A stretch of 64,000 bases of DNA. Origin: Myxococcota bacterium. GTDB taxonomy: Bacteria; Myxococcota_A; Polyangia; Polyangiales; Polyangiaceae. Position numbers and translations under genes: made by a program. Shown here piece after piece: positions 1 through 64,000 of the stretch. How positions within the stretch are numbered: the stretch's first letter is position 1; each line of letters opens with the position of its first letter. The notes below the pieces were generated by a model. The model worked only from the letters and a program-made list of their open reading frames with translations, did not search any database and was not told where the DNA came from. The stretch is from contig CAUJEM010000067.1 in NCBI GenBank assembly GCA_963169915.1, positions 1-64,000 on the forward strand, read 5' to 3'.

Positions 1-221
1 AGTTGATCGCCGGGTCACGGTCCCGGAAACGGAGGGGCGGCTGTTAACCGCGTCTCGGCTTCTCTCTCCCCACGGGACCGAGATGAGAGCGCGAACGCCG
101 TCCCGAGAGCCCTCGACGCGCTCGTCTTCACGCACGCGACGCTCTCCGCGCGAACGCTGTCCCTGCGCACGCGACGCTCGCGAACGCGCAAACCCTCGGG
201 GAATCAGGGGAGAAAAGGCAA
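1..221. other. Left edge, no gene recognised
   Basis: I see no convincing reading frame, RNA gene or insertion-sequence end here. The stretch is rich in the words CACGCGACGCT and CGCGAACGC, repeated imperfectly around 130-195. It looks like spacer DNA downstream of tRNA-Asn, whose transcript reads leftwards into this region. A gene lying mostly outside the window cannot be excluded. Confidence 0.4.
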
Positions 222-249
222 CGGCCCCGGAGATCGCTCTCCGAGGCCG
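222..249 (-). terminator. Second hairpin downstream of tRNA-Asn
   Basis: CGGCC (222-226) pairs with GGCCG (245-249), and CGGAGA (228-233) pairs with TCTCCG (238-243) around a TCGC loop. On the minus strand the stem is followed by a pyrimidine-rich TTGCCTTTTCTCCCC. It sits 3' of the stronger terminator at 252-287 and probably acts as a tandem backup. The weak T-run keeps confidence modest. Confidence 0.4.
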
Positions 250-251
250 CT

Positions 252-287
252 GTTAAAAAGTGCGGGGTCGCGTTTCCGCGACCCCGC
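252..287 (-). terminator. Intrinsic terminator of tRNA-Asn
   Basis: This is a perfect 11-bp GC-rich stem (262-272 with 277-287) with a TTTC loop. On the minus strand it is followed by ACTTTTTAACA, which includes a run of five T. It lies six bases past the CCA end of tRNA-Asn, the expected position for a Rho-independent terminator. Confidence 0.85.
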
Positions 288-292
288 TTGAA

Positions 293-368
293 TGGCTCCG
301 GAAGTAGGACTCGAACCTACGACCCGGCGATTAACAGTCGCCTGCTCTACCGACTGAGCTATTCCGGA
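293..368 (-). tRNA. tRNA-Asn (anticodon GTT)
   Basis: The minus strand folds as a cloverleaf. The acceptor stem is TCCGGAA/TTCCGGA (362-368 with 297-303). The D arm contains AGCTCAGTCGGTAGAGC. The anticodon stem GGCGA/TCGCC encloses the loop CTGTTAA, giving anticodon GTT. The T arm contains GGTTCGAGTCC. The discriminator is G and CCA is encoded (293-295). GTT plus a G discriminator identifies asparagine. It stands alone with its own promoter and terminators. Confidence 0.97.
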
Positions 369-379
369 ATGGGCGCTGG

Positions 380-407
380 AGCCTATCTTGGCGCGGGCCA
401 AGGTCAA
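380..407 (-). promoter_or_regulatory. Promoter of tRNA-Asn
   Basis: On the minus strand TTGACC (407-402) and TAGGCT (385-380) are separated by 16 bp. The last base of the -10-like hexamer lies 11 bases before the mature tRNA 5' end, which fits a start about 4-5 bases upstream of the tRNA. The -35 matches TTGACA in five of six positions; the -10 is weak but typical of high-GC genomes. Confidence 0.5.
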
Positions 408-437
408 GCAAAACTGACGGAGGTGACGGTCGAGGCG

Positions 438-467
438 TTGACCTGCCGAGGGGGACCGGTCTAGGCC
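438..467 (+). promoter_or_regulatory. Possible promoter of the flippase gene
   Basis: TTGACC (438-443) and TAGGCC (462-467) are separated by 18 bp. The pair resembles the tRNA-Asn promoter on the other strand. It would start a transcript near 474, about 145 bases before the GTG at 620, leaving room for an N-terminal extension of the flippase in the same frame. Placement is by pattern only. Confidence 0.25.
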
Positions 468-619
468 GGGGCGGCCTGTCGGACCCCAGCGCTTCGCCTC
501 CGCCCCCCTCCCCGCTCGCAGGCGAGCACTCCCCTTCCGCCACGGGTGGTGGCGCGGGCGCCGCTGCGGACGGGGCTCAGCTGGCGCGCGCTGCCGGGCG
601 CGGCGGGCTCGCCATCAGC

Positions 620-2095
620 GTGGCCAAGCTGTACTTCATCGCGCTGGGGCTGGTGCAGCAGATCATCTTGCCCCGGGTGCTGGGGCTCGCCGGCTACGGC
701 GCCCTCTCGAGCGTGCTGTCCACCGCGAGCATCGCCTACAACCCCGTCATCACGGGCTCCATCCAGGGCGTCAGCCGCACGGTCGCGGAGGCGCGGGACA
801 GCGAGCGCCCCGCCGCGCTGCGCAGCGCGCTCACGGTGCACCTGCTCGTGGCGGTGGTGCTGGGCGCCGGCTTCTTCTTGGCCACGCCGCGCATCGCGAG
901 CTGGCTCGGCGCCCCACACCTGACGGGCGGGCTCAGGCTCCTCTCCGGCGTGATGTTCTTTTACGGCGTGTACGCGCCGCTGGTGGGCGCGCTCAACGGG
1001 CTGCAGCGCTTCGTCCATCAAGCGGCGCTCGATATCTTGGCCGCCACGCTGCGCACGGCGGCGCTCGTGGTCGGCGGGTGGTGGGCGCTGCGCGCGCACG
1101 GGCTCGGCGTGGAGGGCGCCAGTGGCGGCTTCACGCTCGCCACGGCGCTGGTCTTCCTGGTGGCGCTGACGCTCGTGGGCACGGGCAAGGCTGGCCCCAG
1201 CACGCGCGGCGCAGTGAAGTACTTCGGGCTGCTCGTGCCGCTGGTGGCCAGCCAGGTGCTGCTCAACCTGCTGCTCCAGGCGGACCTCGCTTTGTTGCGC
1301 AAGTTCGCTGGAGAGGCGGCGCTCGGCGCGGGGCTCGGCGCGCACGCCGCGGATCCGCTCGTGGGGGCGTACCGCGCGACGCAGCTCTTCTCGTTCTTGC
1401 CGTACCAGCTGCTCATCGCCATCACCTTCATCCTCTTCCCCATGCTGGCCACGGCGCACCGCGACGGAGATCGCCAGGCGGTGGCCAGCTACGTGCGGAC
1501 CGGAGTCCGCTTGGCCTTGGTGCTGATGGGCTTGCTCGTCAGCGTCACCTCCGGGCTCGCCTCCGGCCTGCTCAACCTCGTGTTCGGCGCCGAGGCGGCG
1601 GCGCTCGGTGCGCGCAGCATGACGCTGCTCACCCTGGGCTTCGGCGCCTTCGCCGTGTTCGGGATCTTCATCACCGTCCTCAACTCGCTCGGGCGTGAGC
1701 GCGTCAGCACCCTCGTCACCGGCGCCGCCGCGCTGCTCGTGAGCGCGCTCTGCTTCACCTTGGTGCGCGGCACGCCCTTCGGGCCGGAGCTGCTCCTGCG
1801 CACGGCCATCGCCACCTGCGTGGGCCTGGGACTCGCCACCGCGCTGGCCGCCTATTTCGTGTGGCGCACGGCGGGCGCCGTGGTGGCGCCGCTCTCGCTC
1901 GTGCGCGTGCTGAGCAGCCTCGCGGTGGCCGTCCTGCTCGCGCGCTGGCTCCCGGGCTCGGGCAAGCTGCTCACCCTCGCGTACTCGGGCGTGGTGGCCG
2001 CCCTGTACCTGACGCTGCTCATCGTCACGCGCGAGCTGAGCGCGAAGGACCTCGCGAACGTCAAGGCGGTGTTGGCGCGACGCCAGCGCCGCTGA
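620..2095 (+). CDS. MOP-superfamily flippase (polysaccharide/lipid export)
   Basis: This 491-residue integral membrane protein has about a dozen hydrophobic segments separated by short basic loops, the layout of Wzx/MurJ-type flippases that move lipid-linked sugars across the inner membrane. The segment starting LYFIALGLVQQIILPRVLG is typical of the first helix. GTG at 620 is the first conventional start. However, the same frame stays open upstream with good codon usage and would encode GAQLARAAGRGGLAIS just before it, without any ATG, GTG or TTG back to the tRNA. The true start may therefore be a CTG (476 or 581). No glycosyltransferase cluster lies nearby, so the substrate is unknown. Its 3' end overlaps the convergent ABC gene by 35 bp. 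Confidence 0.8.
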   Translation: MAKLYFIALGLVQQIILPRVLGLAGYGALSSVLSTASIAYNPVITGSIQGVSRTVAEARDSERPAALRSALTVHLLVAVVLGAGFFLATPRIASWLGAPHLTGGLRLLSGVMFFYGVYAPLVGALNGLQRFVHQAALDILAATLRTAALVVGGWWALRAHGLGVEGASGGFTLATALVFLVALTLVGTGKAGPSTRGAVKYFGLLVPLVASQVLLNLLLQADLALLRKFAGEAALGAGLGAHAADPLVGAYRATQLFSFLPYQLLIAITFILFPMLATAHRDGDRQAVASYVRTGVRLALVLMGLLVSVTSGLASGLLNLVFGAEAAALGARSMTLLTLGFGAFAVFGIFITVLNSLGRERVSTLVTGAAALLVSALCFTLVRGTPFGPELLLRTAIATCVGLGLATALAAYFVWRTAGAVVAPLSLVRVLSSLAVAVLLARWLPGSGKLLTLAYSGVVAALYLTLLIVTRELSAKDLANVKAVLARRQRR

Positions 2096-3047
2096 GCGCC
2101 TCAGCCTCTCGCCGCTTGGGCGCCTCGATGGCCTCCCTCACGAACAGAGCCTCCAGCGTCTCTTGACGGCTGACGACCTCACGCACCTCGACCCCGGCCT
2201 CGAGCGCCTGCTTCAACACCTGCGCCACGTGTGCCTGCCCCTCCACCTCCACCACGGTCCGCGCCGCGCTACGCCGCACGCCGTGACCCGCCGCCGCGAG
2301 CTGCTGGAGCAGCGGCTCCGGCGCGCCCAACAAGCTGATGTCCGTGCGCTGCACCTCGCCCTTGAGCAGCTCCCGGAGCACCCCGCTGACGACCACCTCC
2401 CCCCGGCTCAGGATGGTGACCCGGTCGCAGAGCAGCTCCACGTCTCCCAAGATGTGCGTACAAAAGAGGATGGTGCGGCCGCTCGCTCGCTCACTCAGGA
2501 TGAGGTCGCGCACCTCCTTGCGGCCTACCGGATCGAGCCCGCTCATCGGCTCGTCCAGCATGAGCAGCTCTGGGTCTCCCACGAGCGCGGCCGCGAGCCC
2601 GGTGCGCTGCAACATACCCTTGGACAGCCTGCGCACGGGGCGGTCCGCCGCGTAGTAGATCCCCGTCTGTTCCAGCACTGCGCGGCTGCGGTCCCGCAGC
2701 GCGCCCCCGCGCAAGCCGGAGAGCCTGCCGCACAAGGTGACGAACTCCCACGGGGTGAGGTAGGGGTACACGTAGGGGCTCTCGGGCAAAAAGCCGAGCT
2801 TGCCGCGCATCTTGGCGTTCGGAACGGGCTGCCCGAACAGCTTGGCCTGTCCGCTGCTGGGCCGGATGAGCCCCGCCAAGATCTTGAGCGTGGTGGTCTT
2901 GCCGGCCCCGTTCGGGCCAAGAAATCCAAAGATGTCACCACGTTCCACGCTGAAGCTGACGCGCTTCAGCGCCTCGACGCGGCGCATCCAGAAGCCCTGA
3001 CGGAACTCCTTCCGTAAGTCCTGGACCTCGATCAGCGCGTCGGCCAC
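2061..3047 (-). CDS. ABC transporter ATP-binding protein
   Basis: This is the nucleotide-binding subunit of an ABC exporter of the CcmA/GldA type. It shows Walker A GPNGAGKTT, Q-loop region PESPYVYPYLTPWEF, signature LSKGMLQR, Walker B LLMLDEP and switch His in FCTHIL. The C-terminal ~90 residues form the small extra domain often found in this group. I chose GTG 3047 (then ADALIEVQDLRKEF) because it gives the usual N-terminus; the frame continues to another GTG at 3128, which would add 27 atypical residues. The membrane partner is not in the window. The gene converges on the flippase and shares 35 bp with it. Confidence 0.9.
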   Translation of the reverse strand: MADALIEVQDLRKEFRQGFWMRRVEALKRVSFSVERGDIFGFLGPNGAGKTTTLKILAGLIRPSSGQAKLFGQPVPNAKMRGKLGFLPESPYVYPYLTPWEFVTLCGRLSGLRGGALRDRSRAVLEQTGIYYAADRPVRRLSKGMLQRTGLAAALVGDPELLMLDEPMSGLDPVGRKEVRDLILSERASGRTILFCTHILGDVELLCDRVTILSRGEVVVSGVLRELLKGEVQRTDISLLGAPEPLLQQLAAAGHGVRRSAARTVVEVEGQAHVAQVLKQALEAGVEVREVVSRQETLEALFVREAIEAPKRREAEALSGAGVAPTPP

Positions 3048-3284
3048 GGCGACGCAGTCTAGCCGGAACGCCGCCGATTGCAGCCCTCGAGGTGGCGCGC
3101 GCGGCGGCGCCCCCGGGAACGTGGCCACCGGCTACATGGAGGCGCCACTTGTGGAGCCCTACGGTTCTCCTCGAGCGGGCAAGCGACCGCTCTCGACAGA
3201 GTTCGTTTCTATGACCGGGAGGCCCGTGTTAGAAGCCCCGTGCATCCGTTTTCGCCGCCGATTGGCACACGCCAAAGGGGAACC

Positions 3285-5570
3285 ATGAGAACCGTACGCC
3301 TCGTCTCTTTCGCCAGCTCGCTCATCGCCACGCTCTCCGCCTCCGTGAGCGCCTTTGCTCAGTCCGCCCCCCCCGCGGAGGCCCCCAGCGCAGCGCCCGC
3401 TGAAGCCCCCGCTCCCACCCCCGCCGAGCCGGCCGCCGCCAGCGCGTCCGGTGGCTTCTCCCTCGGCACGGACGGCGCGAGCGCGTCCGGCAGCGCGGAC
3501 GTGGACGCCACCCCGGCCGCGGAGCGGACCCCCACCGAAGAGCTCGAGTGGCGCCGCCTCTCACTGCGTGAGCACAACTCGCTCAGCGGCGCGGTCGGTC
3601 TGCTGCACACCCGCAGCGCCCTCAGCGGCGCCCCCGGCACCTTCCGGCTGAGCTTCATCGGGAGCGGCTACGCGGGCACGGGCTTCCTCTGCAACTCCGA
3701 CACCCCCTGCCCCAACCCGAGCGGCGGCAAGGCCGCGGAGGACGACATCAGCCGCATCGGCGCGGGGCTCACCCTCTCCGTGACGGTGGCGCCGTTCTTG
3801 GAGGCCTACGCCGGGCTACACTCCACCGCCACCAGCAGCGATCAGAACCGCCCCGGCCTGCTGCAGGTGCTCGGGGACACCAACATCGGCGTCAAGGCCT
3901 TCACCCCGGCCCGCCCGGACTCCATCTTCGCCTTCGGTGGCTCCGCGGAGCTGTGGTTGCTCAACGGCGCAGGCGACATCGGCTTGAACGGCGATGGGAC
4001 GAGCGGCTCCTTCCGCCTGCTGGGCACGGCAGATTTCACGCATCGTCAAGATCCGAGCGCTCGGCTCCCGCTGCGTCTGCACCTCAACCTCGGCTACGAC
4101 CTCGACAACTCCGGGCAGGTCGTCCTCCCCACCGAGAAGTCGCGAGGAATGCGCGTCACACGGACGGAGCGGCTCGGGATGAACGTCAACCGCGTGGACG
4201 CCTTCACGGCCGGCGTCGGCGTGGAGGGGGTGTTCGAGGTGGCGCGGCCCTTCGTGGAGTGGACCATCGACGTCCCGGTCAACCGCCAGGACTACACCTG
4301 CTACAAGTCCCGCACCTACAGCGGGGACGGCTGCCTCGGCGACGACGCAGGCTTCAGCACGACGCCCTCGCGCGTCACCCTGGGCGTGCGCGCCACCCCC
4401 TTCTTCGACGGGCTGGGGCTGCTGGCCGCCTTCGACATCGGCACAGGGGCGACCTCCAGCTTCATCGAGGAGGTCTCCCCGCAGACGCCCTGGACGCTCT
4501 ACCTCGGCGCCAGTTACGCCTTCGACACTCAGAGGCCGCAGACCGTGGTGGAGCGGGTCGAGGTGGAGAAGCCCACGCCCCAGCCCGTCGCCCCGCCGGA
4601 GCGCTTCATCAGCGGCACCGTGACGGAGAAGGGCACGGGCGCGGCCGTCCCCAACGCCATCGTACGCTACGCGGGCCGTACGCTCACCGGCATGGTGGCG
4701 GACGAAGCCGGGAAGTTCACGACGGGCAACCTGGATCCGGGCAGCTACACCTTCTCCATCACCGCGGACGGCTACCGCCCCGGAGAGTGCTCGGCCACGG
4801 TCAGCGAGGCCGCGCCAGCGGGTAGCGGCGCGCCCCAGGCGGCCCCCGGAGCGCCCAGCGCGCCCGCGCAGCCGGCGGACGTGCCCTCCCAGGGCGGGAT
4901 CACCATGGTCAACGTGCAGTGCGAGCTCGAGGCGCTGCCGAAGGTCGGCAACGTCGTGGGTCAGCTCGTGGACTCCGCGAGCGGCGCGCCCATCGCTGGC
5001 GCGAAGGTGACCATCACGGACAAACTGGGGCGCCAGCTCAGCCTGGAGTCCGACGCCGCGGGGAGCTTCCGCTTCGAGAACGTGGTCCCTGGCACCGCGA
5101 AGGTCACGGTGGAGCTCGAGGGCTACTTCACCAGCGTGAACGAGTACGACATCCGCCCCCGGGAAGACGCGCGCGCTACCATCGGGCTCAACAAGCGCCC
5201 GAAGGTGGCCAACGTGGTCGTCACGGCCAATGAGCTGAAGCTCAAGCAGCAGGTCCATTTCCAGACCGGCTCGGCGGTCATCCTGCCGGACTCGCAGGCC
5301 ATCATCGAAGAGCTGGCGGAGGTGCTCCGGAGCAAGCCGGAGATGCGCTTGGAGATCCAGGGGCACACGGACAACACCGGCACCGCGGCCTTCAACCAGC
5401 GCCTCAGCCAAGAGCGCGCGGAGGCCGTCCGCGCGGCCCTGGTCGGGGCCGGCATCGCGGCAGACCGGCTGGACGCGAAGGGCTACGGGCAGGACAAGCC
5501 GCTCGCTCCCAACACGAGCGAGGCCAACCGCGCCAAGAACCGGCGCGTGGCCCTCATCGTCCAGAAGTAA
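3285..5570 (+). CDS. OmpA-family outer membrane protein with carboxypeptidase-regulatory-like domains
   Basis: The 761-residue protein starts at ATG 3285, seven bases after an AAAGGGG ribosome site (the open frame extends upstream but lacks coding character). A signal peptide ends near AFA-Q (residue 25), followed by a Pro/Ala-rich stretch to about 60. Residues ~80-430 are rich in alternating-polarity segments, suggesting a beta-barrel or similar fold. Two carboxypeptidase-regulatory-like beta-sandwiches follow (~440-515 and ~555-630). The C-terminal ~105 residues are a classic OmpA peptidoglycan-binding domain with IQGHTDNTG and NRRVALIV. It probably links the outer membrane to peptidoglycan. 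The combination of barrel-like part, two sandwiches and OmpA is characteristic of myxobacterial envelopes. Confidence 0.88.
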   Translation: MRTVRLVSFASSLIATLSASVSAFAQSAPPAEAPSAAPAEAPAPTPAEPAAASASGGFSLGTDGASASGSADVDATPAAERTPTEELEWRRLSLREHNSLSGAVGLLHTRSALSGAPGTFRLSFIGSGYAGTGFLCNSDTPCPNPSGGKAAEDDISRIGAGLTLSVTVAPFLEAYAGLHSTATSSDQNRPGLLQVLGDTNIGVKAFTPARPDSIFAFGGSAELWLLNGAGDIGLNGDGTSGSFRLLGTADFTHRQDPSARLPLRLHLNLGYDLDNSGQVVLPTEKSRGMRVTRTERLGMNVNRVDAFTAGVGVEGVFEVARPFVEWTIDVPVNRQDYTCYKSRTYSGDGCLGDDAGFSTTPSRVTLGVRATPFFDGLGLLAAFDIGTGATSSFIEEVSPQTPWTLYLGASYAFDTQRPQTVVERVEVEKPTPQPVAPPERFISGTVTEKGTGAAVPNAIVRYAGRTLTGMVADEAGKFTTGNLDPGSYTFSITADGYRPGECSATVSEAAPAGSGAPQAAPGAPSAPAQPADVPSQGGITMVNVQCELEALPKVGNVVGQLVDSASGAPIAGAKVTITDKLGRQLSLESDAAGSFRFENVVPGTAKVTVELEGYFTSVNEYDIRPREDARATIGLNKRPKVANVVVTANELKLKQQVHFQTGSAVILPDSQAIIEELAEVLRSKPEMRLEIQGHTDNTGTAAFNQRLSQERAEAVRAALVGAGIAADRLDAKGYGQDKPLAPNTSEANRAKNRRVALIVQK

Positions 5571-5597
5571 CACCCCACCCTAGCCACGTTGTTGGCC

Positions 5598-5637
5598 GAC
5601 GAGAGGCCCCTCGCCACGCGCGAGCGGGCCTCTCGTC
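5598..5637. terminator. Hairpin between ompA-like gene and rbfA
   Basis: A perfect 12-bp stem GACGAGAGGCCC (5598-5609) with GGGCCTCTCGTC (5626-5637), with an inner CTCG/CGAG pairing. It lies between two convergent genes, so it may end transcripts from both sides. Neither side has a clear T-run. Confidence 0.6.
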
Positions 5638-5691
5638 CATTACGGGGCCGAGGAGCTTCGTGGCACCACCACGGCCCGCCGGGCCGCGCGC

Positions 5692-6069
5692 TCACTCCGT
5701 GCTGCCGCGTGGCTCGCTGGCGATCTCGCGCAGGAGCTGCTCCACGCGCTCCGCGGCGTCGTGGCCCGTGTCATAGAAGAAGCGCAGCTCCGGCACCCGG
5801 CGCAGGCCCAGGTGCGCGCCGAGGCCGCGCCGGAGCCGAGGCGAGACCTGCTCGAAGCGCTTGACGAGCGCCGCGCGCGCCAGCGGGTCGCTCTCCATCG
5901 CCAGGTGCCGCACCCCCACCTTGGCGAGGCCGAGGTCTCCCGACACCTCCACGCTGGTCAGCACGCTGAGCGCCAGCACCGGATCCCCCAGCTTGGACTG
6001 GACTTGCCCCGCTAGATACGAGCGGACCGCGTCCGCGACGCGGCGGGGACGTCGGCCGTCAGCTGCCAT
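5692..6069 (-). CDS. rbfA: Ribosome-binding factor A
   Basis: RbfA binds the immature 30S subunit and helps 16S rRNA 5'-end maturation. The 125-residue product has the family's basic N-terminus (RRPRRVADAVRSYL), a central KH-like fold with the conserved LSVLTSVEVSGDLGLAKV region, and a C-terminal RVPELRFFYDTGHDAAERV helix segment. Length is normal. It is the last gene of the rimP-nusA-ylxR-infB-rbfA operon and starts 32 bases after the infB stop. Confidence 0.95.
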   Translation of the reverse strand: MAADGRRPRRVADAVRSYLAGQVQSKLGDPVLALSVLTSVEVSGDLGLAKVGVRHLAMESDPLARAALVKRFEQVSPRLRRGLGAHLGLRRVPELRFFYDTGHDAAERVEQLLREIASEPRGSTE

Positions 6070-6101
6070 GGAGCATGCCCACGCTGCGGTAAGCGCGACG
6101 C

Positions 6102-8798
6102 TCAGAGCGTCTGCTTGACCTGCTCCAGCTCGAAGGCCTCGAAGACGTCGCCCTCGGCGTAGTCCGAGTACGCGTCGAGCGCGATGCCGCAGTCGAAGCC
6201 CTCCTTGACCTCTTTCACGTCCTCCTTGAAGCGCTTCAGGCTGGAGATCTTCCCCTCGTGGACGACCTCACCGGCCCGCAGGACACGGACGCTGGCGTTC
6301 CGCTTGACGAGCCCCTCGATGATCATGCAGCCCGCCACGGGCCCTGCCTTGCTGAGCTTGAAGACCGCGCGCACCTCGGCCCTGCCGAGCTTCTTCTCCA
6401 CGAAGGTGGGGGCAAGCTTGCCCTCCATGGCCGCCTTCACCTCATCCACCACGTTGTAGATGATGGAGTACTGACGGATCTCCACGCGCTCTTGCTGGGC
6501 GAGCTGGGCCGCCTTGCCCGCCGGGCGCACGTTGAAGCCGATGATGATGGCCCCCGCCGCCACGGCGAGGTTGACGTCTCCCTCCGTGATGGCGCCGACC
6601 CCCGCCTGCACCACGCTGACCTTGACCTTCGCGGTGGACAGGCGTGTGAGCGCCTCACTGACGGCCTCGACCGAGCCCTGCACGTCCGCCTTGATGATGA
6701 GCTTCAGCTCCACCTGCTCGCTGGTGGCCATGGCCGCCTGCAGCTCTTCGATGGTCATGCGCGGGCCCTTGGAGGGCATCAGGCTGTGACGCTCCTTGAC
6801 CTTGCGGCTCTCGGCCAGCTCTTGCGCCTTCTTCAGGTCTTTGACCACCAGCACGATGTCCCCAGCGCTGGGCACGTCCGACAAGCCGATGATGCTCACC
6901 GGGGTGCTGGGCTTTGCAGACGCGACGTTGCGGCCACGGTCGTCGAGCATGGCGCGCACCTTGCCGTAGGCGGGGCCGACCAGCAGGATGTCACCGCGGT
7001 TGAGCGTGCCGTCTTGCACCAAGACGGTAGCGACGGGACCCTTGCCGCGGTCGAGCTCGGCCTCCACCACCACGGCGGTGGCCGGCTTGTTCGGGTTGGC
7101 CTTCAGCTCGAGCACCTCGCTCTGGAGCGCGACCAGCTCCAGCAGCTCGTCCACCCCCGCGCCGGTGAGCGCGCTCACCTCCGCAAACTGCGCGTCACCG
7201 CCCCAGCTCTCCGGCACCAGGCCGACCTCGCTGAGCTCCCGCCGAACCCGATCCGGTTGGGCGTCGGGTTTGTCGCACTTGTTGATGGCGACCACGATGG
7301 GTACCTTCGCCGCCTTGGCGTGCGCGACGGCCTCTCGCGTCTGCGGCATGACGCCGTCGTCCGCGGCCACCACCAAGATGACGACGTCCGTGGTCTGGGC
7401 GCCGCGCATCCGCATGGCCGTGAAGGCCTCGTGGCCAGGCGTGTCGAGGAAGGTGACCCGCCCCTTGGCGGTCTCCACCGAGTACGCGCCGATGTGCTGG
7501 GTGATGCCGCCCGCCTCGCCCTGCGCGACGTTGGCCTTGCGGATGCGGTCGAGCAGGCTGGTCTTGCCGTGGTCCACGTGACCCATGACGGTGACGACCG
7601 GCGGCCGCAGCTCGCGCTCTTCGTCCTCTACCCCCGCCTCGAGCCCTTGCGCCGCCAGCAGCTGCTCTTCTTCGCTGACCGCGACGTCCTCGACCTCCCA
7701 GCCGAATTCGCTGGCGACGATCTTGCTGGTGTCGCTGTCCAAGGTGCTGTTGATGTTGACGCCCGTCATGCCGAGGCGCATGAGCTTCATGAGCAGCTCG
7801 GTAGCCTTGACACCCATCCGTGCAGCGAGCTGCTGGAGACCGATGGTGTCTTCGATTTTGACGATCTTCTTCTGAGCCGAGCGCTCTTGCGTCCCCGGGA
7901 AGTGGCTCTTGCTCTTGGCGGGCCCCGCCCCCACGCCGCGCCCACGAGCGCCGCCCACGCCTCCTCGGTTGGGCCCCATCCGATTGCCCGGCCCCATGGC
8001 GCGACGAACGCCGCCAGGGCCGCTGCCCATGGCCCCCGGGCCCTTGGCGTCGAACTGCACGCGGCGGGGTACGGGGCCTCGCTGCACCTGCGGCATGGGC
8101 ACGCCAGGGCGGCCCTCCCACACGTCGATGCCCGTCTTGGGCGCGGAGCTGGGCCGCGCCGGTGGCGCGGCCGGTGCGGCGGCGGCCGGCGACTCCACGA
8201 TGACGGGCTCCGGCAGCGGCGCCGCCACTGGGACGACCGGCGAGGCGGCGGGCGGCGACTCCACCACCGGCGGCGGCTCCGCCGCCTTCGGGCTCGACCG
8301 CGCCGGCTCCGGGGCGACCTCCACGACCGCCGGCGGCTCCGCCGCCTTCGGGCTCGACCGCACGGGCTCCGGGGCAGCCTCCAGGGCCAGCGGCGGCTCC
8401 GCCGCCTTCGGGCTCGACCGCACCGCCTCCGGGGCGGCCTCCACGACCGCCGGCGGCTCCGCCGCCTTCGGGCTCGACCGCACCGGCTCCGGCGGAGGCG
8501 CCGCAGGCGTGACGGGCGGGGGCGGCGGCTCGACCGCAGCGCGGGGGCTCGACGCCTCCGGCTTCGGCGCGCTGGGCGCGCCACGGCGCTTGACGACACC
8601 CGCCCTGAGCTGCTGCTCCACGGGCTTCTGGGCTCCCCCCTTGTCCAGCTGGCGCTTGACCCGGTCGATGTGCTCCGACGAGACGACGCTCATGTGATTT
8701 TTCACGTCTGCGACGCCGATCGACTGGAACAAGGCGACGAGCGCCTTGTTGTCCATGCCAAGCTCCTTGGCCACTTCATAAACACGCAGCTTGCTCAT
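6102..8798 (-). CDS. infB: Translation initiation factor IF-2
   Basis: IF-2 is the GTPase that delivers initiator tRNA and joins the ribosomal subunits. The 898-residue protein has the IF-2 N-terminal helical module ([20 protein letters not shown], residues 5-24), a long Pro/Ala/Val-rich insert (~65-290), a second N-terminal module near 315-370, and then the G domain. G motifs are GHVDHGK (~403), DTPGHEAF (~450) and NKCD (~509). Domains II-IV follow to the C-terminus. The insert includes a 20-residue unit repeated about four times, encoded by 60-bp DNA repeats. Start ATG 8798 overlaps the upstream stop as ATGA and is preceded by GAGGA, indicating translational coupling. Confidence 0.97.
8261..8490 (-). 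repeat. 60-bp tandem repeat inside infB
   Basis: Nearly four copies of a 60-bp unit start at about 8271, 8331, 8391 and 8451. All share the core GCCGCCTTCGGGCTCGACCG on the plus strand. They encode repeats containing [10 protein letters not shown] in the low-complexity linker of IF-2. Copies differ by a few bases, so the array is not perfectly homogenised. Confidence 0.9.
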
Positions 8799-9532
8799 CC
8801 ATCCTCCAGAGAGGCGACCTCACGGAGCGCCGTACCTGCGTGGGGCTCGACCACGGCAGCACGTGCCTCGTAACCTTGAAGATTTGCCAGACCGACGGCG
8901 CCCCGTAGCGCCGCTGCGATCTTTTCGTCCGTCACGGCCAGCACGGCGACGGCGGGGCGGCCGCAGAGGTGCCCCAAGCTCTCCACGCTCCCCCAAGACA
9001 GGGCGAGCCCCGCCGCGACGGCGCGCTCGATGGTGGGCGCCTCCGCCGCGGCGCGGGCGTCCGTGCCCACGACGAGGACGGCGACGCGCTCCTGGGCGAG
9101 CGCCTCCGCCACCGCGCTGCTGCCCACGGCCAAGCTCCGCGACCGCCGGGCCGACGCCAGCAAGCCAGCGACCCGCCGCGACGCTGCGCTCCGGATCGCC
9201 TCCGTGAGCTGCTCCGGTCGCGTCACCACCTCCGCGCGCAAGCTCTTGGCGGCGCCGCGGGGCGCCGCCAAGGCGAGGCAGCGCGGTGAGGGGTGGACCC
9301 AGACGCCACGCCCAAACCCACCGCCCGCCAGATCCGGCAAGAGCGCGCCCTCGGGTCCGAGCACCAGGCGTAGGAGCTGCGCGCGGGGGGCCTCCTCACG
9401 GCAGCCCGCGCAGCTCCGCGGTCGCGGGCCAGCCCCGACGCGCAGCGCGGCGTCGCGTCGCGCTGCGCGGGGGGCGGGGAGAGCCGCGCTGGAGGAGCTG
9501 TTCGAGGGTGTCATGAGCGCAGCTCGGCTCAC
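8795..9532 (-). CDS. YlxR (DUF448) domain fused to L7Ae-like RNA-binding domain
   Basis: The N-terminal third contains the YlxR/DUF448 signature: RSCAGCREEAPRAQLLRLV, then GRGVWVHPSPRCLALA. The C-terminal ~130 residues resemble an L7Ae/YlxQ kink-turn RNA-binding domain (LLASARRSRSLAVGSSAV, AVLAVTDEKIAAAL). In Bacillus these are separate neighbours, ylxR and ylxQ, in the same operon; here they are one 245-residue protein. The start is GTG 9532, whose TG overlaps the nusA stop (GTGA). An in-frame ATG six codons later is an alternative. The 3' end overlaps infB by four bases. The position between nusA and infB is the classical one. Confidence 0.88.
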   Translation of the reverse strand: MSRAALMTPSNSSSSAALPAPRAARRDAALRVGAGPRPRSCAGCREEAPRAQLLRLVLGPEGALLPDLAGGGFGRGVWVHPSPRCLALAAPRGAAKSLRAEVVTRPEQLTEAIRSAASRRVAGLLASARRSRSLAVGSSAVAEALAQERVAVLVVGTDARAAAEAPTIERAVAAGLALSWGSVESLGHLCGRPAVAVLAVTDEKIAAALRGAVGLANLQGYEARAAVVEPHAGTALREVASLEDG

Positions 9533-11187
9533 TCGCTGAGCGAGGTGGACTCCGCGGCAGGGGCTGGGTTGGCCGCGGCGTACGCGGCGCGGGCCCGCTC
9601 GATTTCCTGCGCCTCCGCGCTGAGGAAGTGCGCGGCGCCCGCCTGCACCTGACGCGCCTTCTTGATGCCGAGCCCCGTCTTGATGGCGAGCCGGTCTGGA
9701 TCTTCCCGGGCCAGATCTTCCACCGTGCGATAGCCGGCCTCCTCCAGGAGCTGCACCGTCCGCAGCCCAACGCCCTGCACGAAGCGCAGCTTGTCCTTGT
9801 CCGTGAGCGGCTCGAGCCGCGCCGAGGCCTCTTCGATCCGCGCCTGCCGCAGCCGCTCCATGGCGGCGTCCGCGCGCTGCTTCAGGCTCTCCGCTGCCTC
9901 CGGCGAGCCGATGCCACCGATGCTGGCCAGCTCCTCGACGGACGCCTCAGCGACCTCCTCGAGGGCGCGGAAGCCCAAGCGGTACATCCCACGCGCGAGC
10001 TCTTCACCCACGTCCTCGATCTCACGCAGGGCCTGGAGGCTCTCGTCCTCGATCTGCCGGAATTTGCTCTCGCTGATGATGTCGAGCTTCCAGCCCGTCA
10101 GCTGCGAGGCGAGCCGCACGTTCTGCCCCTTGCGCCCGATGGCGAGGCTGAGCTTCTCGTCCGGGACCACCAGCTCCATCCGGTGATCGGCCTCATCCAT
10201 GATGACCTTGTTGACCTCCGCCGGCTGGATCGCGTTGATGATGTAACGCGCGGGGTCGTTGTCGAAGGGGACGATGTCGATCTTCTCGCCGCGCAGCTCT
10301 TGCACGACGGCCTGTACGCGTGAGCCCTTGATGCCCACGCAGGCGCCGACCGGATCCACGTCCGAGTCCCGCGTGGCCACCGCGATCTTGCTGCGGGAGC
10401 CCGGCTCGCGCGCCACGTTCATGATCTTGACGATGCCCTCGTAGATCTCTGGCACCTCGCTCTCGAAGAGCTTGTCCACCAGCCGTGGATCGCTCCGGCT
10501 CAGGATGATCATGGGGCCGCGAGACTCACGGTCCAAATCCTTCACGTAGGCGACGATGCGGTCCCCGGGGCGATACGTCTCGCGCGGCGTCTGCTCTCGC
10601 GACGGCAGCACACCCTCGGTCTTACCGAGATCCACCACGAGCGTGTGGCCCTTCTCGAAGCGGCGCACGATGCCCCGGATGAGCTGCCCTTTGCGGTCCT
10701 TGTACTCGTTGTAGATGAGGTCCCGCTCCGCGTCCCGCACGCGCTGCAAGAGCACCTGCTTGGCGGTCTGCGCGGCGATGCGCCCGAAGGTGCTGCGCGC
10801 CTGCTTCATGTCGAGGACGTCTCCGAACTCCTTGTCCTGACGCTTGGCGTGCTCCGCGTCGCGCGGGTGCCAAAACACCTGGAACCCGAGCTCCTCACCC
10901 ACCTCCGCGTCGAGCCCGTGCTTCTTGGCGATGTCGAGGGTGATCTGCCGCTCCTTGTCCTCCACCTCCTCCACGACCGTCATGTACTGAAACAGATCGA
11001 TGCGGCCGGTCTCGGTGTTGAAGCGTGCCTCGAGTTCTCGCGTGGGACCGAAGGCAGTCTGCGCGGCGCGGAGGATAGCGGCCTCCATCGTCTCGATCAG
11101 GATCTGCTTGTCGATGCCCTTCTCTTGAGCGACTTGCTCGATCACGGGACCGAGATCTACGTCGATCCCCGCTGCTTGCCCTGCCAT
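9529..11187 (-). CDS. nusA: Transcription termination/antitermination protein NusA
   Basis: NusA binds RNA polymerase and RNA to modulate pausing, termination and antitermination. The 552-residue protein has the N-terminal RNAP-binding domain, an S1 domain (near GQLIRGIVRRFEKGHTLVVD), tandem KH domains (DPVGACVGIKGSRVQAVV and LAIGRKGQNVRLASQL) and a C-terminal helix-hairpin-helix-rich tail resembling the acidic repeats. The start ATG shares its A with the rimP stop (TAATG), so translation is coupled. The stop overlaps the next start by four bases. Confidence 0.97.
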   Translation of the reverse strand: MAGQAAGIDVDLGPVIEQVAQEKGIDKQILIETMEAAILRAAQTAFGPTRELEARFNTETGRIDLFQYMTVVEEVEDKERQITLDIAKKHGLDAEVGEELGFQVFWHPRDAEHAKRQDKEFGDVLDMKQARSTFGRIAAQTAKQVLLQRVRDAERDLIYNEYKDRKGQLIRGIVRRFEKGHTLVVDLGKTEGVLPSREQTPRETYRPGDRIVAYVKDLDRESRGPMIILSRSDPRLVDKLFESEVPEIYEGIVKIMNVAREPGSRSKIAVATRDSDVDPVGACVGIKGSRVQAVVQELRGEKIDIVPFDNDPARYIINAIQPAEVNKVIMDEADHRMELVVPDEKLSLAIGRKGQNVRLASQLTGWKLDIISESKFRQIEDESLQALREIEDVGEELARGMYRLGFRALEEVAEASVEELASIGGIGSPEAAESLKQRADAAMERLRQARIEEASARLEPLTDKDKLRFVQGVGLRTVQLLEEAGYRTVEDLAREDPDRLAIKTGLGIKKARQVQAGAAHFLSAEAQEIERARAAYAAANPAPAAESTSLSE

Positions 11188-11783
11188 TACTTGCTCTCTC
11201 CCTGCGGTCTGCGGGGGCTCTTCCCGCTACCTCTTGGCGAAGGGCGCGCGCCCTTCGGTCGGCCTTTGTCTCGCGTGCTGGCTCCGAATTCGAAGACCAA
11301 GCGCCCTACGGAAATCTCTTCGAGCGGCACCGACAGCAGCCCGTGCTGGGTGTCGAGGGACACGCCCCCGGCCTCGTCCAGGCCGTGCAGCGTGCCGCGG
11401 AGCACGCGCTGCCCGGCGAGCGGAGCTCGGAGCTTGAGCTTGACGAGCTGCCCGGCGAAGCGCTGGTAGTCCGCCGCGCCATAGAGCTGCCGCTCGACCC
11501 CGGGAGATCCGACCTCCAAGCGATAGCGCTGCGGGATGACGTCCGCGGCGTCCAAGGCCGTGGAGAGATCTCTCGAGAGGTCCGTGCACAGATCGATCGT
11601 GACCCCGGCGCCCGGGAGGCGAGCGCCAGGTCGCTCCACCGTGAGCTGCAGCAGCCAGCCGTCCGAGTCCGTCCCCCAGATCAGCTCGACGCCCTCCACG
11701 TGGTGTGCGACCAACACCGGCTCCACCGCCGCGAGGAGCTTCTCGCGGTCGAGTCCTTGGAGCTTTTCGTAGGCGATGGCCAT
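11187..11783 (-). CDS. rimP: Ribosome maturation factor RimP
   Basis: RimP assists 30S subunit assembly. The 198-residue product has the N-terminal alpha/beta domain (LDREKLLAAVEPVLVAHHVE, VELIWGT) with the conserved DCTDLSR-like LCTDLSRDLSTAL and LEVGSPGVERQL motifs, and a C-terminal Sm-like barrel. A basic tail of about 35 residues follows. I chose ATG 11783 rather than the longer frame (to 11921), because upstream residues lie across an intrinsic terminator. The ATG has no Shine-Dalgarno; instead it is directly preceded by ATCACCTCC. First gene of the nusA-infB operon. Confidence 0.93.
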   Translation of the reverse strand: MAIAYEKLQGLDREKLLAAVEPVLVAHHVEGVELIWGTDSDGWLLQLTVERPGARLPGAGVTIDLCTDLSRDLSTALDAADVIPQRYRLEVGSPGVERQLYGAADYQRFAGQLVKLKLRAPLAGQRVLRGTLHGLDEAGGVSLDTQHGLLSVPLEEISVGRLVFEFGASTRDKGRPKGARPSPRGSGKSPRRPQGESK

Positions 11784-11796
11784 GGAGGTGATGAGC

Positions 11797-11826
11797 AAAA
11801 AAAAACGGACCCGAAATGGGGGTCCG
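11797..11826 (-). terminator. Intrinsic terminator in the rimP leader (attenuator or serA terminator)
   Basis: On the minus strand CGGACCC and GGGTCCG form a perfect 7-bp stem around a 7-base loop, immediately followed by nine T (11805-11797). This is the longest T-run seen in the window. It ends only 13 bases before the rimP ATG. It could simply terminate serA, but a promoter-like pair lies upstream of it and downstream of serA, which would make it a leader attenuator of the rimP-nusA-infB operon. Confidence 0.85.
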
Positions 11827-11853
11827 CCGGGATCCGCCCGATTGTGGAGGCGC

Positions 11854-11882
11854 AGCTTAGTCGCGCACCGGCGCTCGCGCAA
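11854..11882 (-). promoter_or_regulatory. Candidate promoter of the rimP-nusA-infB operon
   Basis: On the minus strand TTGCGC (11882-11877) and TAAGCT (11859-11854) are spaced by exactly 17 bp, in the 187-bp gap between serA and rimP. Transcription would begin near 11847, upstream of the intrinsic terminator at 11797-11826. The hexamers are weak matches, so this rests on spacing and position. Confidence 0.35.
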
Positions 11883-11930
11883 GCGCCCCGGCGAGGGCCG
11901 ATCTTCCAACAATCCCGGCACTTGAGAGCA

Positions 11931-11963
11931 CCAGACCCATCACCGGCCTGTGGGCCGGTCTGG
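11931..11963 (-). terminator. Hairpin downstream of serA
   Basis: ACCGGCC (11942-11948) pairs with GGCCGGT (11953-11959) over a 4-base loop. Alternatively CCAGACC (11931-11937) can pair with GGTCTGG (11957-11963); the two pairings share bases and exclude each other. It begins eight bases after the serA stop codon. No T-run follows, so it may stabilise the 3' end or act with Rho rather than terminate alone. Confidence 0.4.
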
Positions 11964-11970
11964 CGGGCGC

Positions 11971-13251
11971 TCAGGCCAGGTTCGGGAGCTGGATGAGGTG
12001 GACGTGGAGGACCTCGTCCGAGAAGGCCATGATCTCCCGCAGGCAGCCCTCGCTGGGGCGCTGGTCGACGCGGATCTTCACGCAGCCGGCGCGCCCCCCC
12101 TCGAACACCGTGTTGTCCAGCTCTTGGATGTTGATGCCGTGGCGCTTGAGGACCGCGAGGACGTTGGCCATGGCGCCCACCTTGTCGAGGTGGCGGACGA
12201 CGAGCTGGTAGCGGGCGCGCGAGGCCGCGGCCACGTTGAGGACGTTGGGGACCTCCCCCTCCGTGATGAACGCTCGGACGATCCGCACCGTCTCCGCGCA
12301 GATCTCCGCTTGGGCGCTGTCCGTGGAGGCGCCGATGTGCGGCGTGGCGTACACCAGGCCCTCCTGCTCCGACCCGCCAGACCCCGCGCCGCTCGGCGCG
12401 AGCACCTCCGGCGCGCCTCGCTGGGCCAAGGCCGTCAGCAGCGGATGCGTGAAGCTCCCGGTGCGCTCGACGGGCTCGCCCGGGGCGACATCCACGGCCA
12501 CCCGTAGCCCCTTCTCGGGGATGAGCTCATTCAAAGCGGCGTAGTCCACGAGCTCATGGCGCGCGGTGTTGATGACGAAGGCACCGTCGGGCAAGGCCTC
12601 GAGCACCTGCCGGCCGACGATGTTGTGGGTGCGGGGCGAGAGCGCCAGATGCACGCTGAAGATGTCGCTGAAGCGCGCCAGCTCTACCAGGCTGTCGTGG
12701 CGCTTGATGTCCAGCTCCTGCGCGAGGTTGGTGCTCAGCGAACGACCATAGCCATGCACCCGCATCCCCAAGGCCTGCGCGACCTTGGCGACCCCGCGGC
12801 CGATGTGCCCCACCCCCGCGACCCCCAGCCGGCGCCCGGCGAGCCCCTTGGCGCGGGCGTACTCATCCTTCTCCCAGCGGCCGCTCCACAGGCCGTTGAT
12901 GGCGTCCGGGACGCGGCGATCCAGGCAGCCCATGAGGGTCAGGGTCAGCTCCACCACCGCGCTGGCGTTCCGGCCGGGGCAGTTGGCGACGTAGATCCCT
13001 TGCCGACTCGCCGCGGCCACGTCGATGTTCGAGGTGTCCGCGCCGGCGCGCACGATGAGGCTGAGCGCCGGCGCGGCCTCCAGCATCGCCGCGCTGACCC
13101 TGGTGCCACGCACGACCAGCACCCCGGCCCGGCCGAGGGCGCTCTTGAGCTCCTCGCCCGCCAGCTCCGGCTCATGAACGACCTCTACCCCCAGAGAGCG
13201 GATCTCGTCCAAGCTGTCCGAGGAGAAGGCATCGGCCACGAGCACACGCAT
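11971..13251 (-). CDS. serA: D-3-phosphoglycerate dehydrogenase-like protein
   Basis: This NAD-dependent D-2-hydroxyacid dehydrogenase probably catalyses the first step of serine synthesis from 3-phosphoglycerate. It has the split substrate-binding domain with RAGADTSNIDV, the Rossmann motif GVAGVGHIGRGVA, the INTARHELVDY region (Glu/His pair region) and the catalytic PHIGAST. The last ~80 residues form an ACT domain (YQLVVRHLDKVGAMANVLAV), placing it with short type-2 SerA proteins. An insert near EVLAPSGAGSGGSEQEG is unusual. ATG 13251 is chosen because AAAGAGG lies six bases upstream; a further ATG at 13269 would add six residues. Confidence 0.85.
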   Translation of the reverse strand: MRVLVADAFSSDSLDEIRSLGVEVVHEPELAGEELKSALGRAGVLVVRGTRVSAAMLEAAPALSLIVRAGADTSNIDVAAASRQGIYVANCPGRNASAVVELTLTLMGCLDRRVPDAINGLWSGRWEKDEYARAKGLAGRRLGVAGVGHIGRGVAKVAQALGMRVHGYGRSLSTNLAQELDIKRHDSLVELARFSDIFSVHLALSPRTHNIVGRQVLEALPDGAFVINTARHELVDYAALNELIPEKGLRVAVDVAPGEPVERTGSFTHPLLTALAQRGAPEVLAPSGAGSGGSEQEGLVYATPHIGASTDSAQAEICAETVRIVRAFITEGEVPNVLNVAAASRARYQLVVRHLDKVGAMANVLAVLKRHGINIQELDNTVFEGGRAGCVKIRVDQRPSEGCLREIMAFSDEVLHVHLIQLPNLA

Positions 13252-13299
13252 GGCCGGCCTCTTTAGCACAGTCGCGACGATGATTGAACGCGCGCCGCG

Positions 13300-13794
13300 T
13301 CACGCCCCCGGCAGCCGCCAGTGCCGCTCACCCAGCCGGAGCGCGAGCTGCCCGGGAGCGAGCTCCACGAGGAGCGGCGCCAGCGCGAGCTGCGCCTGCG
13401 GGTGAAATCGTGCCTCGAGCGCCCCTCCGTGCACCCACAGGTAGAGCGCGTCGCTGCGCCGCCCGTGGTGCAGGGTCCCTGGGTCCAGTGCCTCGACGGT
13501 CCCGTCGCTGAGCGTCAGCCAGACGACGCCTTCCGCGACGCGGACGCCCTGCACGAACAGCGGGACGTCCTCCACCGTGAAGTACGTCCAGTCGTAGCCG
13601 TTGGAGAGGATGAAGCGCCCGTCCTCCGGGTGGCGGCGGATCCACGTCCCGAAGGCCTTGGCCATGCCGGGGTGCTCCACCCGCTCCTCGTCGTGCCAGA
13701 AGCGCCCCTCCGCATCCAGCCGGATGCTGCTCTCGCGCGAGCGGCCCTCCGGCGCGGGGAACCGAAAAAACTCAGGGTGGTCGCCGGGCTTCAC
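13300..13794 (-). CDS. DUF1285-like protein
   Basis: A 164-residue soluble protein. The segment SSIRLDAEGRFWHDEERVEH followed by WIRRHPEDGRFILSNGYDW and VEDVPLFVQGV resembles the DUF1285 pattern (a strand-rich fold of unknown role). No signal peptide or membrane segment. Its ATG overlaps the stop of the upstream FG-GAP gene (ATGA), so it is translationally coupled to a secreted protein although itself probably cytosolic. Function unknown. Confidence 0.65.
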   Translation of the reverse strand: MKPGDHPEFFRFPAPEGRSRESSIRLDAEGRFWHDEERVEHPGMAKAFGTWIRRHPEDGRFILSNGYDWTYFTVEDVPLFVQGVRVAEGVVWLTLSDGTVEALDPGTLHHGRRSDALYLWVHGGALEARFHPQAQLALAPLLVELAPGQLALRLGERHWRLPGA

Positions 13795-15671
13795 GGCCTC
13801 ACCGCCTCGAGCTGCTGGGGGGTGACGCGGTGCCGGCTGGTGCCGCCGCCCGGCCAGCTCACCTCGAGCTGCGCCGACTCACAGGCGCCCACGCCAAAGG
13901 TCTGCGCCAAGTCCGACTGCAGCCCAAAGTGCCCGTACCCGCCCTGGACCTCGCGGACCTGACGCGTGCCGTCGGCGGTGCGCAGGCTCAGGCGCGCTCC
14001 GACCGCGGCCGAGTTGCTCCCCGGCCCTCCCTCGAGGAGCACCGTGATGAAGTTCGCCTTCGTCGCGGCGTCGCTCTCGTAGTAGTGGACCTCGGGCTCG
14101 GCCCAGAGCTTCGAGCAGTCCCGTGCCGTCCCGGACCCGACGACGACGTCCAGGTCGCCGTCACGGTCGAAGTCCGCCACCACGAGGCCGCTGCCGCAGG
14201 GGTGATGTAGGCCCCAGGCCTCCCCCACCTCCTCGAATTGGCCGTCGCTCCGCTGATGAAAGACCCAGGTGAACTGATCGGGGTAGTCGCTGGTGCCGAG
14301 CACGATGTCGAGGCGGCCGTCGCCGTCCAGATCCGCGAGCGCCGCCGTGATGCCGCCCTCGTTCCAGTCCACCCCGACGTGCGGCGGCGCCAGCCCAGCG
14401 GCGGCGCGGTCCGCGCGCCGATACCGGAGCCCCTCCGCGCTCAGCTCCCCCACGAGCACGTTGGACGGGTCGCTCGACGCGCCCGCCCACCAGTGGGCGA
14501 TCTCCGCATTGTAGAGATCCATCACGCCGTCCCCCGTGACGTCGCCACAGGCCGTGGTGAAGGTGTTGCCGTTGTTCCGCCAAGGCTGCGCGTCCATGGA
14601 GGGCCAGCCGCTGTTCGTGCAGTCGATGAGCGGCCGGGGTGCGGGCGGACACAGCGGATCCAGGGTGGGGTCGGCCTGGCAAGCGCAGAGGAAATTCTGG
14701 TTGCCCGAGTAGTCGAGCTCATCGTCCCCGGCGTAGCCCGTGGCGCGCCCCACCTCCTCGAAGTGCGCGGAGCCGTCGTTGAGGAAGAGCTGGTTCCATT
14801 GGCGTCCGTAGGCGCTCAGCAGCAGATCTTGGTCGCCATCGCCATCGACGTCACAGGCGGTCGCGCCGTAGGCGGGGCGCCGGTTGTCACCCTCCTCGTA
14901 GCCGCTCGTCTCGGTGGTGACCCCGGAGCCGTCCGTGATGTCCGTGAACGTGCCGTCCCCCGCGCCGAGCAGCACGCGGGACTGCCCACCGAGGCTGGAG
15001 CGGCCGTAGGCGGCGTACCACGCGGTGACCCACAGATCGACGTGCCCGTCGCCGTTCAGATCCGCGAAGCTTGCCCCGCTGGTGACCTCACCGCGACCGC
15101 TGGACCAAGGCTCGAGCGGCGGCGCGAGGGTGAAGTGGCCCTGCCCGTCATTGAGCAGGAGCTCGCTGCGGTCCAGATCGGCGGGGCTGGGTGGCACCGC
15201 CACCTTCTGCGGATCCGTGTAGGTGCCGCTGAAGAGATCCAGATCGCCGTCGCCGTCCACGTCGGCCGCGACGGCGAATTGTGCCGACCGCAGCTCCCCG
15301 GTGCCGTCACGAGGGGTGCCGTAGCCGCTCTCCCGGGTGACGTCGACGAAGCGGCGTCCACCCGTGTCGGCGGGGCGGTTCATCAGCACGGCGTAGGGAC
15401 TGGGGTCCCCTGGCGCCGCACCGCCCCGCAGGTTGGAGCCGACCCGGTGGACGATGAGGTCCGGATACCCGTCGCCGTCCAGATCCGCTGCCATCAAGCG
15501 GTTGCCCCGCACTGCGCCGAGACCCACGTCCGCCGTCTTGCGCGTGAAGGTGGGGGCCGCGCGCACGGCGTGGGCATCGCACGGGGGAGCGCCACCGCCA
15601 GCTCCGCTCAGGCAGCTCGGCGCCGCGCCGAGCACCGTGAGCACCCCGAGGCCCAGGGCCAGCCTCCTCAC
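13791..15671 (-). CDS. Secreted FG-GAP/VCBS repeat protein with ASPIC/UnbV C-terminus
   Basis: The 626-residue protein starts at GTG 15671, overlapping the upstream stop as GTGA. A signal sequence (VRRLALGLGVLTVLGAAPSC, possible lipid Cys) precedes at least six calcium-loop repeats of the FG-GAP/VCBS type, for example DLDGDGYPDLIV, DVDGDGDLDLFSG, DLNGDGHVDLWV and DFDRDGDLDVVVG. Together these probably form a beta-propeller. Residues ~520-610 match the ASPIC/UnbV domain (ITVLLEGGPGSNSAAVGARL then LEVSWPGGG). A cysteine-rich insert (CACQADPTLDPLCPP) lies mid-protein. Likely a surface or exported binding protein; the ligand is unknown. Confidence 0.85.
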   Translation of the reverse strand: MRRLALGLGVLTVLGAAPSCLSGAGGGAPPCDAHAVRAAPTFTRKTADVGLGAVRGNRLMAADLDGDGYPDLIVHRVGSNLRGGAAPGDPSPYAVLMNRPADTGGRRFVDVTRESGYGTPRDGTGELRSAQFAVAADVDGDGDLDLFSGTYTDPQKVAVPPSPADLDRSELLLNDGQGHFTLAPPLEPWSSGRGEVTSGASFADLNGDGHVDLWVTAWYAAYGRSSLGGQSRVLLGAGDGTFTDITDGSGVTTETSGYEEGDNRRPAYGATACDVDGDGDQDLLLSAYGRQWNQLFLNDGSAHFEEVGRATGYAGDDELDYSGNQNFLCACQADPTLDPLCPPAPRPLIDCTNSGWPSMDAQPWRNNGNTFTTACGDVTGDGVMDLYNAEIAHWWAGASSDPSNVLVGELSAEGLRYRRADRAAAGLAPPHVGVDWNEGGITAALADLDGDGRLDIVLGTSDYPDQFTWVFHQRSDGQFEEVGEAWGLHHPCGSGLVVADFDRDGDLDVVVGSGTARDCSKLWAEPEVHYYESDAATKANFITVLLEGGPGSNSAAVGARLSLRTADGTRQVREVQGGYGHFGLQSDLAQTFGVGACESAQLEVSWPGGGTSRHRVTPQQLEAVRP

Positions 15672-16441
15672 CGGAGCACCAGGGGATTGACGTCCACCGC
15701 CGGGCTCCGCTGCGCGAACAGCACCCAGCCGATGGGGGTGATGGCGATCCCCCCAAAGAACATCCCCCCGCCGAGGATCGCGCCCACCTGGCCGCTTTTT
15801 CGGGGCGCCTCGTCGAAGGAGCTGAGGACGGAGGCCACGAAGGTGATCATGCCGGCGAAGGCGACGATGGGGCCACCGATGCCCATCGCGAGGCCCAGGT
15901 TGCGACGCGCGTGCGTCCGCGGCGTGATGAAGACGTCGCTGTCGGAGGTCACGTCGAAGCGGCGCTGGCCGCCGACGGACTCGTCCGTCGCCGCGGCGGT
16001 GAGCCAGTACTCGCCCCTGGGGACGTAGCCCTCGCACCAGCCCTCGCAGATCTGCAGCGCCTCGCCGTCCTCCTCGAACGAGAGCGCGAAGCGAAGCTTC
16101 GACAGCGAGCTGTCGAGCCTCACGTACACGTAGTCCGGCGGGACGCTGACGCGCGCGGACGAAGCGCGCCCGGGGGCCACGGCGGGCGCGGACCCAGCCG
16201 GTGGCGGCGCGGACGGCGCGGACGCCGCGGCGGGCGGTGGGGGCGCGGAGGCCGCGGCGGGCGGTGGGGGCGCGGGGGCCGCGGCGGGCGGCGGAGGCGC
16301 GGCCGGTAGGGGCGCCGTGGGTGCGGGCGCGGAGGCAGGCGGGGGCGCCACGGGCGCCGGGGGGGTGGGAGCAGCCTGGAGGGCGCGCGTCAGCAGCAGG
16401 CCAAGGACGAGACCCTTCGCTCCCGTGGTCGGATGAGCCAT
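15668..16441 (-). CDS. Pro/Ala-rich secreted membrane protein, unknown function
   Basis: This 257-residue protein has an N-terminal signal-like segment (GLVLGLLLTRALQAA), then about 70 residues almost wholly Pro and Ala. A folded domain (SVPPDYVYVRLDSSLSKLRF to SDSDVFITPRT) contains a CEGWCEG pair of cysteines, and two hydrophobic segments lie near the C-terminus (LGLAMGIGGPIVAFAGMITF; GGGMFFGGIAITPIGWVLF). The plan, a Pro-rich spacer, PEGA-like strand domain and two helices, recurs in myxobacterial envelope proteins. It is the first gene of a coupled trio with the FG-GAP and DUF1285-like genes. Confidence 0.6.
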   Translation of the reverse strand: MAHPTTGAKGLVLGLLLTRALQAAPTPPAPVAPPPASAPAPTAPLPAAPPPPAAAPAPPPPAAASAPPPPAAASAPSAPPPAGSAPAVAPGRASSARVSVPPDYVYVRLDSSLSKLRFALSFEEDGEALQICEGWCEGYVPRGEYWLTAAATDESVGGQRRFDVTSDSDVFITPRTHARRNLGLAMGIGGPIVAFAGMITFVASVLSSFDEAPRKSGQVGAILGGGMFFGGIAITPIGWVLFAQRSPAVDVNPLVLR

Positions 16442-16530
16442 GCGGCGAGTCTACCCTTGGAGCTCGCCCGAAGCAGCAGCGCTGCCGCGGGAGCCACGCC
16501 CCCGCGGCAGCGCGCTGCCCGCCCGTCGCC

Positions 16531-19500
16531 TCAGAGCGACAGCTCCGTGTCGCCCGCCGCGAGCACCCCCCGCACTAGCCTCACGCTGAAGCGCTGCCCG
16601 TCCCACGTCAGCAAATGCAGCGTCACCGGCACCGGATCGTCGCGCCGAGGGGTCGTCAACCGGACGCCGTAGCTCGTCCCCTCCACGTCCGACGGCGACA
16701 GCAACGCAGCGACCAAGCCGATGGCGCTGGCGCTGGAGGACTCGCCCAGAGAGACCTCTTTCTTGTCGGCCGAGCGCGTGACGAGCTGCAGCTCCGCGTC
16801 CAGCGCCTCCCAGGTGAGCAGCGCCAGCGTGCCGGGGCTGTTCCAGAGCTGTAGCTCCTTGAGCTTGCGCTGCACCGCCTCGGCGTGCTTGGCGGCGTCC
16901 ACCGGGGGTTGGCCGGCGGGGGTCTTTGGGGGCTCCTCGAGCAGCCGCGCCAGCCGAGCCGCGCTCATCCAGCGAGCCCAGCGCCGTGGATCGGTGGGGC
17001 CGGGGGTCCCCTGCGCGCTCGCGACGCGCCGCTCGAGGCGCAGGGCCTCGTCGACGCGACCGCTGCCGGCGGCGGCGGCGGCGAGCCGCAGCAGGGAGAT
17101 GGCGTCCGCGGGGGCCTGCTCGGTGAGCGTGAGGTACTGCGTGTACGCCGGACCGTACCAGCCGTGCCCCAGGTAGATGTCTCCGAGCAGCTGACGCGAG
17201 GGGAGGCTCTCTGGGTCGAACTCCACGATCTCCGAGTAGGTGCGCACGGCCTCCTCCGAGGCCCCGCTGCGAGCCAGCACGTCGCCGACCTGCCGCGCGA
17301 TGAGCGGCGTGAGCAGCCCGGAGTCGCGCAGCTTGCGCCCGAGCATCACGGCCTCCTCCTTCTTGCCGAGCTGGCTATAGAGCCGGACGAGCCGCACGGC
17401 GCCGTTCGGATCATCGGGCGACTGTGCTGCGAGCTCGCGCAGCCGCGCCAGCCGCTTGTCCGGGTCTTGGATCCCCGTCAGCTCCACGTCCGCCAGGGTC
17501 CAGTTGATGCTGTCTCCGAACAGCGCGCGGTTGACGGCGGCGATGAGCGCCTCGTCCACCGTGCGCCGCAAGATGAGCCGTGCGATGAAGCGCTGCACGT
17601 CGACCCTGGGAGCGAAGTGCCCGAGCACCACGCTCACCGCGCCCACGTCCGTCACGCGACGCTGCAAGAGCTCCAAGAAGCTCCGCTCGGCGCGCCAGTC
17701 CGGCAGCTCACAGGCGCGCCCTGCGGTCTGGTAGCGCTCGATGAGCTCTTGCGGTGAGCTCGCCGTGCGCAAGCGCTTCTGCCAGAGCAGCATGCGCTGC
17801 GCCAGAGGGCGCTGGGAGGCGTCGCTGCAGGTGGCGAGCTGGAAGCTCAGCGCGGCGTCGGTCGTCGCGGCCCGTTGCGCTGCGAGTCGAGCGAGGATCG
17901 CCCGCGCGCTCCTCGGCGGCGGCGGCGGAGGCGGGGCCGCCGTGGGGCGCGCGACGGGGCCAGCCACGCCCCCTTGGCGCCGCGCTGGCAGCTCGTCGAG
18001 GTTTCCGCCGCTGACCTTGCCTCCCCCTCCAGAGCCGAAGCCCATCAGGCCGAGCCCACCCGACCCTTCCCCACGGCCCGCGGGGCTCGCCGCTGCGGGA
18101 GCAGGCTCCAGGGCGGGCCCCGCGAGGGGATCGCCGTCTTTGGCCGGAGCTTCGGGCGCCTCTTGCGCCTTCTCGAGCTTGTCGTCCTGGCGCTCTCCCT
18201 CTTCGGCTTTCGCGACCGCGGCGGGAGCGGCGGCCATCGTCTCCTCGCGCGCTGGCTCCGCGCGGCTACACCCGAAGGCCACCTGCGAGGCCGGCGTCAG
18301 CGACTCGAGGAGCGAGCGCTCCTGCGTCGGATCGAGGCGCGTGAGCTCCACGCCGCGCAGGGGCGAGCGTCGGCGTTGGATCCCCATCCGCGAGTACGCC
18401 GCCTCGCTCTCGAGCGCGAGCACGCTCGTGTACGGCGTCATCAGGCCATACTCCACGCCGAGCGCCACGATCCGCCCCCGCTCGGCGTCCGGAGCGCTGG
18501 AGCTCCCCAAGAGGCGCCGGACGTACTCCGCCGCCCAGAGCCGCGGGACGTACTGGCTGAGCACCCCACGATCTCGCTCCACCTCGTAGCTGCGCTCGAA
18601 GGGCTCGCCGCCGAGGCGCCCCTTGACGCGGAGCTGCCCAGGCAAATCATGGTGGGTCCGCGCGAGCACCAGCACGTCTTGCCCGCGAGACACCTTGCCG
18701 CTGGCGCTGTCGAAGACGTCGTCCAAGCCAGCCCCCAAATCCAGCTCGAGATCGGTGATGGTGGGGGTCTTCACCGCCGCGGCGAGCTCGAGGGCGCGCG
18801 CCATGCTGGCCTCGCTCTCCTCCACGCGCAGGCTCTGCCCTCCCCCGGCGCGCGCCAGCTCACCCAGCAGCGCGTAGTCCGCATCCACGCCCACCCCCAC
18901 CGTGAACAAGCGCGCGCGCGCTCCCGAGAACGAGCGGCGTAGGCGCTCGACCAGCTGCTGGCTGGTGATGACGCCGCTCGTGGGCAGGCCGTCCCCGACG
19001 TACACGACCGCGGGCTGCTCGGCGCCGTGGAGCCGCTGCAGTGACACGTCGAACAGGGAGGCCAGATCCGTGGCGCCGCCGGCGGCGTGGCCCGCGAGCG
19101 CCTCGAGCGCCTTGGCGATCTCCGCCTCCGACGCCGGCGCGAGCCCCTCCGCTGGGTGGACGATGGTCGGCCGAACGTCGAGCGCAACCAGCGCGAAGCG
19201 ATCTTCCGCGGAGAGCGCCCGCAAGATGGCCTCCGCCGTCTGCGTGGCCAGCTGACGGCTGGCTTCGTCACCCGCGGCAGAGGTGTCCACCACGAGCACC
19301 ACGTCACCGCGCGGCTGCGCGGCCTTGCTCCAGTCGAGATCCGGCGTGTAGCGCGCGAGCACGTAGTCCGCGGCCTCCCCGCCCGCCTGGAACCGCGCCA
19401 CGGTGACCGGCGCGCGGGACTTCATCCCGCTGGCGACGAGCTGGAAGTCCGCGCGCGGCACGTAGCCCGAGCGCCGCATCGTCACGAGCCTCCCGCCTTG

Positions 19501-20727
19501 CTCGAGGCGCGCGTCCGCCAGCGTGGTGACGCTCCATCGCGTCGCGTCCGCGCCGAGGTCGACCGAGAGCGAGAACTCGCCGATCCGAGCGGGCTCACGC
19601 CCGCCCATGGGGTAGACGTAGCTCAGCTTCTCGTCCCGGGGCGGGTTCAGCTCGACGTAGCGCAGCACCACGCGGCGCGTCCCACCCGCCGGCACGGGAT
19701 AGATCCTCGCGCGGTAGCTCTTGGCGTCCACGTACTCCAAGATGGCGGGGGCGAAGCCGCTCGCCTTGGCCACGCCGTACTTGGCGGCGGCCTCCTTCTT
19801 CTCGATGAACTCCCCCTCCACGAGCACCCCGTTCGTCTCCACCGCGAACGAGGTGACGCTGGCGCGCTCCGGGACCGTGAACCAGTACCAGCCCTCGACG
19901 GGGCGCTCGGCCGGATTGAAGAAGGTCTGATCGACCTCCGTTTGAGCGATGCCGTCGCGCAGCTTGGCGCGCACCACCTGGCGGCTGACCTCCAGCTTGG
20001 TGACCGGCGCGCCCGGCAGCGCGCCCTCGTCCACGCCGTAGATGGTGCCGCTGCCGGCGCCCGGCAGGCCCTGCCCCCCGAGATCCGCGCGGCCCCCCGT
20101 CCAGTCGTCCCAGAATGCGAGCGGCGCCACGCTGGGCGCGGCCTCCGCCGTGGCCACCACCTGCTCACCGCTCTTGACCTCGACGCGCCCCTTGGGCGCC
20201 GTGAGCGTCGCGAGTCCCCGCGCCACGTACACGACCGCGCCCTCCCCTTCGCGGCGCAGGTCGAGCCCGGAGTCCGCCGCGGCGATCTCCACCTGCCCGA
20301 CGCGGTGGACGAGCGGGGTGCGGTCCGTCGGGGGCGCGTCGAGCCAGTACTCCCCGGCCAGCAGCTCGACCTGAGCGACGCCGAGCTTGATTTGCGTCTT
20401 TTCGCGCAGGAACACCCCGGAGCCATCGGGGAGCCGCACCAGGGCGCGGGCGCCAGCCTGCGTCGAGACGACGGTGTCCGCCAAGAGCGCGGCGCCCGTC
20501 TCCGCGCGCGTGGCCCCCTGACCGCGATCGAGGTCCACCGGGCCCGCCGCGAGCTCCAGCCGCGCCTGGATGGGCGACGAGCGCTCGGGGGGCACGGGCC
20601 GGGACCACCAGTAGAGCCCGCCGAGGGCGCCCACGAGCACCACGCCGAGCGCGAGCAGCCAGCGCCAAAGGGAGCGCCGGGGCCGTGCGCCCGCAGCGTC
20701 CGAGGAGGAGGGTGTATATTTCTGCAT
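16531..20727 (-). CDS. Giant FecR/VIT/vWA/TPR membrane protein
   Basis: The 1,398-residue protein starts at ATG 20727 (GAAGGA lies five bases upstream; a longer start at 20778 is less likely). A transmembrane helix lies at about 20-42 (LWRWLLALGVVLVGALGGLYW). A FecR-like strand domain follows (VVSTQAGARALVRLPDGSGV). A VIT domain (~245-366; QTEVDQTFFNPAERPVEGWY) and a von Willebrand A domain (~470-650) come next. The metal site begins DTSAA at 481, so the third MIDAS residue of DxSxS is Ala, though GGATD and VGDG remain. A Gly/Pro-rich linker leads to TPR-like helices and a small C-terminal strand region. VIT-vWA pairs occur in surface complexes; here it is membrane-anchored with a periplasmic bulk. 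Confidence 0.82.
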   Translation of the reverse strand: MQKYTPSSSDAAGARPRRSLWRWLLALGVVLVGALGGLYWWSRPVPPERSSPIQARLELAAGPVDLDRGQGATRAETGAALLADTVVSTQAGARALVRLPDGSGVFLREKTQIKLGVAQVELLAGEYWLDAPPTDRTPLVHRVGQVEIAAADSGLDLRREGEGAVVYVARGLATLTAPKGRVEVKSGEQVVATAEAAPSVAPLAFWDDWTGGRADLGGQGLPGAGSGTIYGVDEGALPGAPVTKLEVSRQVVRAKLRDGIAQTEVDQTFFNPAERPVEGWYWFTVPERASVTSFAVETNGVLVEGEFIEKKEAAAKYGVAKASGFAPAILEYVDAKSYRARIYPVPAGGTRRVVLRYVELNPPRDEKLSYVYPMGGREPARIGEFSLSVDLGADATRWSVTTLADARLEQGGRLVTMRRSGYVPRADFQLVASGMKSRAPVTVARFQAGGEAADYVLARYTPDLDWSKAAQPRGDVVLVVDTSAAGDEASRQLATQTAEAILRALSAEDRFALVALDVRPTIVHPAEGLAPASEAEIAKALEALAGHAAGGATDLASLFDVSLQRLHGAEQPAVVYVGDGLPTSGVITSQQLVERLRRSFSGARARLFTVGVGVDADYALLGELARAGGGQSLRVEESEASMARALELAAAVKTPTITDLELDLGAGLDDVFDSASGKVSRGQDVLVLARTHHDLPGQLRVKGRLGGEPFERSYEVERDRGVLSQYVPRLWAAEYVRRLLGSSSAPDAERGRIVALGVEYGLMTPYTSVLALESEAAYSRMGIQRRRSPLRGVELTRLDPTQERSLLESLTPASQVAFGCSRAEPAREETMAAAPAAVAKAEEGERQDDKLEKAQEAPEAPAKDGDPLAGPALEPAPAAASPAGRGEGSGGLGLMGFGSGGGGKVSGGNLDELPARRQGGVAGPVARPTAAPPPPPPPRSARAILARLAAQRAATTDAALSFQLATCSDASQRPLAQRMLLWQKRLRTASSPQELIERYQTAGRACELPDWRAERSFLELLQRRVTDVGAVSVVLGHFAPRVDVQRFIARLILRRTVDEALIAAVNRALFGDSINWTLADVELTGIQDPDKRLARLRELAAQSPDDPNGAVRLVRLYSQLGKKEEAVMLGRKLRDSGLLTPLIARQVGDVLARSGASEEAVRTYSEIVEFDPESLPSRQLLGDIYLGHGWYGPAYTQYLTLTEQAPADAISLLRLAAAAAGSGRVDEALRLERRVASAQGTPGPTDPRRWARWMSAARLARLLEEPPKTPAGQPPVDAAKHAEAVQRKLKELQLWNSPGTLALLTWEALDAELQLVTRSADKKEVSLGESSSASAIGLVAALLSPSDVEGTSYGVRLTTPRRDDPVPVTLHLLTWDGQRFSVRLVRGVLAAGDTELSL

Positions 20728-20955
20728 GGCGATCCTTCGGCCAGAGCGTGACTGCCTTGGAGTCACGGGAACTTCCAAGGTTCCTCCGCCGGGGTCATCT
20801 TACGCGAAACCCGGCCGTGGAGCATGACGGCGTGTAACGTCCCACCGGGCGAAATGATCTGTAGGCCCACCGCGAAGGGTCGGGGCCAGCTCTCCTGGGC
20901 GCCGCTGACCGGGTGCGGCTCCGCACAGGCGGTCCCCCGTCTGGATGCTCGGCCC

Positions 20956-20985
20956 TTGCCACCGGGCGCTGGGCACGGCTAACAC
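20956..20985 (+). promoter_or_regulatory. Candidate promoter of methyltransferase gene
   Basis: TTGCCA (20956-20961), an 18-bp spacer and TAACAC (20980-20985) lie just before ATG 20995. The -35 matches consensus in five of six positions. Start of transcription would fall within a few bases of the ATG. The rest of the gap from 20728 holds nothing recognisable. Confidence 0.35.
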
Positions 20986-20994
20986 GAGGCGGCC

Positions 20995-21732
20995 ATGGAC
21001 GCCTCCGGCTCACACGACGCCAACCAGCGCTACTACGACGCCTTCAGCACCCGCTACGAGGCCCAGCGGGGGCTCAATGACCCCGGGGGCTACCATGATC
21101 TCCTGGATGAGCTCGAGAGCGAGTTCGTGCGGCGCTACGGCGAGGGCAAGGACGTCTTGGAGGTGGGCTGTGGCACGGGGCTGGTGCTGGAGCGCATCGC
21201 GCGCTTCGCCCGTAGCGCCACCGGCATCGACCTGTCCCCAGGGATGCTCGAGCGCGCGCGCGCGCGCGGGCTGAAGGTGGAGCAGGGCTCGGCCACCGCG
21301 CTCCCCTTCGAGGCGGACCGCTTCGACGTCAGCTGTTCGTTCAAGGTCTTGGCCCACGTCCGGGAGATCGAGCGCGCCCTCGCGGAGATGGCGCGCGTCA
21401 CGCGGCCCGGCGGCTACGTGCTCGCGGAGTTCTACAATCCGTACAGTCTCCGCGGTCTGGTCAAGCGGCTCGGGCCCGCGGGCGCCATCGCCGACGGTGC
21501 GGACGAGAGCCAGGTGTACACGCGCTTCGACTCCCCGGGCGCGGCCCGGCGCCTCACCCCGCCCGGCTGTGAGCTGACCGACGCGCGCGGCGTGCGCATC
21601 GCCATCCCCACCGCGATGGTGATGCGCAGCTTGCTCGGGCGGCGCGTGTTCACGCGGCTCGAGCGCCGCCTCTGTGACTCCCCGCTCAAGCACCTGGCGG
21701 GCTTCTACATCGCTGCTTATCGCAAGCGCTGA
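20995..21732 (+). CDS. Class I SAM-dependent methyltransferase
   Basis: A 245-residue soluble methyltransferase with motif I VLEVGCGTGLVLERIA, the acidic loop ATGIDLSPGMLERARARG, motif IV-like FDVSCSFKVLAHV and motif V ARVTRPGGYVLAEFYNP. This is the UbiE/Methyltransf_11 pattern. The substrate cannot be told from sequence. It converges on a second, unrelated methyltransferase gene seven bases downstream, and the two stop codons are separated by a small CTGAGC/GCTCAG hairpin. Confidence 0.88.
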   Translation: MDASGSHDANQRYYDAFSTRYEAQRGLNDPGGYHDLLDELESEFVRRYGEGKDVLEVGCGTGLVLERIARFARSATGIDLSPGMLERARARGLKVEQGSATALPFEADRFDVSCSFKVLAHVREIERALAEMARVTRPGGYVLAEFYNPYSLRGLVKRLGPAGAIADGADESQVYTRFDSPGAARRLTPPGCELTDARGVRIAIPTAMVMRSLLGRRVFTRLERRLCDSPLKHLAGFYIAAYRKR

Positions 21733-21743
21733 GCGACGCTCAG
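21729..21743. terminator. Short hairpin between convergent methyltransferase genes
   Basis: CTGAGC-GAC-GCTCAG overlaps the stop codons of both convergent genes. The 6-bp stem has no T-run, so it is at best a weak bidirectional terminator or 3'-end stabiliser. Similar sequences mark two other convergent gene ends in this window. Confidence 0.3.
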
Positions 21744-22348
21744 GGCTGCGCTGGGCGCACCGCCACGAGCTGCACCGTGGCGCTCCTGCCGGAGTGGAAG
21801 CTCCCCTCCTGGAGCTCTCGCTCGAGCTCCTGACCGAGGACGATCTCGAGCGGCGCCAGCTCCTGCTCGAGGGCGCTCAGGCTCATCAGCAGCGCCGGGT
21901 CCCGAGGGCCGCCCGTCCCCAAGGGGAGCTGCGCCAGAGTGTAGGCCTCCAAGACGAACACGCCCCCCGGCCGCAGCGCCCGGGCAGCCCAGCCGTGCAC
22001 GCGGCGCCGCACGTCCACCGGCAAGTGCGCGAAGATGGCGACGATGCCCGCGTAGTCCTCCCTGGGCGGCTCGAACTCCGCGAGGTCGGCCTCGACCGTC
22101 GTCAGCGCGACCCCTCGCTCGCTCGCCAGCCGCCGGGCCTTCTGCAGCCCGACCGCCGAGTAGTCCACGGCGGTGACCTCGTGCCCGAGCCCCGCCAAGA
22201 ACGTGGAGTTTCTCCCCTCGCCGTCCGCGAGGCAGAGCACCGGGCCCGCCGGGATGCGGGCCGCCTGCTGCCGTAAGAAGTCATTGGGCTCACGGCCGTA
22301 CGCGTACTGCTCGGCGCCGAAGCGCTCATCCCAGAAGCTGGAGGACAT
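21740..22348 (-). CDS. TehB/thiopurine-type SAM methyltransferase
   Basis: A 202-residue protein whose start (SSSFWDERFGAEQYAYGREPNDF) is the signature of the small TehB-like/thiopurine methyltransferase group. Motif I is unusual, VLCLADGEGRNSTFLA, as in that group. VTAVDYSAVGLQKARRLA and FVLEAYT follow. Members often detoxify small thiols, tellurite or similar compounds by methylation; the substrate here is unknown. Start ATG 22348 fits the family; an in-frame ATG at 22366 would add six residues. Confidence 0.85.
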   Translation of the reverse strand: MSSSFWDERFGAEQYAYGREPNDFLRQQAARIPAGPVLCLADGEGRNSTFLAGLGHEVTAVDYSAVGLQKARRLASERGVALTTVEADLAEFEPPREDYAGIVAIFAHLPVDVRRRVHGWAARALRPGGVFVLEAYTLAQLPLGTGGPRDPALLMSLSALEQELAPLEIVLGQELERELQEGSFHSGRSATVQLVAVRPAQP

Positions 22349-22376
22349 ACCGCCCGCTCTTAGCACGCGCGACCCG

Positions 22377-23339
22377 TCAGTACGTGCCCGCCAGGCCGAG
22401 CCAGGCGCCCCCCGGGAGCGCGGCCGCCATCGGCGCCGTACGCAGCGCGCTGGGCCGACGGAGCTCCTCCGGCAGCGGGCGCCGTCGTACCTGGCGCACC
22501 TCCGGGACGAAGCGGAGCTGCGCGTCGAGCACGCCGAGGGCGGCCGTCCCGAGCAGCGTCCAGGAGCTGACCTGGAGCACCGCGAACGAGGTGCTGAGCT
22601 GCGAGTTGGTCTCTATGGGGTCGAGCCGGTGCCCCGCCGCGATCTGCCGGTAGGCCGAGAGGTGCACCGCGAGCGCGCCCAGGCTCACCGCGCCGAGCGC
22701 GACCTCCACGCCGAAGAAGGTCCAGCCGAGCGTCGCGTGACCATTCTGGAATTGTCCCACGCCGAAGGGGATGGCCGCGATCCAGCGCCGGTTCACCTGC
22801 GTCACCTGCTCTTCGCTGGCGAGCTGCTCCAGACGAAGCAGGCGCGCCCGTTGCTCGGCCTCCACTCGGGCCTGCTGCTGGGCCGCCGCGTCCGCCAACT
22901 TCAGGCGCTCCTCCTCGGCCGCGCGCAGCTCCTCCCGGAGGGACTCGCGCACGCGGATCCACAAATCTACCACGGGCTGCGGGTAGGCCAGGGGGTCTGG
23001 CCGCGGCATCCGCGGGTTGGCGCGCAGGGCCTGCGCGAGCTGCGCCTCGGCGTCCGCTCCCCGGCCGTCCCCCAGCAGGCAGGCCGCGAGCACGACGCGC
23101 GCGCTCTCGAGGACGCTGGGGCTCTGGAGCTGCCTCGGCCCGGGGGCCAGGAGGGGCTCGAGGGAGGCTGCGCACTCCTGGTAGCGCCCCGCCTCGTACT
23201 GGCTCACCACCCTGGCCAGCTCGGCCTCGTCACTGAGCTTGGGGCTCGGCGCTGACGGCGGTGCGGGCTGCGCCCTCGCCGGCCCCGCGGAGGAGCCAAT
23301 CAAGACCAGCATCACGAAAAATGGGGGGAGCGAGCGCAT
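22377..23339 (-). CDS. Secreted/membrane protein with coiled coil, unknown function
   Basis: The 320-residue product has a signal peptide ending near ARA-Q (residue 23), a TPR-like helical region (ELARVVSQYEAGRYQECAASL to AQLAQALRANPRMPRPDP), then a charged coiled coil (~135-185) rich in Glu, Arg and Ala. Several hydrophobic segments follow (IPFGVGQFQNGHATLGWTFF; LGALAVHLS; WTLLGTAALGVLDAQL). The GVGQFQNG segment resembles DUF5683-type proteins. It lies directly upstream of the methyltransferase gene on the same strand and downstream of the kinase, so it may share their transcript. Confidence 0.65.
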   Translation of the reverse strand: MRSLPPFFVMLVLIGSSAGPARAQPAPPSAPSPKLSDEAELARVVSQYEAGRYQECAASLEPLLAPGPRQLQSPSVLESARVVLAACLLGDGRGADAEAQLAQALRANPRMPRPDPLAYPQPVVDLWIRVRESLREELRAAEEERLKLADAAAQQQARVEAEQRARLLRLEQLASEEQVTQVNRRWIAAIPFGVGQFQNGHATLGWTFFGVEVALGAVSLGALAVHLSAYRQIAAGHRLDPIETNSQLSTSFAVLQVSSWTLLGTAALGVLDAQLRFVPEVRQVRRRPLPEELRRPSALRTAPMAAALPGGAWLGLAGTY

Positions 23340-23375
23340 CCAGCAGCACCACCACCCCTCGAGGGGCGAGCGGGG

Positions 23376-25274
23376 TCAGGGCCAGGTCAGGACGAAGGTC
23401 TGTCCGGGGCGCAGCGTAACCTGTTTGCGGGCGCTCGGGGAGCCGCTGCTCGCCGGGGGGGTGAGGACACAGGTGTCGGTCGAGCTGGCGCTGTTCATGA
23501 CGACGCGCTGGCTGCCCGGCTGGGTCATGGCGCCTCTGAAGAAGCCGACGCAGCTGACCTGCCCGCCCTCCGGGACGCTCGGCACGACGAGCACGGCGTC
23601 TCGAAACGCCAAGCGGAAGCTGAGCGTCTGGGTCCCCTCCCCCGCGGTCACGACGCGCACCGCGGGGTCCTCGGCCGGCTGGCAGCAGTCCTCGCTGGGA
23701 GGTACGATGGTGAAGCGGTGCGTCCCGACCGGCAGCGACAGCTCCGCGTTGCCAAACCAGTTGAAGTCCTGCCCGTTCAGGCGGAGGCGCGCTCCTTGGA
23801 CCCCGCTGAACACCACGCGCACCCGGCGCGTGCTCGGGCGCGCCGACGGTGCGGGGGGCGGCGGCAGCCGAGTCAGCGTGGGCTTGCGGTCGAGCGCGGC
23901 GCCCATCGAGGGGCTCGGTGCGAGCAAGAGCTCCTCCCGCGTGACCTGCGGCGGCTTGAAGTCCACCGAGCGCTCGAGGCGGGCCTCGCTCGGCTCCAAG
24001 CCGATGGTGGGGCTCACGGGGCGCCACCAGCGCATCGCGAGGAAGCTCAGCCCGCCGACGACGGCGGCGACCCCGAGCAAGACCCCGGCGCGCCGCAGGC
24101 GCTCGCCCGTGCGCTGCTGACGGGCCAGTCCGCTCACACGCGCCAGCAGCTCCGCGTCGTCCGGGCGGTAAGCGAGCGCGCGGTTCCACGCGCCAGCGGC
24201 GCCGAGCGCGTCGCCGCGCGCCTGCGCCTGCGTGCCGAGCGCGAGCAGGTGCTCGACGACCTGGGCCTCATGGCGGCTGCGGTAGCTCGCCTCGTCCGCG
24301 ATGAAGGCGGACAATTCCTCGCTGGCGGGGCCGAAGCCGAGGCCGGTGAGCTCGGCCTGGAGCGCCGCCGCGAGCTCACGACAGCTAGCGAAGCGCGCCT
24401 CCGGCTGGTGCGCCAGGGCCTTGCAGACGATGGCCGACAGGGGCTCGCCGACGCGCGGCTCGAGCCGTGCCGGCGGCGTGAACTCTCCGTCGAGCACCCG
24501 CCGCAGCACCTGCGCGGGGTTCTTGCCGTCGAAGGGGAGCTTGCCCGTCAAGCACTCATACAGCAGCACGCCGAGCCCGAAGACGTCCGCCGTGGGCCCG
24601 ACGTCCCCACCCTCGATCTGCTCGGGCGCCATGTGCGCCGGCGAGCCGAGCACCTGCCCCGTGGAGGTGACGCCCTGGGCGTCGAGCAGCTTGGCGATCC
24701 CGAAGTCTGTCAGGAGCAGGCGCCCGGCACAGGCGCCACGCTGCTCGGTGGGGCGGGGGGTGGGGTCCGCTCGCAGCGGCGCGGCGCTGGCGCGAGGCGT
24801 GGACGCGACCCGCCGAGCCCCGCCGCTGCTCAGCTCGACGAGCACGTTCTCCGGCTTGACGTCCCGATGGACCACGCCGGCGTCGTGCGCGTGCTGCAGC
24901 GCTCCGGCGAGCACCGTCCCGACGGCAGCGGCGACCTCCGGGGGCAGCGGGGCGCGCTCCTGGAGCAGCCGCCGGAGCGTAGTGCCTCGGACCAGCTCCA
25001 CCACGAGCCAGCGCTCGACCTCCTCCTCCGAGCTGACGTCGTAGACCTTGACGATGTTCGGGTGCTCCAGCTTGGCCACCGCCCGCGCCTCACTGCTGAA
25101 GCGCGCGGCCACCTCGCGGTTCTCCCGGAGGTGGCGGTGGATGACCTTGATGGCCACCTCGCGGTCCAGCCGCTCGTCGTAGGCCCGGTAGACCGTGGCC
25201 ATGCCGCCATGGCCGACCTCCTCCAGCAGCTCGTACTTGCCGACACGCGGGCGCTCCCCCGCGAGCGCGCTCAT
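23376..25274 (-). CDS. Membrane Ser/Thr protein kinase coupled to pyruvate kinase
   Basis: A 632-residue Hanks-type kinase starting at ATG 25274, which overlaps the pyruvate kinase stop as ATGA. The Gly-loop GHGGMATVY (21-29), Lys43, HRDVKPEN (136-143), DFG (190-192) and APE (216-218) are all present, so it should be active. Between HRD and DFG lies a low-complexity insert of about 30 residues (150-183), rich in Pro, Arg and Ala. After the kinase domain and a TPR-like stretch comes one transmembrane helix (VLLGVAAVVGGLSFLAM). The C-terminal extracytoplasmic tail carries a PEGA-like domain with a Cys pair. Coupling to pyk suggests metabolic signalling. Confidence 0.93.
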   Translation of the reverse strand: MSALAGERPRVGKYELLEEVGHGGMATVYRAYDERLDREVAIKVIHRHLRENREVAARFSSEARAVAKLEHPNIVKVYDVSSEEEVERWLVVELVRGTTLRRLLQERAPLPPEVAAAVGTVLAGALQHAHDAGVVHRDVKPENVLVELSSGGARRVASTPRASAAPLRADPTPRPTEQRGACAGRLLLTDFGIAKLLDAQGVTSTGQVLGSPAHMAPEQIEGGDVGPTADVFGLGVLLYECLTGKLPFDGKNPAQVLRRVLDGEFTPPARLEPRVGEPLSAIVCKALAHQPEARFASCRELAAALQAELTGLGFGPASEELSAFIADEASYRSRHEAQVVEHLLALGTQAQARGDALGAAGAWNRALAYRPDDAELLARVSGLARQQRTGERLRRAGVLLGVAAVVGGLSFLAMRWWRPVSPTIGLEPSEARLERSVDFKPPQVTREELLLAPSPSMGAALDRKPTLTRLPPPPAPSARPSTRRVRVVFSGVQGARLRLNGQDFNWFGNAELSLPVGTHRFTIVPPSEDCCQPAEDPAVRVVTAGEGTQTLSFRLAFRDAVLVVPSVPEGGQVSCVGFFRGAMTQPGSQRVVMNSASSTDTCVLTPPASSGSPSARKQVTLRPGQTFVLTWP

Positions 25275-26671
25275 GGCAGCGTCTCCACGCGGATGGAATT
25301 GGTGGTCCCTTGGACCCCGAGCGGCGCGCCGTACACCACCACGTAGCGCTGCCCCGACTCCAGCCAGCCCTCGCTGGCGAGCAGGTGTCGAAGATCCGCG
25401 ATCACCGCGTCGACGTCCTGCACCTCGCGAAAGGCGCGCGGCGAGAGCCCCCACACCAGCGCCAGCAGGGAGCGTGTCCGGGCTACCGACGACAGCGCGA
25501 GCACCGGCACTCGAGGGCGCGCCTTGCTCACCAGCAGGCCCGTCGAGCCGCTGGTGGTCAGCACCACGATGAGCGCCGCGCCGACGCTGGCCGCGACGTC
25601 GCAGGCCGCGTGGGCGATGGCGTCCGCCGCGGTGGGACCGATGGGGGCCTGAGGAGGACAGTAGAACTGGCTGGCCTCGGCGTCCTTGATGATGAGCGAC
25701 ATCATCCGGCACGCGGCGAGCGGGTACGCGCCGGTCGCCGTCTCCGCCGAGAGCATCACCGCGTCCGCGCCGTCGAACACCGCCCCTGCTACGTCGCTGG
25801 CCTCGGCGCGCGTGGGGCGCGCCGAGGCCACCATGGACTGCAGCATCTCCGTGGCGACGATGGCGGGCTTGCGCTGCGCGCGGCACACCCCCAAGATCCG
25901 CTTCTGCACGACGGGCACGCGCTCCGGGGACAGCTCCACCCCGAGATCGCCCCGCGCCACCATCACCGCGTCGGCCTCCGCCACGAGCTCCTCCAGGTGC
26001 TCGAGCGCCTGCGGGGTCTCCACCTTGACGACGATGGGCGTCTTGCTGCCTCGCAGCGCCAGCTCCCGCCTCAGGCGCCGGACCTCCTCTGGATGGCGCA
26101 CGAACGACAGCGCGACCCAGTCCACGCCGATGGCGATGCCGTGCTCCACGTCCAGGAGATCCTTCTCCGTGAGCGCCCCGCCGCGCAGGCGCGCCGCCGG
26201 CAGGTTGACCCCCAGGTGATCGCGCAGCGCGCCGCCGTTGACCACGCGCGCCGTCACCACGAGGGCCCCCACCGCCGTCACCTTCAGCTCGATGTCACCG
26301 TCGCCGAGCAAGAGCCTGTCGCCGACGTGCAGATCTTCGGTGAGGGTGGGGTACTGGATGGCGAGCCGCCCCGGCTGCCCGTGCGTCCCCGCGCAGAGCT
26401 CGAGCTGCTCACCCACCTCCGCGACGGTGGGCCCCCCGACCCCGGTGCGGATCTTCGGGCCGCAGAGATCTTGGAGTAGCGCTACGGGGCGCCCCTGCTG
26501 CTCGGCCGCCCGCCGGACGCGCTCGGCGCGGAGCCCGTGCTGCTCCGAGGTGCCGTGGCTGAAATTCAGCCGCGCGACGTCCATCCCCAGCTCGACGAGG
26601 GACTCGATGCCCCCGGGCCCGTCCGAGGCGGGGCCCAAGGTACAGATGATTTTCGCTCGACGGACCGGCAC
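25271..26671 (-). CDS. pyk: Pyruvate kinase
   Basis: Catalyses phosphoenolpyruvate + ADP to pyruvate + ATP, the last glycolytic step. The protein (466 residues from GTG 26671) starts PVRRAKIICTLGPAS and has NFSHGT, LQDLCGPKIRTG, the catalytic Lys region TPIVVKVETPQALEHLEE and the signature VMVARGDLGVE. ATEMLQSM and the C-terminal effector domain follow. A TTG start at 26704 would add 11 residues and has AGGTG upstream; GTG 26671 gives the canonical N-terminus but no clear ribosome site. Divergent from lysA; the stop overlaps the kinase start, so the two are one operon. Confidence 0.95.
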   Translation of the reverse strand: MPVRRAKIICTLGPASDGPGGIESLVELGMDVARLNFSHGTSEQHGLRAERVRRAAEQQGRPVALLQDLCGPKIRTGVGGPTVAEVGEQLELCAGTHGQPGRLAIQYPTLTEDLHVGDRLLLGDGDIELKVTAVGALVVTARVVNGGALRDHLGVNLPAARLRGGALTEKDLLDVEHGIAIGVDWVALSFVRHPEEVRRLRRELALRGSKTPIVVKVETPQALEHLEELVAEADAVMVARGDLGVELSPERVPVVQKRILGVCRAQRKPAIVATEMLQSMVASARPTRAEASDVAGAVFDGADAVMLSAETATGAYPLAACRMMSLIIKDAEASQFYCPPQAPIGPTAADAIAHAACDVAASVGAALIVVLTTSGSTGLLVSKARPRVPVLALSSVARTRSLLALVWGLSPRAFREVQDVDAVIADLRHLLASEGWLESGQRYVVVYGAPLGVQGTTNSIRVETLP

Positions 26672-26748
26672 GGGTGATGAGGAGGATAGCCCAGCTTGGG
26701 TCAAAGCAGCGATTGCACCTGCACCAGAAGCGCGGCAAGAGGCCGGCC

Positions 26749-28005
26749 ATGGACGGCTTTTCCCGCGACGCCCAGCAGCGCGCGCTCCTCGGAGGCACCC
26801 CCCTGCTCGACCTCCTCGATGGCGTGGGTGGCCAGACCCCAGCGTACTTTTATGACCTCGACGGGATCGAGGCGACGGTGCGCGGCCTCGTCGCCGCCCT
26901 CGGAGATCCGCGTCACACCGTCGCCTACGCCGTCAAGGCGAACACGGCGGGCAGCCTCTTGCGGCGGGTCGCGGCCGCCGGCGGTGGCGCGGACGTCGTC
27001 AGCGGGGGTGAGCTCGCCGTCGCCGAAGCGACCGGGATCGCCCCTTCGAAGATCGTGATGAGCGGCGTCGCCAAGCTGGACGCGGAGCTCGATCTCGCGC
27101 TCAGCCGGAGGCTCTTGGGCATCCAGGCGGAGAGCGTGGAGGAGCTGGAGCGGATCGGTCAGCGCGCCCGCGCGCTGGGCGTGACGGCGCGCGTCGCGCT
27201 CCGCGTCAACCCAAGCGTGGACATCGACTCCCACGCCCACATCGCGACCGGCCACGACGAGGCAAAATTCGGGATCGCGCGGGAGGCCTTGCCCGAGGCC
27301 TGGCGCCGGATCGACGCGAGCGAGGGGTGGCTCGAGGGCGTCGGGCTCTCCATGCACGTCGGCTCCATGCTGCGCGAGCCCGGCCCCTACTTGGAGGCGG
27401 CGCGGGTAGTGTGTGAAGAGGCGCGAGCACGCCTCCGTGCCGGGGGGCGGCTCGACTACCTCAGCTTCGGCGGCGGCTTCGGCATCGACTACGGCGAGGG
27501 CGCGTGCGAGCCCCCCGTGGCCTTCGCGCGCGCTGCCCTCGACCTGCTGCGCGCCGAGGGGCTCGGCGCGCTGCGCCTCGTCTTGGAGCCGGGGCGCGCC
27601 ATCGTCGCGCCCTTCGGCGTGCTCGTCGCGCGGGTGGTCCAGACCAAGGAGCACCAGGGCAAGCGCTGGTTGATGCTGGACGCCGGGATGAACGATCTCC
27701 TCCGCCCGGCGCTCTACCAGGCCCACCACCGCGTCGAGGCCTTGGACGCTGCACCGAGCGGTCACCCCTGGCGCGTCGTTGGCCCCGTCTGCGAGAGCGC
27801 CGATGATTTCGGCCTGCACCCCATGGGCAGCGAGGCGCCGGCGCTCGTGGTCCTGCGGGACGCCGGGGCCTACGGCTACACCATGGCCAGCGAGTACAAC
27901 GGGCGAGCGCTGCCCACGGAGGCCTTCGTCAGCGGCGGGCGCGTGGTGCACGTCAGCGCCACGCGCGGGGTGGAGGACTGGGTCCGCCGGAGACTAGAGG
28001 CCTGA
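26749..28005 (+). CDS. lysA: Diaminopimelate decarboxylase
   Basis: PLP enzyme for the final step of lysine synthesis, meso-diaminopimelate to lysine. The 418-residue protein has the PLP lysine in AYAVKANT (Lys63), SGGELAVA, SMHVGSM, GGGFGIDY, EPGRAIVAPFG and GPVCESADDF with the active-site Cys. All are diagnostic of LysA. Start ATG 26749 follows AAGAGG at a six-base spacing; upstream in-frame starts back to 26674 lie inside the divergent pyk gene. The end overlaps the convergent MYXO-CTERM gene by 12 bp. Confidence 0.95.
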   Translation: MDGFSRDAQQRALLGGTPLLDLLDGVGGQTPAYFYDLDGIEATVRGLVAALGDPRHTVAYAVKANTAGSLLRRVAAAGGGADVVSGGELAVAEATGIAPSKIVMSGVAKLDAELDLALSRRLLGIQAESVEELERIGQRARALGVTARVALRVNPSVDIDSHAHIATGHDEAKFGIAREALPEAWRRIDASEGWLEGVGLSMHVGSMLREPGPYLEAARVVCEEARARLRAGGRLDYLSFGGGFGIDYGEGACEPPVAFARAALDLLRAEGLGALRLVLEPGRAIVAPFGVLVARVVQTKEHQGKRWLMLDAGMNDLLRPALYQAHHRVEALDAAPSGHPWRVVGPVCESADDFGLHPMGSEAPALVVLRDAGAYGYTMASEYNGRALPTEAFVSGGRVVHVSATRGVEDWVRRRLEA

Positions 28006-29634
28006 GCCCGCGCCGTAGCGTCGGCGGCGGGCCAGGAGCAGCCCGCCGAGGGCGAGCGCCGCGAGCCCTGCGCCCGCGCTGCTGGCTTGCCCCGGGAGGG
28101 CGCAGCCGCAGCCCTTGCCCTCGGTGACGTCACCGTTCTGACCGAAGCCTGCCCCAGCGCCGCCGCTGCCCGCGCGACCACCGGACCCCGCAGCCCCCGT
28201 CCCGGCGCTGCCGCTCGTGCCGGCGGAGCCACCGAGGATGCCGCCGTCCGGGAAGCCGACACCTCCCGTCCCCGCGCCACCGTCCGGGGCGTTCGGATCG
28301 GTCTCACAGGTGCCGGTGGCCTCCTCACAGCGCTGACCCACCGGGCACACCGCGCCGCGGCAGTTGCTGACGCAGCTACCGGCCTCGCAGTGCTTGCCGG
28401 CCTCACAGCTGACGCCGCTGCAGGCGGGCTCGACGCACTGCTGCGTCGTGGGCTGACAGACCTGGCCTCCGGTGCAGAGGTCCGTGTTGGCGCCGCAAGA
28501 GCACTGCTGGCAGACCCCGTCGTGGCACTGGTAGCCGGCGTCGCAGGTCACACCTTGGCAGCGATCCACGCAGTTGCCGTTGAAGCACGTGAGCCCGTGC
28601 GGGCAGGTGACGTCGTCGCAGGCGCCCTTGCACACGCCGCGGACGCAGACCTTGCCGTCGTCGCAGGTGACGCCGTCGCAGGCGGGGTCCACACACAGCC
28701 CCGCTTGGTTGCACGTCAGACCGGGAGCGCAAGCAAACTCACCATCGCCGCAGGGCGGCTGGCAGCGCCCCTGGTAACAGACCTTGTCGCTGGGGCACAG
28801 GTCATCCCCCTCATCCGTCTCGCCGTCGCAGTCGTCATCGAAGCCGTTACAGGCCTCCGGCTGCGCCGGAAACTGCGGCTCACACACGAGCGCACCGTTA
28901 CGACACTGTGTCACCCCTTCGGCGCACCGTCCGTGAGCGCCGCTCACCGCGCACGCGGCGCCGCCGCCGGTGCAGGTGATGCCCTCGACGCGCGTCAGCA
29001 AGTCTTCGAAGTCGTTGTCCCCGCCCGCGAACAGATCTTCCCAGCCAAAATAGAAGGCGCTGGGGAACACCTTGCTGTCCATGATGAGCAGGTGGATGAA
29101 CGGGTTGGGGCTGGTGTTGTCGTCGTTGTACGCCTTCTCGGAGTAGAAGACGTAGCCGAGCGTCGGGTTCGAGCCGGTGTCGCTCAGCGGAAAGGCCACG
29201 CAATTGCCCGCGGCGCCCTCCGTGGTGGCTTGGAAGAAGCCGATCTCCCCGCCCGCCCAGCGTGGGTCACTGGCGATGTCGAGCTGGCGGACCGTCCCGA
29301 CGCCGTCCGAGCACGTCAGAAATTCGTAGAGCTCGCTCTTCTTCGGCTTGGAGCCCGTGACGTTGTACCAGCCGAAGGAGTTGTTCTGCCCCGCGCCGCG
29401 CCCGATCACCGTGAACGTCAACGTGCACCCCGGCTTGAACCGCTCCGGGGTGGTGGCAGCGTCCGTCAGCGGATCGATGGACTCTGGCTGACCGCCGTAG
29501 CTCTGCGCGCGGAGGAAGTTCCGCAGCGCGTTGCCTTGGGGGATGACCGTCCCATCGGGCTGTGAGAGCGCCGCAGCCGGCGCAGCCACCGCCATCAAAG
29601 AGAGCGCGAGCGCTGAAGCGAAGAGGTGCCGCAT
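27994..29634 (-). CDS. Secreted Cys-rich protein with MYXO-CTERM-like anchor
   Basis: The 546-residue protein has a signal peptide (ending AAA-L near 22), a DUF4114-like strand domain (~30-210, ending FGWEDLFAGGDNDFEDLL), and a MopE-like metal/calcium motif CNGFDDDCDGETDEG. About eight short Cys repeats of the type CDGVTCDDGKVCVRGVC follow, then a Gly/Ala/Ser linker. The C-terminus is the sorting-type CGCALPG motif, a hydrophobic helix and RRRR. This architecture is the MYXO-CTERM surface-protein plan of Myxococcota. Likely processed at the Cys motif and surface-displayed. Ligand unknown. Confidence 0.87.
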   Translation of the reverse strand: MRHLFASALALSLMAVAAPAAALSQPDGTVIPQGNALRNFLRAQSYGGQPESIDPLTDAATTPERFKPGCTLTFTVIGRGAGQNNSFGWYNVTGSKPKKSELYEFLTCSDGVGTVRQLDIASDPRWAGGEIGFFQATTEGAAGNCVAFPLSDTGSNPTLGYVFYSEKAYNDDNTSPNPFIHLLIMDSKVFPSAFYFGWEDLFAGGDNDFEDLLTRVEGITCTGGGAACAVSGAHGRCAEGVTQCRNGALVCEPQFPAQPEACNGFDDDCDGETDEGDDLCPSDKVCYQGRCQPPCGDGEFACAPGLTCNQAGLCVDPACDGVTCDDGKVCVRGVCKGACDDVTCPHGLTCFNGNCVDRCQGVTCDAGYQCHDGVCQQCSCGANTDLCTGGQVCQPTTQQCVEPACSGVSCEAGKHCEAGSCVSNCRGAVCPVGQRCEEATGTCETDPNAPDGGAGTGGVGFPDGGILGGSAGTSGSAGTGAAGSGGRAGSGGAGAGFGQNGDVTEGKGCGCALPGQASSAGAGLAALALGGLLLARRRRYGAGSGL

Positions 29635-29711
29635 TGGGGAAGGATGCGCGGGAATGGCGCCCCTGACAACCCTCGCCGAGGGGCCGGCGCAGGCCAGGGG
29701 GGGCCGGCGGC

Positions 29712-31898
29712 TCAGCTCCGCCGCTTGGCGGCAGCCAGGGACTGCGAGGAGCCCGTGCGGCGCAGGGCGCCGCTGCTGCGCCGCCCCGACCCGGGCGCGG
29801 TGGAGGGCGGGCGCGGCGCGGCCGGAACCGAGGTGGAGCTGCGCCGCCCCGGAACGATCGTGCGGGCGCGAAACACCTCGCCGTCCACGAGGATCTCGAT
29901 GCCCAGCCCCCTGGCTCGCCGAGCCACGGCGTCCAAGTCCATCCCCGGAACGAGCAGCAGGCCGCCCGCGGGCGAGGGATCGATGAACAGGTCCATCGTC
30001 TGCTTGCGCGTGCTGAGCAGCCCGCGGATCTCCGGATCGTCCACCCAGAGGAAGCCTCCGGTGGCGACGTACTCCGCCCGGCCCAGCACCGCTCCGGTCT
30101 GCGTCAGCAGGCGCTGCACCGGCTCCGGCAAGGGCGCCAGCGCCTCGAGGTGCCCGCGGATGGCCGAGGTCTCCAGCCCCGCTGCGAGCGCCAGCGCGAT
30201 GGCCTGCGGCGTCACGTCCAGCTGAAGCACGTCATCCACCACGCCGAACTCGGTGAAGGGGGCGCAGGCCAGGACATGCCCTACCTGCGAGCCTCCTCCC
30301 ACCCGCAGCACGGCGCTCTCCGTGAACATGCCCGGGGGCACGATGCTGCTGAGGGGCTGCTCCCTCAAGAACGCCCGCCCACGTGGCGTGAGGCGCACCG
30401 TGGGGCCGCTGAACTCTACGTCGATGGGCTCCGGCTCCCCGACGTCCACGAGGCCGAGCTGGTGCAGGCTGTCGAGCGTCATGCGCTCGGCCACCTGCAG
30501 GGGCGTGGACGCCTCCACCCCGGCGCGGCTGGCCCAGCGCTCCAGCAGCCGGCCCAGGCCAGGCGTGCGGCTATCGGTGGTGACGTAGACGGCGACGGCC
30601 TCCCAGGGCGCCCACTGGCCGTCACCGAGCTCCCGCAGCGCGTCCACCACCATCTCCCGGATCGGGCCGATGGGGCTCGCCTCGCGCGCCTCCGCCGGGA
30701 CGCGCAGCAGCTCCCCGTCCGGCCGCGCCTCGTCCCAGGCCCCACCGCGGCGCCAGGCGAGAAAGAGCGCGCGCCCCAGCTCCGTGAGCGTGAGCGCGCC
30801 CGGCGACGCCGTCACCAGATCCGCCGAAGGATCCCAGAGCCCCACCGCCCGGCTCAGGGCCGCGATCATGGCGACGGTCTCGGGGTCGCGCCCGAAGCGC
30901 GTGGACAAGCGCCCCAAGAGGCTCTTGGAGGTCCCCACGTCCGGGCGGATCTCCACGCCAGGATCTCGCGTGGACATGGCGAGCGCCAAGGCCAAGGGGG
31001 CCGGATCCCTCGCGAAGCGCGCGCGTCGTGGCGCGTGGTCCGCGCCGAGTACTCGGCTGTGGACCTCTCGCCGCTGCGCCTCGCGATCCGCTCGGCGCAC
31101 CGCGCCGACGGCCGCCGCGACCTCCGTAGGGATGATGTGGCGGTTGGGGTGGACCGGGACGAGGAAGCCTCGGCGCTCCAGCGCGAACCCGATGCCTCGA
31201 CGCGAGGGCGTGGCTCCAGCCGCGCCCCGCAGGCGCAGCGGCTCGCGCTCGAGCTCGAGCAGCTCCTCCGTGTCCACCTCTCCCCCGCCCTTCTCGATGG
31301 CCCTGAGCAGCTTCCGCTCCGCGGGCGCGAGCGCGTCGAGATCGGCCTTCAGCCGCGCCTCGTCCATGAGCGCCTCCCACGCCGGCTCCAAGGAAAGGCT
31401 GAGCGGTGGCGTTGCCGGCCGGCCGAGGTACTGGGTCGCGATGCTCGTGCCGACGTCCTGGCTGGCCTCGGCGAGCAGCGCCCGCACCCCTCGCGGGTCG
31501 TCCCCCTCCCACGGCCGCAGGACGAGCAGGAAGGCGATGGGGAGCACCAGCTCCACGCCGCGCTGGCGCTGCCGCGCGAAGACGAGGCCGCGCTCCATGA
31601 GGGGCTCCGCCGTGGTGGGCAGCGCAGGCAGGTCGAGCACGCCGTTCGCCTCCGCGATGCGATAGAGCAGCTCCCGCGACGGGCCCTCCAGGAGCGCGGG
31701 GTTGCGAAGCTCGGGCGAGAGCACCAGCACGCGGGCCACCTGCGCCGGTGGATCGATGCGCTTCTGCGGATCGATGGCGATGCCGAGACGCTGGACGAGC
31801 TGCTCCAGCCCGCGCTCCGGCAAGTGGCGCAGCAGCTCCTCGAGTCGAGGAGCGCCGGAGCGTTGAGCCTCAGGGGCGCGACTGCGGGGGGTCTTCAT
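29712..31898 (-). CDS. XPB/Ssl2 N-terminal-like (Helicase_C_3) protein without helicase motor
   Basis: A 728-residue soluble protein. The C-terminal half (FTESAVLRVGGGSQVGHVLA, LDVTPQAIALALAAGLE, GGFLWVDDPEIRGLLST) matches the domain found at the N-terminus of bacterial and eukaryotic XPB helicases (Helicase_C_3). Earlier parts contain several winged-helix-like segments (LDALAPAERKLLRAIEKGGG; MVVDALRELGDGQWAPWEAV). I see no Walker A or DEAD-type motif, so it is not itself a helicase. The tail is Arg/Ser/Pro-rich. ATG 31898 is used; GTG 31949 would add 17 residues. It is divergent from an HD hydrolase gene. Role unknown, possibly DNA binding. Confidence 0.7.
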   Translation of the reverse strand: MKTPRSRAPEAQRSGAPRLEELLRHLPERGLEQLVQRLGIAIDPQKRIDPPAQVARVLVLSPELRNPALLEGPSRELLYRIAEANGVLDLPALPTTAEPLMERGLVFARQRQRGVELVLPIAFLLVLRPWEGDDPRGVRALLAEASQDVGTSIATQYLGRPATPPLSLSLEPAWEALMDEARLKADLDALAPAERKLLRAIEKGGGEVDTEELLELEREPLRLRGAAGATPSRRGIGFALERRGFLVPVHPNRHIIPTEVAAAVGAVRRADREAQRREVHSRVLGADHAPRRARFARDPAPLALALAMSTRDPGVEIRPDVGTSKSLLGRLSTRFGRDPETVAMIAALSRAVGLWDPSADLVTASPGALTLTELGRALFLAWRRGGAWDEARPDGELLRVPAEAREASPIGPIREMVVDALRELGDGQWAPWEAVAVYVTTDSRTPGLGRLLERWASRAGVEASTPLQVAERMTLDSLHQLGLVDVGEPEPIDVEFSGPTVRLTPRGRAFLREQPLSSIVPPGMFTESAVLRVGGGSQVGHVLACAPFTEFGVVDDVLQLDVTPQAIALALAAGLETSAIRGHLEALAPLPEPVQRLLTQTGAVLGRAEYVATGGFLWVDDPEIRGLLSTRKQTMDLFIDPSPAGGLLLVPGMDLDAVARRARGLGIEILVDGEVFRARTIVPGRRSSTSVPAAPRPPSTAPGSGRRSSGALRRTGSSQSLAAAKRRS

Positions 31899-31963
31899 GG
31901 GCGACGCTGTGAGGGCCTGAGCAACCCTGCCAAGCTTCAACCAGGACACGGATCGCGGCGCCT

Positions 31964-31974
31964 GTCTACTAGAC
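31964..31974. promoter_or_regulatory. AT-richer palindrome in divergent promoter region
   Basis: GTCTA-C-TAGAC is a perfect inverted repeat, followed by TTTTCATTGTTTC, in the 137-bp gap between the divergent Helicase_C_3-type and HD-hydrolase genes. It is AT-richer than its surroundings and could be an operator or part of overlapping promoters. No DNA-binding regulator lies next to it. Confidence 0.3.
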
Positions 31975-32035
31975 TTTTCATTGTTTCTGCGCCGCCCAGC
32001 CTGGCGGCGCGCTAGGCTTCGCGCCGGGTACCCCC

Positions 32036-33328
32036 ATGATCCTACGTGATCCCGTTCATGGCCTCGTGGCCTTCGAGTCGGCGGAGGAGGCCGTCGTCCC
32101 GCAGCTCCTCGAGGCTCCTGAGGTGCAGCGGCTCCGGCGGGTCCGACAGCTAGGGCTCACCTTTCTGGCGTACCCAGGCGCCGATCACACCCGCTTCTCC
32201 CACGCCGTCGGCGCGGCCCACGTGATGACGCGACTGCTCGCGCGCCTCCGGCGCGTCCAGGAGGATCTGCCGCTCGCGCAGCGCCTCGGCCCGGAGCGGG
32301 GGCGAGAGGCGCTGGTGGCCGCCCTCCTGCACGACGTGGGGCATGGTCCGTTCTCCCACCTGTTCGAGGACGCCCTCGAGGCCAGCCCCACGCACGAGGA
32401 GTGGACGCGCCGGATCCTGCTGGACGAGGGCACGGAGCTCGGGCGCACGCTGGCGACGATCGACGCGCGCTTGCCCGCCACCGTGGCCGAGCTCGTCCAA
32501 GGGCGTCACCCGCTGCCCTACCTCGGACGCACCGTCAGCGGCACCTTCGACGTGGATCGCTGCGACTACCTGCTGCGCGACGCCTACTTCACGGGGGTGG
32601 GCTACGGCAGCTTCGACCTCGACTGGCTGCTGCGCAGCTTTCGCTTCACCCCTGCCAGCAGCGCCGAGGGCCCCGCCAGCCTGGCCATCGACGGCGCCAA
32701 GGGGCTGCCGGCCATCGAGTCCTTCATCTTGGCGCGCCTCTTCATGTTTCAGCAGGTCTACTTCCACAAGGCCAGCCGCGCCGCCGAGGTGATGGTGCGA
32801 CAGATCTTGAGGCGGCTGCGCAGGCTCTCCCTCGACGGCGTGAGGCTGCCAGCGGTCCCCGCGGCCCTCGTCAGGCTCTGCCGTACCGGCGACTGCTCGC
32901 TGGGGGAGTACCTGGAGCTCGACGACAGCGTGCTGTGGAACACCTTCTCGCTCCTCCAGGGCAGCGACGACGCCCTCCTCGCGGATCTCTGCAGACGCCT
33001 GGTGCGGCGCCAGTTGTTCAAGACCTGGGAGCTGCACGACGGCGCGCTCAGCGAGGCCGGGCGCGCGCACGCCCTGGAGGTCGCGCGGGAGGTGGCGCGC
33101 GCCGGTGGATTGGACCCGGATCTGTACGTGGCGCTCGACGCGGCCAGCGACGTCCCGTTCGATGACGCGAGAGATCCACTCGGGGTCGTCTTCGCCAAAG
33201 GGGCGCCACGCAAGCCGGGCGACGTGTCGTTCTTGCTGGGGCGCCTGCGGGGGCAGCGGATGGAGCGGGTGAGGATCATCGTGGCCGCGGAGCTGCGTGA
33301 CCAATTCGTGCGAGCCATCTCTGCATGA
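32036..33328 (+). CDS. HD-domain phosphohydrolase (dGTPase/SAMHD1-like)
   Basis: The 430-residue protein has the HD-superfamily metal site in order: HTRFSHAVGAAHV, LLHDVGHGPFSHLFE and FDVDRCDYLLRDAYFTGV. The start RDPVHGLVAFE is diagnostic of the YdhJ/SAMHD1-like group that hydrolyses nucleotides, often dNTPs. All HD residues are present, so it is probably active. The C-terminal ~150 residues are helical. The stop overlaps the next gene's start (ATGA), indicating coupling with a small exported protein. Confidence 0.88.
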   Translation: MILRDPVHGLVAFESAEEAVVPQLLEAPEVQRLRRVRQLGLTFLAYPGADHTRFSHAVGAAHVMTRLLARLRRVQEDLPLAQRLGPERGREALVAALLHDVGHGPFSHLFEDALEASPTHEEWTRRILLDEGTELGRTLATIDARLPATVAELVQGRHPLPYLGRTVSGTFDVDRCDYLLRDAYFTGVGYGSFDLDWLLRSFRFTPASSAEGPASLAIDGAKGLPAIESFILARLFMFQQVYFHKASRAAEVMVRQILRRLRRLSLDGVRLPAVPAALVRLCRTGDCSLGEYLELDDSVLWNTFSLLQGSDDALLADLCRRLVRRQLFKTWELHDGALSEAGRAHALEVAREVARAGGLDPDLYVALDAASDVPFDDARDPLGVVFAKGAPRKPGDVSFLLGRLRGQRMERVRIIVAAELRDQFVRAISA

Positions 33329-33957
33329 GGCGCGCTCCCCGGGTGGTGACGCTCTCGCTCGGGCTCCTCTGCGCGGCGCCTCGGGCCCTCGCGGAGCCCG
33401 CTCCGAGCTCGGACGGCGTGTATGGCCGCTTCGACGGCGATCTCACCCTGAGCGCCGGCCTCGGCGCGGAGCTCGAGGCGGCTGGAGCGCGCGCCGCCCT
33501 GCGCCTCTCCGCCTTCACCTTCCACACGGCGGGGCTCACGCTCCTCTACGCCGAGGGCTTCGGCGCGGGTGAGCTCGAGCGGCGCGTGGGGCTCGGCGTG
33601 GAGCTGCGCCCGTCCTTCTTGCCGCGCTGGTCGCTCGACTGGCAGCAGGGCCCCGCGCTGGCGGATCTCGTGCTCGACTCGGTGGGCCTCGGCGTCGCGG
33701 CCTGGTGGGGTCACGGGACGTCGCCGGGGGGCAAGCCGCCACGCGGCCTCGAGCTCTCGCTGGGGGCTGGGGTGCCGCTCGCCGGGAGCGTGGACGGCCC
33801 TTGGCTCGAAGCGCGCGGCTCCTTGCGCTGGAGCGACCCGGGGCGAGGCCCGAGCGCGCCGGTGCCTGGCGCCCTGCTCGTGGTCGGCTGGACGCTGTCG
33901 CGCGTCTCGCCGTGGGCAGCCGCCGCCGCAGCGAGCGGCCGCAGCGCAGCGGAGTAG
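33325..33957 (+). CDS. Secreted beta-rich protein, unknown function
   Basis: A 210-residue protein with a signal peptide (TLSLGLLCAAPRALA-E, cleavage near 23). The mature part has alternating hydrophobic strands ending in LLVVGWTLSRVSPWA, reminiscent of a small outer-membrane barrel but lacking a terminal aromatic. Its ATG overlaps the HD-hydrolase stop by four bases. I do not recognise a family. Confidence 0.6.
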   Translation: MRRAPRVVTLSLGLLCAAPRALAEPAPSSDGVYGRFDGDLTLSAGLGAELEAAGARAALRLSAFTFHTAGLTLLYAEGFGAGELERRVGLGVELRPSFLPRWSLDWQQGPALADLVLDSVGLGVAAWWGHGTSPGGKPPRGLELSLGAGVPLAGSVDGPWLEARGSLRWSDPGRGPSAPVPGALLVVGWTLSRVSPWAAAAAASGRSAAE

Positions 33958-34007
33958 CCACGCTGACGACGCAGGGGCCCTGGGCCTCGCCCCCTCCGAC
34001 CTGGTGC

Positions 34008-34013
34008 TATGCT
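34008..34013 (+). promoter_or_regulatory. -10-like TATGCT before M48 lipoprotein gene
   Basis: TATGCT ends eight bases before GTG 34022. No good -35 hexamer is seen at 16-18 bp. If used, transcription would begin at the start codon, giving a leaderless mRNA. Confidence 0.25.
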
Positions 34014-34021
34014 CCGCGGCC

Positions 34022-35074
34022 GTGAGACGACTTTGTCATCCGTGGTCGAGGTGGGGCGGCGTCGCGCTGCTGGCGGCCGGCGTGGCGCTCCTAGCAGGCT
34101 GCCGGACGCGTCAAGATCGCGGCCCGGTGTACGGGCAGGCTCCCCCACCCTATCCGCAGGGCCAGTACCCACAAGGCCAGTACCCGCAGGGCCAGTACCC
34201 GCAGCCCACCACGCCAGGGACGCCGCCGCCTCCCGCGCCAGTGCCCCCCGTCACCGACCAGCCGCCAGTGACCCAAGACCCCATCAACCAGCTGGAGCTC
34301 GGCTTTCTCCGCGGACGCGCCCAGGCGCTGCTCACGGAGCTGGTAGCGGCGCTCCCCGGAGCCCAGCAGCAGCGCGTCACCGGCATCCCGCTGGTCGTCG
34401 ACGACACCGTCGGCGAGGTGAACGCCTTCGCCGCCTGCACCAAGACCGGCAAGGCGGCCATGGCCATCAGCGATGGGCTGCTCGAGGTCATGGCCACGCT
34501 CGCGCAGACGGAGGCCACCGACCAGCTGTTCGGGACACGTCTGACGGACGCCTACATCGCGCTGCTCGCGCAGCACCAGCGCCCCGGCGCCCCCATCGTC
34601 CGCCCCGCCGCGGGCTTCTTCAACCCCGCGCAGCAAGTGGACGCGCGCAAGGTCACCCGGCAGCACCAGCTCTTCGACGAGGAGGCGGGCTTCGTGCTGG
34701 GGCACGAGCTGGCGCATCACTACTTGGGGCATCTGCCTTGCACCGCGGGCAACACCATCGGGCTCGGGGAGATCGGCGCGCTCTTGTCCCAGGCCGTGCC
34801 GCTCTTCAACCAACCCAATGAGATCGCCGCGGACGTGGGCGGGGTGAACAACCTGCTCGCCACGGGGGCGCGGCGCGCGGACTACCACCTCACGGAGGGC
34901 GGCGGGCTGCTCACGATGCGCTTCTTCGGCGGGCTAGACCAGCTCACGCCGGCCACCATCCTGTTCGGCTTCGAGCGGAGCCATCCCCCTCCCGCGCTAC
35001 GCACCCCCATCATCCAGCAGACCGCGAACACCTGGCGCCTGACCGGCGGGCGCTCGGGCACGCTCGGCTTCTAG
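34022..35074 (+). CDS. M48-type zinc metalloprotease lipoprotein
   Basis: The 350-residue protein starts at GTG 34022; the open frame upstream is not coding. The lipobox VALLAGC gives lipid Cys27, then a Tyr/Pro/Gln spacer with the tetrapeptide PQGQ repeated several times. The catalytic motif is HELAHH (His228, Glu229, His232) in GFVLGHELAHHYLGHLPC, and the third ligand is probably Glu267 in NEIAADVGG. This is the M48/peptidase-family layout of periplasmic quality-control proteases. Located 8 bp before the orphan flhB-like gene on the same strand, suggesting shared expression. Confidence 0.85.
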   Translation: MRRLCHPWSRWGGVALLAAGVALLAGCRTRQDRGPVYGQAPPPYPQGQYPQGQYPQGQYPQPTTPGTPPPPAPVPPVTDQPPVTQDPINQLELGFLRGRAQALLTELVAALPGAQQQRVTGIPLVVDDTVGEVNAFAACTKTGKAAMAISDGLLEVMATLAQTEATDQLFGTRLTDAYIALLAQHQRPGAPIVRPAAGFFNPAQQVDARKVTRQHQLFDEEAGFVLGHELAHHYLGHLPCTAGNTIGLGEIGALLSQAVPLFNQPNEIAADVGGVNNLLATGARRADYHLTEGGGLLTMRFFGGLDQLTPATILFGFERSHPPPALRTPIIQQTANTWRLTGGRSGTLGF

Positions 35075-35082
35075 CCTCCGGC

Positions 35083-36147
35083 ATGAGCGACAAGACCGAA
35101 GCGGCCACGCCCCGGCGCCTGCGCCGCGCGCGGGAGCAAGGCGACACGCCCGCCTCACAGGCGCTCACTCGCGCCGTGGGCTTCGTGGCGGCGCTGACGG
35201 TGGTGCCCGCGGCGCTCGGCGCCCTCGTCACGACGAGCGCGGCCCGCCTCGTCGCGGTGCTCGAGCTGCGCGCCGGCGCGGCATCCCCCTGGGAGCTCAC
35301 GCGTGACGTGCTCGTGCTCAGCCTGCCGCTGCTCGGCGTGGTGAGCCTGGCCAGCCTGGCCGCCGGCGTGGTCCAGAGCGGCGGCGTGGTCAGCTTCAAG
35401 AAGCTTGCTCCGGACCTCCAGCGGCTCAACGTCGTGTCCGGCCTGCGGCAGCTCTGGTCTACGCAACGCGCCTCCGCGGTGCTGCGGGCGCTCATCACGG
35501 CGAGCGTCGTGGCCTGGGCCGCCTTCGACCTCGTCCGAGCTCAGGCTCCGTCGCTGGTCAGCAGCCCTGGAGCGTGGGACGGCGCGTGGACGGTAGCCGC
35601 CCACACCTCGCGGCGGCTCGGCTGGACGACGGCGCTGGTCGGGCTGGCGCTCGGCTTCGTCGATCTCGGGCTGAGCCTTCGCGCCTGGCTCGAGCGCAAC
35701 AAAATGACGAAGGACGAGGTCAAGCGGGAGCACAAGGAGTCCGAAGGGGACCCCGAGCTGCGCAGCGCCCGGCAGCGCGCTCACCAAGAAGTGCTGGCCA
35801 GCGCGAGCATCGCCAAGGTCCGCGAAGCCACGGTCCTCATCGTGAACCCCACCCACCTCTGCACCGCCCTACGGTATGACGCCGGCGACGAGGCGAGCGC
35901 GCCGCGCGTGCTCGCCCACGGTGAAGGGGAGCTGGCGCGCCGTATGTTGGAGGCCGCCCACCACTGGAACGTGCCGGTCGTGCGCGACGTGCCGCTCGCC
36001 CGCGCCTTGCAAGAGCTCCAGCTCGACGAGGAGATCCCCGAGGCGCTCTACGAAGCCGTGGCTGCCGTGCTGCGCGAGCTGTGGGAGGCCGAGCAGCCCG
36101 CGGCCGAGCAGCCCGCGGCCGAGCCGCGCGGCGGCGACCACGGCTAG
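35083..36147 (+). CDS. FlhB/YscU-family type III export switch protein
   Basis: The 354-residue protein starts SDKTEAATPRRLRRAREQGD, the diagnostic N-terminus of FlhB/YscU/SctU. Four hydrophobic segments follow, then a charged cytoplasmic linker (NKMTKDEVKREHKESEGDPE) and the autocleavage motif NPTH at 255-258 in VLIVNPTHLCTALRYD. The C-terminal domain includes VPVVRDVPLARAL. The tail is Glu/Ala/Pro-rich. All hallmarks of a functional export switch are present, yet no other type III export gene lies in the window. Neighbours are an M48 lipoprotein upstream and a convergent unrelated gene. Confidence 0.93.
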   Translation: MSDKTEAATPRRLRRAREQGDTPASQALTRAVGFVAALTVVPAALGALVTTSAARLVAVLELRAGAASPWELTRDVLVLSLPLLGVVSLASLAAGVVQSGGVVSFKKLAPDLQRLNVVSGLRQLWSTQRASAVLRALITASVVAWAAFDLVRAQAPSLVSSPGAWDGAWTVAAHTSRRLGWTTALVGLALGFVDLGLSLRAWLERNKMTKDEVKREHKESEGDPELRSARQRAHQEVLASASIAKVREATVLIVNPTHLCTALRYDAGDEASAPRVLAHGEGELARRMLEAAHHWNVPVVRDVPLARALQELQLDEEIPEALYEAVAAVLRELWEAEQPAAEQPAAEPRGGDHG

Positions 36148-36152
36148 CCCTC

Positions 36153-36175
36153 GAGCGCGCGCCGACGGCGCGCTC
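36153..36175. terminator. Hairpin between convergent flhB-like and pseudo-cyclase genes
   Basis: GAGCGCGC (36153-36160) pairs with GCGCGCTC (36168-36175) around a 7-base loop. It overlaps the stop codon of the minus-strand gene and follows the flhB-like stop by five bases. No T-run on either side. Confidence 0.45.
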
Positions 36176-38321
36176 AGCCTGCTTCGGGGGGCAAGGCGCC
36201 GCGCCAGCGCTGCGCTTCGGCGCTGGCGCCGGTGGCGTCGCAGAGCTGCGTGAGAAACAGCAGGCACGCCCGCTCACCACGCGCATCGCTGGCCTCTCTC
36301 GCGCGCGCCAGGCCCTCGAGGGCCTCGAGCAGAGCGTCTGCGCTCCGGCCCGCTGCGCTGAGCCCCACCGCCAGAGCGAGCGCCGCGCGGCTCTGCTCGC
36401 GCGCGTCTTTGTCTCGCGCCTGCTCCCGTCCGCTCCTGAGCAATTGGAGCGCCGCGGACGTCTCCCCCTTCTCCAGCGCGTCGATGGCGCGCACGCGCTC
36501 GGTCGCCGCGGGCGTCACGCGCTCGGCCGCCGCCGTGGGCGCCGAGCGCACCGACGGCGGCGCGCTGCCTCGGGCGGCCGGCGAGTGGCTCTCCGCGCGG
36601 CGCGCGGGCGCGAGCCAGGAGGCGCCGTCTTGCACGTAGCCCGCCGCCAGGCCGCGGTGCGCGAGCGCCACCGTGCCCTGCGTCTGCGCCGCCTCGAAGG
36701 CCTCCGCGCTCTCACCGAGCCCCGCCGTGATGGTGGCGCCGGCCGCTCGCCGCGCCAGCAGGCGCGCCTGCTCCACGTCCGCCGCCAAGCTCGCGTGCAG
36801 CGCGGCCACGCCCGCGTCCAGCGGGCGCTCGGTCTGCGCGTGGGCCAGCGCCACGCGGTGGTGCCAGCGCTGGCGCTGCTCAGGGGTGAGCGCCGAGAGC
36901 AGCGCGCGCTGTAGGGTGCGGCTCGTGAGGCTCGCGCCGCGCGTGAGCCAGCCCTGCGCGGCGAGCCGCGTCAGCGCTGGCTCCACGTCTTCCGTCGGCG
37001 CCACCACCCGCAGCAGATCCGCCTCGTCCGCGTCACCTCCGAGCAGCGCGAGCGCCTCGAGCAGCTCCCGCTCGAGCGGCGTGAGCAGCGACCGCCGTGA
37101 GCGCGCAAGCCCGATGCCCCCGCCCTGGAGCCAGGACGCCGTGCGTGAGCGGAGGATGATCTTGTCTCCCTCCCAGATGAGCACGCCGCGCTCGAGCCCG
37201 AGCGAGAGCGCCTGCCAGAGCGTCTGCGGCAGGCCGTCCAGCACCCGCGCGCCGCGGCTGGCCACGCGGCCCTCGAGCGCGCCGCCCGTCATGGAGAGCG
37301 CGAAGCCGACGCTGGTCGCCTCGTCGAATGGCGCCAGCGTGGTCTCGGCCGCCAGCGCGAGGCGCTGGAGCGGCACCGGCGGCGCCCCACTGCCTCCCAG
37401 CCGCGCCACCACGCCGAGCTCCCCCTGCTCCGCCGCGAGCGCCAGCACCTCGAGCGAGTCGTGCTCGACGAGCGCCGCGTCATCGATGAGCACGAGGCCG
37501 ACCCCTGCGCCGACCGAGCGCGTGACGAGCTCCGCGAGCTCCGCCACGTCCCCACCTTGACCATCGAGGAGCGCCTCGAGCGCCGCGGCTTCGAGCTCGC
37601 TCAACTCCACGCGAGCGGCCTGCCGCGCTCGGCGCAGCGCACGCCGCAGGGCGCCGAGCGGCTCTCCCACGGGGCCGGGCTGCACCCACAGGCTGGCCGG
37701 CGCGGCGCGGTGGAGCTCCTGCAGCGCGCGCGTCCCGCCGGCACCGCGCGCGCCGCGCACCAGCGTGAGCCGCCCGGGCTCCACGGCGAGCTGCGCCAGT
37801 CGCTCGGCCCCGAGGTACGCCGGCGCTCGCAGCCGCGCCACGGCGCGCGCCACCGGGCGGCGCAGCGGCCAGCGCAGGTCGAGCCGCGCGCCCCGGAGCC
37901 GCACGGCGCCACGCTGCCCCCGCTGCGTGCCGCGCGTGAGCAGCTCGGCGCGCGCCAGCGCCCCGACCGACGCGTCGACGAGCACCTCGGAGCCCTGCAG
38001 CAGGCGGGTGAGCCGCGCGGCGCTCGCCAGCGCGGGACCCTCGACCACGGCGGCGCCCGCGCCCCAGCCCACCACCACCGTGAGCTCTCCCTCGGCCAGC
38101 GTGGCGCCCCAGCCCTCCGGCAGGGCTCCCTCCTGGAGCATCAGCTCCACCGCGTCTTCCAGCGCCTCCGGCTCGAAATCGAAGGCCGCGGACTCCGCCT
38201 GCCACGCGCAGAGCCGCCCGCCGAGCACCTGCGCCCGCGCGAGCAGCGCCCCCAGCCGCTCCTGCAGCCGTTGCCGCTCTTGATCGCGCCAGCGAAAGCA
38301 GACGACGAGCCGCCGCGCCAC
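36174..38321 (-). CDS. Degenerate cyclase/STAND-ATPase-like regulator linked to PspA
   Basis: The 715-residue soluble protein starts LVVCFRWRD. Residues ~60-150 (LTVVVGWGAGAAVVEGPALA, then SAARLTRLLQGSEVLVDASV) mirror the second half of class III nucleotide cyclases (GxVVG..VNxAARL..GEVLVS), but metal-binding Asp residues are not evident. Residues ~170-380 look like an AAA/STAND module in which Walker A is VRGARGAGGT without the Lys; a VLIDDAALVEHD Walker-B-like segment remains. A winged-helix-like part (TPLERELLEALALLGGDADE) and TPR-like helices complete it. Similar layouts occur in cyclase-ATPase-TPR regulators. It starts five bases after the pspA stop. Probably a non-catalytic sensor or scaffold; this is inference. 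Confidence 0.55.
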   Translation of the reverse strand: MARRLVVCFRWRDQERQRLQERLGALLARAQVLGGRLCAWQAESAAFDFEPEALEDAVELMLQEGALPEGWGATLAEGELTVVVGWGAGAAVVEGPALASAARLTRLLQGSEVLVDASVGALARAELLTRGTQRGQRGAVRLRGARLDLRWPLRRPVARAVARLRAPAYLGAERLAQLAVEPGRLTLVRGARGAGGTRALQELHRAAPASLWVQPGPVGEPLGALRRALRRARQAARVELSELEAAALEALLDGQGGDVAELAELVTRSVGAGVGLVLIDDAALVEHDSLEVLALAAEQGELGVVARLGGSGAPPVPLQRLALAAETTLAPFDEATSVGFALSMTGGALEGRVASRGARVLDGLPQTLWQALSLGLERGVLIWEGDKIILRSRTASWLQGGGIGLARSRRSLLTPLERELLEALALLGGDADEADLLRVVAPTEDVEPALTRLAAQGWLTRGASLTSRTLQRALLSALTPEQRQRWHHRVALAHAQTERPLDAGVAALHASLAADVEQARLLARRAAGATITAGLGESAEAFEAAQTQGTVALAHRGLAAGYVQDGASWLAPARRAESHSPAARGSAPPSVRSAPTAAAERVTPAATERVRAIDALEKGETSAALQLLRSGREQARDKDAREQSRAALALAVGLSAAGRSADALLEALEGLARAREASDARGERACLLFLTQLCDATGASAEAQRWRGALPPEAG

Positions 38322-38326
38322 GCGCC

Positions 38327-39061
38327 TCAGTCTCCGATACGGACGCGTCGCTTGAGCGCCGCCAGCTCTTCTTCCACCTCGGCGCCGCGGCCGCTGCCCG
38401 CGCCCGGCGGCGCTCCGCCCTCCAGCGCACGAAACTTCGCCTCGACCTCTTCTCGGGTGAGCCCTCCGGGCCCCCGCCCGAGCCCGAGCGCCTCATCCAC
38501 CTCTCGCTGCGCCGCCACCGCGGCGTCCACTCCCTCGATCTGGTCTTCCATCCGGCGAAACTCCGCGAAGGCAGCGCCGCCGGGCTTGGCGCCTAGCCCC
38601 TCCACGCCCGCCTGCCCGACCTTGGCCTGCTCCGCCGCGCGCACCAGGCTGCTCTTGCGCGCCGCCAGCTCCGACAGCTTGGCCTCCATCCGCTCGAGCT
38701 CCCGCTTCATCTCCAGGGCGTGCCCGCGCTGCTCGGCGCGGAGCGCTTCGGCGCGATCTTGCTCCCCAGTGATGCGCTTCTTCTGCAGCAGCGCCTCCCG
38801 CGCCAGCTCGTCGTCGCCGTGCTTGACGGCCAGCTCGGCGCGCTGGGCCCAGCGCGTGTGCTCCTGCCCGAGCTGCTCCAGCTTGCTCTTGAGCTGCTTC
38901 TCTGCCGCGACGGCTCGCACCACCTCCTCTCGTGCGCGGCGGATCTGCTCCCGCATCTCGGTGAGGGTCAGCTCGATGGACTTGCTTGGGTCCTCCGCCT
39001 TGTCGATCAGCGCGTTGAAATTGCTGCTGATGACGCGTCCCATCCTGTCGAACAGTCCCAT
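38327..39061 (-). CDS. pspA: PspA/IM30-family membrane-stress protein
   Basis: The 244-residue, almost wholly coiled-coil protein starts GLFDRMGRVISSNFNALIDK, the classic PspA/IM30 N-terminus, followed by AEDPSKSIELTLTEMREQI. These ESCRT-III-like proteins bind stressed inner membrane. Start ATG 39061 is the family start; the frame is open further upstream to 39160. The C-terminus has a short acidic helix after a Gly/Pro-rich hinge. It is the first gene of a two-gene unit with the large degenerate cyclase-like protein, an unusual partner in place of PspF, PspB or PspC. Confidence 0.93.
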   Translation of the reverse strand: MGLFDRMGRVISSNFNALIDKAEDPSKSIELTLTEMREQIRRAREEVVRAVAAEKQLKSKLEQLGQEHTRWAQRAELAVKHGDDELAREALLQKKRITGEQDRAEALRAEQRGHALEMKRELERMEAKLSELAARKSSLVRAAEQAKVGQAGVEGLGAKPGGAAFAEFRRMEDQIEGVDAAVAAQREVDEALGLGRGPGGLTREEVEAKFRALEGGAPPGAGSGRGAEVEEELAALKRRVRIGD

Positions 39062-39219
39062 GCCCGGCAGGATGCCAGCAACCCTCACCGGGCGCCAGCC
39101 ACCGCGCGCCAAGGCCGGCTCGGGGGCGCAGCGCTCGGCCCGAGGGCGCTGGCGAGCCACGCAGCGCCAGCGCGCGGTTCAGGGAGGTAGCTCGCCCTCC
39201 GCTGGTGGACCTCGACGCC

Positions 39220-39249
39220 TTACCGCATGGTGTGCGGGTGCCCTAGACT
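39220..39249 (+). promoter_or_regulatory. Candidate promoter of beta-helix lipoprotein gene
   Basis: TTACCG (39220-39225), an 18-bp spacer and TAGACT (39244-39249) are followed by only six bases before ATG 39256. Transcription would begin at the start codon. The -35 is weak. Confidence 0.3.
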
Positions 39250-39255
39250 CCGCGC

Positions 39256-41034
39256 ATGAAGCTCGATCGCGCGTTGGGTGGGGTGGTGGCCTGGATCCTG
39301 CTGGTGTCGCTCGCGGGCTGCGGGAGCGGCGAGGAAGAGGGCGCGGGCGGCAGCGGCGCCACCGCGGGCACCAGCGGCGCGGGCGGCAGCGGCGCCGCCG
39401 CGGGCACCAGCGGCGCGGGCGGCAGCGGAGGCGCGGGCGGCAGCGGCGGCGCGGGCGGCAGCGGAGGCGCAGGCGGCAGTGCGGGCGCGGGCGGCAGCGG
39501 CGGCGGGAGCGCAGGCGTGGGCGGCAGCGGCGGCGGGAGCGCAGGCGCGGGCGGCAGCGGTAGGGCTTGCGTCAGCCGCGCGGCGGAGCCCACGCCGCTC
39601 CAGCGCGGGACGGGGCGACGGTTTCACGTCAGCGCGAGCGCCACGCCGGGCGGCGCGGGCACGGAGGCGAGCCCATGGACCCTGAGCTACGCGCTGTCCG
39701 CGGCGAGCGGCGTCGAGCCGGGAGACGAGGTACTCCTGCACGCCGGCGTCTATCGTGGCAACTTCGATAGCCGCATCCAGGGGCGAGAGGACGCGCCCAT
39801 CGTGGTGAGGCCCTTCGGAGCCGACGAGGTCATCCTGGATGGCAACCGGGGTGTGACGGACGTCGCCGCGCTCGCCGTCAACGGAGGGCACGTGACCTTC
39901 GCCAACCTGCACGTCACCAACTCCAACACGCAGCGCACCTCCACCGTCGACTCCCACGGTCCCCCGGACATCATCCGCAACGACGGCGTCGACGTGTACG
40001 CCCCAGGCGTGCGCTGCATCAACCTGGTGGTGCACGACAACCTGGGGATTGGCATCGGGATGTGGCGCTCGGCGGTGAACTCCGAGGTGTACGGCAGCAT
40101 CATTTACAACAACGGCTGGAGCGGCCCCAGTCAAGGGCAGGGACACAACATGTACCTGCAGAACGCGACCGGCACCCAGGTCATCGCGGACAACGTGATC
40201 TTCAACGCCGCGCGGGACGGGGCGCAGGCGTATACGGAGGGGGGCGCCATCCAGGGCTTCACCTTCGAGGGCAACCTCTTCTTCAACAACGGCGTGCTCG
40301 GCTACCACCAGCTGGACCGCAACCTGCTCATCGGCGGATTCCAGCCCGCAGGGCGCATCACCGTCCGGGGCAATCACCTCTACCATGGATCGAGGTCACC
40401 CGGCTTCAGCTCGAAGGCCAACGTCCAGCTCGGCTATGGCGTCGCGAACGACGACGCCCTGCTCGAGGGCAACTCCATCGTCGGTGGCAATCCCCCCTTC
40501 TACGAAATCCGTGGCTGGTCCGAGCTGACCCTCCGCAGCAACACGGTCATCGGTTTCTCTGCCAGCTCCGACGTCGTGAACGCCTTCCTCGGGGGCGGTA
40601 CCTCGGGCTTCACCTGGCAGGACAACGACTACTGGCAGGGCCTGTTCAACGGCGACACCTTCTCCGCTTGGCAGACGAGCACCGGTCTCGACGGAACGAG
40701 CCGCTACCACGCCGGGCTCCCCACCCAGAACGAGATCGTCGTGCGCCCCAACCGGTACGCCGCGGGGCGAGGTCACGTCGTCGTCTACAACTGGGAGGGA
40801 CGGCAGAGCGTGGACGTCGATCTCTCGACCGTCCTCGCCTGCCAAAGCCGCTACGCGGTGTACGATCTCCAAGACCTCGAGGGCACCCCGGTAGCAGAGG
40901 GCGTGTGGACCGGCGGCCTCGTGACGCTCCCCATGAACCTGACGGCAGTCACGCAACCCAAGGGCACCTTCCCCACGGTGGTGCCGCACACCGCGCTCGA
41001 ATTCGGCACCTTCCTCGTCGTCGCCAGGCCCTGA
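39256..41034 (+). CDS. Right-handed beta-helix lipoprotein with Gly-rich stalk
   Basis: The 592-residue protein has a lipobox (VSLAGC, Cys22), then an 80-residue stalk almost wholly Gly, Ser and Ala (25-102). The folded part begins RFHVSASATPGGAGTEASPW, the typical start of a parallel beta-helix of the pectate-lyase/DUF1565 type. Helix-like rungs follow with many Asn (VTFANLHVTNSN, EVYGSIIYNNGW, FTFEGNLFFNN). A C-terminal beta-sandwich-like region ends it. These proteins often bind or cleave polysaccharides. No catalytic residues can be assigned with confidence. Expected on the outer membrane surface. Confidence 0.82.
   Translation: MKLDRALGGVVAWILLVSLAGCGSGEEEGAGGSGATAGTSGAGGSGAAAGTSGAGGSGGAGGSGGAGGSGGAGGSAGAGGSGGGSAGVGGSGGGSAGAGGSGRACVSRAAEPTPLQRGTGRRFHVSASATPGGAGTEASPWTLSYALSAASGVEPGDEVLLHAGVYRGNFDSRIQGREDAPIVVRPFGADEVILDGNRGVTDVAALAVNGGHVTFANLHVTNSNTQRTSTVDSHGPPDIIRNDGVDVYAPGVRCINLVVHDNLGIGIGMWRSAVNSEVYGSIIYNNGWSGPSQGQGHNMYLQNATGTQVIADNVIFNAARDGAQAYTEGGAIQGFTFEGNLFFNNGVLGYHQLDRNLLIGGFQPAGRITVRGNHLYHGSRSPGFSSKANVQLGYGVANDDALLEGNSIVGGNPPFYEIRGWSELTLRSNTVIGFSASSDVVNAFLGGGTSGFTWQDNDYWQGLFNGDTFSAWQTSTGLDGTSRYHAGLPTQNEIVVRPNRYAAGRGHVVVYNWEGRQSVDVDLSTVLACQSRYAVYDLQDLEGTPVAEGVWTGGLVTLPMNLTAVTQPKGTFPTVVPHTALEFGTFLVVARP
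39340..39560 (+). repeat. GC-only repeat encoding the Gly/Ser/Ala stalk
   Basis: GGCGGCAGCGG(C/A)GGCGCG-type units, about 9-24 bp in period, are repeated imperfectly and code for AGGSG-like peptides in the lipoprotein stalk. It is almost devoid of A and T and is likely to vary in length between strains. Confidence 0.85.
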
Positions 41035-41097
41035 CAGTGGATCGGGCACTGCTCACCGTCGCCGTGAGGCCTCACGCTCTGCTCTCTGCCGCGTGAC

Positions 41098-41883
41098 TCA
41101 CGGCGCACTCGTAGGCTTCCCCCGGCTTCTTGGACACGTTGGCGACGCAGCGTGCTCGCTCCTGAGCGCCTCCAGCTCATCCTCGGCAGGGGTCTCGTAG
41201 CCTAGAGATGAAGCTGGGCGAGCGCGGCTGTAAGAGCCGTCGAGGTCAGGGAAGAGGGCGCGTGCTCCGTCGCGGAGATCGGCGGGGATGGCACCGTCGG
41301 CGAACGGCTCGGCCGTGATCGTGCCGAAGGTCGACTCGGCGACGGTGGTGCCCTGGCGCGTTGGCCGCGTGAAGCTGAGGTCCTGCACGCCCATGCCATC
41401 GACCATGTCGGTGCGCAGCGACGAGCGGAAGTCACGAATCCCCTGCTGCCACTGCGTGCCCTCGCCGAAGAGCCCCGAGAGCGCGTCGATGACTCCCGCG
41501 ATGGCGCCTGCAAGCTCGAGCACCGCGCCGATGATGGCGTCGGCGACGACGAAGGCGACGAGGTTCATGCCCGTCCAGATGTCGGTCCAGCTCCCGTTGA
41601 TGATGCCGCCGATGATGAACACCACGCCCGTGATGACGTCGGCCGCCCTCGAGAGGACCGACATCACAATCTCGATCGCCACGCTCACGATGGCGACCGC
41701 AGCCGAGATGACGGAGACGAGCACGCCGATGGCGCTGACGATGAGGCCCACCGTGAAGCCGATGACGTTGCCGAGCGCCGTCCACGCATCACCGTTGCCC
41801 TCGGCGGCCGACGTCGCGCCGAAGAGGTGGTTGGTCACCTCGCCGATCTTCGAGCCGAGCTGCTCGAGCGCGCTCCAGAGCAC
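41098..41883 (-). CDS. Low-GC hydrophobic protein remnant (tape-measure/eCIS-effector-like), possibly decayed
   Basis: A 261-residue frame with repeated hydrophobic helices (GFTVGLIVSAIGVLVSVISA, VITGVVFIIGGIINGSW, VVADAIIGAVLELAGAIAG) and Trp-rich turns, like the C-terminal part of phage tape-measure or contractile-injection-associated proteins; the assignment is tentative. GC content is visibly lower (about 60-65%) than the flanks. Signs of decay: the frame reads open upstream of GTG 41883 to a stop at 41934 with coding-like AWEWSRAGG. At the 3' end the +1 frame encodes ARCVANVSKKPGEAYECAVS to a stop at 41072, as if one base was lost near 41160. No phage genes adjoin it. Likely a transferred, truncated gene. 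Confidence 0.45.
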   Translation of the reverse strand: MLWSALEQLGSKIGEVTNHLFGATSAAEGNGDAWTALGNVIGFTVGLIVSAIGVLVSVISAAVAIVSVAIEIVMSVLSRAADVITGVVFIIGGIINGSWTDIWTGMNLVAFVVADAIIGAVLELAGAIAGVIDALSGLFGEGTQWQQGIRDFRSSLRTDMVDGMGVQDLSFTRPTRQGTTVAESTFGTITAEPFADGAIPADLRDGARALFPDLDGSYSRARPASSLGYETPAEDELEALRSEHAASPTCPRSRGKPTSAP

Positions 41884-42017
41884 CGCACCGCCAGCGCGGC
41901 TCCACTCCCAGGCTTGGCGCGCCGAGCACGCTCATCAGCGGCCCGAATCGGGCTGCCGCCGTAGGCGCGAGCGCAGCGCAAGAAGCCTGCCGCCGGATTG
42001 GGGGCTCTACGGACGGC

Positions 42018-42046
42018 TCGACAGCCCCGCCGCGCTACGGTAGGCC
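42018..42046 (+). promoter_or_regulatory. Candidate promoter of ctaA
   Basis: TCGACA (42018-42023), a 17-bp spacer and TAGGCC (42041-42046) precede ATG 42054 by seven bases. The -35 matches five of six consensus positions. The mRNA would be leaderless or nearly so; no Shine-Dalgarno is visible. Confidence 0.4.
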
Positions 42047-42053
42047 CCCCGCC

Positions 42054-43079
42054 ATGTCGAGTCCGGACCGACTGCGCCCCGTGGGCTGGTGGCTGCTGCT
42101 GGTGGCTGCGGCGGTGCTCTTGCAGGTGGTGCTCGGCGGCATCACGCGGCTCACGGACTCTGGCCTCTCCATCACGGAGTGGCAGCCGCTGCTGGGCGTC
42201 ATCCCTCCCACCACGGACGCGGGCTGGAGCGAGGCCTTCGGCAAGTACCAGCAGATCCCCCAGTACCAGCTGCTCAAGAGCCACCTGACGCTCGAGCAGT
42301 TCAAGGTCATCTACTTCTGGGAGTGGTTTCACCGTCTCTGGGGCCGGCTGCTCGGTGTCTTCTTCGTGCTGCCGCTGGCGGTGTTCTGGAGGCAACGGCG
42401 GCTCGAGGGCATGAAGGCGCGGCTCTTGGGGCTGCTGGCCCTCGGCGGCGCGCAGGGGGTGATGGGCTGGTTCATGGTGGCCAGCGGTCTGCAAGATCTG
42501 GTGTACGTCAGCCACCTGCGCCTGGCCGCGCACTTCATGCTCGCCGTGGTGCTGCTGGCGGCGCTCGTCTGGGAGGGCCTGGCGCTGCTCCGCCCCACGC
42601 CGCCGCGAGTACCCCCCCAGAGCCTCACGCGGGCGACGGGCGCGCTGCTCGCCCTCTTGGCGGTGCAGCTCACCTGGGGCGCCTTCATGGCGGGGCTGCG
42701 CGCCGCCCATGCCGCGCCCACCTGGCCCACCATCAACGGCCGCTGGCTCCCGCCCCAGCTCTTCGAGGGCGGCTGGTGGTGGAACGTGCCGCTGTCGGTG
42801 CAGTTCGTGCACCGTACCCTAGCGTATCTGCTGGCGCTCGCGCTGCTCGGCTGGTGGTGGGGGGCGCGGCGCACGCTCGGCCTCGAGCGACACCTGGTGC
42901 TCGTGGCGGTGTTGGCGCAGGTCACGCTCGGCGTCGTCACCACCTTGCAGGCGGGCATCTCCGGGCGCCTGCTGTGGTTCGGGGTGGCGCACCAGCTCTT
43001 GGGCTTGCTGCTCACCGTAGCCCTGCTGGCCGCCCTGCGCGCGCTCGTGCCGAGCCGCTACGCGCCAGCGGCCGCCTAG
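42054..43079 (+). CDS. ctaA: Heme A synthase (COX15/CtaA)
   Basis: Oxidises the C8 methyl of heme O to the formyl group of heme A for cytochrome oxidase. The 341-residue protein has eight hydrophobic segments and the conserved heme ligands His93 in FWEWFHRLWGR, HLRLAAH, QFVHRTLAY and VAHQLLG. QVVLGGITRLTDSGLSITEW is the hallmark of the Cys-loop-lacking, COX15 type found in mitochondria and alphaproteobacteria. No ctaB or oxidase genes lie nearby. The stop TAG overlaps the convergent lpdA stop through a shared CTAG. Confidence 0.95.
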   Translation: MSSPDRLRPVGWWLLLVAAAVLLQVVLGGITRLTDSGLSITEWQPLLGVIPPTTDAGWSEAFGKYQQIPQYQLLKSHLTLEQFKVIYFWEWFHRLWGRLLGVFFVLPLAVFWRQRRLEGMKARLLGLLALGGAQGVMGWFMVASGLQDLVYVSHLRLAAHFMLAVVLLAALVWEGLALLRPTPPRVPPQSLTRATGALLALLAVQLTWGAFMAGLRAAHAAPTWPTINGRWLPPQLFEGGWWWNVPLSVQFVHRTLAYLLALALLGWWWGARRTLGLERHLVLVAVLAQVTLGVVTTLQAGISGRLLWFGVAHQLLGLLLTVALLAALRALVPSRYAPAAA

Positions 43080-44488
43080 CGGTTGACCACGTGGATGGCG
43101 TGCCCGAGCGCCGCCGCCGAGGCCTCCATCAAGGCCTCCCCCAGGGTGGGGTGTGGGTGGATGGTGAGCGCCAGATCTTCCGCGGTGGCGCACAGCTCCA
43201 GCGCGAGCGCCGCCTCACTGATGAGATCGCTGGCGCTGGGGCCGGCGATGTGCACGCCGAGGACACGCCCACTCGCGGCGTCCATCACCACCTTGGCCAC
43301 GCCGTCCGTCTCCCCGATGCTCATGGCGCGCCCCAGCGCGGCGAATGGAAACTTCCCGACCTTCACCGAGTAGCCCTGCGCCTTGGCAGCCGCCTCCGTG
43401 AGCCCCACGCTGGCCAGCTCCGGGTCGGTGAACACGATGCCCGGCACCGTGACCCAGTCCTTCCCGGCGCGGTGGCCCGCGATCACCTCTGCGCACACCT
43501 CCCCCTCCTTCGAGGCCTTGTGCGCCAGCATGGGCTGCCCGCTCACGTCCCCGATGGCGTAGACGCCGGGCACGTTCGTCTGGCAGGTGTCGTCCGTGGG
43601 CACGAAGCCGCGCGCGTCCACGTTCACCCCTAGCCGCTCCAGGCCGAGGTCACGGCTGCGCGGGCGCATGCCCACCGCCACGAGCACCACGTCGGCCACC
43701 AGCGTCTGCTCCACGCCGCCCACCGCGACCTTCACGCTCACGCTGCCGTCCGGGTTCGAGCTCTGGCCGAGGGCCTTGGCGCTCTTCAGCACCGTGGCGC
43801 CGCGCTTGCTCAGCGTGCGCTCCACGAGCTTGACGCACTCCTCATCCATGCCGGGCAGGAGGCTCGGCGTCGCCTCCACCACGGTGAGCTCCGCCCCGAA
43901 GGTCTGGTAGACCATGCCCAGCTCCAACCCGATGACGCCCCCGCCGATGACGAGCAGGCGCCTTGGGATCTTCCGCAAGCTGACCGCCTCCCGCGCGCCG
44001 ATGATGGTGCTGCCGTTGAACTCGAAGCCCGGGATCTGCACCGTGGCCGAGCCCGTGGCGAGCACGATGCCCTTCGTGGCCCTCAGCTGCTGGACGCTCC
44101 CGTCCTTGGCCTTCACCGCCACGGTGTGCGCGTCCTCCAGCGTGCCCCAGCCCTCGATGAGCGTAGCGCCGTTGGCCTTGAGCAGCCCGCGCACGCCGCC
44201 GGTCAGCTTCTTGACGATGCCGCCCTTCCAGTCCTGCATCTTGTCCACGTCGAGGGTGGCCTCACCGAAGCGGAGACCCGTCTCCGCACCACGGCGCGCC
44301 TTCTCCCAGAGGTGAGCGTTGGCGATGAGCGCCTTGCTCGGGATGCAGCCCCAGTTGAGGCACACCCCGCCCACCTCCTCCGCCTCCACGCACGCCACGC
44401 GCTGGCCGAGCTGGCCCAGCCGGATGGCGCACACGTAGCCGCCGGGGCCACCGCCAAGGACGATTGCGTCGAACTCCTGCGTCGTCAT
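43076..44488 (-). CDS. lpdA: Dihydrolipoamide dehydrogenase (E3)
   Basis: FAD enzyme that reoxidises dihydrolipoyl groups of 2-oxo acid dehydrogenase complexes with NAD+. The 470-residue protein has the FAD motif VLGGGPGGYVCA, redox Cys43/Cys48 in GGVCLNWGCIPSKA, the NAD motif VIGGGVIGLELG, the second FAD motif YAIGDVSGQP and the C-terminal base in TIHPHPTLGEAL. Lies 46 bp downstream of an E1-alpha gene on the same strand, so they probably form one transcript. Confidence 0.95.
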   Translation of the reverse strand: MTTQEFDAIVLGGGPGGYVCAIRLGQLGQRVACVEAEEVGGVCLNWGCIPSKALIANAHLWEKARRGAETGLRFGEATLDVDKMQDWKGGIVKKLTGGVRGLLKANGATLIEGWGTLEDAHTVAVKAKDGSVQQLRATKGIVLATGSATVQIPGFEFNGSTIIGAREAVSLRKIPRRLLVIGGGVIGLELGMVYQTFGAELTVVEATPSLLPGMDEECVKLVERTLSKRGATVLKSAKALGQSSNPDGSVSVKVAVGGVEQTLVADVVLVAVGMRPRSRDLGLERLGVNVDARGFVPTDDTCQTNVPGVYAIGDVSGQPMLAHKASKEGEVCAEVIAGHRAGKDWVTVPGIVFTDPELASVGLTEAAAKAQGYSVKVGKFPFAALGRAMSIGETDGVAKVVMDAASGRVLGVHIAGPSASDLISEAALALELCATAEDLALTIHPHPTLGEALMEASAAALGHAIHVVNR

Positions 44489-44534
44489 GCTGGCGAGCTA
44501 GCCGAGCGCTGGCCGCGTCACAAGCGCCGAGCGC

Positions 44535-45650
<1,116 letters not shown>

Positions 45651-45705
45651 ACGCTGGCAGCAATACCACGGTCGCCCGCCGATGGGAGCCCGCTCGTGGG
45701 GCCGC

Positions 45706-46740
45706 CTAGCGCGCGCCCTCTTCGAGCCGCGCGAGCGCTTGCTCCACGGCCTCCGGCTCCGCCTGGCGCGCGTCGCCGCGCCACGCGAGCAAGGTCTGAC
45801 GCGCCGCGCTGAGCCGCGCGTGACCGGCCGCCACGACGGCGAAGGTGCGCCGATCGCGCGACCACGCGCGCAACCCCGACAAGATCTTCTGCGCTGCTCG
45901 CGCTTCACCGAGGCGGCTCAGGGCGACGAGGGCCTGCCACGCCAGCGGCCCGCCGCGCCACCCGAGCCGCCCGTAGGCCTCCCGCGCGAGCGCTGGGACG
46001 GCGCGCTGGAGCCCGCGCTCTCCGCACAGCTCGATGCAGGCGCCGCGGTCCTCCAGATCCAGCGTGGGGTTGCCCACGGCCTCCACCAGGGCCGCGTCGC
46101 CGCGCTCGTCCCCGAGCCGCGCCAGCACGATGGCGGCGGCGGCGCGCACCGCGGGTGAGGCGTCACGCAGCGCCTCGAGCGCCCCCCGTCGGACGGGCTC
46201 CACGCCCAGCCGCTCACGGTGCTCTTCCGCGAGCCGCAGCGCGATGTAGCGCACCTCCGCGTCCTCGTCACGGAGCGCGCGCGGCAGCGTCGCCTCGAAC
46301 TCGGTGAACGCCACTCGCGCGCGCGCGATGAGCGCCTGGAAGCGCAGCGAGGGCTCCTCGCTGGCCGCCGCCTTGGCGAGCACCCGCTCCACCCGCACGC
46401 GCTCCACCCGCGGCGCGTCCGCGCCCAGGCACTCCCCGAGCGCCAGCAGCGCCCGCTGGCGCACCGAGAGGGCCGCGTCCCGCTCGTAGGCCTCGACCAG
46501 CGCCTCGACGGCCTGCTCCGCCGCGGCGTCCGCCAGGCCCAGCGCCGCCTCCGCGCGCACCTCGGCCGTGGCGTCCTCGCGGAGGGCGCGCGTCAGGGCC
46601 GCGACGGCCCTGTCCCTGTCCTCTCCGCTCGTGTGCCGCCGCGCGTCGAGCACCGCCGCCAGCCGCACCTGCGAGCGTGGCGCGGTGACGTCGCGCTCGA
46701 CCGCCTCGAGCGTGCGCGGGAGCATCTGGGGCTCGAACAT
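45706..46740 (-). CDS. HEAT-repeat protein
   Basis: A 344-residue, all-helical, Ala/Arg/Glu-rich protein built of about eight HEAT-like repeats, for example DATAEVRAEAALGLADAAAE, DEDAEVRYIALRLAEEH and DASPAVRAAAAIVLARLGDE. No signal peptide. Such solenoids mediate protein contacts. It lies between the permease genes and the E1-alpha gene on the same strand; a functional link is not evident. Confidence 0.8.
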   Translation of the reverse strand: MFEPQMLPRTLEAVERDVTAPRSQVRLAAVLDARRHTSGEDRDRAVAALTRALREDATAEVRAEAALGLADAAAEQAVEALVEAYERDAALSVRQRALLALGECLGADAPRVERVRVERVLAKAAASEEPSLRFQALIARARVAFTEFEATLPRALRDEDAEVRYIALRLAEEHRERLGVEPVRRGALEALRDASPAVRAAAAIVLARLGDERGDAALVEAVGNPTLDLEDRGACIELCGERGLQRAVPALAREAYGRLGWRGGPLAWQALVALSRLGEARAAQKILSGLRAWSRDRRTFAVVAAGHARLSAARQTLLAWRGDARQAEPEAVEQALARLEEGAR

Positions 46741-46817
46741 CGGCGTGCCTCAGTGTGGGCCGACTCAGCACGACGCCGCAAGCCATGGCCTCATCCCCGC
46801 GGCGCAGCGCGGGCGCC

Positions 46818-47636
46818 TCAGCCCGCGGGCGCGCGCAGCATCCAGCGGCGTAGCCCCTCGCTGGCGAGCTGCAGCGAGCCGCTCGCGGCCGCCACGGCGA
46901 GCGCGCCGAAGGCGAGCACGTGCGGAGCACGCAGCATGCCGGCGACCCCCTGCTCGAGCACCGCGCCGAGGCTGACGCCGTCGCTCGGACCGAGCCCGAC
47001 GAAGCCGAGCGCCGTCTCGCCGAGCACCACGCCCGCCGCCACGCCGCCCGCCTGGATGGCCACGGGGCCGAGCAGGTTGGGCACGACGTGGCGCGCCAGC
47101 ACTTGCCAGGGGCGGAGGCCGAGCGCGCGCGCGGCCTCGACGAACTGCGCGCTGGCGAGCGTGCGCGCTTGCGCCGCGGCGAGGCGCGTGAAGGGCGCCC
47201 AGCTCGTCAAGCAGAACACGCCGGCCAGGTGCGCGCGGCTCGGCGCCGTGACGGCGCTGAGCACGGCGAGCGCGAGCAGGAAGCTGGGGAAGGCCTGCAC
47301 CAGATCACAGAGCCTGAGCGTGACGGCCAGGACCCGCCCGCGGCGCAGGCCCGCCGCCGCGCCGAGCGGCGTGCCTAGCACGAAGCCGAAGGCCGCGACC
47401 GTCGCCGCCAAGGCGAGCGCGCGCGCGGTGCCATGCGTCAGCAGCGCCAGCAAGTCCACCCCGGCCTCCGCGCTGCCCAGGGGGCGCGCCCAGCTCGGCG
47501 CCTGCCACGACAGCTCCAGCGTGATGCGCGTGGGTGAGCGCGCCGACCCCAAGGCCCAGCCGCCCGTGACGAGCGCGAGAACGACGACGGGCACCACGGC
47601 GAGCAGCGCGCGCCGCTCCCCGCGCCGCGCGCTCAC
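46818..47636 (-). CDS. DppC/OppC-type ABC permease
   Basis: The 272-residue inner-membrane permease starts at GTG 47636, overlapping the upstream permease stop (GTGA). Six hydrophobic segments are visible. The EAA coupling loop is EAARALGLRPWQVLARHVVP, followed by NLLGPVAIQA, typical of the DppC/NikC side of peptide or nickel importers. Its partner DppB-type gene is immediately upstream. No ATPase or periplasmic binding protein is encoded nearby; substrate unknown. Confidence 0.88.
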   Translation of the reverse strand: MSARRGERRALLAVVPVVVLALVTGGWALGSARSPTRITLELSWQAPSWARPLGSAEAGVDLLALLTHGTARALALAATVAAFGFVLGTPLGAAAGLRRGRVLAVTLRLCDLVQAFPSFLLALAVLSAVTAPSRAHLAGVFCLTSWAPFTRLAAAQARTLASAQFVEAARALGLRPWQVLARHVVPNLLGPVAIQAGGVAAGVVLGETALGFVGLGPSDGVSLGAVLEQGVAGMLRAPHVLAFGALAVAAASGSLQLASEGLRRWMLRAPAG

Positions 47637-48610
47637 GCCGCACCTCCGCGTGGGTCCACCGCGGCCTGCAGCGCCGCCGACAGCGACTGCGCCACGACGA
47701 ACAGCAGCCCCGAGGCGACGACCGACGCCTCCATCACCGGGATGTCCCGCGCGGCGTAGGCCCCCAGCATGAGGCTCCCGAGCCCCGGACGCTCGAACAG
47801 CCGCTCGAGCACGATGGCGCCGCCGAGCAGCGCGCCGAGCTGCGTCGCCACCACCACGACGATGGGCGCGGAGGCGACGGGCAGCGCGTGCAGCACCCAC
47901 ACGCGCCACGGGCCGCCCCCCTTGGCCACCGCGACCTCCAGGAACTTGGCGTGCGTCACCTCCAGCAGGGCGGCGCGCGCGATGCGCGCCACCTGCGCGC
48001 CCAGCGGCAGGCCGAGCAGCACGCTGGCGAACACCAGCCCCGTGAAGCCGCCGTCCGGATCCCCGGGGAGTGGAACCAAGCGCCAGCGTAGCGCGAGCAG
48101 GTACGTGGCGAGCGGCGCCAGGGCGAGCAGCGGCGTGGCCGCCACCACGAGCACGGCGCGTACGACCCAGCGTCGCGCAGCGCCGAGCCACGGCCCCACG
48201 CCGAGCAAGGCCGCGCCCACCCCGCCCGCCGCACCCAAGGCGACGGCGAGCCCAGCCAGCGCCGCGGTCGGCCCGAGCGCGCCCCACACCTCGCCGAAGG
48301 CGGTGCGCCCCGGACGCGCGAGGCTCTGCCCCAGATCCAAGCGTATCAGCCCGACCACGAAGCGCCCGTACTGCACGAGCAGCGGCTGGTCGAAGCCGAG
48401 CCGCGAGCGCAGCTCCGCGCGCGCGCTCGCGGGCGCCTGCTCTCCCAAGATGAGCGCCGCAGGATCTCCAGGCAGCAGCCGCAGCGCCAAGAACACGAGC
48501 GATGCCAGCACGAGCACCACCCCGAGCGCGCCGAGCGCCTGGCTCAGCAGCGCGCGCAGCACGCGGCCAGCCACGACCGCTCGGCTGGCTCGACCGGCCA
48601 CGCTCGGCAT
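47633..48610 (-). CDS. DppB/OppB-type ABC permease
   Basis: A 325-residue permease with the DppB hallmarks: first helix VLVLASLVFLALRLLPGDPA, then LGFDQPLLVQYGRFVVGLIR with DLGQSL, and the coupling loop FLEVAVAKGGGPWRVWVLHA ending in the signature VERLFERPGLG. It pairs with the overlapping DppC-type gene. A Cys-rich lipoprotein gene ends six bases upstream on the same strand, suggesting one operon. Substrate unknown; the family imports peptides, nickel or similar solutes. Confidence 0.9.
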   Translation of the reverse strand: MPSVAGRASRAVVAGRVLRALLSQALGALGVVLVLASLVFLALRLLPGDPAALILGEQAPASARAELRSRLGFDQPLLVQYGRFVVGLIRLDLGQSLARPGRTAFGEVWGALGPTAALAGLAVALGAAGGVGAALLGVGPWLGAARRWVVRAVLVVAATPLLALAPLATYLLALRWRLVPLPGDPDGGFTGLVFASVLLGLPLGAQVARIARAALLEVTHAKFLEVAVAKGGGPWRVWVLHALPVASAPIVVVVATQLGALLGGAIVLERLFERPGLGSLMLGAYAARDIPVMEASVVASGLLFVVAQSLSAALQAAVDPRGGAA

Positions 48611-48616
48611 CGGTCG

Positions 48617-49231
48617 CTAGCCGCCCCCCGCCCCCGCCACGCCGCTCGCGCCCCCACTCCCGCTCGCTCCGCCGCCACCGCTCGCTCCCCCGCCACCGCT
48701 CGCTCCGCCGCTCCCGCCGTCGGGCGGCTTGCCCCAGTCCTCGAAGCCAGCGTCCGTCCCGGTGCACACCTCCGTGCCCACGCCCTCGCCGAGGGGCTCG
48801 CCGCTGTACGGGACCACGCACACTCGACCGCTGCCGCCATGTTCCACCCTCACCGCACCCCAGTCGTTGCCCGCGCGCCCGAGGTCTTGGCACACGTAGC
48901 CGCCGCGGCAGTCATCGTCGCTGCCACAGCTCCGCATGCAGAAGGTGCGGCGCAGGCGCCCGCCGCTCTGCGCGTCCTTGCACGCCGCCGCCCGCGAGCG
49001 CTCCGGCCCGAAGCCGATGCACACGGCCTCCTCCGGGCAGGTCCCAGGGCTACAGTTGAAGAGGGTGCAGTAGCCGCCCGGTTGCGTGGTGTCACAGAGG
49101 CGGTCACCGGAGGCCGAGCAGTCGACGGAGGTGCTGCACTCGTCGCCGATCTTGGGTTTGCAGCCCGAGGCGCCGAGCAGCGCCACCCCTAACGCGAGCG
49201 GCAAGACAAGTCGGTGCAAGAGGGCAGCCAT
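48617..49231 (-). CDS. Cys-rich lipoprotein with C-terminal Gly/Ser tail
   Basis: From ATG 49231 the 204-residue protein has a lipobox (LLGASGC, Cys24), then a Cys-rich domain with pairs such as CSTSVDCSASGDRLCD, CPEEAVC and CMRSCGSDDDCRGGYVC, a pattern common in myxobacterial surface proteins. The last ~40 residues are almost pure Gly, Ser and Ala and lead to the stop codon without a following domain. Starts upstream to 49264 are possible. First gene of a probable operon with the two permeases; it does not look like a solute-binding protein. Confidence 0.68.
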   Translation of the reverse strand: MAALLHRLVLPLALGVALLGASGCKPKIGDECSTSVDCSASGDRLCDTTQPGGYCTLFNCSPGTCPEEAVCIGFGPERSRAAACKDAQSGGRLRRTFCMRSCGSDDDCRGGYVCQDLGRAGNDWGAVRVEHGGSGRVCVVPYSGEPLGEGVGTEVCTGTDAGFEDWGKPPDGGSGGASGGGGASGGGGASGSGGASGVAGAGGG

Positions 49232-49277
49232 GGGCGGCGCGCATGCTAGACCTAGCTCCACCACGGCGCCAGCCGCC

Positions 49278-49307
49278 TTGACACTGGCGCGCCGTGCCCC
49301 ATAAAAC
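49278..49307 (+). promoter_or_regulatory. Promoter of ferredoxin gene
   Basis: A perfect -35 TTGACA (49278-49283), 18-bp spacer and TAAAAC (49302-49307). Transcription would start near 49314, 19 bases before ATG 49333, which is preceded by GAAGG. A consensus -35 is rare in this GC-rich DNA. Confidence 0.55.
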
Positions 49308-49332
49308 CCGAGGCCAAGGGCGCGAAGGCATC

Positions 49333-49638
49333 ATGGCAACCTACATCACAGAAGATTGCATCAACTGCGGCGCGTGCGAGCCGGAGTGCCCCAACGAGGC
49401 CATCTCGGAGGGCGACGACATCTACGTCATCGATCCTGATCTTTGCACGGAGTGCGTCGGCTTCTACGACCATGAGGCCTGTCAGGCCGTCTGCCCGGTG
49501 GAGTGCTGCCTCCCGGATCCTTCCCGGCCGGAGACGGAAGAGCAGCTCGCGGCGCGCGCGCTGCAGCTCCACCCGGACGACGCCGAGCTGCGCGCGCGGA
49601 TCGAGAGCGGCAATTTCCCCTCGCGCTTCCGTAAGTAG
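49333..49638 (+). CDS. YfhL-family 2[4Fe-4S] ferredoxin
   Basis: A 101-residue electron carrier. TYITEDCINCGACEPECPNE gives the first cluster (CxxCxxCxxxCP), and LCTECVGFYDHEACQAVCPV the second, with the longer loop (CxxCxxxxxxxxCxxxCP) typical of YfhL-type ferredoxins. A Glu/Arg-rich C-terminal helix follows. ATG 49333 is preferred over 49294, which would add 13 atypical residues. No redox partner genes are adjacent. Confidence 0.92.
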   Translation: MATYITEDCINCGACEPECPNEAISEGDDIYVIDPDLCTECVGFYDHEACQAVCPVECCLPDPSRPETEEQLAARALQLHPDDAELRARIESGNFPSRFRK

Positions 49639-49645
49639 CACTAGC

Positions 49646-50530
49646 GTGCTGGGCAGCCTCTCCCAGCGGTGGTGGCTCGGTGGGGTGCTCGTCATCACCG
49701 GGTGTGGAGGCGCCTCGCCCCTGCTGCACCCCGCTCACCCGCTCCCTGCCGGAGAGAGCAGCTTCAGCGCCGGCGTCAGCGGGCAGCTCATGGCGGGCGC
49801 CGCGCAAGCGGAGCTGAACGCCGCCAAGAGCGCCAACGCCAACGGCGTCGCTCCCGGCCGCCCTCGTGAGGCCTTCTTGCGCGGCGCCGTCGCGTACGCC
49901 GCTGTCGCTCCGGGCGTGGCGCCCTTCGTCGGCTTCCGGCTCGGGCTCCAGGGGAACACCGAGGCCGGGCTCAGCGCCACGGGGCGCCGCGTCCGCGTGG
50001 ACGGCCGCTACGCCTACGTCCTGACGGACACGGTGGCGCTCAGCGTCGGCGCCGGCGCTAGCGCCCTCTTGGAGCGCATGGCCGAGGACGAGCAGGGGGA
50101 CGACGCCACCGCGCAGCGGCTGGGCGCCATCCCGGGCGTGGACGGCAGCGGGCTCAGCGGGTTCGGGGTGGACGTCCCGCTGCTGCTTGGCTGGCGTAGC
50201 AAGGGCAGCATCGTCCAGCTCTGGGCGGGGCCTAGGCTGGGCTACCAACACCTCGGCGGAGACTGGGCGCTGCGCATCGACCCGGACGCCCGTGAGCAGG
50301 TGCTCGCGGCAGGGGCGGCCCAGCAGTGGAGCCTGGGCGGCGTGCTCGGCCTGGCCGTCGGGCTCTACCCCGTGCAGGCCTCCATCGGCGTGGACGTGGC
50401 GTACCTAGCGCTCAGCGGCGAGGCCGCGCTGCTCGAGCGCCGAGCGGGCGTCTCGCAGAAGGTCACCTACACCGGCGTGACCCACGCCCTCGGCGTCGCG
50501 CCCGCGGGCGCGCTCAGCGTCCGGTTCTGA
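49646..50530 (+). CDS. Lipoprotein with barrel-like domain, unknown function
   Basis: The 294-residue protein starts at GTG 49646, eight bases after the ferredoxin stop. The lipobox VLVITGC (Cys20) is followed by a Gly/Ala-rich, strand-alternating body (FVGFRLGLQGNTEAGLSATG, VWAGP-like LWAGPRLGYQHLGGDWALRI) ending VTHALGVAPAGALSVRF with a terminal Phe, like outer-membrane barrels. A lipoprotein that also resembles a barrel suggests surface or periplasmic location. No family recognised. Confidence 0.62.
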   Translation: MLGSLSQRWWLGGVLVITGCGGASPLLHPAHPLPAGESSFSAGVSGQLMAGAAQAELNAAKSANANGVAPGRPREAFLRGAVAYAAVAPGVAPFVGFRLGLQGNTEAGLSATGRRVRVDGRYAYVLTDTVALSVGAGASALLERMAEDEQGDDATAQRLGAIPGVDGSGLSGFGVDVPLLLGWRSKGSIVQLWAGPRLGYQHLGGDWALRIDPDAREQVLAAGAAQQWSLGGVLGLAVGLYPVQASIGVDVAYLALSGEAALLERRAGVSQKVTYTGVTHALGVAPAGALSVRF

Positions 50531-50546
50531 CGGCGCCCTCCCCGAG

Positions 50547-50575
50547 TTGCGCGCCCGAGCGACCGCTCCTATCCT
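50547..50575 (+). promoter_or_regulatory. Candidate promoter giving a leaderless mRNA
   Basis: TTGCGC (50547-50552), a 17-bp spacer and TATCCT (50570-50575). GTG 50582 begins exactly seven bases after the -10, the usual start-site distance, so the mRNA would begin at the start codon. Confidence 0.45.
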
Positions 50576-50581
50576 TGTCGG

Positions 50582-51454
50582 GTGCGCGCTCTCGCCTCCC
50601 TGAGTCCCGCGGCCGTCGGCTCGCTGCTGCTCGCGCTGGGCTGCTCGGGCAACGTCACCAGCTACTCCACCGAGGAGGCCGCCGGCAGCGTCCACATGCT
50701 GCTGCGGGTCGAGCGCAGCACCGCCAGGGACGAGAGCGCCGAAGCCGCCGCGCTCGTGGGCTTTCTACGGGTCCCTGCCCAGGTGGACCCTAGCAGCGCG
50801 CTCGAGCTGCTGGACGGCGTCCAGGTGCCCCCTCCGCTGGGTCAGTGCGCCTCACGGCAGAGCCCTCAGCGCACCACCCTCACGTCCGGCGCAGTCACCC
50901 TACTGGAGGCCGGTGAGCTCAGCCTGGCCAGCAACGGGCAAGAGACGCCGCTGGCGCCCCGGGCCTTCCCCACCGTGAGCAACCTCTTGAGCGGCGTCGT
51001 GTACACCACCACGGACCGCGCCGCGGAGACCCTCCCCGCGGGGAGCCTGTACTACGTGCAGGCACGCCGTGGCTCCGAGCTGAGCGACATCGACACCACG
51101 GTGCTCGCCCCGGAAGAGCTCGAAGAGCTCCAGGTGCTCGGGACGCCCTGGGCGCGGCTGGAGCAGCTCCCGGTCGGCGCCGAGCTCAGCCTGTCGTGGC
51201 GCCCCGGCAGTCCAACGGACTGGGTCGTCGTCGAGCTGGAGATGAGCGGCGCCGCCACCACGTGGTGCGCCTTCAAAGACGACGGGCTGGCCAGCGTGCC
51301 CCTGCACCTCACCGAGGCGACGCCAGCGCGGCTCAGCGTCCGCCGGGTGCGACTGGCCGAGCTGAGCGCCAGCGGGCTCGCCAGCGGCCTGGCGCGCTTC
51401 GAGTTCGAGCGCTTCGCCTCCGTGGAGCTGGTGCCCACGGAGGTGGTCGACTGA
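50582..51454 (+). CDS. Lipoprotein, unknown function
   Basis: The 290-residue protein starts at GTG 50582 and has a lipobox (LLLALGC, Cys21). The mature part has a strand-rich region (SVHMLLRVERSTA; GAVTLLEAGELSLASNGQE), then WCAFKDDGLASVPLHLTEAT and a C-terminal beta-region. The pattern suggests one or two beta-sandwiches. No catalytic motif or known family seen. It converges on glyQ, with CTGAGCGCTCAG at its stop codon. Confidence 0.6.
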   Translation: MRALASLSPAAVGSLLLALGCSGNVTSYSTEEAAGSVHMLLRVERSTARDESAEAAALVGFLRVPAQVDPSSALELLDGVQVPPPLGQCASRQSPQRTTLTSGAVTLLEAGELSLASNGQETPLAPRAFPTVSNLLSGVVYTTTDRAAETLPAGSLYYVQARRGSELSDIDTTVLAPEELEELQVLGTPWARLEQLPVGAELSLSWRPGSPTDWVVVELEMSGAATTWCAFKDDGLASVPLHLTEATPARLSVRRVRLAELSASGLASGLARFEFERFASVELVPTEVVD

Positions 51455-51497
51455 GCGCTCAGGCGCAGCGCCACGAGGGCGCCGCGCGCTGCAGCAC

Positions 51498-52403
51498 CTA
51501 CTCCGCGGCGGCGCGCTCCGCCCGAAGCAGCGGGAAGCCGAGCGCCTCCCGCTGCGCGAGCCACGCCGCGGCCACCGCGCGCGAGAGGGTGCGGACGCGC
51601 AAGATGTAGCGCTGCCGCTCCGTGACGCCGATGGCCCCACGAGCGTCCAGCATGTTGAACGCGTGCGCGGCCTTGACCACGTGATCGTAGGCCGGTAACA
51701 CCAGCTTGCCCAAGGGATCCTCCGCCCGCGCCAGCAGGCGGGTGACCTCACGCTCGTGCTCGTCGAAGTGAGCCAGGTACGCCGAGGTGCGCGCCTCTTC
51801 GAAATTGTAGCTACTCCACTCCCACTCCGCGCGCTGGCAGAGATCTCCATAGGTGACGTCACGGTTCCACTGGAGCTCGTACATGCTGTCGACGTCTTGC
51901 AGGTACATGGCCATCCGCTCGAGCCCGTAGGTCAGCTCGCCGCTCACGGGCCGGCAGTCGAAGCCCCCCACCTGCTGAAAGTAGGTAAACTGACTGATCT
52001 CCAGGCCGTCGAGCCACACCTGCCAGCCGAGCCCCCAGGCCCCCAGCGTGGGGCTCTCCCAGTCGTCCTCGAGGAAGCGGACGTCGTGGTCGAGCGGCCG
52101 CGTGCCGAGCGCCACCAGGCTCTCGAGGTAGAGCTCTTGGAGATTGGGTGGGTTGGGCTTGAGGATGACCTGGAACTGATGAAACTGTTGGGCGCGGTTG
52201 GGGTTGTCGCCGTAGCGGCCGTCCGTGGGGCGCCGCGAGGGCTCCACGAAGGCGACGTTCCACGGCTCCGGGCCGAGGGCGCGGAGGAAGGTGCTCGGGT
52301 TGAAGGTGCCCGCCCCCACCTCGGAGTTGTACGGCTGGACGAGCAGACAGCCGTGCTCTGCCCAGAAGCGCTGCAGGTTGAGGATGATGTCTTGGAAATA
52401 CAT
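51498..52403 (-). CDS. glyQ: Glycyl-tRNA synthetase alpha subunit
   Basis: The 301-residue protein is the class II catalytic alpha subunit of the alpha2beta2 enzyme charging tRNA-Gly. [20 protein letters not shown], the class II motif 2 region [20 protein letters not shown], and [19 protein letters not shown] are near-invariant in GlyQ. ATG 52403 is the family start. Notably, glyS (beta subunit) is not adjacent: the gene downstream is on the other strand. In most bacteria glyQ and glyS are neighbours. Confidence 0.97.
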
Positions 52404-52513
52404 GGTGGGCTCCGGCCACCGCGCTCGGCGGGCCGGCGTGCAGCTTAGCAGCGAGCGCACGCCGACCACCCGCTGCTTCGCTGAGAATCGCTTGACGCAG
52501 TGCATACCTGAGG

Positions 52514-52541
52514 TTGCGCTCAGCACGGCAACTGGTATGAC
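52514..52541 (+). promoter_or_regulatory. Candidate promoter of small membrane protein/GMC genes
   Basis: TTGCGC (52514-52519), a 16-bp spacer and TATGAC (52536-52541), 41 bases before ATG 52583, in the divergent gap with glyQ. The gap also contains TTGACG and AT-richer words, but no clear promoter for glyQ. Confidence 0.35.
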
Positions 52542-52582
52542 CACTTGCCACTGAGGTCCTCTCCACCCCCGAGCACCACACC

Positions 52583-53032
52583 ATGCGATGGATGAAGTTC
52601 GAAGCACGCTGGGCCAGCGCCGCCATGGAGGGCTTCGTGTCCGGTCGAGGCGCCGCCTTCGCTCCGCACCCGGGAGAGGTGGATTTCGTCCATGCCCTGC
52701 TGGTGATGGGGGCCGCGTCGGCGCCGCTGGCGCGGCTAGGCCTTCGGCTGGCGGTGTGGCTGGCGGCCCTCTCCCCTCTCCTGCTCGACGGTCGGCTGCG
52801 CTTGCTCTCGAGCGTGGCGCCGGAGCAGCGCGGCGCCCTGCTGGCTCGCCTGCTCGTCCACCGAAGCTTCTTGCTCCGGGAGCTGGCGCTCTACCTCAAG
52901 CTCGCCACGAGCCTCGCGCTCTTCTCGGTCGCCACCCTGCGCGAGCGCAGCCACTACCTCCGCGCGCTGCCCGCCAGCCCGCCAGCGCCGGCGGCACGCG
53001 CCCTCCCCCTCGTCCCCAGCGTGGAGGGCTGA
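52583..53032 (+). CDS. Small helical membrane protein upstream of GMC oxidoreductase
   Basis: A 149-residue protein with helical segments ([35 protein letters not shown]) and an Arg/Leu-rich helical region ([20 protein letters not shown]). A Pro/Ala tail ends it. It ends two bases before the GMC oxidoreductase start and is probably co-translated. By analogy with gluconate or similar dehydrogenases it may be a small accessory subunit or membrane anchor, but I recognise no family. Confidence 0.6.
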
Positions 53033-53034
53033 CG

Positions 53035-54537
53035 GTGGCGCAGCTCACCCTGGAGGACGCCGCAGATTTCGTGATCGTCGGAACGGGCGCCGGCGGCGCG
53101 ACAGCGGCGCGCGTCCTCGCCGAAGCCGGCTACTCGCTCGTGCTCCTGGAAGAGGGCCCCCTGCTGACCCGCGAGGAGCGCCCCGCGGAGCTGCTCGACG
53201 CCATGGCCCTCGCGGTGCGGGACTTCGGGAGCCAGACCACCTCCGGGCCAACGCCCATGCCGCTCCTCCAGGGTCGGCTGGTCGGCGGGAGCACGGCCAT
53301 CAACAGCGGGATCATCTGGCGCCTGCCAGAGGACGTGCGGGAGGAGTGGACCCGCGACCACGGGCTCGGCTGGCTCGTGGAACGCGAGGCCCTCACGCGC
53401 ATCTTCGAACAGCTCGAGCTGGAGCTGGAGGTCGCGCCCACCTCGGACGAGGTCTTGGGGAACAACGGGCACAAGATGCGGCAGGCGTGTGAGGCCCTCG
53501 GCCTCCCCGGCAAGCCCATCACGCGCAACGCGCGGCGCTGCCAGGGCCGCGCGCGCTGTCTCCAAGGCTGCCCGCTGGAGGCGCGCCAGAGCATGGACGT
53601 CAGCTACATCCCGCGCGCCGTCGCCCACGGGGCGCGCCTTCACCCGCTGTGCCGCGCCACACGGGTGCTGCGCGCACGCGGGCGCGCGGTGGGCGTCGAG
53701 GGTGAGGTCTTGGACCCTCGGACCCGGCGGCGCCGCGGGCGCTTTCAGGTGATGGCCCGGCGCGGCGTCATCGTGGCCGCGGGCGCCATCCACACCCCCG
53801 TGCTGCTCGCGAGCAGCGGCGTCGGGGGCCCGGTCGGAGACTACTTCCAGGCTCACCCCGGCTGCGCCGTGGTCGGGCGCTTCGCGGAGCCCATCACCAT
53901 GGGCTTCGGTGCCACCCAGGGCTACGAGGTGCCCCAGCGCGAGCGCGGCTTCAAGCTCGAGAGCCTGAGCCTCCCCCCGGAGATGCTGGCCGCGCGGCTC
54001 CCGGGTGCTGGCCACGCCTGGCAGCAGCGCCTCGCGGAGCTCGATCACTACGCACAGTGGGCCACCCAGGTGCGCATGCAGGCGCACGGGCGCGTTCGGC
54101 GTAGCTGGCTCGGGAGCCCCGTCGTCCAGTACGAGCCCCTCGCCGCGGACCTCGCCAAGGTACAGACCGCCGTCGCGCTGCTCTGTAGGATGATGTTCGC
54201 TGCCGGCGCCACGGAGGTGTTCCCCGGGCTCGGCGGGCTGCCGGAGGCGCTCACCACCGTGGAGCAGGTCAGGCTGCTCGAGCAGGCGCCCTTGAAGCGC
54301 CAAGACGTGCACCTGCTGGCCTCGCACCTCTTTGGCACCGCGCGCGCCGGCGCCAACCACCGCACCAGCGTGGTCGACGCCCGGCTCGAGTGCCACGACG
54401 TCCCCGGCCTGTACGTGATGGACGCCAGCGCGCTGCCCACCAACCTGGGCGTCAACCCACAGCACACCATCATGGCGACGGTGTGGCGCGCCGCCGAGGC
54501 GCTGGCCGAGCGCAGCGCTCGGCCTCCCGTGGCCTGA
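53035..54537 (+). CDS. GMC-family FAD oxidoreductase
   Basis: From GTG 53035 the 500-residue protein has the FAD dinucleotide motif FVIVGTGAGGATAARVLAEA, GGSTAINSGIIWRLPE, a Cys-rich ARRCQGRARCLQGCPLEARQ segment (possible Fe-S or structural site, as in cholesterol-oxidase and long-chain-alcohol-oxidase relatives), VIVAAGAIHTPVLL and the C-terminal GMC signature HLFGTARAGANH followed by VNPQHTIMATVWRAAE. GMC enzymes oxidise alcohols, sugars or sterols. The His of LFGTARAG...NPQHT is consistent with activity. The frame reads open far upstream, but the small overlapping gene and GTG at 53035 set the start. Confidence 0.88.
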   Translation: MAQLTLEDAADFVIVGTGAGGATAARVLAEAGYSLVLLEEGPLLTREERPAELLDAMALAVRDFGSQTTSGPTPMPLLQGRLVGGSTAINSGIIWRLPEDVREEWTRDHGLGWLVEREALTRIFEQLELELEVAPTSDEVLGNNGHKMRQACEALGLPGKPITRNARRCQGRARCLQGCPLEARQSMDVSYIPRAVAHGARLHPLCRATRVLRARGRAVGVEGEVLDPRTRRRRGRFQVMARRGVIVAAGAIHTPVLLASSGVGGPVGDYFQAHPGCAVVGRFAEPITMGFGATQGYEVPQRERGFKLESLSLPPEMLAARLPGAGHAWQQRLAELDHYAQWATQVRMQAHGRVRRSWLGSPVVQYEPLAADLAKVQTAVALLCRMMFAAGATEVFPGLGGLPEALTTVEQVRLLEQAPLKRQDVHLLASHLFGTARAGANHRTSVVDARLECHDVPGLYVMDASALPTNLGVNPQHTIMATVWRAAEALAERSARPPVA

Positions 54538-54572
54538 CGCGCGTCCAGCAGCGTGCCCCGCGCTCGGCAGCC

Positions 54573-56063
54573 TCAGCGGTCGTCGTAGATCGACGGGGGC
54601 GCCGGCCGTGGGGGCGGCAGCGGGGGCGCAGGGGGCGCAGGGGGCGCGGGGCGCGTGGTGGGGCGTCCGCCCGGGGGCTGGGGCTGCGGGCTCGGCGCTG
54701 TGCTCGCGGCTTGACTCATGGCCGCCGAGGGCGCGCTCACGGCGGGGGCGGACGGCGCCGCCGAGGCAGGCGCCGCCGCACTCCCTGGCCCCGCCGTCGC
54801 AGCGCCCGAAGCGCTGGCGCTCGCCTCGCCGTCGGGCGCTCGCCTCAGCAACGGCAGCGCGGCGAGTGCCAGCCCCACGCCCCCCACGCCCACGGCCACG
54901 AGCCAGCGCCAGGGGCTCGCCCGCCGCGCGAGCGGCGCACTCGCCGTAGCCTGGCCTCCAGCCTCCACCGCCGCGGCCGGCTCGGCGATGGTCACCGCCC
55001 AGCGCTGCGCGGGCTTCGCCCCCGCAGCGAGCGGTGCGGTGATCGCCCCTGGGAGCTGGTGCCCCTGGGCCGCCACCAGCTCCGGGGTCCCTGCCGCCCA
55101 GGTCGCGCCGGCTCCCTCGCCCCTCGGGCTGGCGAGCCGTTCCGGGCCGCCCGTCGCCTGGAGCACCTGCGTGAGCGCTCGCACCGCCGCGCCCGCGCTC
55201 GCGAAGCGCCGCTCCGGCTCACGCTGGACGCAGCCGAAAAACCAGTCGTCGAACTCTGCCGGCAGCGAGCCGGGAGTTCCGCCCAGACTGCGCAGCCGCT
55301 CGCTGGGCCGCTCGAGCGGCTGCACCAGCACCTCGCCAAAGAGCTGCGCGAGCGTGTTCCCCTCCCCCGCTGCGACCCTCCAGTACGAGCGACCGGTCAG
55401 CGCGTAGAACACGATGAGCCCCAAGGCCCAGACGTCGGTGCGCACGGTGACGGCCGCTCCCGACGCCTGCTCCGGCGCCATGTAGAGCGGCGTCCCGCGG
55501 ATCTCTTGGCTGAGCTGCGTGTCCGCAGAGAGCACCTTGGCGATGCCGTAGTCCAAGATCTTCAGGCATGGCGCGCCGTCTTCTCGTTGGGTGAGAAACA
55601 GGTTCTCCGGCTTCAGATCGCGATGCACGATGGGCGCCGGGGCTCCGTCTTTTCCGACATGGGCATGGGCCTTGTCGAGGCCGCTGGCGAGCTGCCCCAT
55701 CAGCGTGACGAGCTGCCCCGCCGGCAGCGGACCGCTTCGCTCGACGAGCTGCTCCAAGGTCTCCCCGCTGAGCAGCTCCATCGCCAAGAACGGCATCTTC
55801 GTCGCGTCGTCGAAGCCGGCGTCCAGCACCTGCACCACGTGCTGGCTCTGGATCCGGCTCGCGACGCGCGCCTCCAGATGGAACTTCTCCACGGCGTCCC
55901 GGGACGCCAAGACGTGCGGCCAGAGCACCTTGAGCGCGACGCGCAGCTCCGTGCTCATCTGCTCGGCGACGTACACCGCCCCGAAGCCTCCCTCGGCGAG
56001 CGGCCGCTCGATCTTGTATCGGCCGGCGAAGAGCTGGCCCGGCCGGAGCAGCTCAGCGGTCAT
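54573..56063 (-). CDS. Membrane Ser/Thr protein kinase
   Basis: A 496-residue Hanks-type kinase: Gly-loop AEGGFGAVYVAE (23-34), Lys45, HRDLKPEN (147-154), the metal motif as DYG (171-173) rather than DFG, and APE (196-198). After the kinase lobe come Ala-rich spacers, one transmembrane helix (WLVAVGVGGVGLALAALPLL) and a long Pro/Ala/Ser tail ending PPSIYDDR outside the membrane. It is the third gene of a minus-strand unit after a TPR protein and an FGE-like lipoprotein, 30 bp downstream of the latter. Confidence 0.92.
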   Translation of the reverse strand: MTAELLRPGQLFAGRYKIERPLAEGGFGAVYVAEQMSTELRVALKVLWPHVLASRDAVEKFHLEARVASRIQSQHVVQVLDAGFDDATKMPFLAMELLSGETLEQLVERSGPLPAGQLVTLMGQLASGLDKAHAHVGKDGAPAPIVHRDLKPENLFLTQREDGAPCLKILDYGIAKVLSADTQLSQEIRGTPLYMAPEQASGAAVTVRTDVWALGLIVFYALTGRSYWRVAAGEGNTLAQLFGEVLVQPLERPSERLRSLGGTPGSLPAEFDDWFFGCVQREPERRFASAGAAVRALTQVLQATGGPERLASPRGEGAGATWAAGTPELVAAQGHQLPGAITAPLAAGAKPAQRWAVTIAEPAAAVEAGGQATASAPLARRASPWRWLVAVGVGGVGLALAALPLLRRAPDGEASASASGAATAGPGSAAAPASAAPSAPAVSAPSAAMSQAASTAPSPQPQPPGGRPTTRPAPPAPPAPPLPPPRPAPPSIYDDR

Positions 56064-56093
56064 CGGCGTCCGAAGGGGCCGACCTCCACGCCA

Positions 56094-57071
56094 CTACGGC
56101 TGCCATCCCGTCGACGGCGCGCAGCAGCGAAACCCGATGTAGACCTCGGCCGTCTTGCGCTGCCGTGAGGAATTGCTCTCACAGCTAGGGTCAGTGTCGC
56201 TGACGTACGAACCGCCGCGCACGTTGCAGAGCCCGCTCTCACCCGTGGTGGAGCAGGTGGCGCCGGTCCACTCCGCGACGTTGCCCACGAGATCGTACAC
56301 GTGGCTCTCCGTGGCGCAGCGCGAGAGCGACTTCGCGTCCACGCGGCTACAGGTGGACGTGGGCTGGTTCGCGCAGCCGCTCGTACCGTTCTGGTAGGTG
56401 TTGCAGGCCTCCACGTCCAAGGTGGAGCGAGAGTACGGATACCGCCTCGCCCCGTTCGCGCTGCAGACACCGTACCAGTCGCTCTGGGTCGGGTCCTTGA
56501 AGCCGCTCGCGTGGTCACCACACAGGGTCTTGCCGGCCCACTGGCAGAAGTAGTAGGCGTCACACCAGTCCACGCAGCTGACAGGCGCGTCCGGGGACTC
56601 TACCGGCTGACCGCTGAGGCAGCTCGGCGGGCGCGCAAAGGGGTTGCTGCCCGCACCGCCGTCAGGGATGCCGACCCCCTTCCAGGCGCAAGCGTCCGTG
56701 GGGGTGGGAGGTGGCGACTGCAAGAAGGCGTCGTACTGCTCGACGGTGACCTCGGTCTCATCCATGAAAAAGCAGGAGCCGTCCTGGCGCTGCTGGGGGA
56801 TGAGCTTCGGTCCACGCATGGGGTTCGCGGCGTGGGTCGCGGTGAGGCAGCTCGGCGGTGCACCCGCGCTGCCGCTCACGCCTCCGCTGCCGCTCACGCC
56901 TCCGCCTGCGCCGGCGCTCCCCGCAGCGCCTCCGCCATCGGGGGGCGACGCGCCTGCAGCCCCGGCGGCGCCAGCCGACCCCTCCTCGAAGTCTTCGAAG
57001 CCGGCCACCCACTGACACCCCACCAGCGCGACGGTGAGGCCCAAGCTCCCGACGAACAGCGCGCGTCTCAT
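56094..57071 (-). CDS. Formylglycine-generating-enzyme-like (SUMF1) lipoprotein
   Basis: The 325-residue protein has a lipobox (TVALVGC, Cys19), a Gly/Ser/Ala stalk (~28-72), and a SUMF1/FGE-type fold: CFFMDETEVTVEQYDAFLQS, PVSCVDWCDAYYFCQWAGKT, HVYDLVGNVAEWTG, RGGSYVSDTDPSCESNSSRQ and IGFRCC. Cys residues are abundant, as disulfides in an exported protein. The Cys pair that makes FGE catalytic is not clearly assigned, so it is more likely a binding or non-catalytic member, like those linked to bacterial kinases. Its ATG overlaps the TPR gene stop by one base. Confidence 0.85.
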   Translation of the reverse strand: MRRALFVGSLGLTVALVGCQWVAGFEDFEEGSAGAAGAAGASPPDGGGAAGSAGAGGGVSGSGGVSGSAGAPPSCLTATHAANPMRGPKLIPQQRQDGSCFFMDETEVTVEQYDAFLQSPPPTPTDACAWKGVGIPDGGAGSNPFARPPSCLSGQPVESPDAPVSCVDWCDAYYFCQWAGKTLCGDHASGFKDPTQSDWYGVCSANGARRYPYSRSTLDVEACNTYQNGTSGCANQPTSTCSRVDAKSLSRCATESHVYDLVGNVAEWTGATCSTTGESGLCNVRGGSYVSDTDPSCESNSSRQRKTAEVYIGFRCCAPSTGWQP

Positions 57072-58111
57072 CAGAAGGCTCCTTGGACGCCCACGCCAGC
57101 GCTCGTCCGCTCCAGCAAGGGGAGCACCTCATAGCGCGCCCAGCCACCCGGCGCAGCGCGCCGCCGCGCCGCGCTGCTGGGCGCCGCCGACGGCTCGGAG
57201 GTCAACAGCAGGTAGGCCCCGACACCGACACCGACGAGCCCGAGGCCGAGCCCGACGTTGGCGATGTTGGCGCGGACGTCCGCGCGGCTTCGCAGCTCCA
57301 TGGCGGAGGGCGAGCAGGCCGTGCGCTTGGGGCAGGCATCCTCCGCGTCCGCGTAGCTCCCCAGCGCCATGACCCCGAAGGCCGCGCCGACGCCCGTCAG
57401 GACCACGCCCGTACCGCCGATGGCGTAGGGCCACCACGAAGCGCCACCCTCATCGAGCTGGGGAGGCGACGAGGCGCCCGCTCCGGAGAGCCTCGCAGCG
57501 CCCGAGGCAGCCGGGGGCGCGGCGGTGGAGCCCGCCTTGGGAGGCTGCTCCGCCTTCACCAGCGGCGGCACCTCGAGCACCTGCTCATCGGAGGGCGTAC
57601 CGATCTTCACCTCGAGCGTGACGGTCTGATAGCCCGGCGCGCTGACCACGATCTGGTGCGACCCAGGATCCGTCGGTAGCCGAGAGCCCGGCGTGATGAC
57701 CACGCCGCCTCGGCGGAGCTCCTGCCCCTCGACCGGCTGCGCGCTGCGGACCGTCAGGTAGGAGAGCTTGGGCTCGATGAGGCCAGCGCGGCGCTTGGCC
57801 TCCTCCACCCGCTCCGGGCGTCCTTGGGTCTGCGCCAGGCGCGCGGCCGCCAGGTACTCGGCCCAGGCCGTCGCGAGCTTTCCTTGCTGCTCGTGGCAGC
57901 TCGCCAGGTTGAGCAGCGTGCCCGAGGAGGGGTCCAGCCGCTGGCTCTCCGCCAGCTTGGCGCAGCCCGCCGCCAGATCTCCCTTCTGCATGAGCTCTCT
58001 GCCCTCCCGGAACAGGGCCTCCGCCGCCGCCAGATCCTGCGCTCGAGCGCTGCTCGCCCAGGCGCCCGCCGCCATCACCACCACCAACGTGCTCAACCAC
58101 GGCCGTCTCAT
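57071..58111 (-). CDS. Secreted TPR/PEGA membrane protein
   Basis: The ~346-residue protein has a signal peptide (ending ARA-Q, near 25), TPR-like helices (AEALFREGRELMQKGDLAAG, TLLNLASCHEQQGKLATAWA), a PEGA-like strand domain (GVVITPGSRLPTDPGSHQIV then VVSAPGYQTVTLEV) and two C-terminal hydrophobic segments with a CPKRTAC loop between. The plan is a standard myxobacterial envelope protein, often next to kinases. ATG 58111 (GAGG seven bases upstream) is preferred to GTG 58114. First gene of the unit with the FGE-like lipoprotein and kinase. Confidence 0.75.
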   Translation of the reverse strand: MRRPWLSTLVVVMAAGAWASSARAQDLAAAEALFREGRELMQKGDLAAGCAKLAESQRLDPSSGTLLNLASCHEQQGKLATAWAEYLAAARLAQTQGRPERVEEAKRRAGLIEPKLSYLTVRSAQPVEGQELRRGGVVITPGSRLPTDPGSHQIVVSAPGYQTVTLEVKIGTPSDEQVLEVPPLVKAEQPPKAGSTAAPPAASGAARLSGAGASSPPQLDEGGASWWPYAIGGTGVVLTGVGAAFGVMALGSYADAEDACPKRTACSPSAMELRSRADVRANIANVGLGLGLVGVGVGAYLLLTSEPSAAPSSAARRRAAPGGWARYEVLPLLERTSAGVGVQGAF

Positions 58112-58494
58112 CACTCTGCCTCGTCAGCTGCGCGTCCAACCCAAGGCACTGAAGCTAATCGCCCTGATCTTGGCAAGCAACGACTGCGGCGCTCCGCGCC
58201 GTCGGCCGCCCTCCACGCGCGGCGCCCCGCGCGGCGCGTGCGCTCACCACCCGCGACGTCGCGCTCGGGCGCGCGCTCCCGCGGGGCGGCGCTCGCACGC
58301 TCCGCGCAGCTCTGGCGCTTCCCGCCGAGCTAGCAGCCACGGGCAGCTCGCCCCGGGGGCCCGCCGTCGCGCCCCCCACCCTACGCCGCACCCACCGACG
58401 GGCGCGCGGCCCCCCTCCGTAGGCACTTATCGAAGTGACCCCACTGCACGCAGGAAACTGGGCCCGTGTTCAGGGTCCATCGTATCAGTGCCTC
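58112..58494. other. Intergenic region between divergent TPR and winged-helix genes
   Basis: About 380 bases with no convincing gene; open frames on both strands lack a start with a ribosome site. It must hold the promoter of the minus-strand TPR operon and of the plus-strand winged-helix gene. Seen in it: the inverted repeat CACTT-ATCG-AAGTG (58424-58437), a -10-like TATCAG (58483-58488) six bases before ATG 58495, and a very GC-rich centre. Confidence 0.5.
58424..58437. promoter_or_regulatory. Inverted repeat, possible operator
   Basis: CACTT-ATCG-AAGTG lies 58 bases before the start of a small winged-helix protein gene. A repressor-type site controlling the downstream gene and kup is possible. 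It is short, and its significance is unproven. Confidence 0.3.
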
Positions 58495-58746
58495 ATGACC
58501 CTCCACCCCTCCCAGCTCGCCCTGCTCCACGCCCTCTACGCCCTGGCCCGCGATGGCCGCCGCCCCACGCTGGCGCAGCTCGCTCGCCGCGCCAAGCTCA
58601 CGCCCCTCACGGCGCTCGAGGCGCTCGGGGCGCTCCGAGCGCAGGGGTTGACGCAATCCTCGGCGCTGCGGCTCACCCTCCCGGGGCTGGCGCTGGCGGT
58701 GGCCACCAGCGCCCGCGGTCGGTCCCTCCGCCTCGCCGCCGCCTGA
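58495..58746 (+). CDS. Small winged-helix DNA-binding-like protein
   Basis: An 83-residue protein starting at ATG 58495, six bases after a -10-like TATCAG. The body (HPSQLALLHALYALARDGRR, PTLAQLARRAKLTPLTALEA, LGALRAQGLTQ) reads as helix-turn-helix with a MarR/winged-helix pattern. It may regulate the adjacent kup gene, 125 bp downstream. No cofactor site visible. Confidence 0.55.
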   Translation: MTLHPSQLALLHALYALARDGRRPTLAQLARRAKLTPLTALEALGALRAQGLTQSSALRLTLPGLALAVATSARGRSLRLAAA

Positions 58747-58871
58747 CGACGGTGACCCGAGGGGGGGCTCCACGCCCACCCCCACACGCACCTCTGGGGT
58801 AGCAGGCCGGGGCGTGCTAGTGGCTGCCGCCGTCGTCGCCAGGGCCGGCCCCCGCCGCCTCGGCCCCCACC

Positions 58872-60767
58872 ATGGCCAGCTCCCCAAGACCCACGCCCCC
58901 CGGACCTAGACCCCTCCCGCGCTCGCTCGCGCTGTCCGTGGCGGCGCTCGGCGTCGTCTACGGTGACATCGGGACGAGCCCGCTCTACTCCATCAAGGAG
59001 TGCTTCGCGCCAGGCCACGGCGTCGCCGCGACCCACGCCAACGTGCTCGGGGTCGTGTCGCTGGTCTTCTGGACGCTGACGCTGATCGTGTCGCTCAAGT
59101 ACGTCACCTACGTGATGCGCGCGGACAACCACGGGGAGGGCGGGATCCTCGCGCTGATGGCGCTCGCCATCCCGGGCAGCAGCTCGCTGAGCCGCCGAGG
59201 GCTCTTGCCGCTGCTGGGGCTCACCGGCTGCGCGCTGCTCTATGGCGACGGCATGATCACCCCGGCCGTGTCGGTGCTGAGCGCGGTGGAGGGGCTCTCC
59301 GTCGTCAGCCCACGCTTCGAGCCCCTCATCATCCCGCTCACCGTGGGGGTCCTGGTGGCGGTCTTCAGCGTACAGCGCTTCGGCTCGGCGCGCGTCGGGA
59401 GCGTGTTTGGGCCCATCATGGTGCTCTGGTTCGTGGTGCTCGGGGTGCTCGGGCTGCTCTCCATCGTCCAGTCACCCGAGGTGCTCGCGGCGGTCAACCC
59501 GCTCTACGCCGTACGCTACTTCCTCCACAACGGGCTGCCTGGGGTCGTGGTCCTCGGCGCGGTGCTGCTGTGCGTCACCGGCGCCGAGGCGCTCTACGCG
59601 GACATGGGGCATTTCGGGCTCGGCCCCATCCGCGGCAACTGGTTCGCCTTGGTGATGCCGGCGCTGCTCCTCAACTACTTGGGGCAGGGGGCGCTCCTGC
59701 TCCGCGAGCCCAGCGCCGCCTCCAACCCCTTCTTTCGGCTGGCGCCCAGCGGCCTCTTGTATCCCATGGTGGCGCTGGCCACCCTGGCCACCGTGATCGC
59801 GTCTCAAGCGCTCATCTCGGGTGTCTTCTCCCTCACGCGCCAGGCGGCCATGCTCGGGTACTGGCCTCGCACTCGGATCGAGCACACGTCGGCCGATCAG
59901 ATTGGGCAGATCTACATCCCGCTGCTCAACTGGGCGCTGATGTGCTGCACCATCGGCCTGGTCCTCGGCTTCGGCAACTCATCGAACCTCGCGGCGGCCT
60001 ATGGGGTGGCGGTCATCCTCACCATGCTCCTGACCACGCTGCTCGCCTACCAAGTGGCGCGCCATCGCTGGCGCTGGCGGCGCTCCCTGGCGCTCCTGGT
60101 CACGCTGCCGCTGCTCGCGCTCGAGCTGTCGTTCCTGGGCGCCAGCGTCCCGAAATTCATCCACGGGGGCTGGTTCCCGCTGCTCGTGGCGGCCGTCATC
60201 CTGGTGATGATGCTCACCTGGAAGGACGGTCGAGCGCTCGTCGGGCAGCGGATCCAGGCGAGCATCGTCCCCTTGGCGGACTTCTACGAGGTGCTACGCG
60301 TGGAGCGGCCGCTGCGCGTCCCGGGCACCGCGGTGTTCATGTGCAGCAACGCGGCCGGTACCCCGCCGTCGCTCATGCACAACTTCCTCCACAACCGGGT
60401 GGTGCACGCGCGCGTGGTCCTCCTCACCGTCAAGACCGAGGAGGACGCCTACGTCGCAGAGGCCGAGCGGGTCACGGTAGAGGAGCTGGAGCAGGGCTTC
60501 GTCCGGGTGGTAGCGCGCTTCGGCTACATGGAGAACCCCGACGTGCCCGGCCTCCTCAAGCGCGCCGCCATCCCCGGCATCGATCCCGAGGAGATCACCT
60601 ACTTCCTCGGGCGAGAGACGCTCTTGCCCCACGGCAAGCAGCACGGGCTCTCCGCCTGGCGCGAGCGCCTCTTCGTCGTGATGTCTCGTAACGCCGAGAA
60701 CGCCACCACCTTCTTTCAGCTCCCGCCGCACCGGGTGTTGGAGGTGGGCGCGCAGATCGAGCTGTGA
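58872..60767 (+). CDS. kup: Kup-family potassium transporter
   Basis: The 631-residue protein has twelve hydrophobic segments and Kup hallmarks: LGVVYGDIGTSPLYSIKECF, VTYVMRADNHGEGGILALMA, LYGDGMITPAVSVLSAVEGL, and a cytosolic C-terminal domain ending PPHRVLEVGAQIEL. It imports K+ with H+. Start ATG 58872 agrees with family N-termini. The upstream 125 bp shows no clear riboswitch. It is one base from the convergent His-rich gene. Confidence 0.95.
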   Translation: MASSPRPTPPGPRPLPRSLALSVAALGVVYGDIGTSPLYSIKECFAPGHGVAATHANVLGVVSLVFWTLTLIVSLKYVTYVMRADNHGEGGILALMALAIPGSSSLSRRGLLPLLGLTGCALLYGDGMITPAVSVLSAVEGLSVVSPRFEPLIIPLTVGVLVAVFSVQRFGSARVGSVFGPIMVLWFVVLGVLGLLSIVQSPEVLAAVNPLYAVRYFLHNGLPGVVVLGAVLLCVTGAEALYADMGHFGLGPIRGNWFALVMPALLLNYLGQGALLLREPSAASNPFFRLAPSGLLYPMVALATLATVIASQALISGVFSLTRQAAMLGYWPRTRIEHTSADQIGQIYIPLLNWALMCCTIGLVLGFGNSSNLAAAYGVAVILTMLLTTLLAYQVARHRWRWRRSLALLVTLPLLALELSFLGASVPKFIHGGWFPLLVAAVILVMMLTWKDGRALVGQRIQASIVPLADFYEVLRVERPLRVPGTAVFMCSNAAGTPPSLMHNFLHNRVVHARVVLLTVKTEEDAYVAEAERVTVEELEQGFVRVVARFGYMENPDVPGLLKRAAIPGIDPEEITYFLGRETLLPHGKQHGLSAWRERLFVVMSRNAENATTFFQLPPHRVLEVGAQIEL

Positions 60768-60768
60768 C

Positions 60769-61899
60769 TCACGGGGCGCTCGGCGCCCGGAACGGGCCCG
60801 CTTGGAGCCCCTGGATCTGCGCTTCTATCCACCGTCCAACCTGCTCGTGCGGGATGAGGCCCTTGCCGTCGGACACGTAGCTGAGCCCGCGTAGCACCTC
60901 GGCGTAGGGGCCGAAGCCCTGCACCCGGAAGGGGATGACGATGGCGGTCCCGCCCTCGGCGCTCGCGCTCTCGATGAAGGCGCGGATGCGCTGCTCCGCG
61001 GCGGCGCGCTTGTCCGGCCAGTCCTCGCGGAGCGTCTCGACCTGCAAGCGACGAAACGGCGCGCGGGCGCCGACCGCCGCGGCGCGCTGCTGCAACTTCG
61101 CGAGCCAGCGCTCGTTCTCGGCGTCGTCCCCCGGGCCGTGCGCCAAGATCAGGACGTCCTCGCGCTCGGGCGCCTTGCTCAGCGCGCCGACCCGGTCCGC
61201 CAAGACGATGCCCATCCCCTCGGCGTCGGCGAGCCCCTGCTCGGAGAGCGCGAAGCTCGAGCGCGTCTCGAGGCGGAAGAAGGCCATGCTGTGGCCGCCG
61301 TGCGCACCGTGCCCGCCGTGCGCACCGTGGCCGCCGTGCGCCCCGTGGCCGCCGTGCGCCCCGTGGCCAGCGTGGTCCGCGTCACCCGCTGGCGGCGCTC
61401 CCGGCGCCGCCTCCTTGGAGCTCGCCGCGAGCTGCGCGGCGTGCTCGGCCATGATGGGATGTACCGCGTGCGCGGCGTGCTCTCTACCCGGCGCCCCCGG
61501 ACGTAGCCCCAGGATCTGCTCCGTCTCCGCGAGGAAGCTCTCTCCGCTGACGAAGAGCCGGACCACGCCGATCTTCCGGACCCCACGCGCCTCGAGCTTC
61601 TGGACCGCCTCCTGCAGGCTCGCGGCGTCCGCCATCCCGAACGCCACCTCCAGCTCGAAGCGCTGGCGGAGCGGCGCCACGGTCTCGAGCACCGCGGCGT
61701 TCCACGCTGGCTCTCCCCCATGCGCCATCACGACCACCCCGAAGCCCCCGGCGGGCTCCGCGGTGGACGGCTCGCTCTTGGGAGCAGGAGGGCTCGCCGC
61801 GCAGCCGGTGACGACGAGCGCGGCCGCCATGAGGCTCGTGACGAGCGCGAGCCGTTCTAGGCCCAGGGAGCAGAGGAAGGTCCACCATCGATGCAGCAT
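60769..61899 (-). CDS. CbiX-like lipoprotein with His-rich metal-binding insert
   Basis: The 376-residue protein has a lipobox (LVVTGC, Cys33) and two CbiX/sirohydrochlorin-chelatase-like halves: VVVMAHGGEPAWNAAVLETV then VRKIGVVRLFVSGES, and VLILAHGPGDDAENERWL then AIVIPFRVQGFGPYAE. Between them lies a His/Gly/Ala run of GHGAHG hexapeptides repeated four times, followed by GGHS. Cytosolic CbiX enzymes insert cobalt or iron; a lipid-anchored, extracytoplasmic form with His repeats suggests metal capture or sensing rather than cofactor synthesis. A Fur-like site and promoter lie immediately upstream, and the mRNA may be leaderless. Confidence 0.8.
   Translation of the reverse strand: MLHRWWTFLCSLGLERLALVTSLMAAALVVTGCAASPPAPKSEPSTAEPAGGFGVVVMAHGGEPAWNAAVLETVAPLRQRFELEVAFGMADAASLQEAVQKLEARGVRKIGVVRLFVSGESFLAETEQILGLRPGAPGREHAAHAVHPIMAEHAAQLAASSKEAAPGAPPAGDADHAGHGAHGGHGAHGGHGAHGGHGAHGGHSMAFFRLETRSSFALSEQGLADAEGMGIVLADRVGALSKAPEREDVLILAHGPGDDAENERWLAKLQQRAAAVGARAPFRRLQVETLREDWPDKRAAAEQRIRAFIESASAEGGTAIVIPFRVQGFGPYAEVLRGLSYVSDGKGLIPHEQVGRWIEAQIQGLQAGPFRAPSAP
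60774..60788. terminator. Hairpin between convergent kup and CbiX-like genes
   Basis: GGGCGC-TCG-GCGCCC forms a 6-bp stem, six bases past the kup stop and inside the end of the minus-strand gene. No T-run. Confidence 0.3.
61291..61374 (-). repeat. 18-bp repeats encoding the His-rich hexapeptides
   Basis: About four and a half copies of an 18-bp unit (GCCGTGCGC(A/C)CCGTGGCC on the plus strand) code for GHGAHG repeats in the CbiX-like lipoprotein. Slippage could alter the number of His residues. Confidence 0.85.
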
Positions 61900-61907
61900 G
61901 GACGCGG

Positions 61908-61937
61908 CTTATAGTTGATAATGACTTGCAATTGCAA
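61908..61937 (-). promoter_or_regulatory. Promoter with Fur-like binding site
   Basis: On the minus strand TTGCAA (61937-61932), an 18-bp spacer and TATAAG (61913-61908) end eight bases before ATG 61899. The AT-rich spacer contains GTTGATAATGACTTGCAA, which resembles a Fur-family operator (TGATAAT half well conserved, other half degenerate). TTGCAATTGCAA (61926-61937) is also a perfect 12-bp palindrome. The AT-richness stands out sharply. Confidence 0.6.
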
Positions 61938-61960
61938 ACACTGGGGGCGCCGCCCGCGGC

Positions 61961-62728
61961 TCACTCCTCCAGCGGGCGCCCGCCGCGCCCCGCGCCCGCC
62001 GCGAAGCGCCGCGCTCCGGGCAGCGCCTCGGTCTCCAGCACCTGCCGGCCGAGCCGCACCTCGTTGGCGAGCGCGGCCTCCAGCGGCAAGGCCGCCTGCT
62101 CATGGGCCGAGCGACGGTCGGACCGCAGACACTCCTGTGGGAAGGCCGCGAGCTGCCGCGCCAGGGCCTCGGCGGCCTCGCGCGACTGGCCCCGCTCGAC
62201 GACGCGGTGGGCGAGCCCGATGTGGAGCGCCTCCTCGGCGCTCACCGGGCGCCCCGTCAAGATGAGATCCAGCGCGCGGGACAGGCCGATGAGCCGCGGG
62301 AGCCGCACGCTCCCACCGTCGATGAGCGGCACCCCGAAGCGACGGCAGTACACCCCGAAGGTGGCGCCCTGCTCCACGACGCGCAGGTCACACCAGAGCG
62401 CCAGCTCGAGACCGCCCGCGACCGCGTGACCGGCCACGGCCGCGATCACGGGCTTGGAGAGCCAGAGCCGCGTGGGTCCGAGGGGGCCGTCACCGTCCTC
62501 CTCGACACGCGGGGGCTCTCCCCGCGCGATGGCCTTCAGATCGGCGCCCGCGCAGAAGTCCTCACCCGCGCCGGTGAGCACCGCGACCCGCGCCTCCTCG
62601 TCCGCCTCGAAGGCGCGGAAGGCCGCGGCGAGCGCCTCGGCGGTCGGACGATCGATCGCGTTGCGCAGCGCGGGCCGATTCAGGATGATGGTGGTCACGG
62701 GCCCGGAGGTCTCGATGAGGACGGCCAT
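61961..62728 (-). CDS. Enoyl-CoA hydratase/isomerase family protein
   Basis: The 255-residue protein (ATG 62728) is crotonase-fold: ILNRPALRNAIDRPTAEAL, then AGEDFCAGADLKAIA (oxyanion hole region), PVIAAVAGHAVAGGLELALW with CDLRVVEQGATFG, and LPRLIGLSRALDLILTGRPV. The catalytic Glu positions of the hydratase are not obvious, so the exact reaction (hydration or isomerisation of acyl-CoA) is open. The Arg/Gly-rich tail ends GRPLEE. Upstream open frame to 62938 is not coding. Same strand as the His-rich lipoprotein gene, but the latter has its own promoter. Confidence 0.88.
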   Translation of the reverse strand: MAVLIETSGPVTTIILNRPALRNAIDRPTAEALAAAFRAFEADEEARVAVLTGAGEDFCAGADLKAIARGEPPRVEEDGDGPLGPTRLWLSKPVIAAVAGHAVAGGLELALWCDLRVVEQGATFGVYCRRFGVPLIDGGSVRLPRLIGLSRALDLILTGRPVSAEEALHIGLAHRVVERGQSREAAEALARQLAAFPQECLRSDRRSAHEQAALPLEAALANEVRLGRQVLETEALPGARRFAAGAGRGGRPLEE

Positions 62729-62834
62729 GGCAGGCAGCGTAGCCGCCTCCGAGAGCGCGGCGAAGGCGGACCCTCGCCGCCGTGGCGCGAGGCCGCCCCC
62801 CCCAACCACGCTTCTGCTATCCCTCACCCGCATC

Positions 62835-64000
62835 ATGAGCTCCTCCCGTCTCGCGAGCGCGCTCGCGCTGCTCTCCTCCGTGTCCGGCTGTAGCGGGGAT
62901 CCACAGCCCTCCGCACCAGGCGCCTCGGCGCGACGCACGGCCCCTGAGGCGGTGCACGTCGAGGGCCGGCGGTTTCGCGATGGCCTCGGCCGGGAGCTGC
63001 TCTTTCGCGGCTACAACGCCAAGGTGACGCCGCTGTTCGACGTCACCTTCGACGATGGGCGCCGACCCACGCAGGTGTTCCCTGACTTCACGGCGGCCGA
63101 CGCCCAGCGCTACGAGCAGCTCGGCTTCAACGCGCTCCGGCTCCCGGTCAATTGGAGCGGGCTCGAGCCGCAGCCGCAGCAGTACCGGGAGGCCTTCTTC
63201 GAGAAGCTCGCGGAGGTGCTCACGCTGGCCGCGGCCCACCACTTCTACGTCATCATCGATTTTCACCAAGACGCCTACTCCAAGGAGATCGGTGAAGATG
63301 GCGCGCCCCTCTGGGCCATCGTCCCGCCCCCCGAGGAGCTCCTCGAGGGCCCCTACGACGACTCTCGACGGCTCTCCAGCCAGGTCCTCGCTGCCGGTTT
63401 CAGCTTCTTCGACAACGCACCGGCGACCGACGGTCGACCCCTGCAGGAGGCCTTCCTGGCCGCGGCGCAGCGCGTCGCCGAGCGGGTCGTGGGTCACCCC
63501 TGGGTGCTCGGCTTCGAGGCCTTCAATGAGCCCGTGGTCTTGTCCACGGACGCGCTCGACGCCTTCCACCAGCGCTTCGCCGAGGGCGTCCACGCCGTCG
63601 ATCGCGATGCGCCCATCTTCTTCGAGCCGCCAGGGACCCGCAACCAAGCCGATCGCGCCCGCCAACCCGAAGCGCCCTGGGCGCACGGACCCGGGGTCTA
63701 CGCCCCGCACATCTACACGGCCTGGTTCTCTCGCCCCAGCCAAGACAACTGGGCCAGCGAGGATCCGGCCGTGCTCGAGTCCAGCATGCTGCTCGCCGAG
63801 GCCGAGGCCGCCGCGTGGGACACGCCGCTCTTCATCACGGAGTTCGGCTGCGATCAGACCGTGGAGCGTGGCCCCCGCTGGCTCGCCGCGGAGCTAGACT
63901 TACAAGACCGGCTCCTCGCCTCCAGCACCGCGTGGATCTGGGCCGAAGCCGGGAGCTGGGGGCTCCACGATGGCACGCGACAGGAGCGCTCCGCCACGGC
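62835..64000 (+). CDS. GH5 endoglycoceramidase-like lipoprotein (cut by window end)
   Basis: The frame from ATG 62835 stays open to the window end (388 codons). It has a lipobox (SSVSGC, Cys19) and a glycoside hydrolase family 5 barrel: LLFRGYNAKVTPLFD, FNALRLPVNWSGLEP, YVIIDFHQDAYSKE, FEAFNEP with catalytic acid Glu232, and FITEFGCD with nucleophile Glu336. DFHQDAYS is characteristic of the endoglycoceramidase-like subgroup, which cleaves glycolipid glycans. The barrel is nearly complete; a C-terminal region lies outside the window. Likely secreted or surface-attached. Confidence 0.88.
   Translation, partial: MSSSRLASALALLSSVSGCSGDPQPSAPGASARRTAPEAVHVEGRRFRDGLGRELLFRGYNAKVTPLFDVTFDDGRRPTQVFPDFTAADAQRYEQLGFNALRLPVNWSGLEPQPQQYREAFFEKLAEVLTLAAAHHFYVIIDFHQDAYSKEIGEDGAPLWAIVPPPEELLEGPYDDSRRLSSQVLAAGFSFFDNAPATDGRPLQEAFLAAAQRVAERVVGHPWVLGFEAFNEPVVLSTDALDAFHQRFAEGVHAVDRDAPIFFEPPGTRNQADRARQPEAPWAHGPGVYAPHIYTAWFSRPSQDNWASEDPAVLESSMLLAEAEAAAWDTPLFITEFGCDQTVERGPRWLAAELDLQDRLLASSTAWIWAEAGSWGLHDGTRQERSAT

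Follow-up and report, generated by a model that had tools for sequence, protein, structure and literature searches.

The question raised by this locus is what a large protein of enzyme-like parts does when it is encoded directly behind a pspA gene, and whether it acts on PspA. In the window (the whole 64,000-nucleotide stretch of DNA that was analysed), the two genes are:

38327..39061, minus strand: pspA paralogue 2 (product PspA-2), 244 amino acids, ESCRT-III superfamily PspA/IM30, PF04012
36174..38321, minus strand: partner gene linked to pspA-2, 715 amino acids, GTG start

PspA-2 was assigned to PspA/IM30 on the basis of the Pfam profile PspA_IM30, which covers most of the protein (residues 2–193) with an E-value of 1.6e-32 and 113.3 bits (cut-off 33.9). 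Five bases separate the stop codon of pspA-2 from the start codon of the partner; this spacing and the coordinates had been given exactly in the sequence-only reading of the locus. The pair is flanked downstream by a convergent gene for a FlhB/YscU-type export protein (35083–36147) and upstream by a divergent gene (39256–41034), so the operon apparently consists of pspA-2 and the partner only. The product of the divergent gene (plus strand, 592 amino acids) has a signal-like start followed by a long low-complexity stretch of Gly, Ala and Ser; it had no Pfam match and by eye resembles a secreted parallel beta-helix lipoprotein. That the partner is a chance open reading frame or a frame artefact is ruled out by its conservation across the order.

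Domains and fold of the partner

The domain content of the partner was assessed with three different methods: (i) Pfam and NCBIfam profiles; (ii) a sequence-based search of the PDB; and (iii) AlphaFold2 modelling followed by Foldseek comparison with the PDB. The 715-residue protein by itself gave no significant Pfam or NCBIfam match, and the sequence-based PDB search returned chance-like matches only. When Pfam was run on the family, AAA_16 was detected in 10 of 25 members (best E-value 3e-5) and TPR_12 in 6 of 25. The AlphaFold2 model, built from a 33-sequence alignment, had a mean pLDDT of 89.7. With the whole model, the top Foldseek match was the STAND-TPR structure 6mfv (E 2.7e-11, 584-column alignment), and the class III cyclase domains 1ybt, 1ybu and Cya2 were among the top matches. 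The following features were delineated:

37866..38321, minus strand: N-terminal class III cyclase-like domain (residues 1-152), catalytic residues absent
37287..37796, minus strand: STAND-like P-loop ATPase core (residues 176-345), degenerate, matched by 6mfv and by AAA_16 in family members
37731..37754, minus strand: Walker A position GARGAGGT (residues 190-197), Gly in place of Lys
37479..37493, minus strand: Walker B-like VLIDD (residues 277-281)
36882..37118, minus strand: lid and winged-helix-like region (residues 402-480), helix/strand pattern of the model, the 6mfv alignment being long enough to span it
36513..36629, minus strand: disordered linker (residues 565-603), pLDDT below 50 at 572-601, length highly variable among relatives
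36198..36512, minus strand: C-terminal six-helix TPR-like domain (residues 604-708), helices of the model, TPR_12 in family members

The N-terminal domain modelled alone reached a pLDDT of 92.9 and a pTM of 0.89. All 50 of the 50 Foldseek matches listed for it were class III cyclases, the best being 1ybu (E 1.4e-7, TM 0.63–0.66), and in a profile-profile alignment it was in register with 31 genuine class III cyclases of the same order (P 6.6e-5, probability 64%). By the Foldseek comparison, this domain has the fold of the class III catalytic domain, and the arrangement that follows it, with lid and winged helix and then superstructure repeats, is that of the AAA_16-like STAND ATPases. The cyclase-like half, STAND-like ATPase, winged-helix-like part and TPR helices proposed earlier were all backed by the model and its structural matches; the outcome that would have spoken against them, a structure with neither a cyclase nor a STAND fold, did not materialise. 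The TPR domain is the best-conserved part of the protein, with a mean pairwise identity of 43.6% versus 34–39% elsewhere. A scan of the partner for a strongly hydrophobic stretch of 19 residues found none.

Distribution, active-site residues and short forms

Homologues of the partner were found by protein search in 34 of 59 relatives, and in a profile search of 77 genomes of the Polyangiales, most families of the order yielded a full-length homologue; the genome-contig scan used a six-sequence alignment of the partner as its profile. The named members come from Polyangium, Sorangium, Labilithrix and Minicystis, and many others from metagenome bins. In a sample of the class, full-length matches were confined to the same order, and outside the Polyangiales the profile matched only through its STAND region, in large separate proteins. 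PADLOC gave no match for the partner, and a role in anti-phage defence was dropped.

The Lys of the Walker A motif (GK[ST]) was present in none of the 64 long family members, which by this residue fall outside the STAND ATPases whose fold they have. The most common form among them is GxGG[TS]R, and outside the Polyangiaceae the P-loop is frequently unrecognisable. The first Asp of Walker B is retained in most members, the second is often eroded outside the Polyangiaceae. GK[ST] is retained in other types of STAND protein from this class (three checked), so the loss of the Lys looks specific to the partner family. In the cyclase-like domain, no conserved Asp was found across the family in the metal-binding columns (beta1, beta2-beta3); the first metal Asp, in beta1, falls outside the profile alignment from which the columns were assigned. 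The column of the transition-state Asn holds V, D, L or A, and the Arg column is retained in 7 rows. The family thus does not have the set of two metal Asp and transition-state Asn and Arg that defines the class III cyclase site. Judged from these residues, both enzyme sites are dead throughout the family, which extends to the family what had been read from a single protein, namely a pseudo-cyclase without evident metal residues and a Walker A, GARGAGGT, without Lys.

Six pspA-linked members of 324–390 amino acids consist of the N-terminal domain and the TPR only, and one member of 554 amino acids likewise has no STAND part. Minicystis rosea (L063) is among the sources of the short form. The PspA-2 tree calls for three or more origins of this form, the minimum required by its strongly supported branches, and four origins are more probable. 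As the N-terminal domain and the TPR remain after the STAND part is lost, the cyclase-like fold and the TPR are probably the functional core, with the STAND part as an expendable addition.

A protein of this composition could be a ligand sensor, in which the pseudo-cyclase or pseudo-STAND pocket would bind a nucleotide or small molecule without turnover and the STAND and TPR parts would relay the signal, switching PspA-2 on or off. Class III cyclases and STAND proteins are ligand-responsive folds, the N-terminal domain is well conserved (Arg10 is shared by 53 of some 70 rows), and the first Asp of Walker B often persists. However, the residues for metal binding and the transition state are absent, as is the P-loop Lys, several lineages have no recognisable P-loop, and the short forms dispense with the STAND part altogether; we regard a sensor as possible but doubtful. 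Another conceivable role is that of a transcription regulator, in which the winged-helix-like part would contact DNA to control the operon and PspA-2 would act as anti-activator, as PspA does for PspF. Some bacterial cyclase and STAND proteins do bear DNA-binding domains, and a winged helix-turn-helix-like region is present in the model. Yet this region is embedded in the STAND module, like its counterparts in other STAND proteins, and is not a terminal effector; it is missing from short forms that are still linked to pspA-2; and no conserved sigma-54-like promoter site was found upstream of pspA-2. Direct control of transcription is, in our estimate, very improbable.

Linkage of the partner to pspA-2

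Genomes of the Polyangiales often hold two groups of PspA, which are cleanly split by profile score: PspA-2 scored E-values below 1e-58, and PspA-1 mostly 1e-45 to 1e-52 (about 1e-49 in the source genome). When gene positions were compared, the partner was the next gene downstream on the same strand in 43 of the 55 genomes of the order that bear PspA-2; an unlinked arrangement in relatives, which would have argued against the pairing, was thus not what we found. At the named loci that could be assessed, pspA-2 lies directly upstream of the partner in 23 of 30. The gap between the two genes has a median of 8 bp, and six pairs overlap (n=25, Polyangiaceae and near relatives), which is consistent with co-transcription and translational coupling. 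Both genes are kept in 44 of the 55 PspA-2 genomes. Co-occurrence is positive but moderate (44/11/10/12 for both genes, PspA-2 only, partner only and neither; Fisher p 0.005, kinship ignored).

Outside the Polyangiaceae, a divergent gene for an NAD-dependent epimerase lies upstream of the pair in conserved synteny (L152, 6017–8090; L079, L080 and L081), and in L152 a gene with a weak TPR match follows the epimerase gene. In six Polyangiaceae loci (L082, L088, L089, L090, L091 and L093), the next gene, which begins only a few bases after PspA-1, by eye resembles one for a P-type cation-transporting ATPase, and the two may be co-transcribed.

The dependence between PspA-2 and the partner is not strict. 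The two genes are far apart in Polyangium and Sorangium, and in G015, G020 and G033 they are not adjacent, with PspA-2 located elsewhere in the same genome. Nine genomes of the order, from three genera, contain the partner but neither type of PspA (G040, G049, G080, G100; G051, G062, G074; G091, G093); in G040 nothing lies between the divergent epimerase gene and the partner. Its persistence in these lineages makes it probable that the partner serves one or more further clients. Conversely, about eleven genomes have kept PspA-2 and gave no partner, some of the assemblies being broken at this place (e.g. G084). The C-terminal tail of PspA-2 looked no different whether or not a genome has the partner; no partner-binding signature was seen in it, and the tail was dropped as a binding motif.

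In two Polyangium loci (L039 and L048, about 5112–8454) the partner gene directly follows the gene for the lipid-transport permease MlaE (Pfam-confirmed in L039). These exceptions lend something to the idea that the partner is a general scaffold with a job of its own and that its adjacency to pspA-2 reflects shared expression and no contact: it is retained where PspA is missing, and it is separated from pspA-2 in Polyangium and Sorangium, in the former after mlaE. Against this stand the tight adjacency across many families of the order and the joint retention of the two genes, and we think such a scaffold unlikely.

A proposed two-gene module and its possible mode of action

Linkage, coupling, the loss of catalytic residues and the conserved TPR together led us to a reading in which pspA-2 and the partner form a two-gene envelope-maintenance module of the Polyangiales, with the partner as a soluble non-catalytic adaptor and putative direct binder of PspA-2; we put the chances of this at about even. 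The position after mlaE in Polyangium counts for the adaptor, mlaE being another envelope gene. Operon order by itself is no proof of binding. From its fold, the partner would descend from a signalling protein of the cyclase/STAND-ATPase/TPR type, in which the residues for cyclase and ATPase chemistry were lost family-wide, leaving what may now be a soluble non-catalytic adaptor. Most likely, the adaptor would bind PspA-2 directly in the cytosol and either hold it as a small oligomer or tie it to other envelope proteins. Such action would be comparable to the contact of PspA with PspF in Escherichia coli, except that no ATP would be involved.

A further tentative proposal, which we consider rather unlikely, is that the partner regulates an ESCRT-III-type filament independently of nucleotides; what was once a cyclase/STAND signalling protein, now a fossil, would then serve as the assembly-disassembly partner of PspA, in the role of Vps4 or PspF and without an ATPase.

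Comparison with known Psp systems

Proteins that combine a class III cyclase with STAND and TPR parts include those resembling soluble adenylyl cyclase; mycobacterial cyclase-ATPase-HTH proteins are related cases. The partner shares their folds and has a similar domain order, but it has lost both catalytic sets, has a single cyclase-like domain and is operonic with pspA. PspF of E. coli, like the partner, has an ATPase fold, is cytosolic (as predicted for the partner) and is encoded near pspA. The partner, however, is a degenerate STAND protein with TPR and no terminal DNA-binding domain, whereas PspF is active, an AAA+ enhancer-binding protein for sigma-54 that carries an HTH. The statement that PspF, PspB and PspC are unlike the second gene was borne out, and the PspC domain (PF04024) had no match in the source genome, the assembly of which is 90.7% complete.

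Among the PspA partners described in the PSP survey of Ravi et al. 2024 (PMC11237479) are AAA+ ATPases, CesT/Tir, Band-7, PspAA and Toastrack. In the PspA-AAA+ associations reported there, pspA lies beside a gene with a P-loop ATPase fold, as it does here. One AAA+ type next to pspA has an inactive N-terminal copy (PMC11237479); in that case only the N-terminal of two AAA+ copies is described as inactive, whereas here a single STAND-like domain is degenerate family-wide and shares its chain with a cyclase-like domain and TPR. The CesT/Tir-PspA dyad of the same survey is likewise a two-gene PspA module, with an unrelated partner fold and another PspA paralogue. This known dyad is found in the source genome at PspA-1 (L001, contig C75, 1339–2154 and 2165–2899, minus strand), where a CesT_Tir_1 gene (E 4.8e-19) precedes PspA-1. 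The main text of PMC11237479 does not contain the word 'cyclase' and describes no TPR protein like the partner alongside PspA; the pair is likewise absent from the main text of the 2022 PSP survey (PMC9239133). Relative to these main texts, the pair adds a new partner family to the known PspA dyads. The sequence-only reading had proposed that a non-catalytic sensor controlling or recruited by PspA would be a new envelope-stress module. This reading is supported in part, for the pseudoenzyme, winged-helix-like and TPR parts, the conserved linkage to pspA and the absence from both main texts; the sensor role, the action on or recruitment by PspA and the link to envelope stress are hypothetical, and the genomes with one of the two genes only, or with the two far apart, count against an obligate partnership.

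Implications

PspA is a bacterial relative of ESCRT-III. It is unusual for one protein to unite pseudoenzymes of both the class III cyclase and the STAND ATPase type, and several lineages have dropped the STAND part entirely. Ravi et al. 2024 (PMC11237479) state that the way in which assembly is regulated is unknown for those PspA homologues that have no AAA ATPase associated with them. An order-wide PspA dyad, with a partner made of two disabled enzymes, offers a concrete case for the regulation of ATPase-less PspA. A nucleotide-independent regulator, if true, would bear on the control of PspA proteins that have no ATPase partner.

Follow-up and report, generated by a model that had tools for sequence, protein, structure and literature searches.

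The window (the whole stretch of 64,000 nucleotides analysed here) carries on its minus strand an open reading frame, 61899..60769, with an ATG start and a product of 376 amino acids, as the original prediction had described. The features considered below are:

60769..61899, minus strand: whole gene, encoding a 376-residue lipoprotein with a predicted class II chelatase fold (open reading frame, motif, model and fold comparison)
61801..61899, minus strand: predicted signal peptide ending in the lipobox VTG-C33, residues 1-33 (called from motif and hydrophobicity only)
61465..61749, minus strand: first lobe, CbiX-like, residues 51-145, with invariant H60 and G88-M89-A90 and near-invariant E84 and D91 (Pfam, alignment and model)
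61288..61383, minus strand: His-rich linker insert with GHGAHG repeats, residues 173-204 (sequence, repeat detection, model and linker counts)
60778..61260, minus strand: second lobe, residues 214-374, with invariant H254, R291 and D293 and a frequent H351 (alignment and model)
61917..61935, no strand assigned: Fur-box-like site that agrees with a Fur consensus at 13/19 positions and begins 18 bp before the ATG (consensus scoring)

Motif reading of the N-terminus gives a hydrophobic stretch followed by the lipobox V30-T31-G32-C33, and the extracytoplasmic location originally proposed is thus borne out by prediction. On one side its neighbour is a K+ transporter gene of opposite orientation; upstream, in the orientation of the gene itself, comes an enoyl-CoA hydratase-like gene with a GH5 cellulase-like gene beyond it. 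Elsewhere in the window (54573-56063 and 56094-57071) a Ser/Thr protein kinase gene lies near a gene with an FGE-sulfatase domain. A six-frame search of the genome, which is 90.7% complete, found no other CbiX-type gene.

The original prediction had suggested searching other genomes for the same combination of lipobox, CbiX-like domain and His-rich segment. The architecture does recur: a genome scan found at least 80 loci (designated here by L numbers) in Proteobacteria, Planctomycetota, Acidobacteria, Gemmatimonadetes, Nitrospirota, Elusimicrobia, Aquificota and others. These loci were picked with motifs of the close relatives of the query and at least 80 are listed, so the counts given below do not describe the whole family. 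Within the phylum of the window, 5 of 377 genomes have a match at E<=1e-12. Members were aligned with the exception of seven out of 85 that are incomplete or have no placed start (L059, L084, L086, L098, L110, L117, L118); L032 was removed later, which reduced the alignment from 78 to 77 rows. The signal count leaves out six further rows that are cut or of double length. The N-termini of the remaining 71 single-length rows are lipobox-like (34) or otherwise signal-like (37) and none is neither, with a start choice that favours signal-like N-termini and with doubtful lipobox calls in L071, L046 and L101.

Some members are of double length, with two chelatase-fold units in tandem (L085, L088, L091, L102, L107, L117), the first of which begins with APDRGFLGN-like motifs. 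Three Manganitrophus plasmids also carry a member, annotated as hypothetical. It is a double-length, four-lobe form (L032:11197-12828; L033, L106), which in isolate GAC4 is broken into several ORFs.

The Pfam CbiX model (PF01903) matches the window protein over residues 63-118, in the first half only, with 20.7 bits (cut-off 22). In the six-frame genome search the gene reaches 22.5 bits, just over the 22-bit cut-off, and 68 of 78 family rows are matched at E<=0.01. The second half has no Pfam match; here a second lobe is seen in the structural model (elements 215-367, pLDDT mostly >90). The model was built by AlphaFold2 on the 77-row alignment and has a mean pLDDT of 86.6 and a pTM of 0.79, with values mostly >90 in the lobes. 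Using VIA-align, the whole model aligns with the complete two-lobed SirB (Z 19.4, rmsd 3.2, 233 residues aligned), with CbiX 4ccs and the periplasmic CbiK of D. vulgaris, 2xvx (Z 16.6 for each), with P. gingivalis FetB, 9b86 (Z 15.8) and with ferrochelatases (Z 15-16). Because of these alignments, the two halves of the modelled protein are taken to be the pair of lobes that normally makes up a class II chelatase fold. An alternative description, a single CbiX domain split by an insertion, was rejected: the second half is the second lobe in the fold comparison.

When the family sequence profile was compared with PDB sequences, it retrieved sirohydrochlorin cobaltochelatase/CfbA entries (6m25, E 4e-8) and CbiX 3lyh; neither 9b86 nor 2xvx was listed up to E 10. 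The window protein used singly gave only a low-complexity His match. In an hhalign comparison of lobe 1 with lobe 2, H60 is paired with H254, while the partner of M89 was not settled.

The ORF, lipobox, CbiX-like halves and His repeats of the original prediction are therefore all present in the sequence or model and, as far as prediction can tell, the protein does adopt a CbiX-like fold and does use its lipobox. What changes is how the halves are understood. They had been presented as two CbiX-like halves split by a His-rich insert. Both the halves and the insert exist, but class II chelatases are ordinarily built from two lobes, and the insert sits at the normal junction between them.

The insert itself is clearly defined. 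The window linker contains 14 His in 80 residues, and its His repeat is encoded by an 18-bp unit present in 4.3 copies (95% match). The AlphaFold2 pLDDT falls to about 43-51 in the repeat region, which suggests that it is disordered. Enrichment in His extends to the family as a whole and is not due to chance, since His accounts for 10.5% of linker residues vs 2.3% elsewhere. Linker length in the 77 rows varies between 18 and 131 residues (median 31) with a median of 3 His; 56 rows have at least two linker His and six have ten or more. Since short His clusters are usual in family linkers, the long repeat of the window protein is an enlarged version of this common cluster, an elaborated linker. 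The idea that the repeat might be the defining feature was tried and rejected as the main idea, the repeat being variable and short in close orthologs. In one search, most of the matches to other genomes outside G029 and G059 fell on the His repeat, and these were not used.

These observations bear on the reading given in the original prediction: a surface protein that captures Ni, Co, Zn or Cu, or a metallochaperone, in which the His repeats are the working part. The 14 His of the window linker and the six family members with ten or more would suit such a role, as would archaeal CfbA (6m25), which handles Ni/Co and also contains a His-rich loop, placed by the alignment directly behind the core of the first lobe. 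The long repeat is nevertheless optional, the close orthologs L004 and L116 having only 4 and 5 His in linkers of 28 and 33 residues, respectively. Together with the heme- and iron-related genes and Fur-like sites described below, this makes metal capture quite unlikely.

In the lobes, the invariant positions over the 78 aligned rows are H60, G61, G88, M89, A90, H254, G255, R291 and D293, and in the final alignment H60 and H254, one from each lobe, are present in 77/77 rows. The metal-binding His pair is reported to be His10/His76 in SirB and His9/His75 in CfbA, where a role is also described for Glu42 (PMC11301274). In the profile alignment, H60 (the AHG histidine of the first lobe) aligns with CfbA His9 and M89 falls at the position of Glu42. 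Position 120, which is near the second metal His and is offset from CfbA His75 by a two-residue loop in the alignment, is occupied in the 77 rows by E (45), H (12), D (7) or other residues. The window protein has E120 there and, although H60 matches His9, does not have the classical His pair of a single lobe. His at position 120 occurs in Brocadia/Jettenia, an Aquificota, Acidobacteria-type members, a Flavobacteriia bacterium and the Azoarcus/Thauera group. A four-His site was also suspected and was ruled out, since the two second positions are never both His in the same row. As a possible parallel, ferrochelatases too use a His/Glu pair. Most members have another residue in place of the second catalytic His and a Met in place of the supporting Glu, so chelatase-type catalysis may have been lost; such a change in the metal site speaks for a change of function.

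One envelope chelatase-fold protein, FetB of P. gingivalis, is reported to insert Mn into protoporphyrin (PMC13402209). By analogy, family members could be chelatases that insert or exchange metal in the envelope. The shared fold and cell compartment would fit, but the family profile does not list FetB up to E 10 and a His near the second metal position is retained only in the 12 rows mentioned, and we regard metal insertion as very unlikely. Another reading is a protein that binds heme or a porphyrin without demetallating it, a chelatase fold turned carrier, which would take heme from a receptor and pass it on. The absence of His at position 120 in 65/77 rows and the Met at the Glu42 position are consistent with this, and one invariant His per lobe would suit bis-His heme binding. 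We return to this carrier below, since it shares with our preferred reading the gene arrangement described next.

Neighbouring genes were counted using a home-made gene caller in which the family gene was forced, after which the loci were re-called. In 32 of 83 listed loci a TonB receptor gene on the same strand is immediately adjacent, upstream in 28 cases (with gaps of -11 to +227 bp) and downstream in four. Thirteen of 15 neighbouring receptors tested (8/10 and 5/5) exceed the cut-off of the NCBIfam heme/hemoglobin model TIGR01786, including that of L055, which is divergent; the two below it are those of L090 and of Manganitrophus in L032. Other, non-adjacent receptors in those loci did not pass (0/4). 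Among 29 receptors inspected, an NPNL-like motif is present in 23, and a FRAP-like followed by an NPNL-like motif in 13. A hemP-like gene is found nearby in 20 of 85 listed loci, and the two examples checked with Pfam scored 62.8 and 62.3 bits (cut-off 25). In L088 and L091 these genes come in another order, with the chelatase-fold gene between hemP and the receptor gene. The receptor-linked state changes at least nine times on the family tree and linkage has therefore been repeatedly gained or lost. The Polyangia clade that includes the window is unlinked: neither the window gene nor its Polyangia kin has an adjacent receptor. In the window genome no receptor exceeds the heme cut-off (best whole protein 132 bits) and no PF00762 ferrochelatase was found, absences that carry little weight because the genome is 90.7% complete.

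The statement in the original prediction that no tetrapyrrole genes are nearby fits the neighbours read at the window locus; it does not convey that relatives sit in heme-uptake operons. A tetrapyrrole gene next to a family member was found, among the neighbours annotated, only in L099 (GlutR). In this Elusimicrobia locus (L099 6883-9930) the member lies between the glutamyl-tRNA reductase gene and genes for Cu/Zn SOD and a Rieske protein, the latter being encoded in L105 too. In Melioribacter (L089:3773-5758) an FTR1 iron permease with a cytochrome c domain is encoded directly downstream of the member, and in L037 (75-1202) a DUF6607 gene lies directly upstream, with a related gene at L083.

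Overall, what the genomes of relatives indicate is heme/iron and not Ni, Co, Zn or Cu, and the original metal-capture reading is only partly supported. Not all linked genes concern heme. Siderophore-type receptors occur near the members of the Azoarcus/Thauera kin (L108, L109) and a siderophore synthetase-like gene near that of L085; a cluster of PepSY-type membrane proteins is present in L032, L056 and L085; and FMN_bind and ApbE genes adjoin the L087 member, their clusters being represented in L101 and L104 as well. These cases would fit a family that is an accessory of periplasmic iron release from ferric siderophores, with the heme linkage secondary. With 13/15 tested receptors of heme type and hemP at 20 loci, we consider a siderophore role highly improbable.

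Potential regulation was assessed by scoring upstream regions against a Fur consensus of 19 positions, with p obtained from shuffling and sites counted at p<=0.02. Promoters of the operons (upstream of hemP or the receptor) have such a site in 14/29 cases and no significant one in the other 15, while inside those operons none occurs directly upstream of the chelatase-fold gene (0/29). Stand-alone genes have a site in 9/52 cases. The site of the window gene (13/19, p=0.002 with 500 shuffles) is one of the two best in the 64 kb. A score of 13 is reached in L034, L036 and L116 as well, but not in L004 or L035. The window genome contains three Fur-family matches.

The gene content of the hosts was examined in 28 operon-carrying genomes (carriers only). 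HemS/HmuS (PF05171) is present in one, heme oxygenase (PF01126) in two and DUF2470 (HugZ-type) in none, while 27 have an ordinary ferrochelatase. Judged by these gene families, operon carriers should be able to make heme and mostly be without the cytosolic heme-degrading families tested, so imported heme is more likely to be wanted for its iron than as heme. If heme is the iron source, its iron must be released somewhere, since most carriers lack the known cytosolic heme-degrading families tested. This argues for iron release and against a carrier that leaves heme intact, which we therefore consider unlikely.

Taken together, the evidence points to iron acquisition in the envelope, most often from heme. 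In our preferred reading, to which we give a probability of roughly 0.5, the window protein is one of a widespread and so far uncharacterised family of class II chelatase-fold proteins that are exported, either as lipoproteins or as Sec-secreted proteins, and serve iron acquisition. In many relatives the protein would be the partner of a heme-type TonB receptor, in an operon of hemP, receptor and chelatase-fold gene. A family member is possibly an iron-extracting de-chelatase. Heme or another iron-tetrapyrrole would enter the periplasm and bind between the two lobes, in a cleft where H60 and H254 would be among the residues that hold it; its iron would be loosened, extracted or handed on, and the His-rich linker could take up or buffer the metal. 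We infer heme as the ligand, the extraction of iron, the role of the His repeats and, for the window member, which has no linked receptor, the same function. Points against this reading are the missing receptor neighbour in the window and its Polyangia kin, the altered metal site, the siderophore-related neighbours of some members, the repeated changes of receptor linkage, the 13/19 score of the window site and the 15 operon promoters with no significant site. The window protein would be connected with heme and iron through homology and a modest Fur-like site, and probably helps to take iron from heme or a similar compound.

A bolder version, which we put forward tentatively and consider rather doubtful, is that the family constitutes a second, independent group of bacterial heme de-chelatases in the envelope, with the class II (CbiX) fold in place of the class I fold of HmuS, in Proteobacteria, Planctomycetota, Myxococcota, Acidobacteria, Gemmatimonadetes and others. 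Periplasmic iron release would involve one His per lobe together with Met/Glu, with the His-rich linkers accepting the iron, and would explain the use of heme iron without heme oxygenases. How bacteria without heme oxygenases release iron from heme is a live question, answered for Bacteroidota in 2025 by HmuS (class I). For this step or one related to it, a widespread class II-fold family of other phyla, encoded beside heme receptors in operons with Fur-like sites, offers a concrete candidate that can be put to the test. It also provides a likely role for proteins so far known by a weak CbiX match or as hypothetical.

Several known systems can be compared with the family. The cytosolic sirohydrochlorin enzymes SirB, CbiX and CfbA share its two-lobed fold and the AHG His of the first lobe, and CfbA also the position of its His-rich loop. 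The family differs from them in having an export signal, Glu for the second metal His in most members, an invariant Met at the Glu42 position and an invariant His in the second lobe, and in being linked in relatives to heme receptors instead of siroheme, cobalamin or F430 genes. With its signal and lipobox, and with a K+ transporter and an enoyl-CoA hydratase as neighbours, the window protein is not predicted to be a cytosolic member of such a pathway.

Exported proteins of this fold have precedents, and a class II chelatase fold outside the cytoplasm is not in itself new. CbiK-P of D. vulgaris has a different His arrangement from the family. It is periplasmic with a class II fold, is not listed by the family profile up to E 10 and is reported to bind haem (PMC11301274). 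The precedent in P. gingivalis is IhtB/FetB, an envelope class II chelatase-fold protein in heme uptake (PMC6460266, PMC13227078, PMC13402209), which is of CbiK type and likewise not listed up to E 10. The description of IhtB is that of a CbiK-like protein of the outer membrane with a possible role in removing iron from heme (PMC6460266). The window protein has the class II fold (from the model) and the export signal (from the motif) in common with IhtB/FetB and CbiK-P. In the open-access literature we found no paper that links a CbiX-type protein with hemP or describes the family.

A parallel in proposed function is HmuS of Bacteroidota, for which heme de-chelation on a class I fold and a Met-rich insertion are reported (PMC12583661). 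Like the family, it is proposed to remove iron from heme outside the cytoplasm, beside a TonB heme receptor. HmuS is a membrane-bound, CobN-like class I protein of 1469 residues with a Met-rich insertion, whereas family members have a class II fold, mostly about 300-400 residues and His-rich linkers; the window protein, with 376 residues and a class II fold, differs likewise from the CobN/ChlH-like class I architecture.
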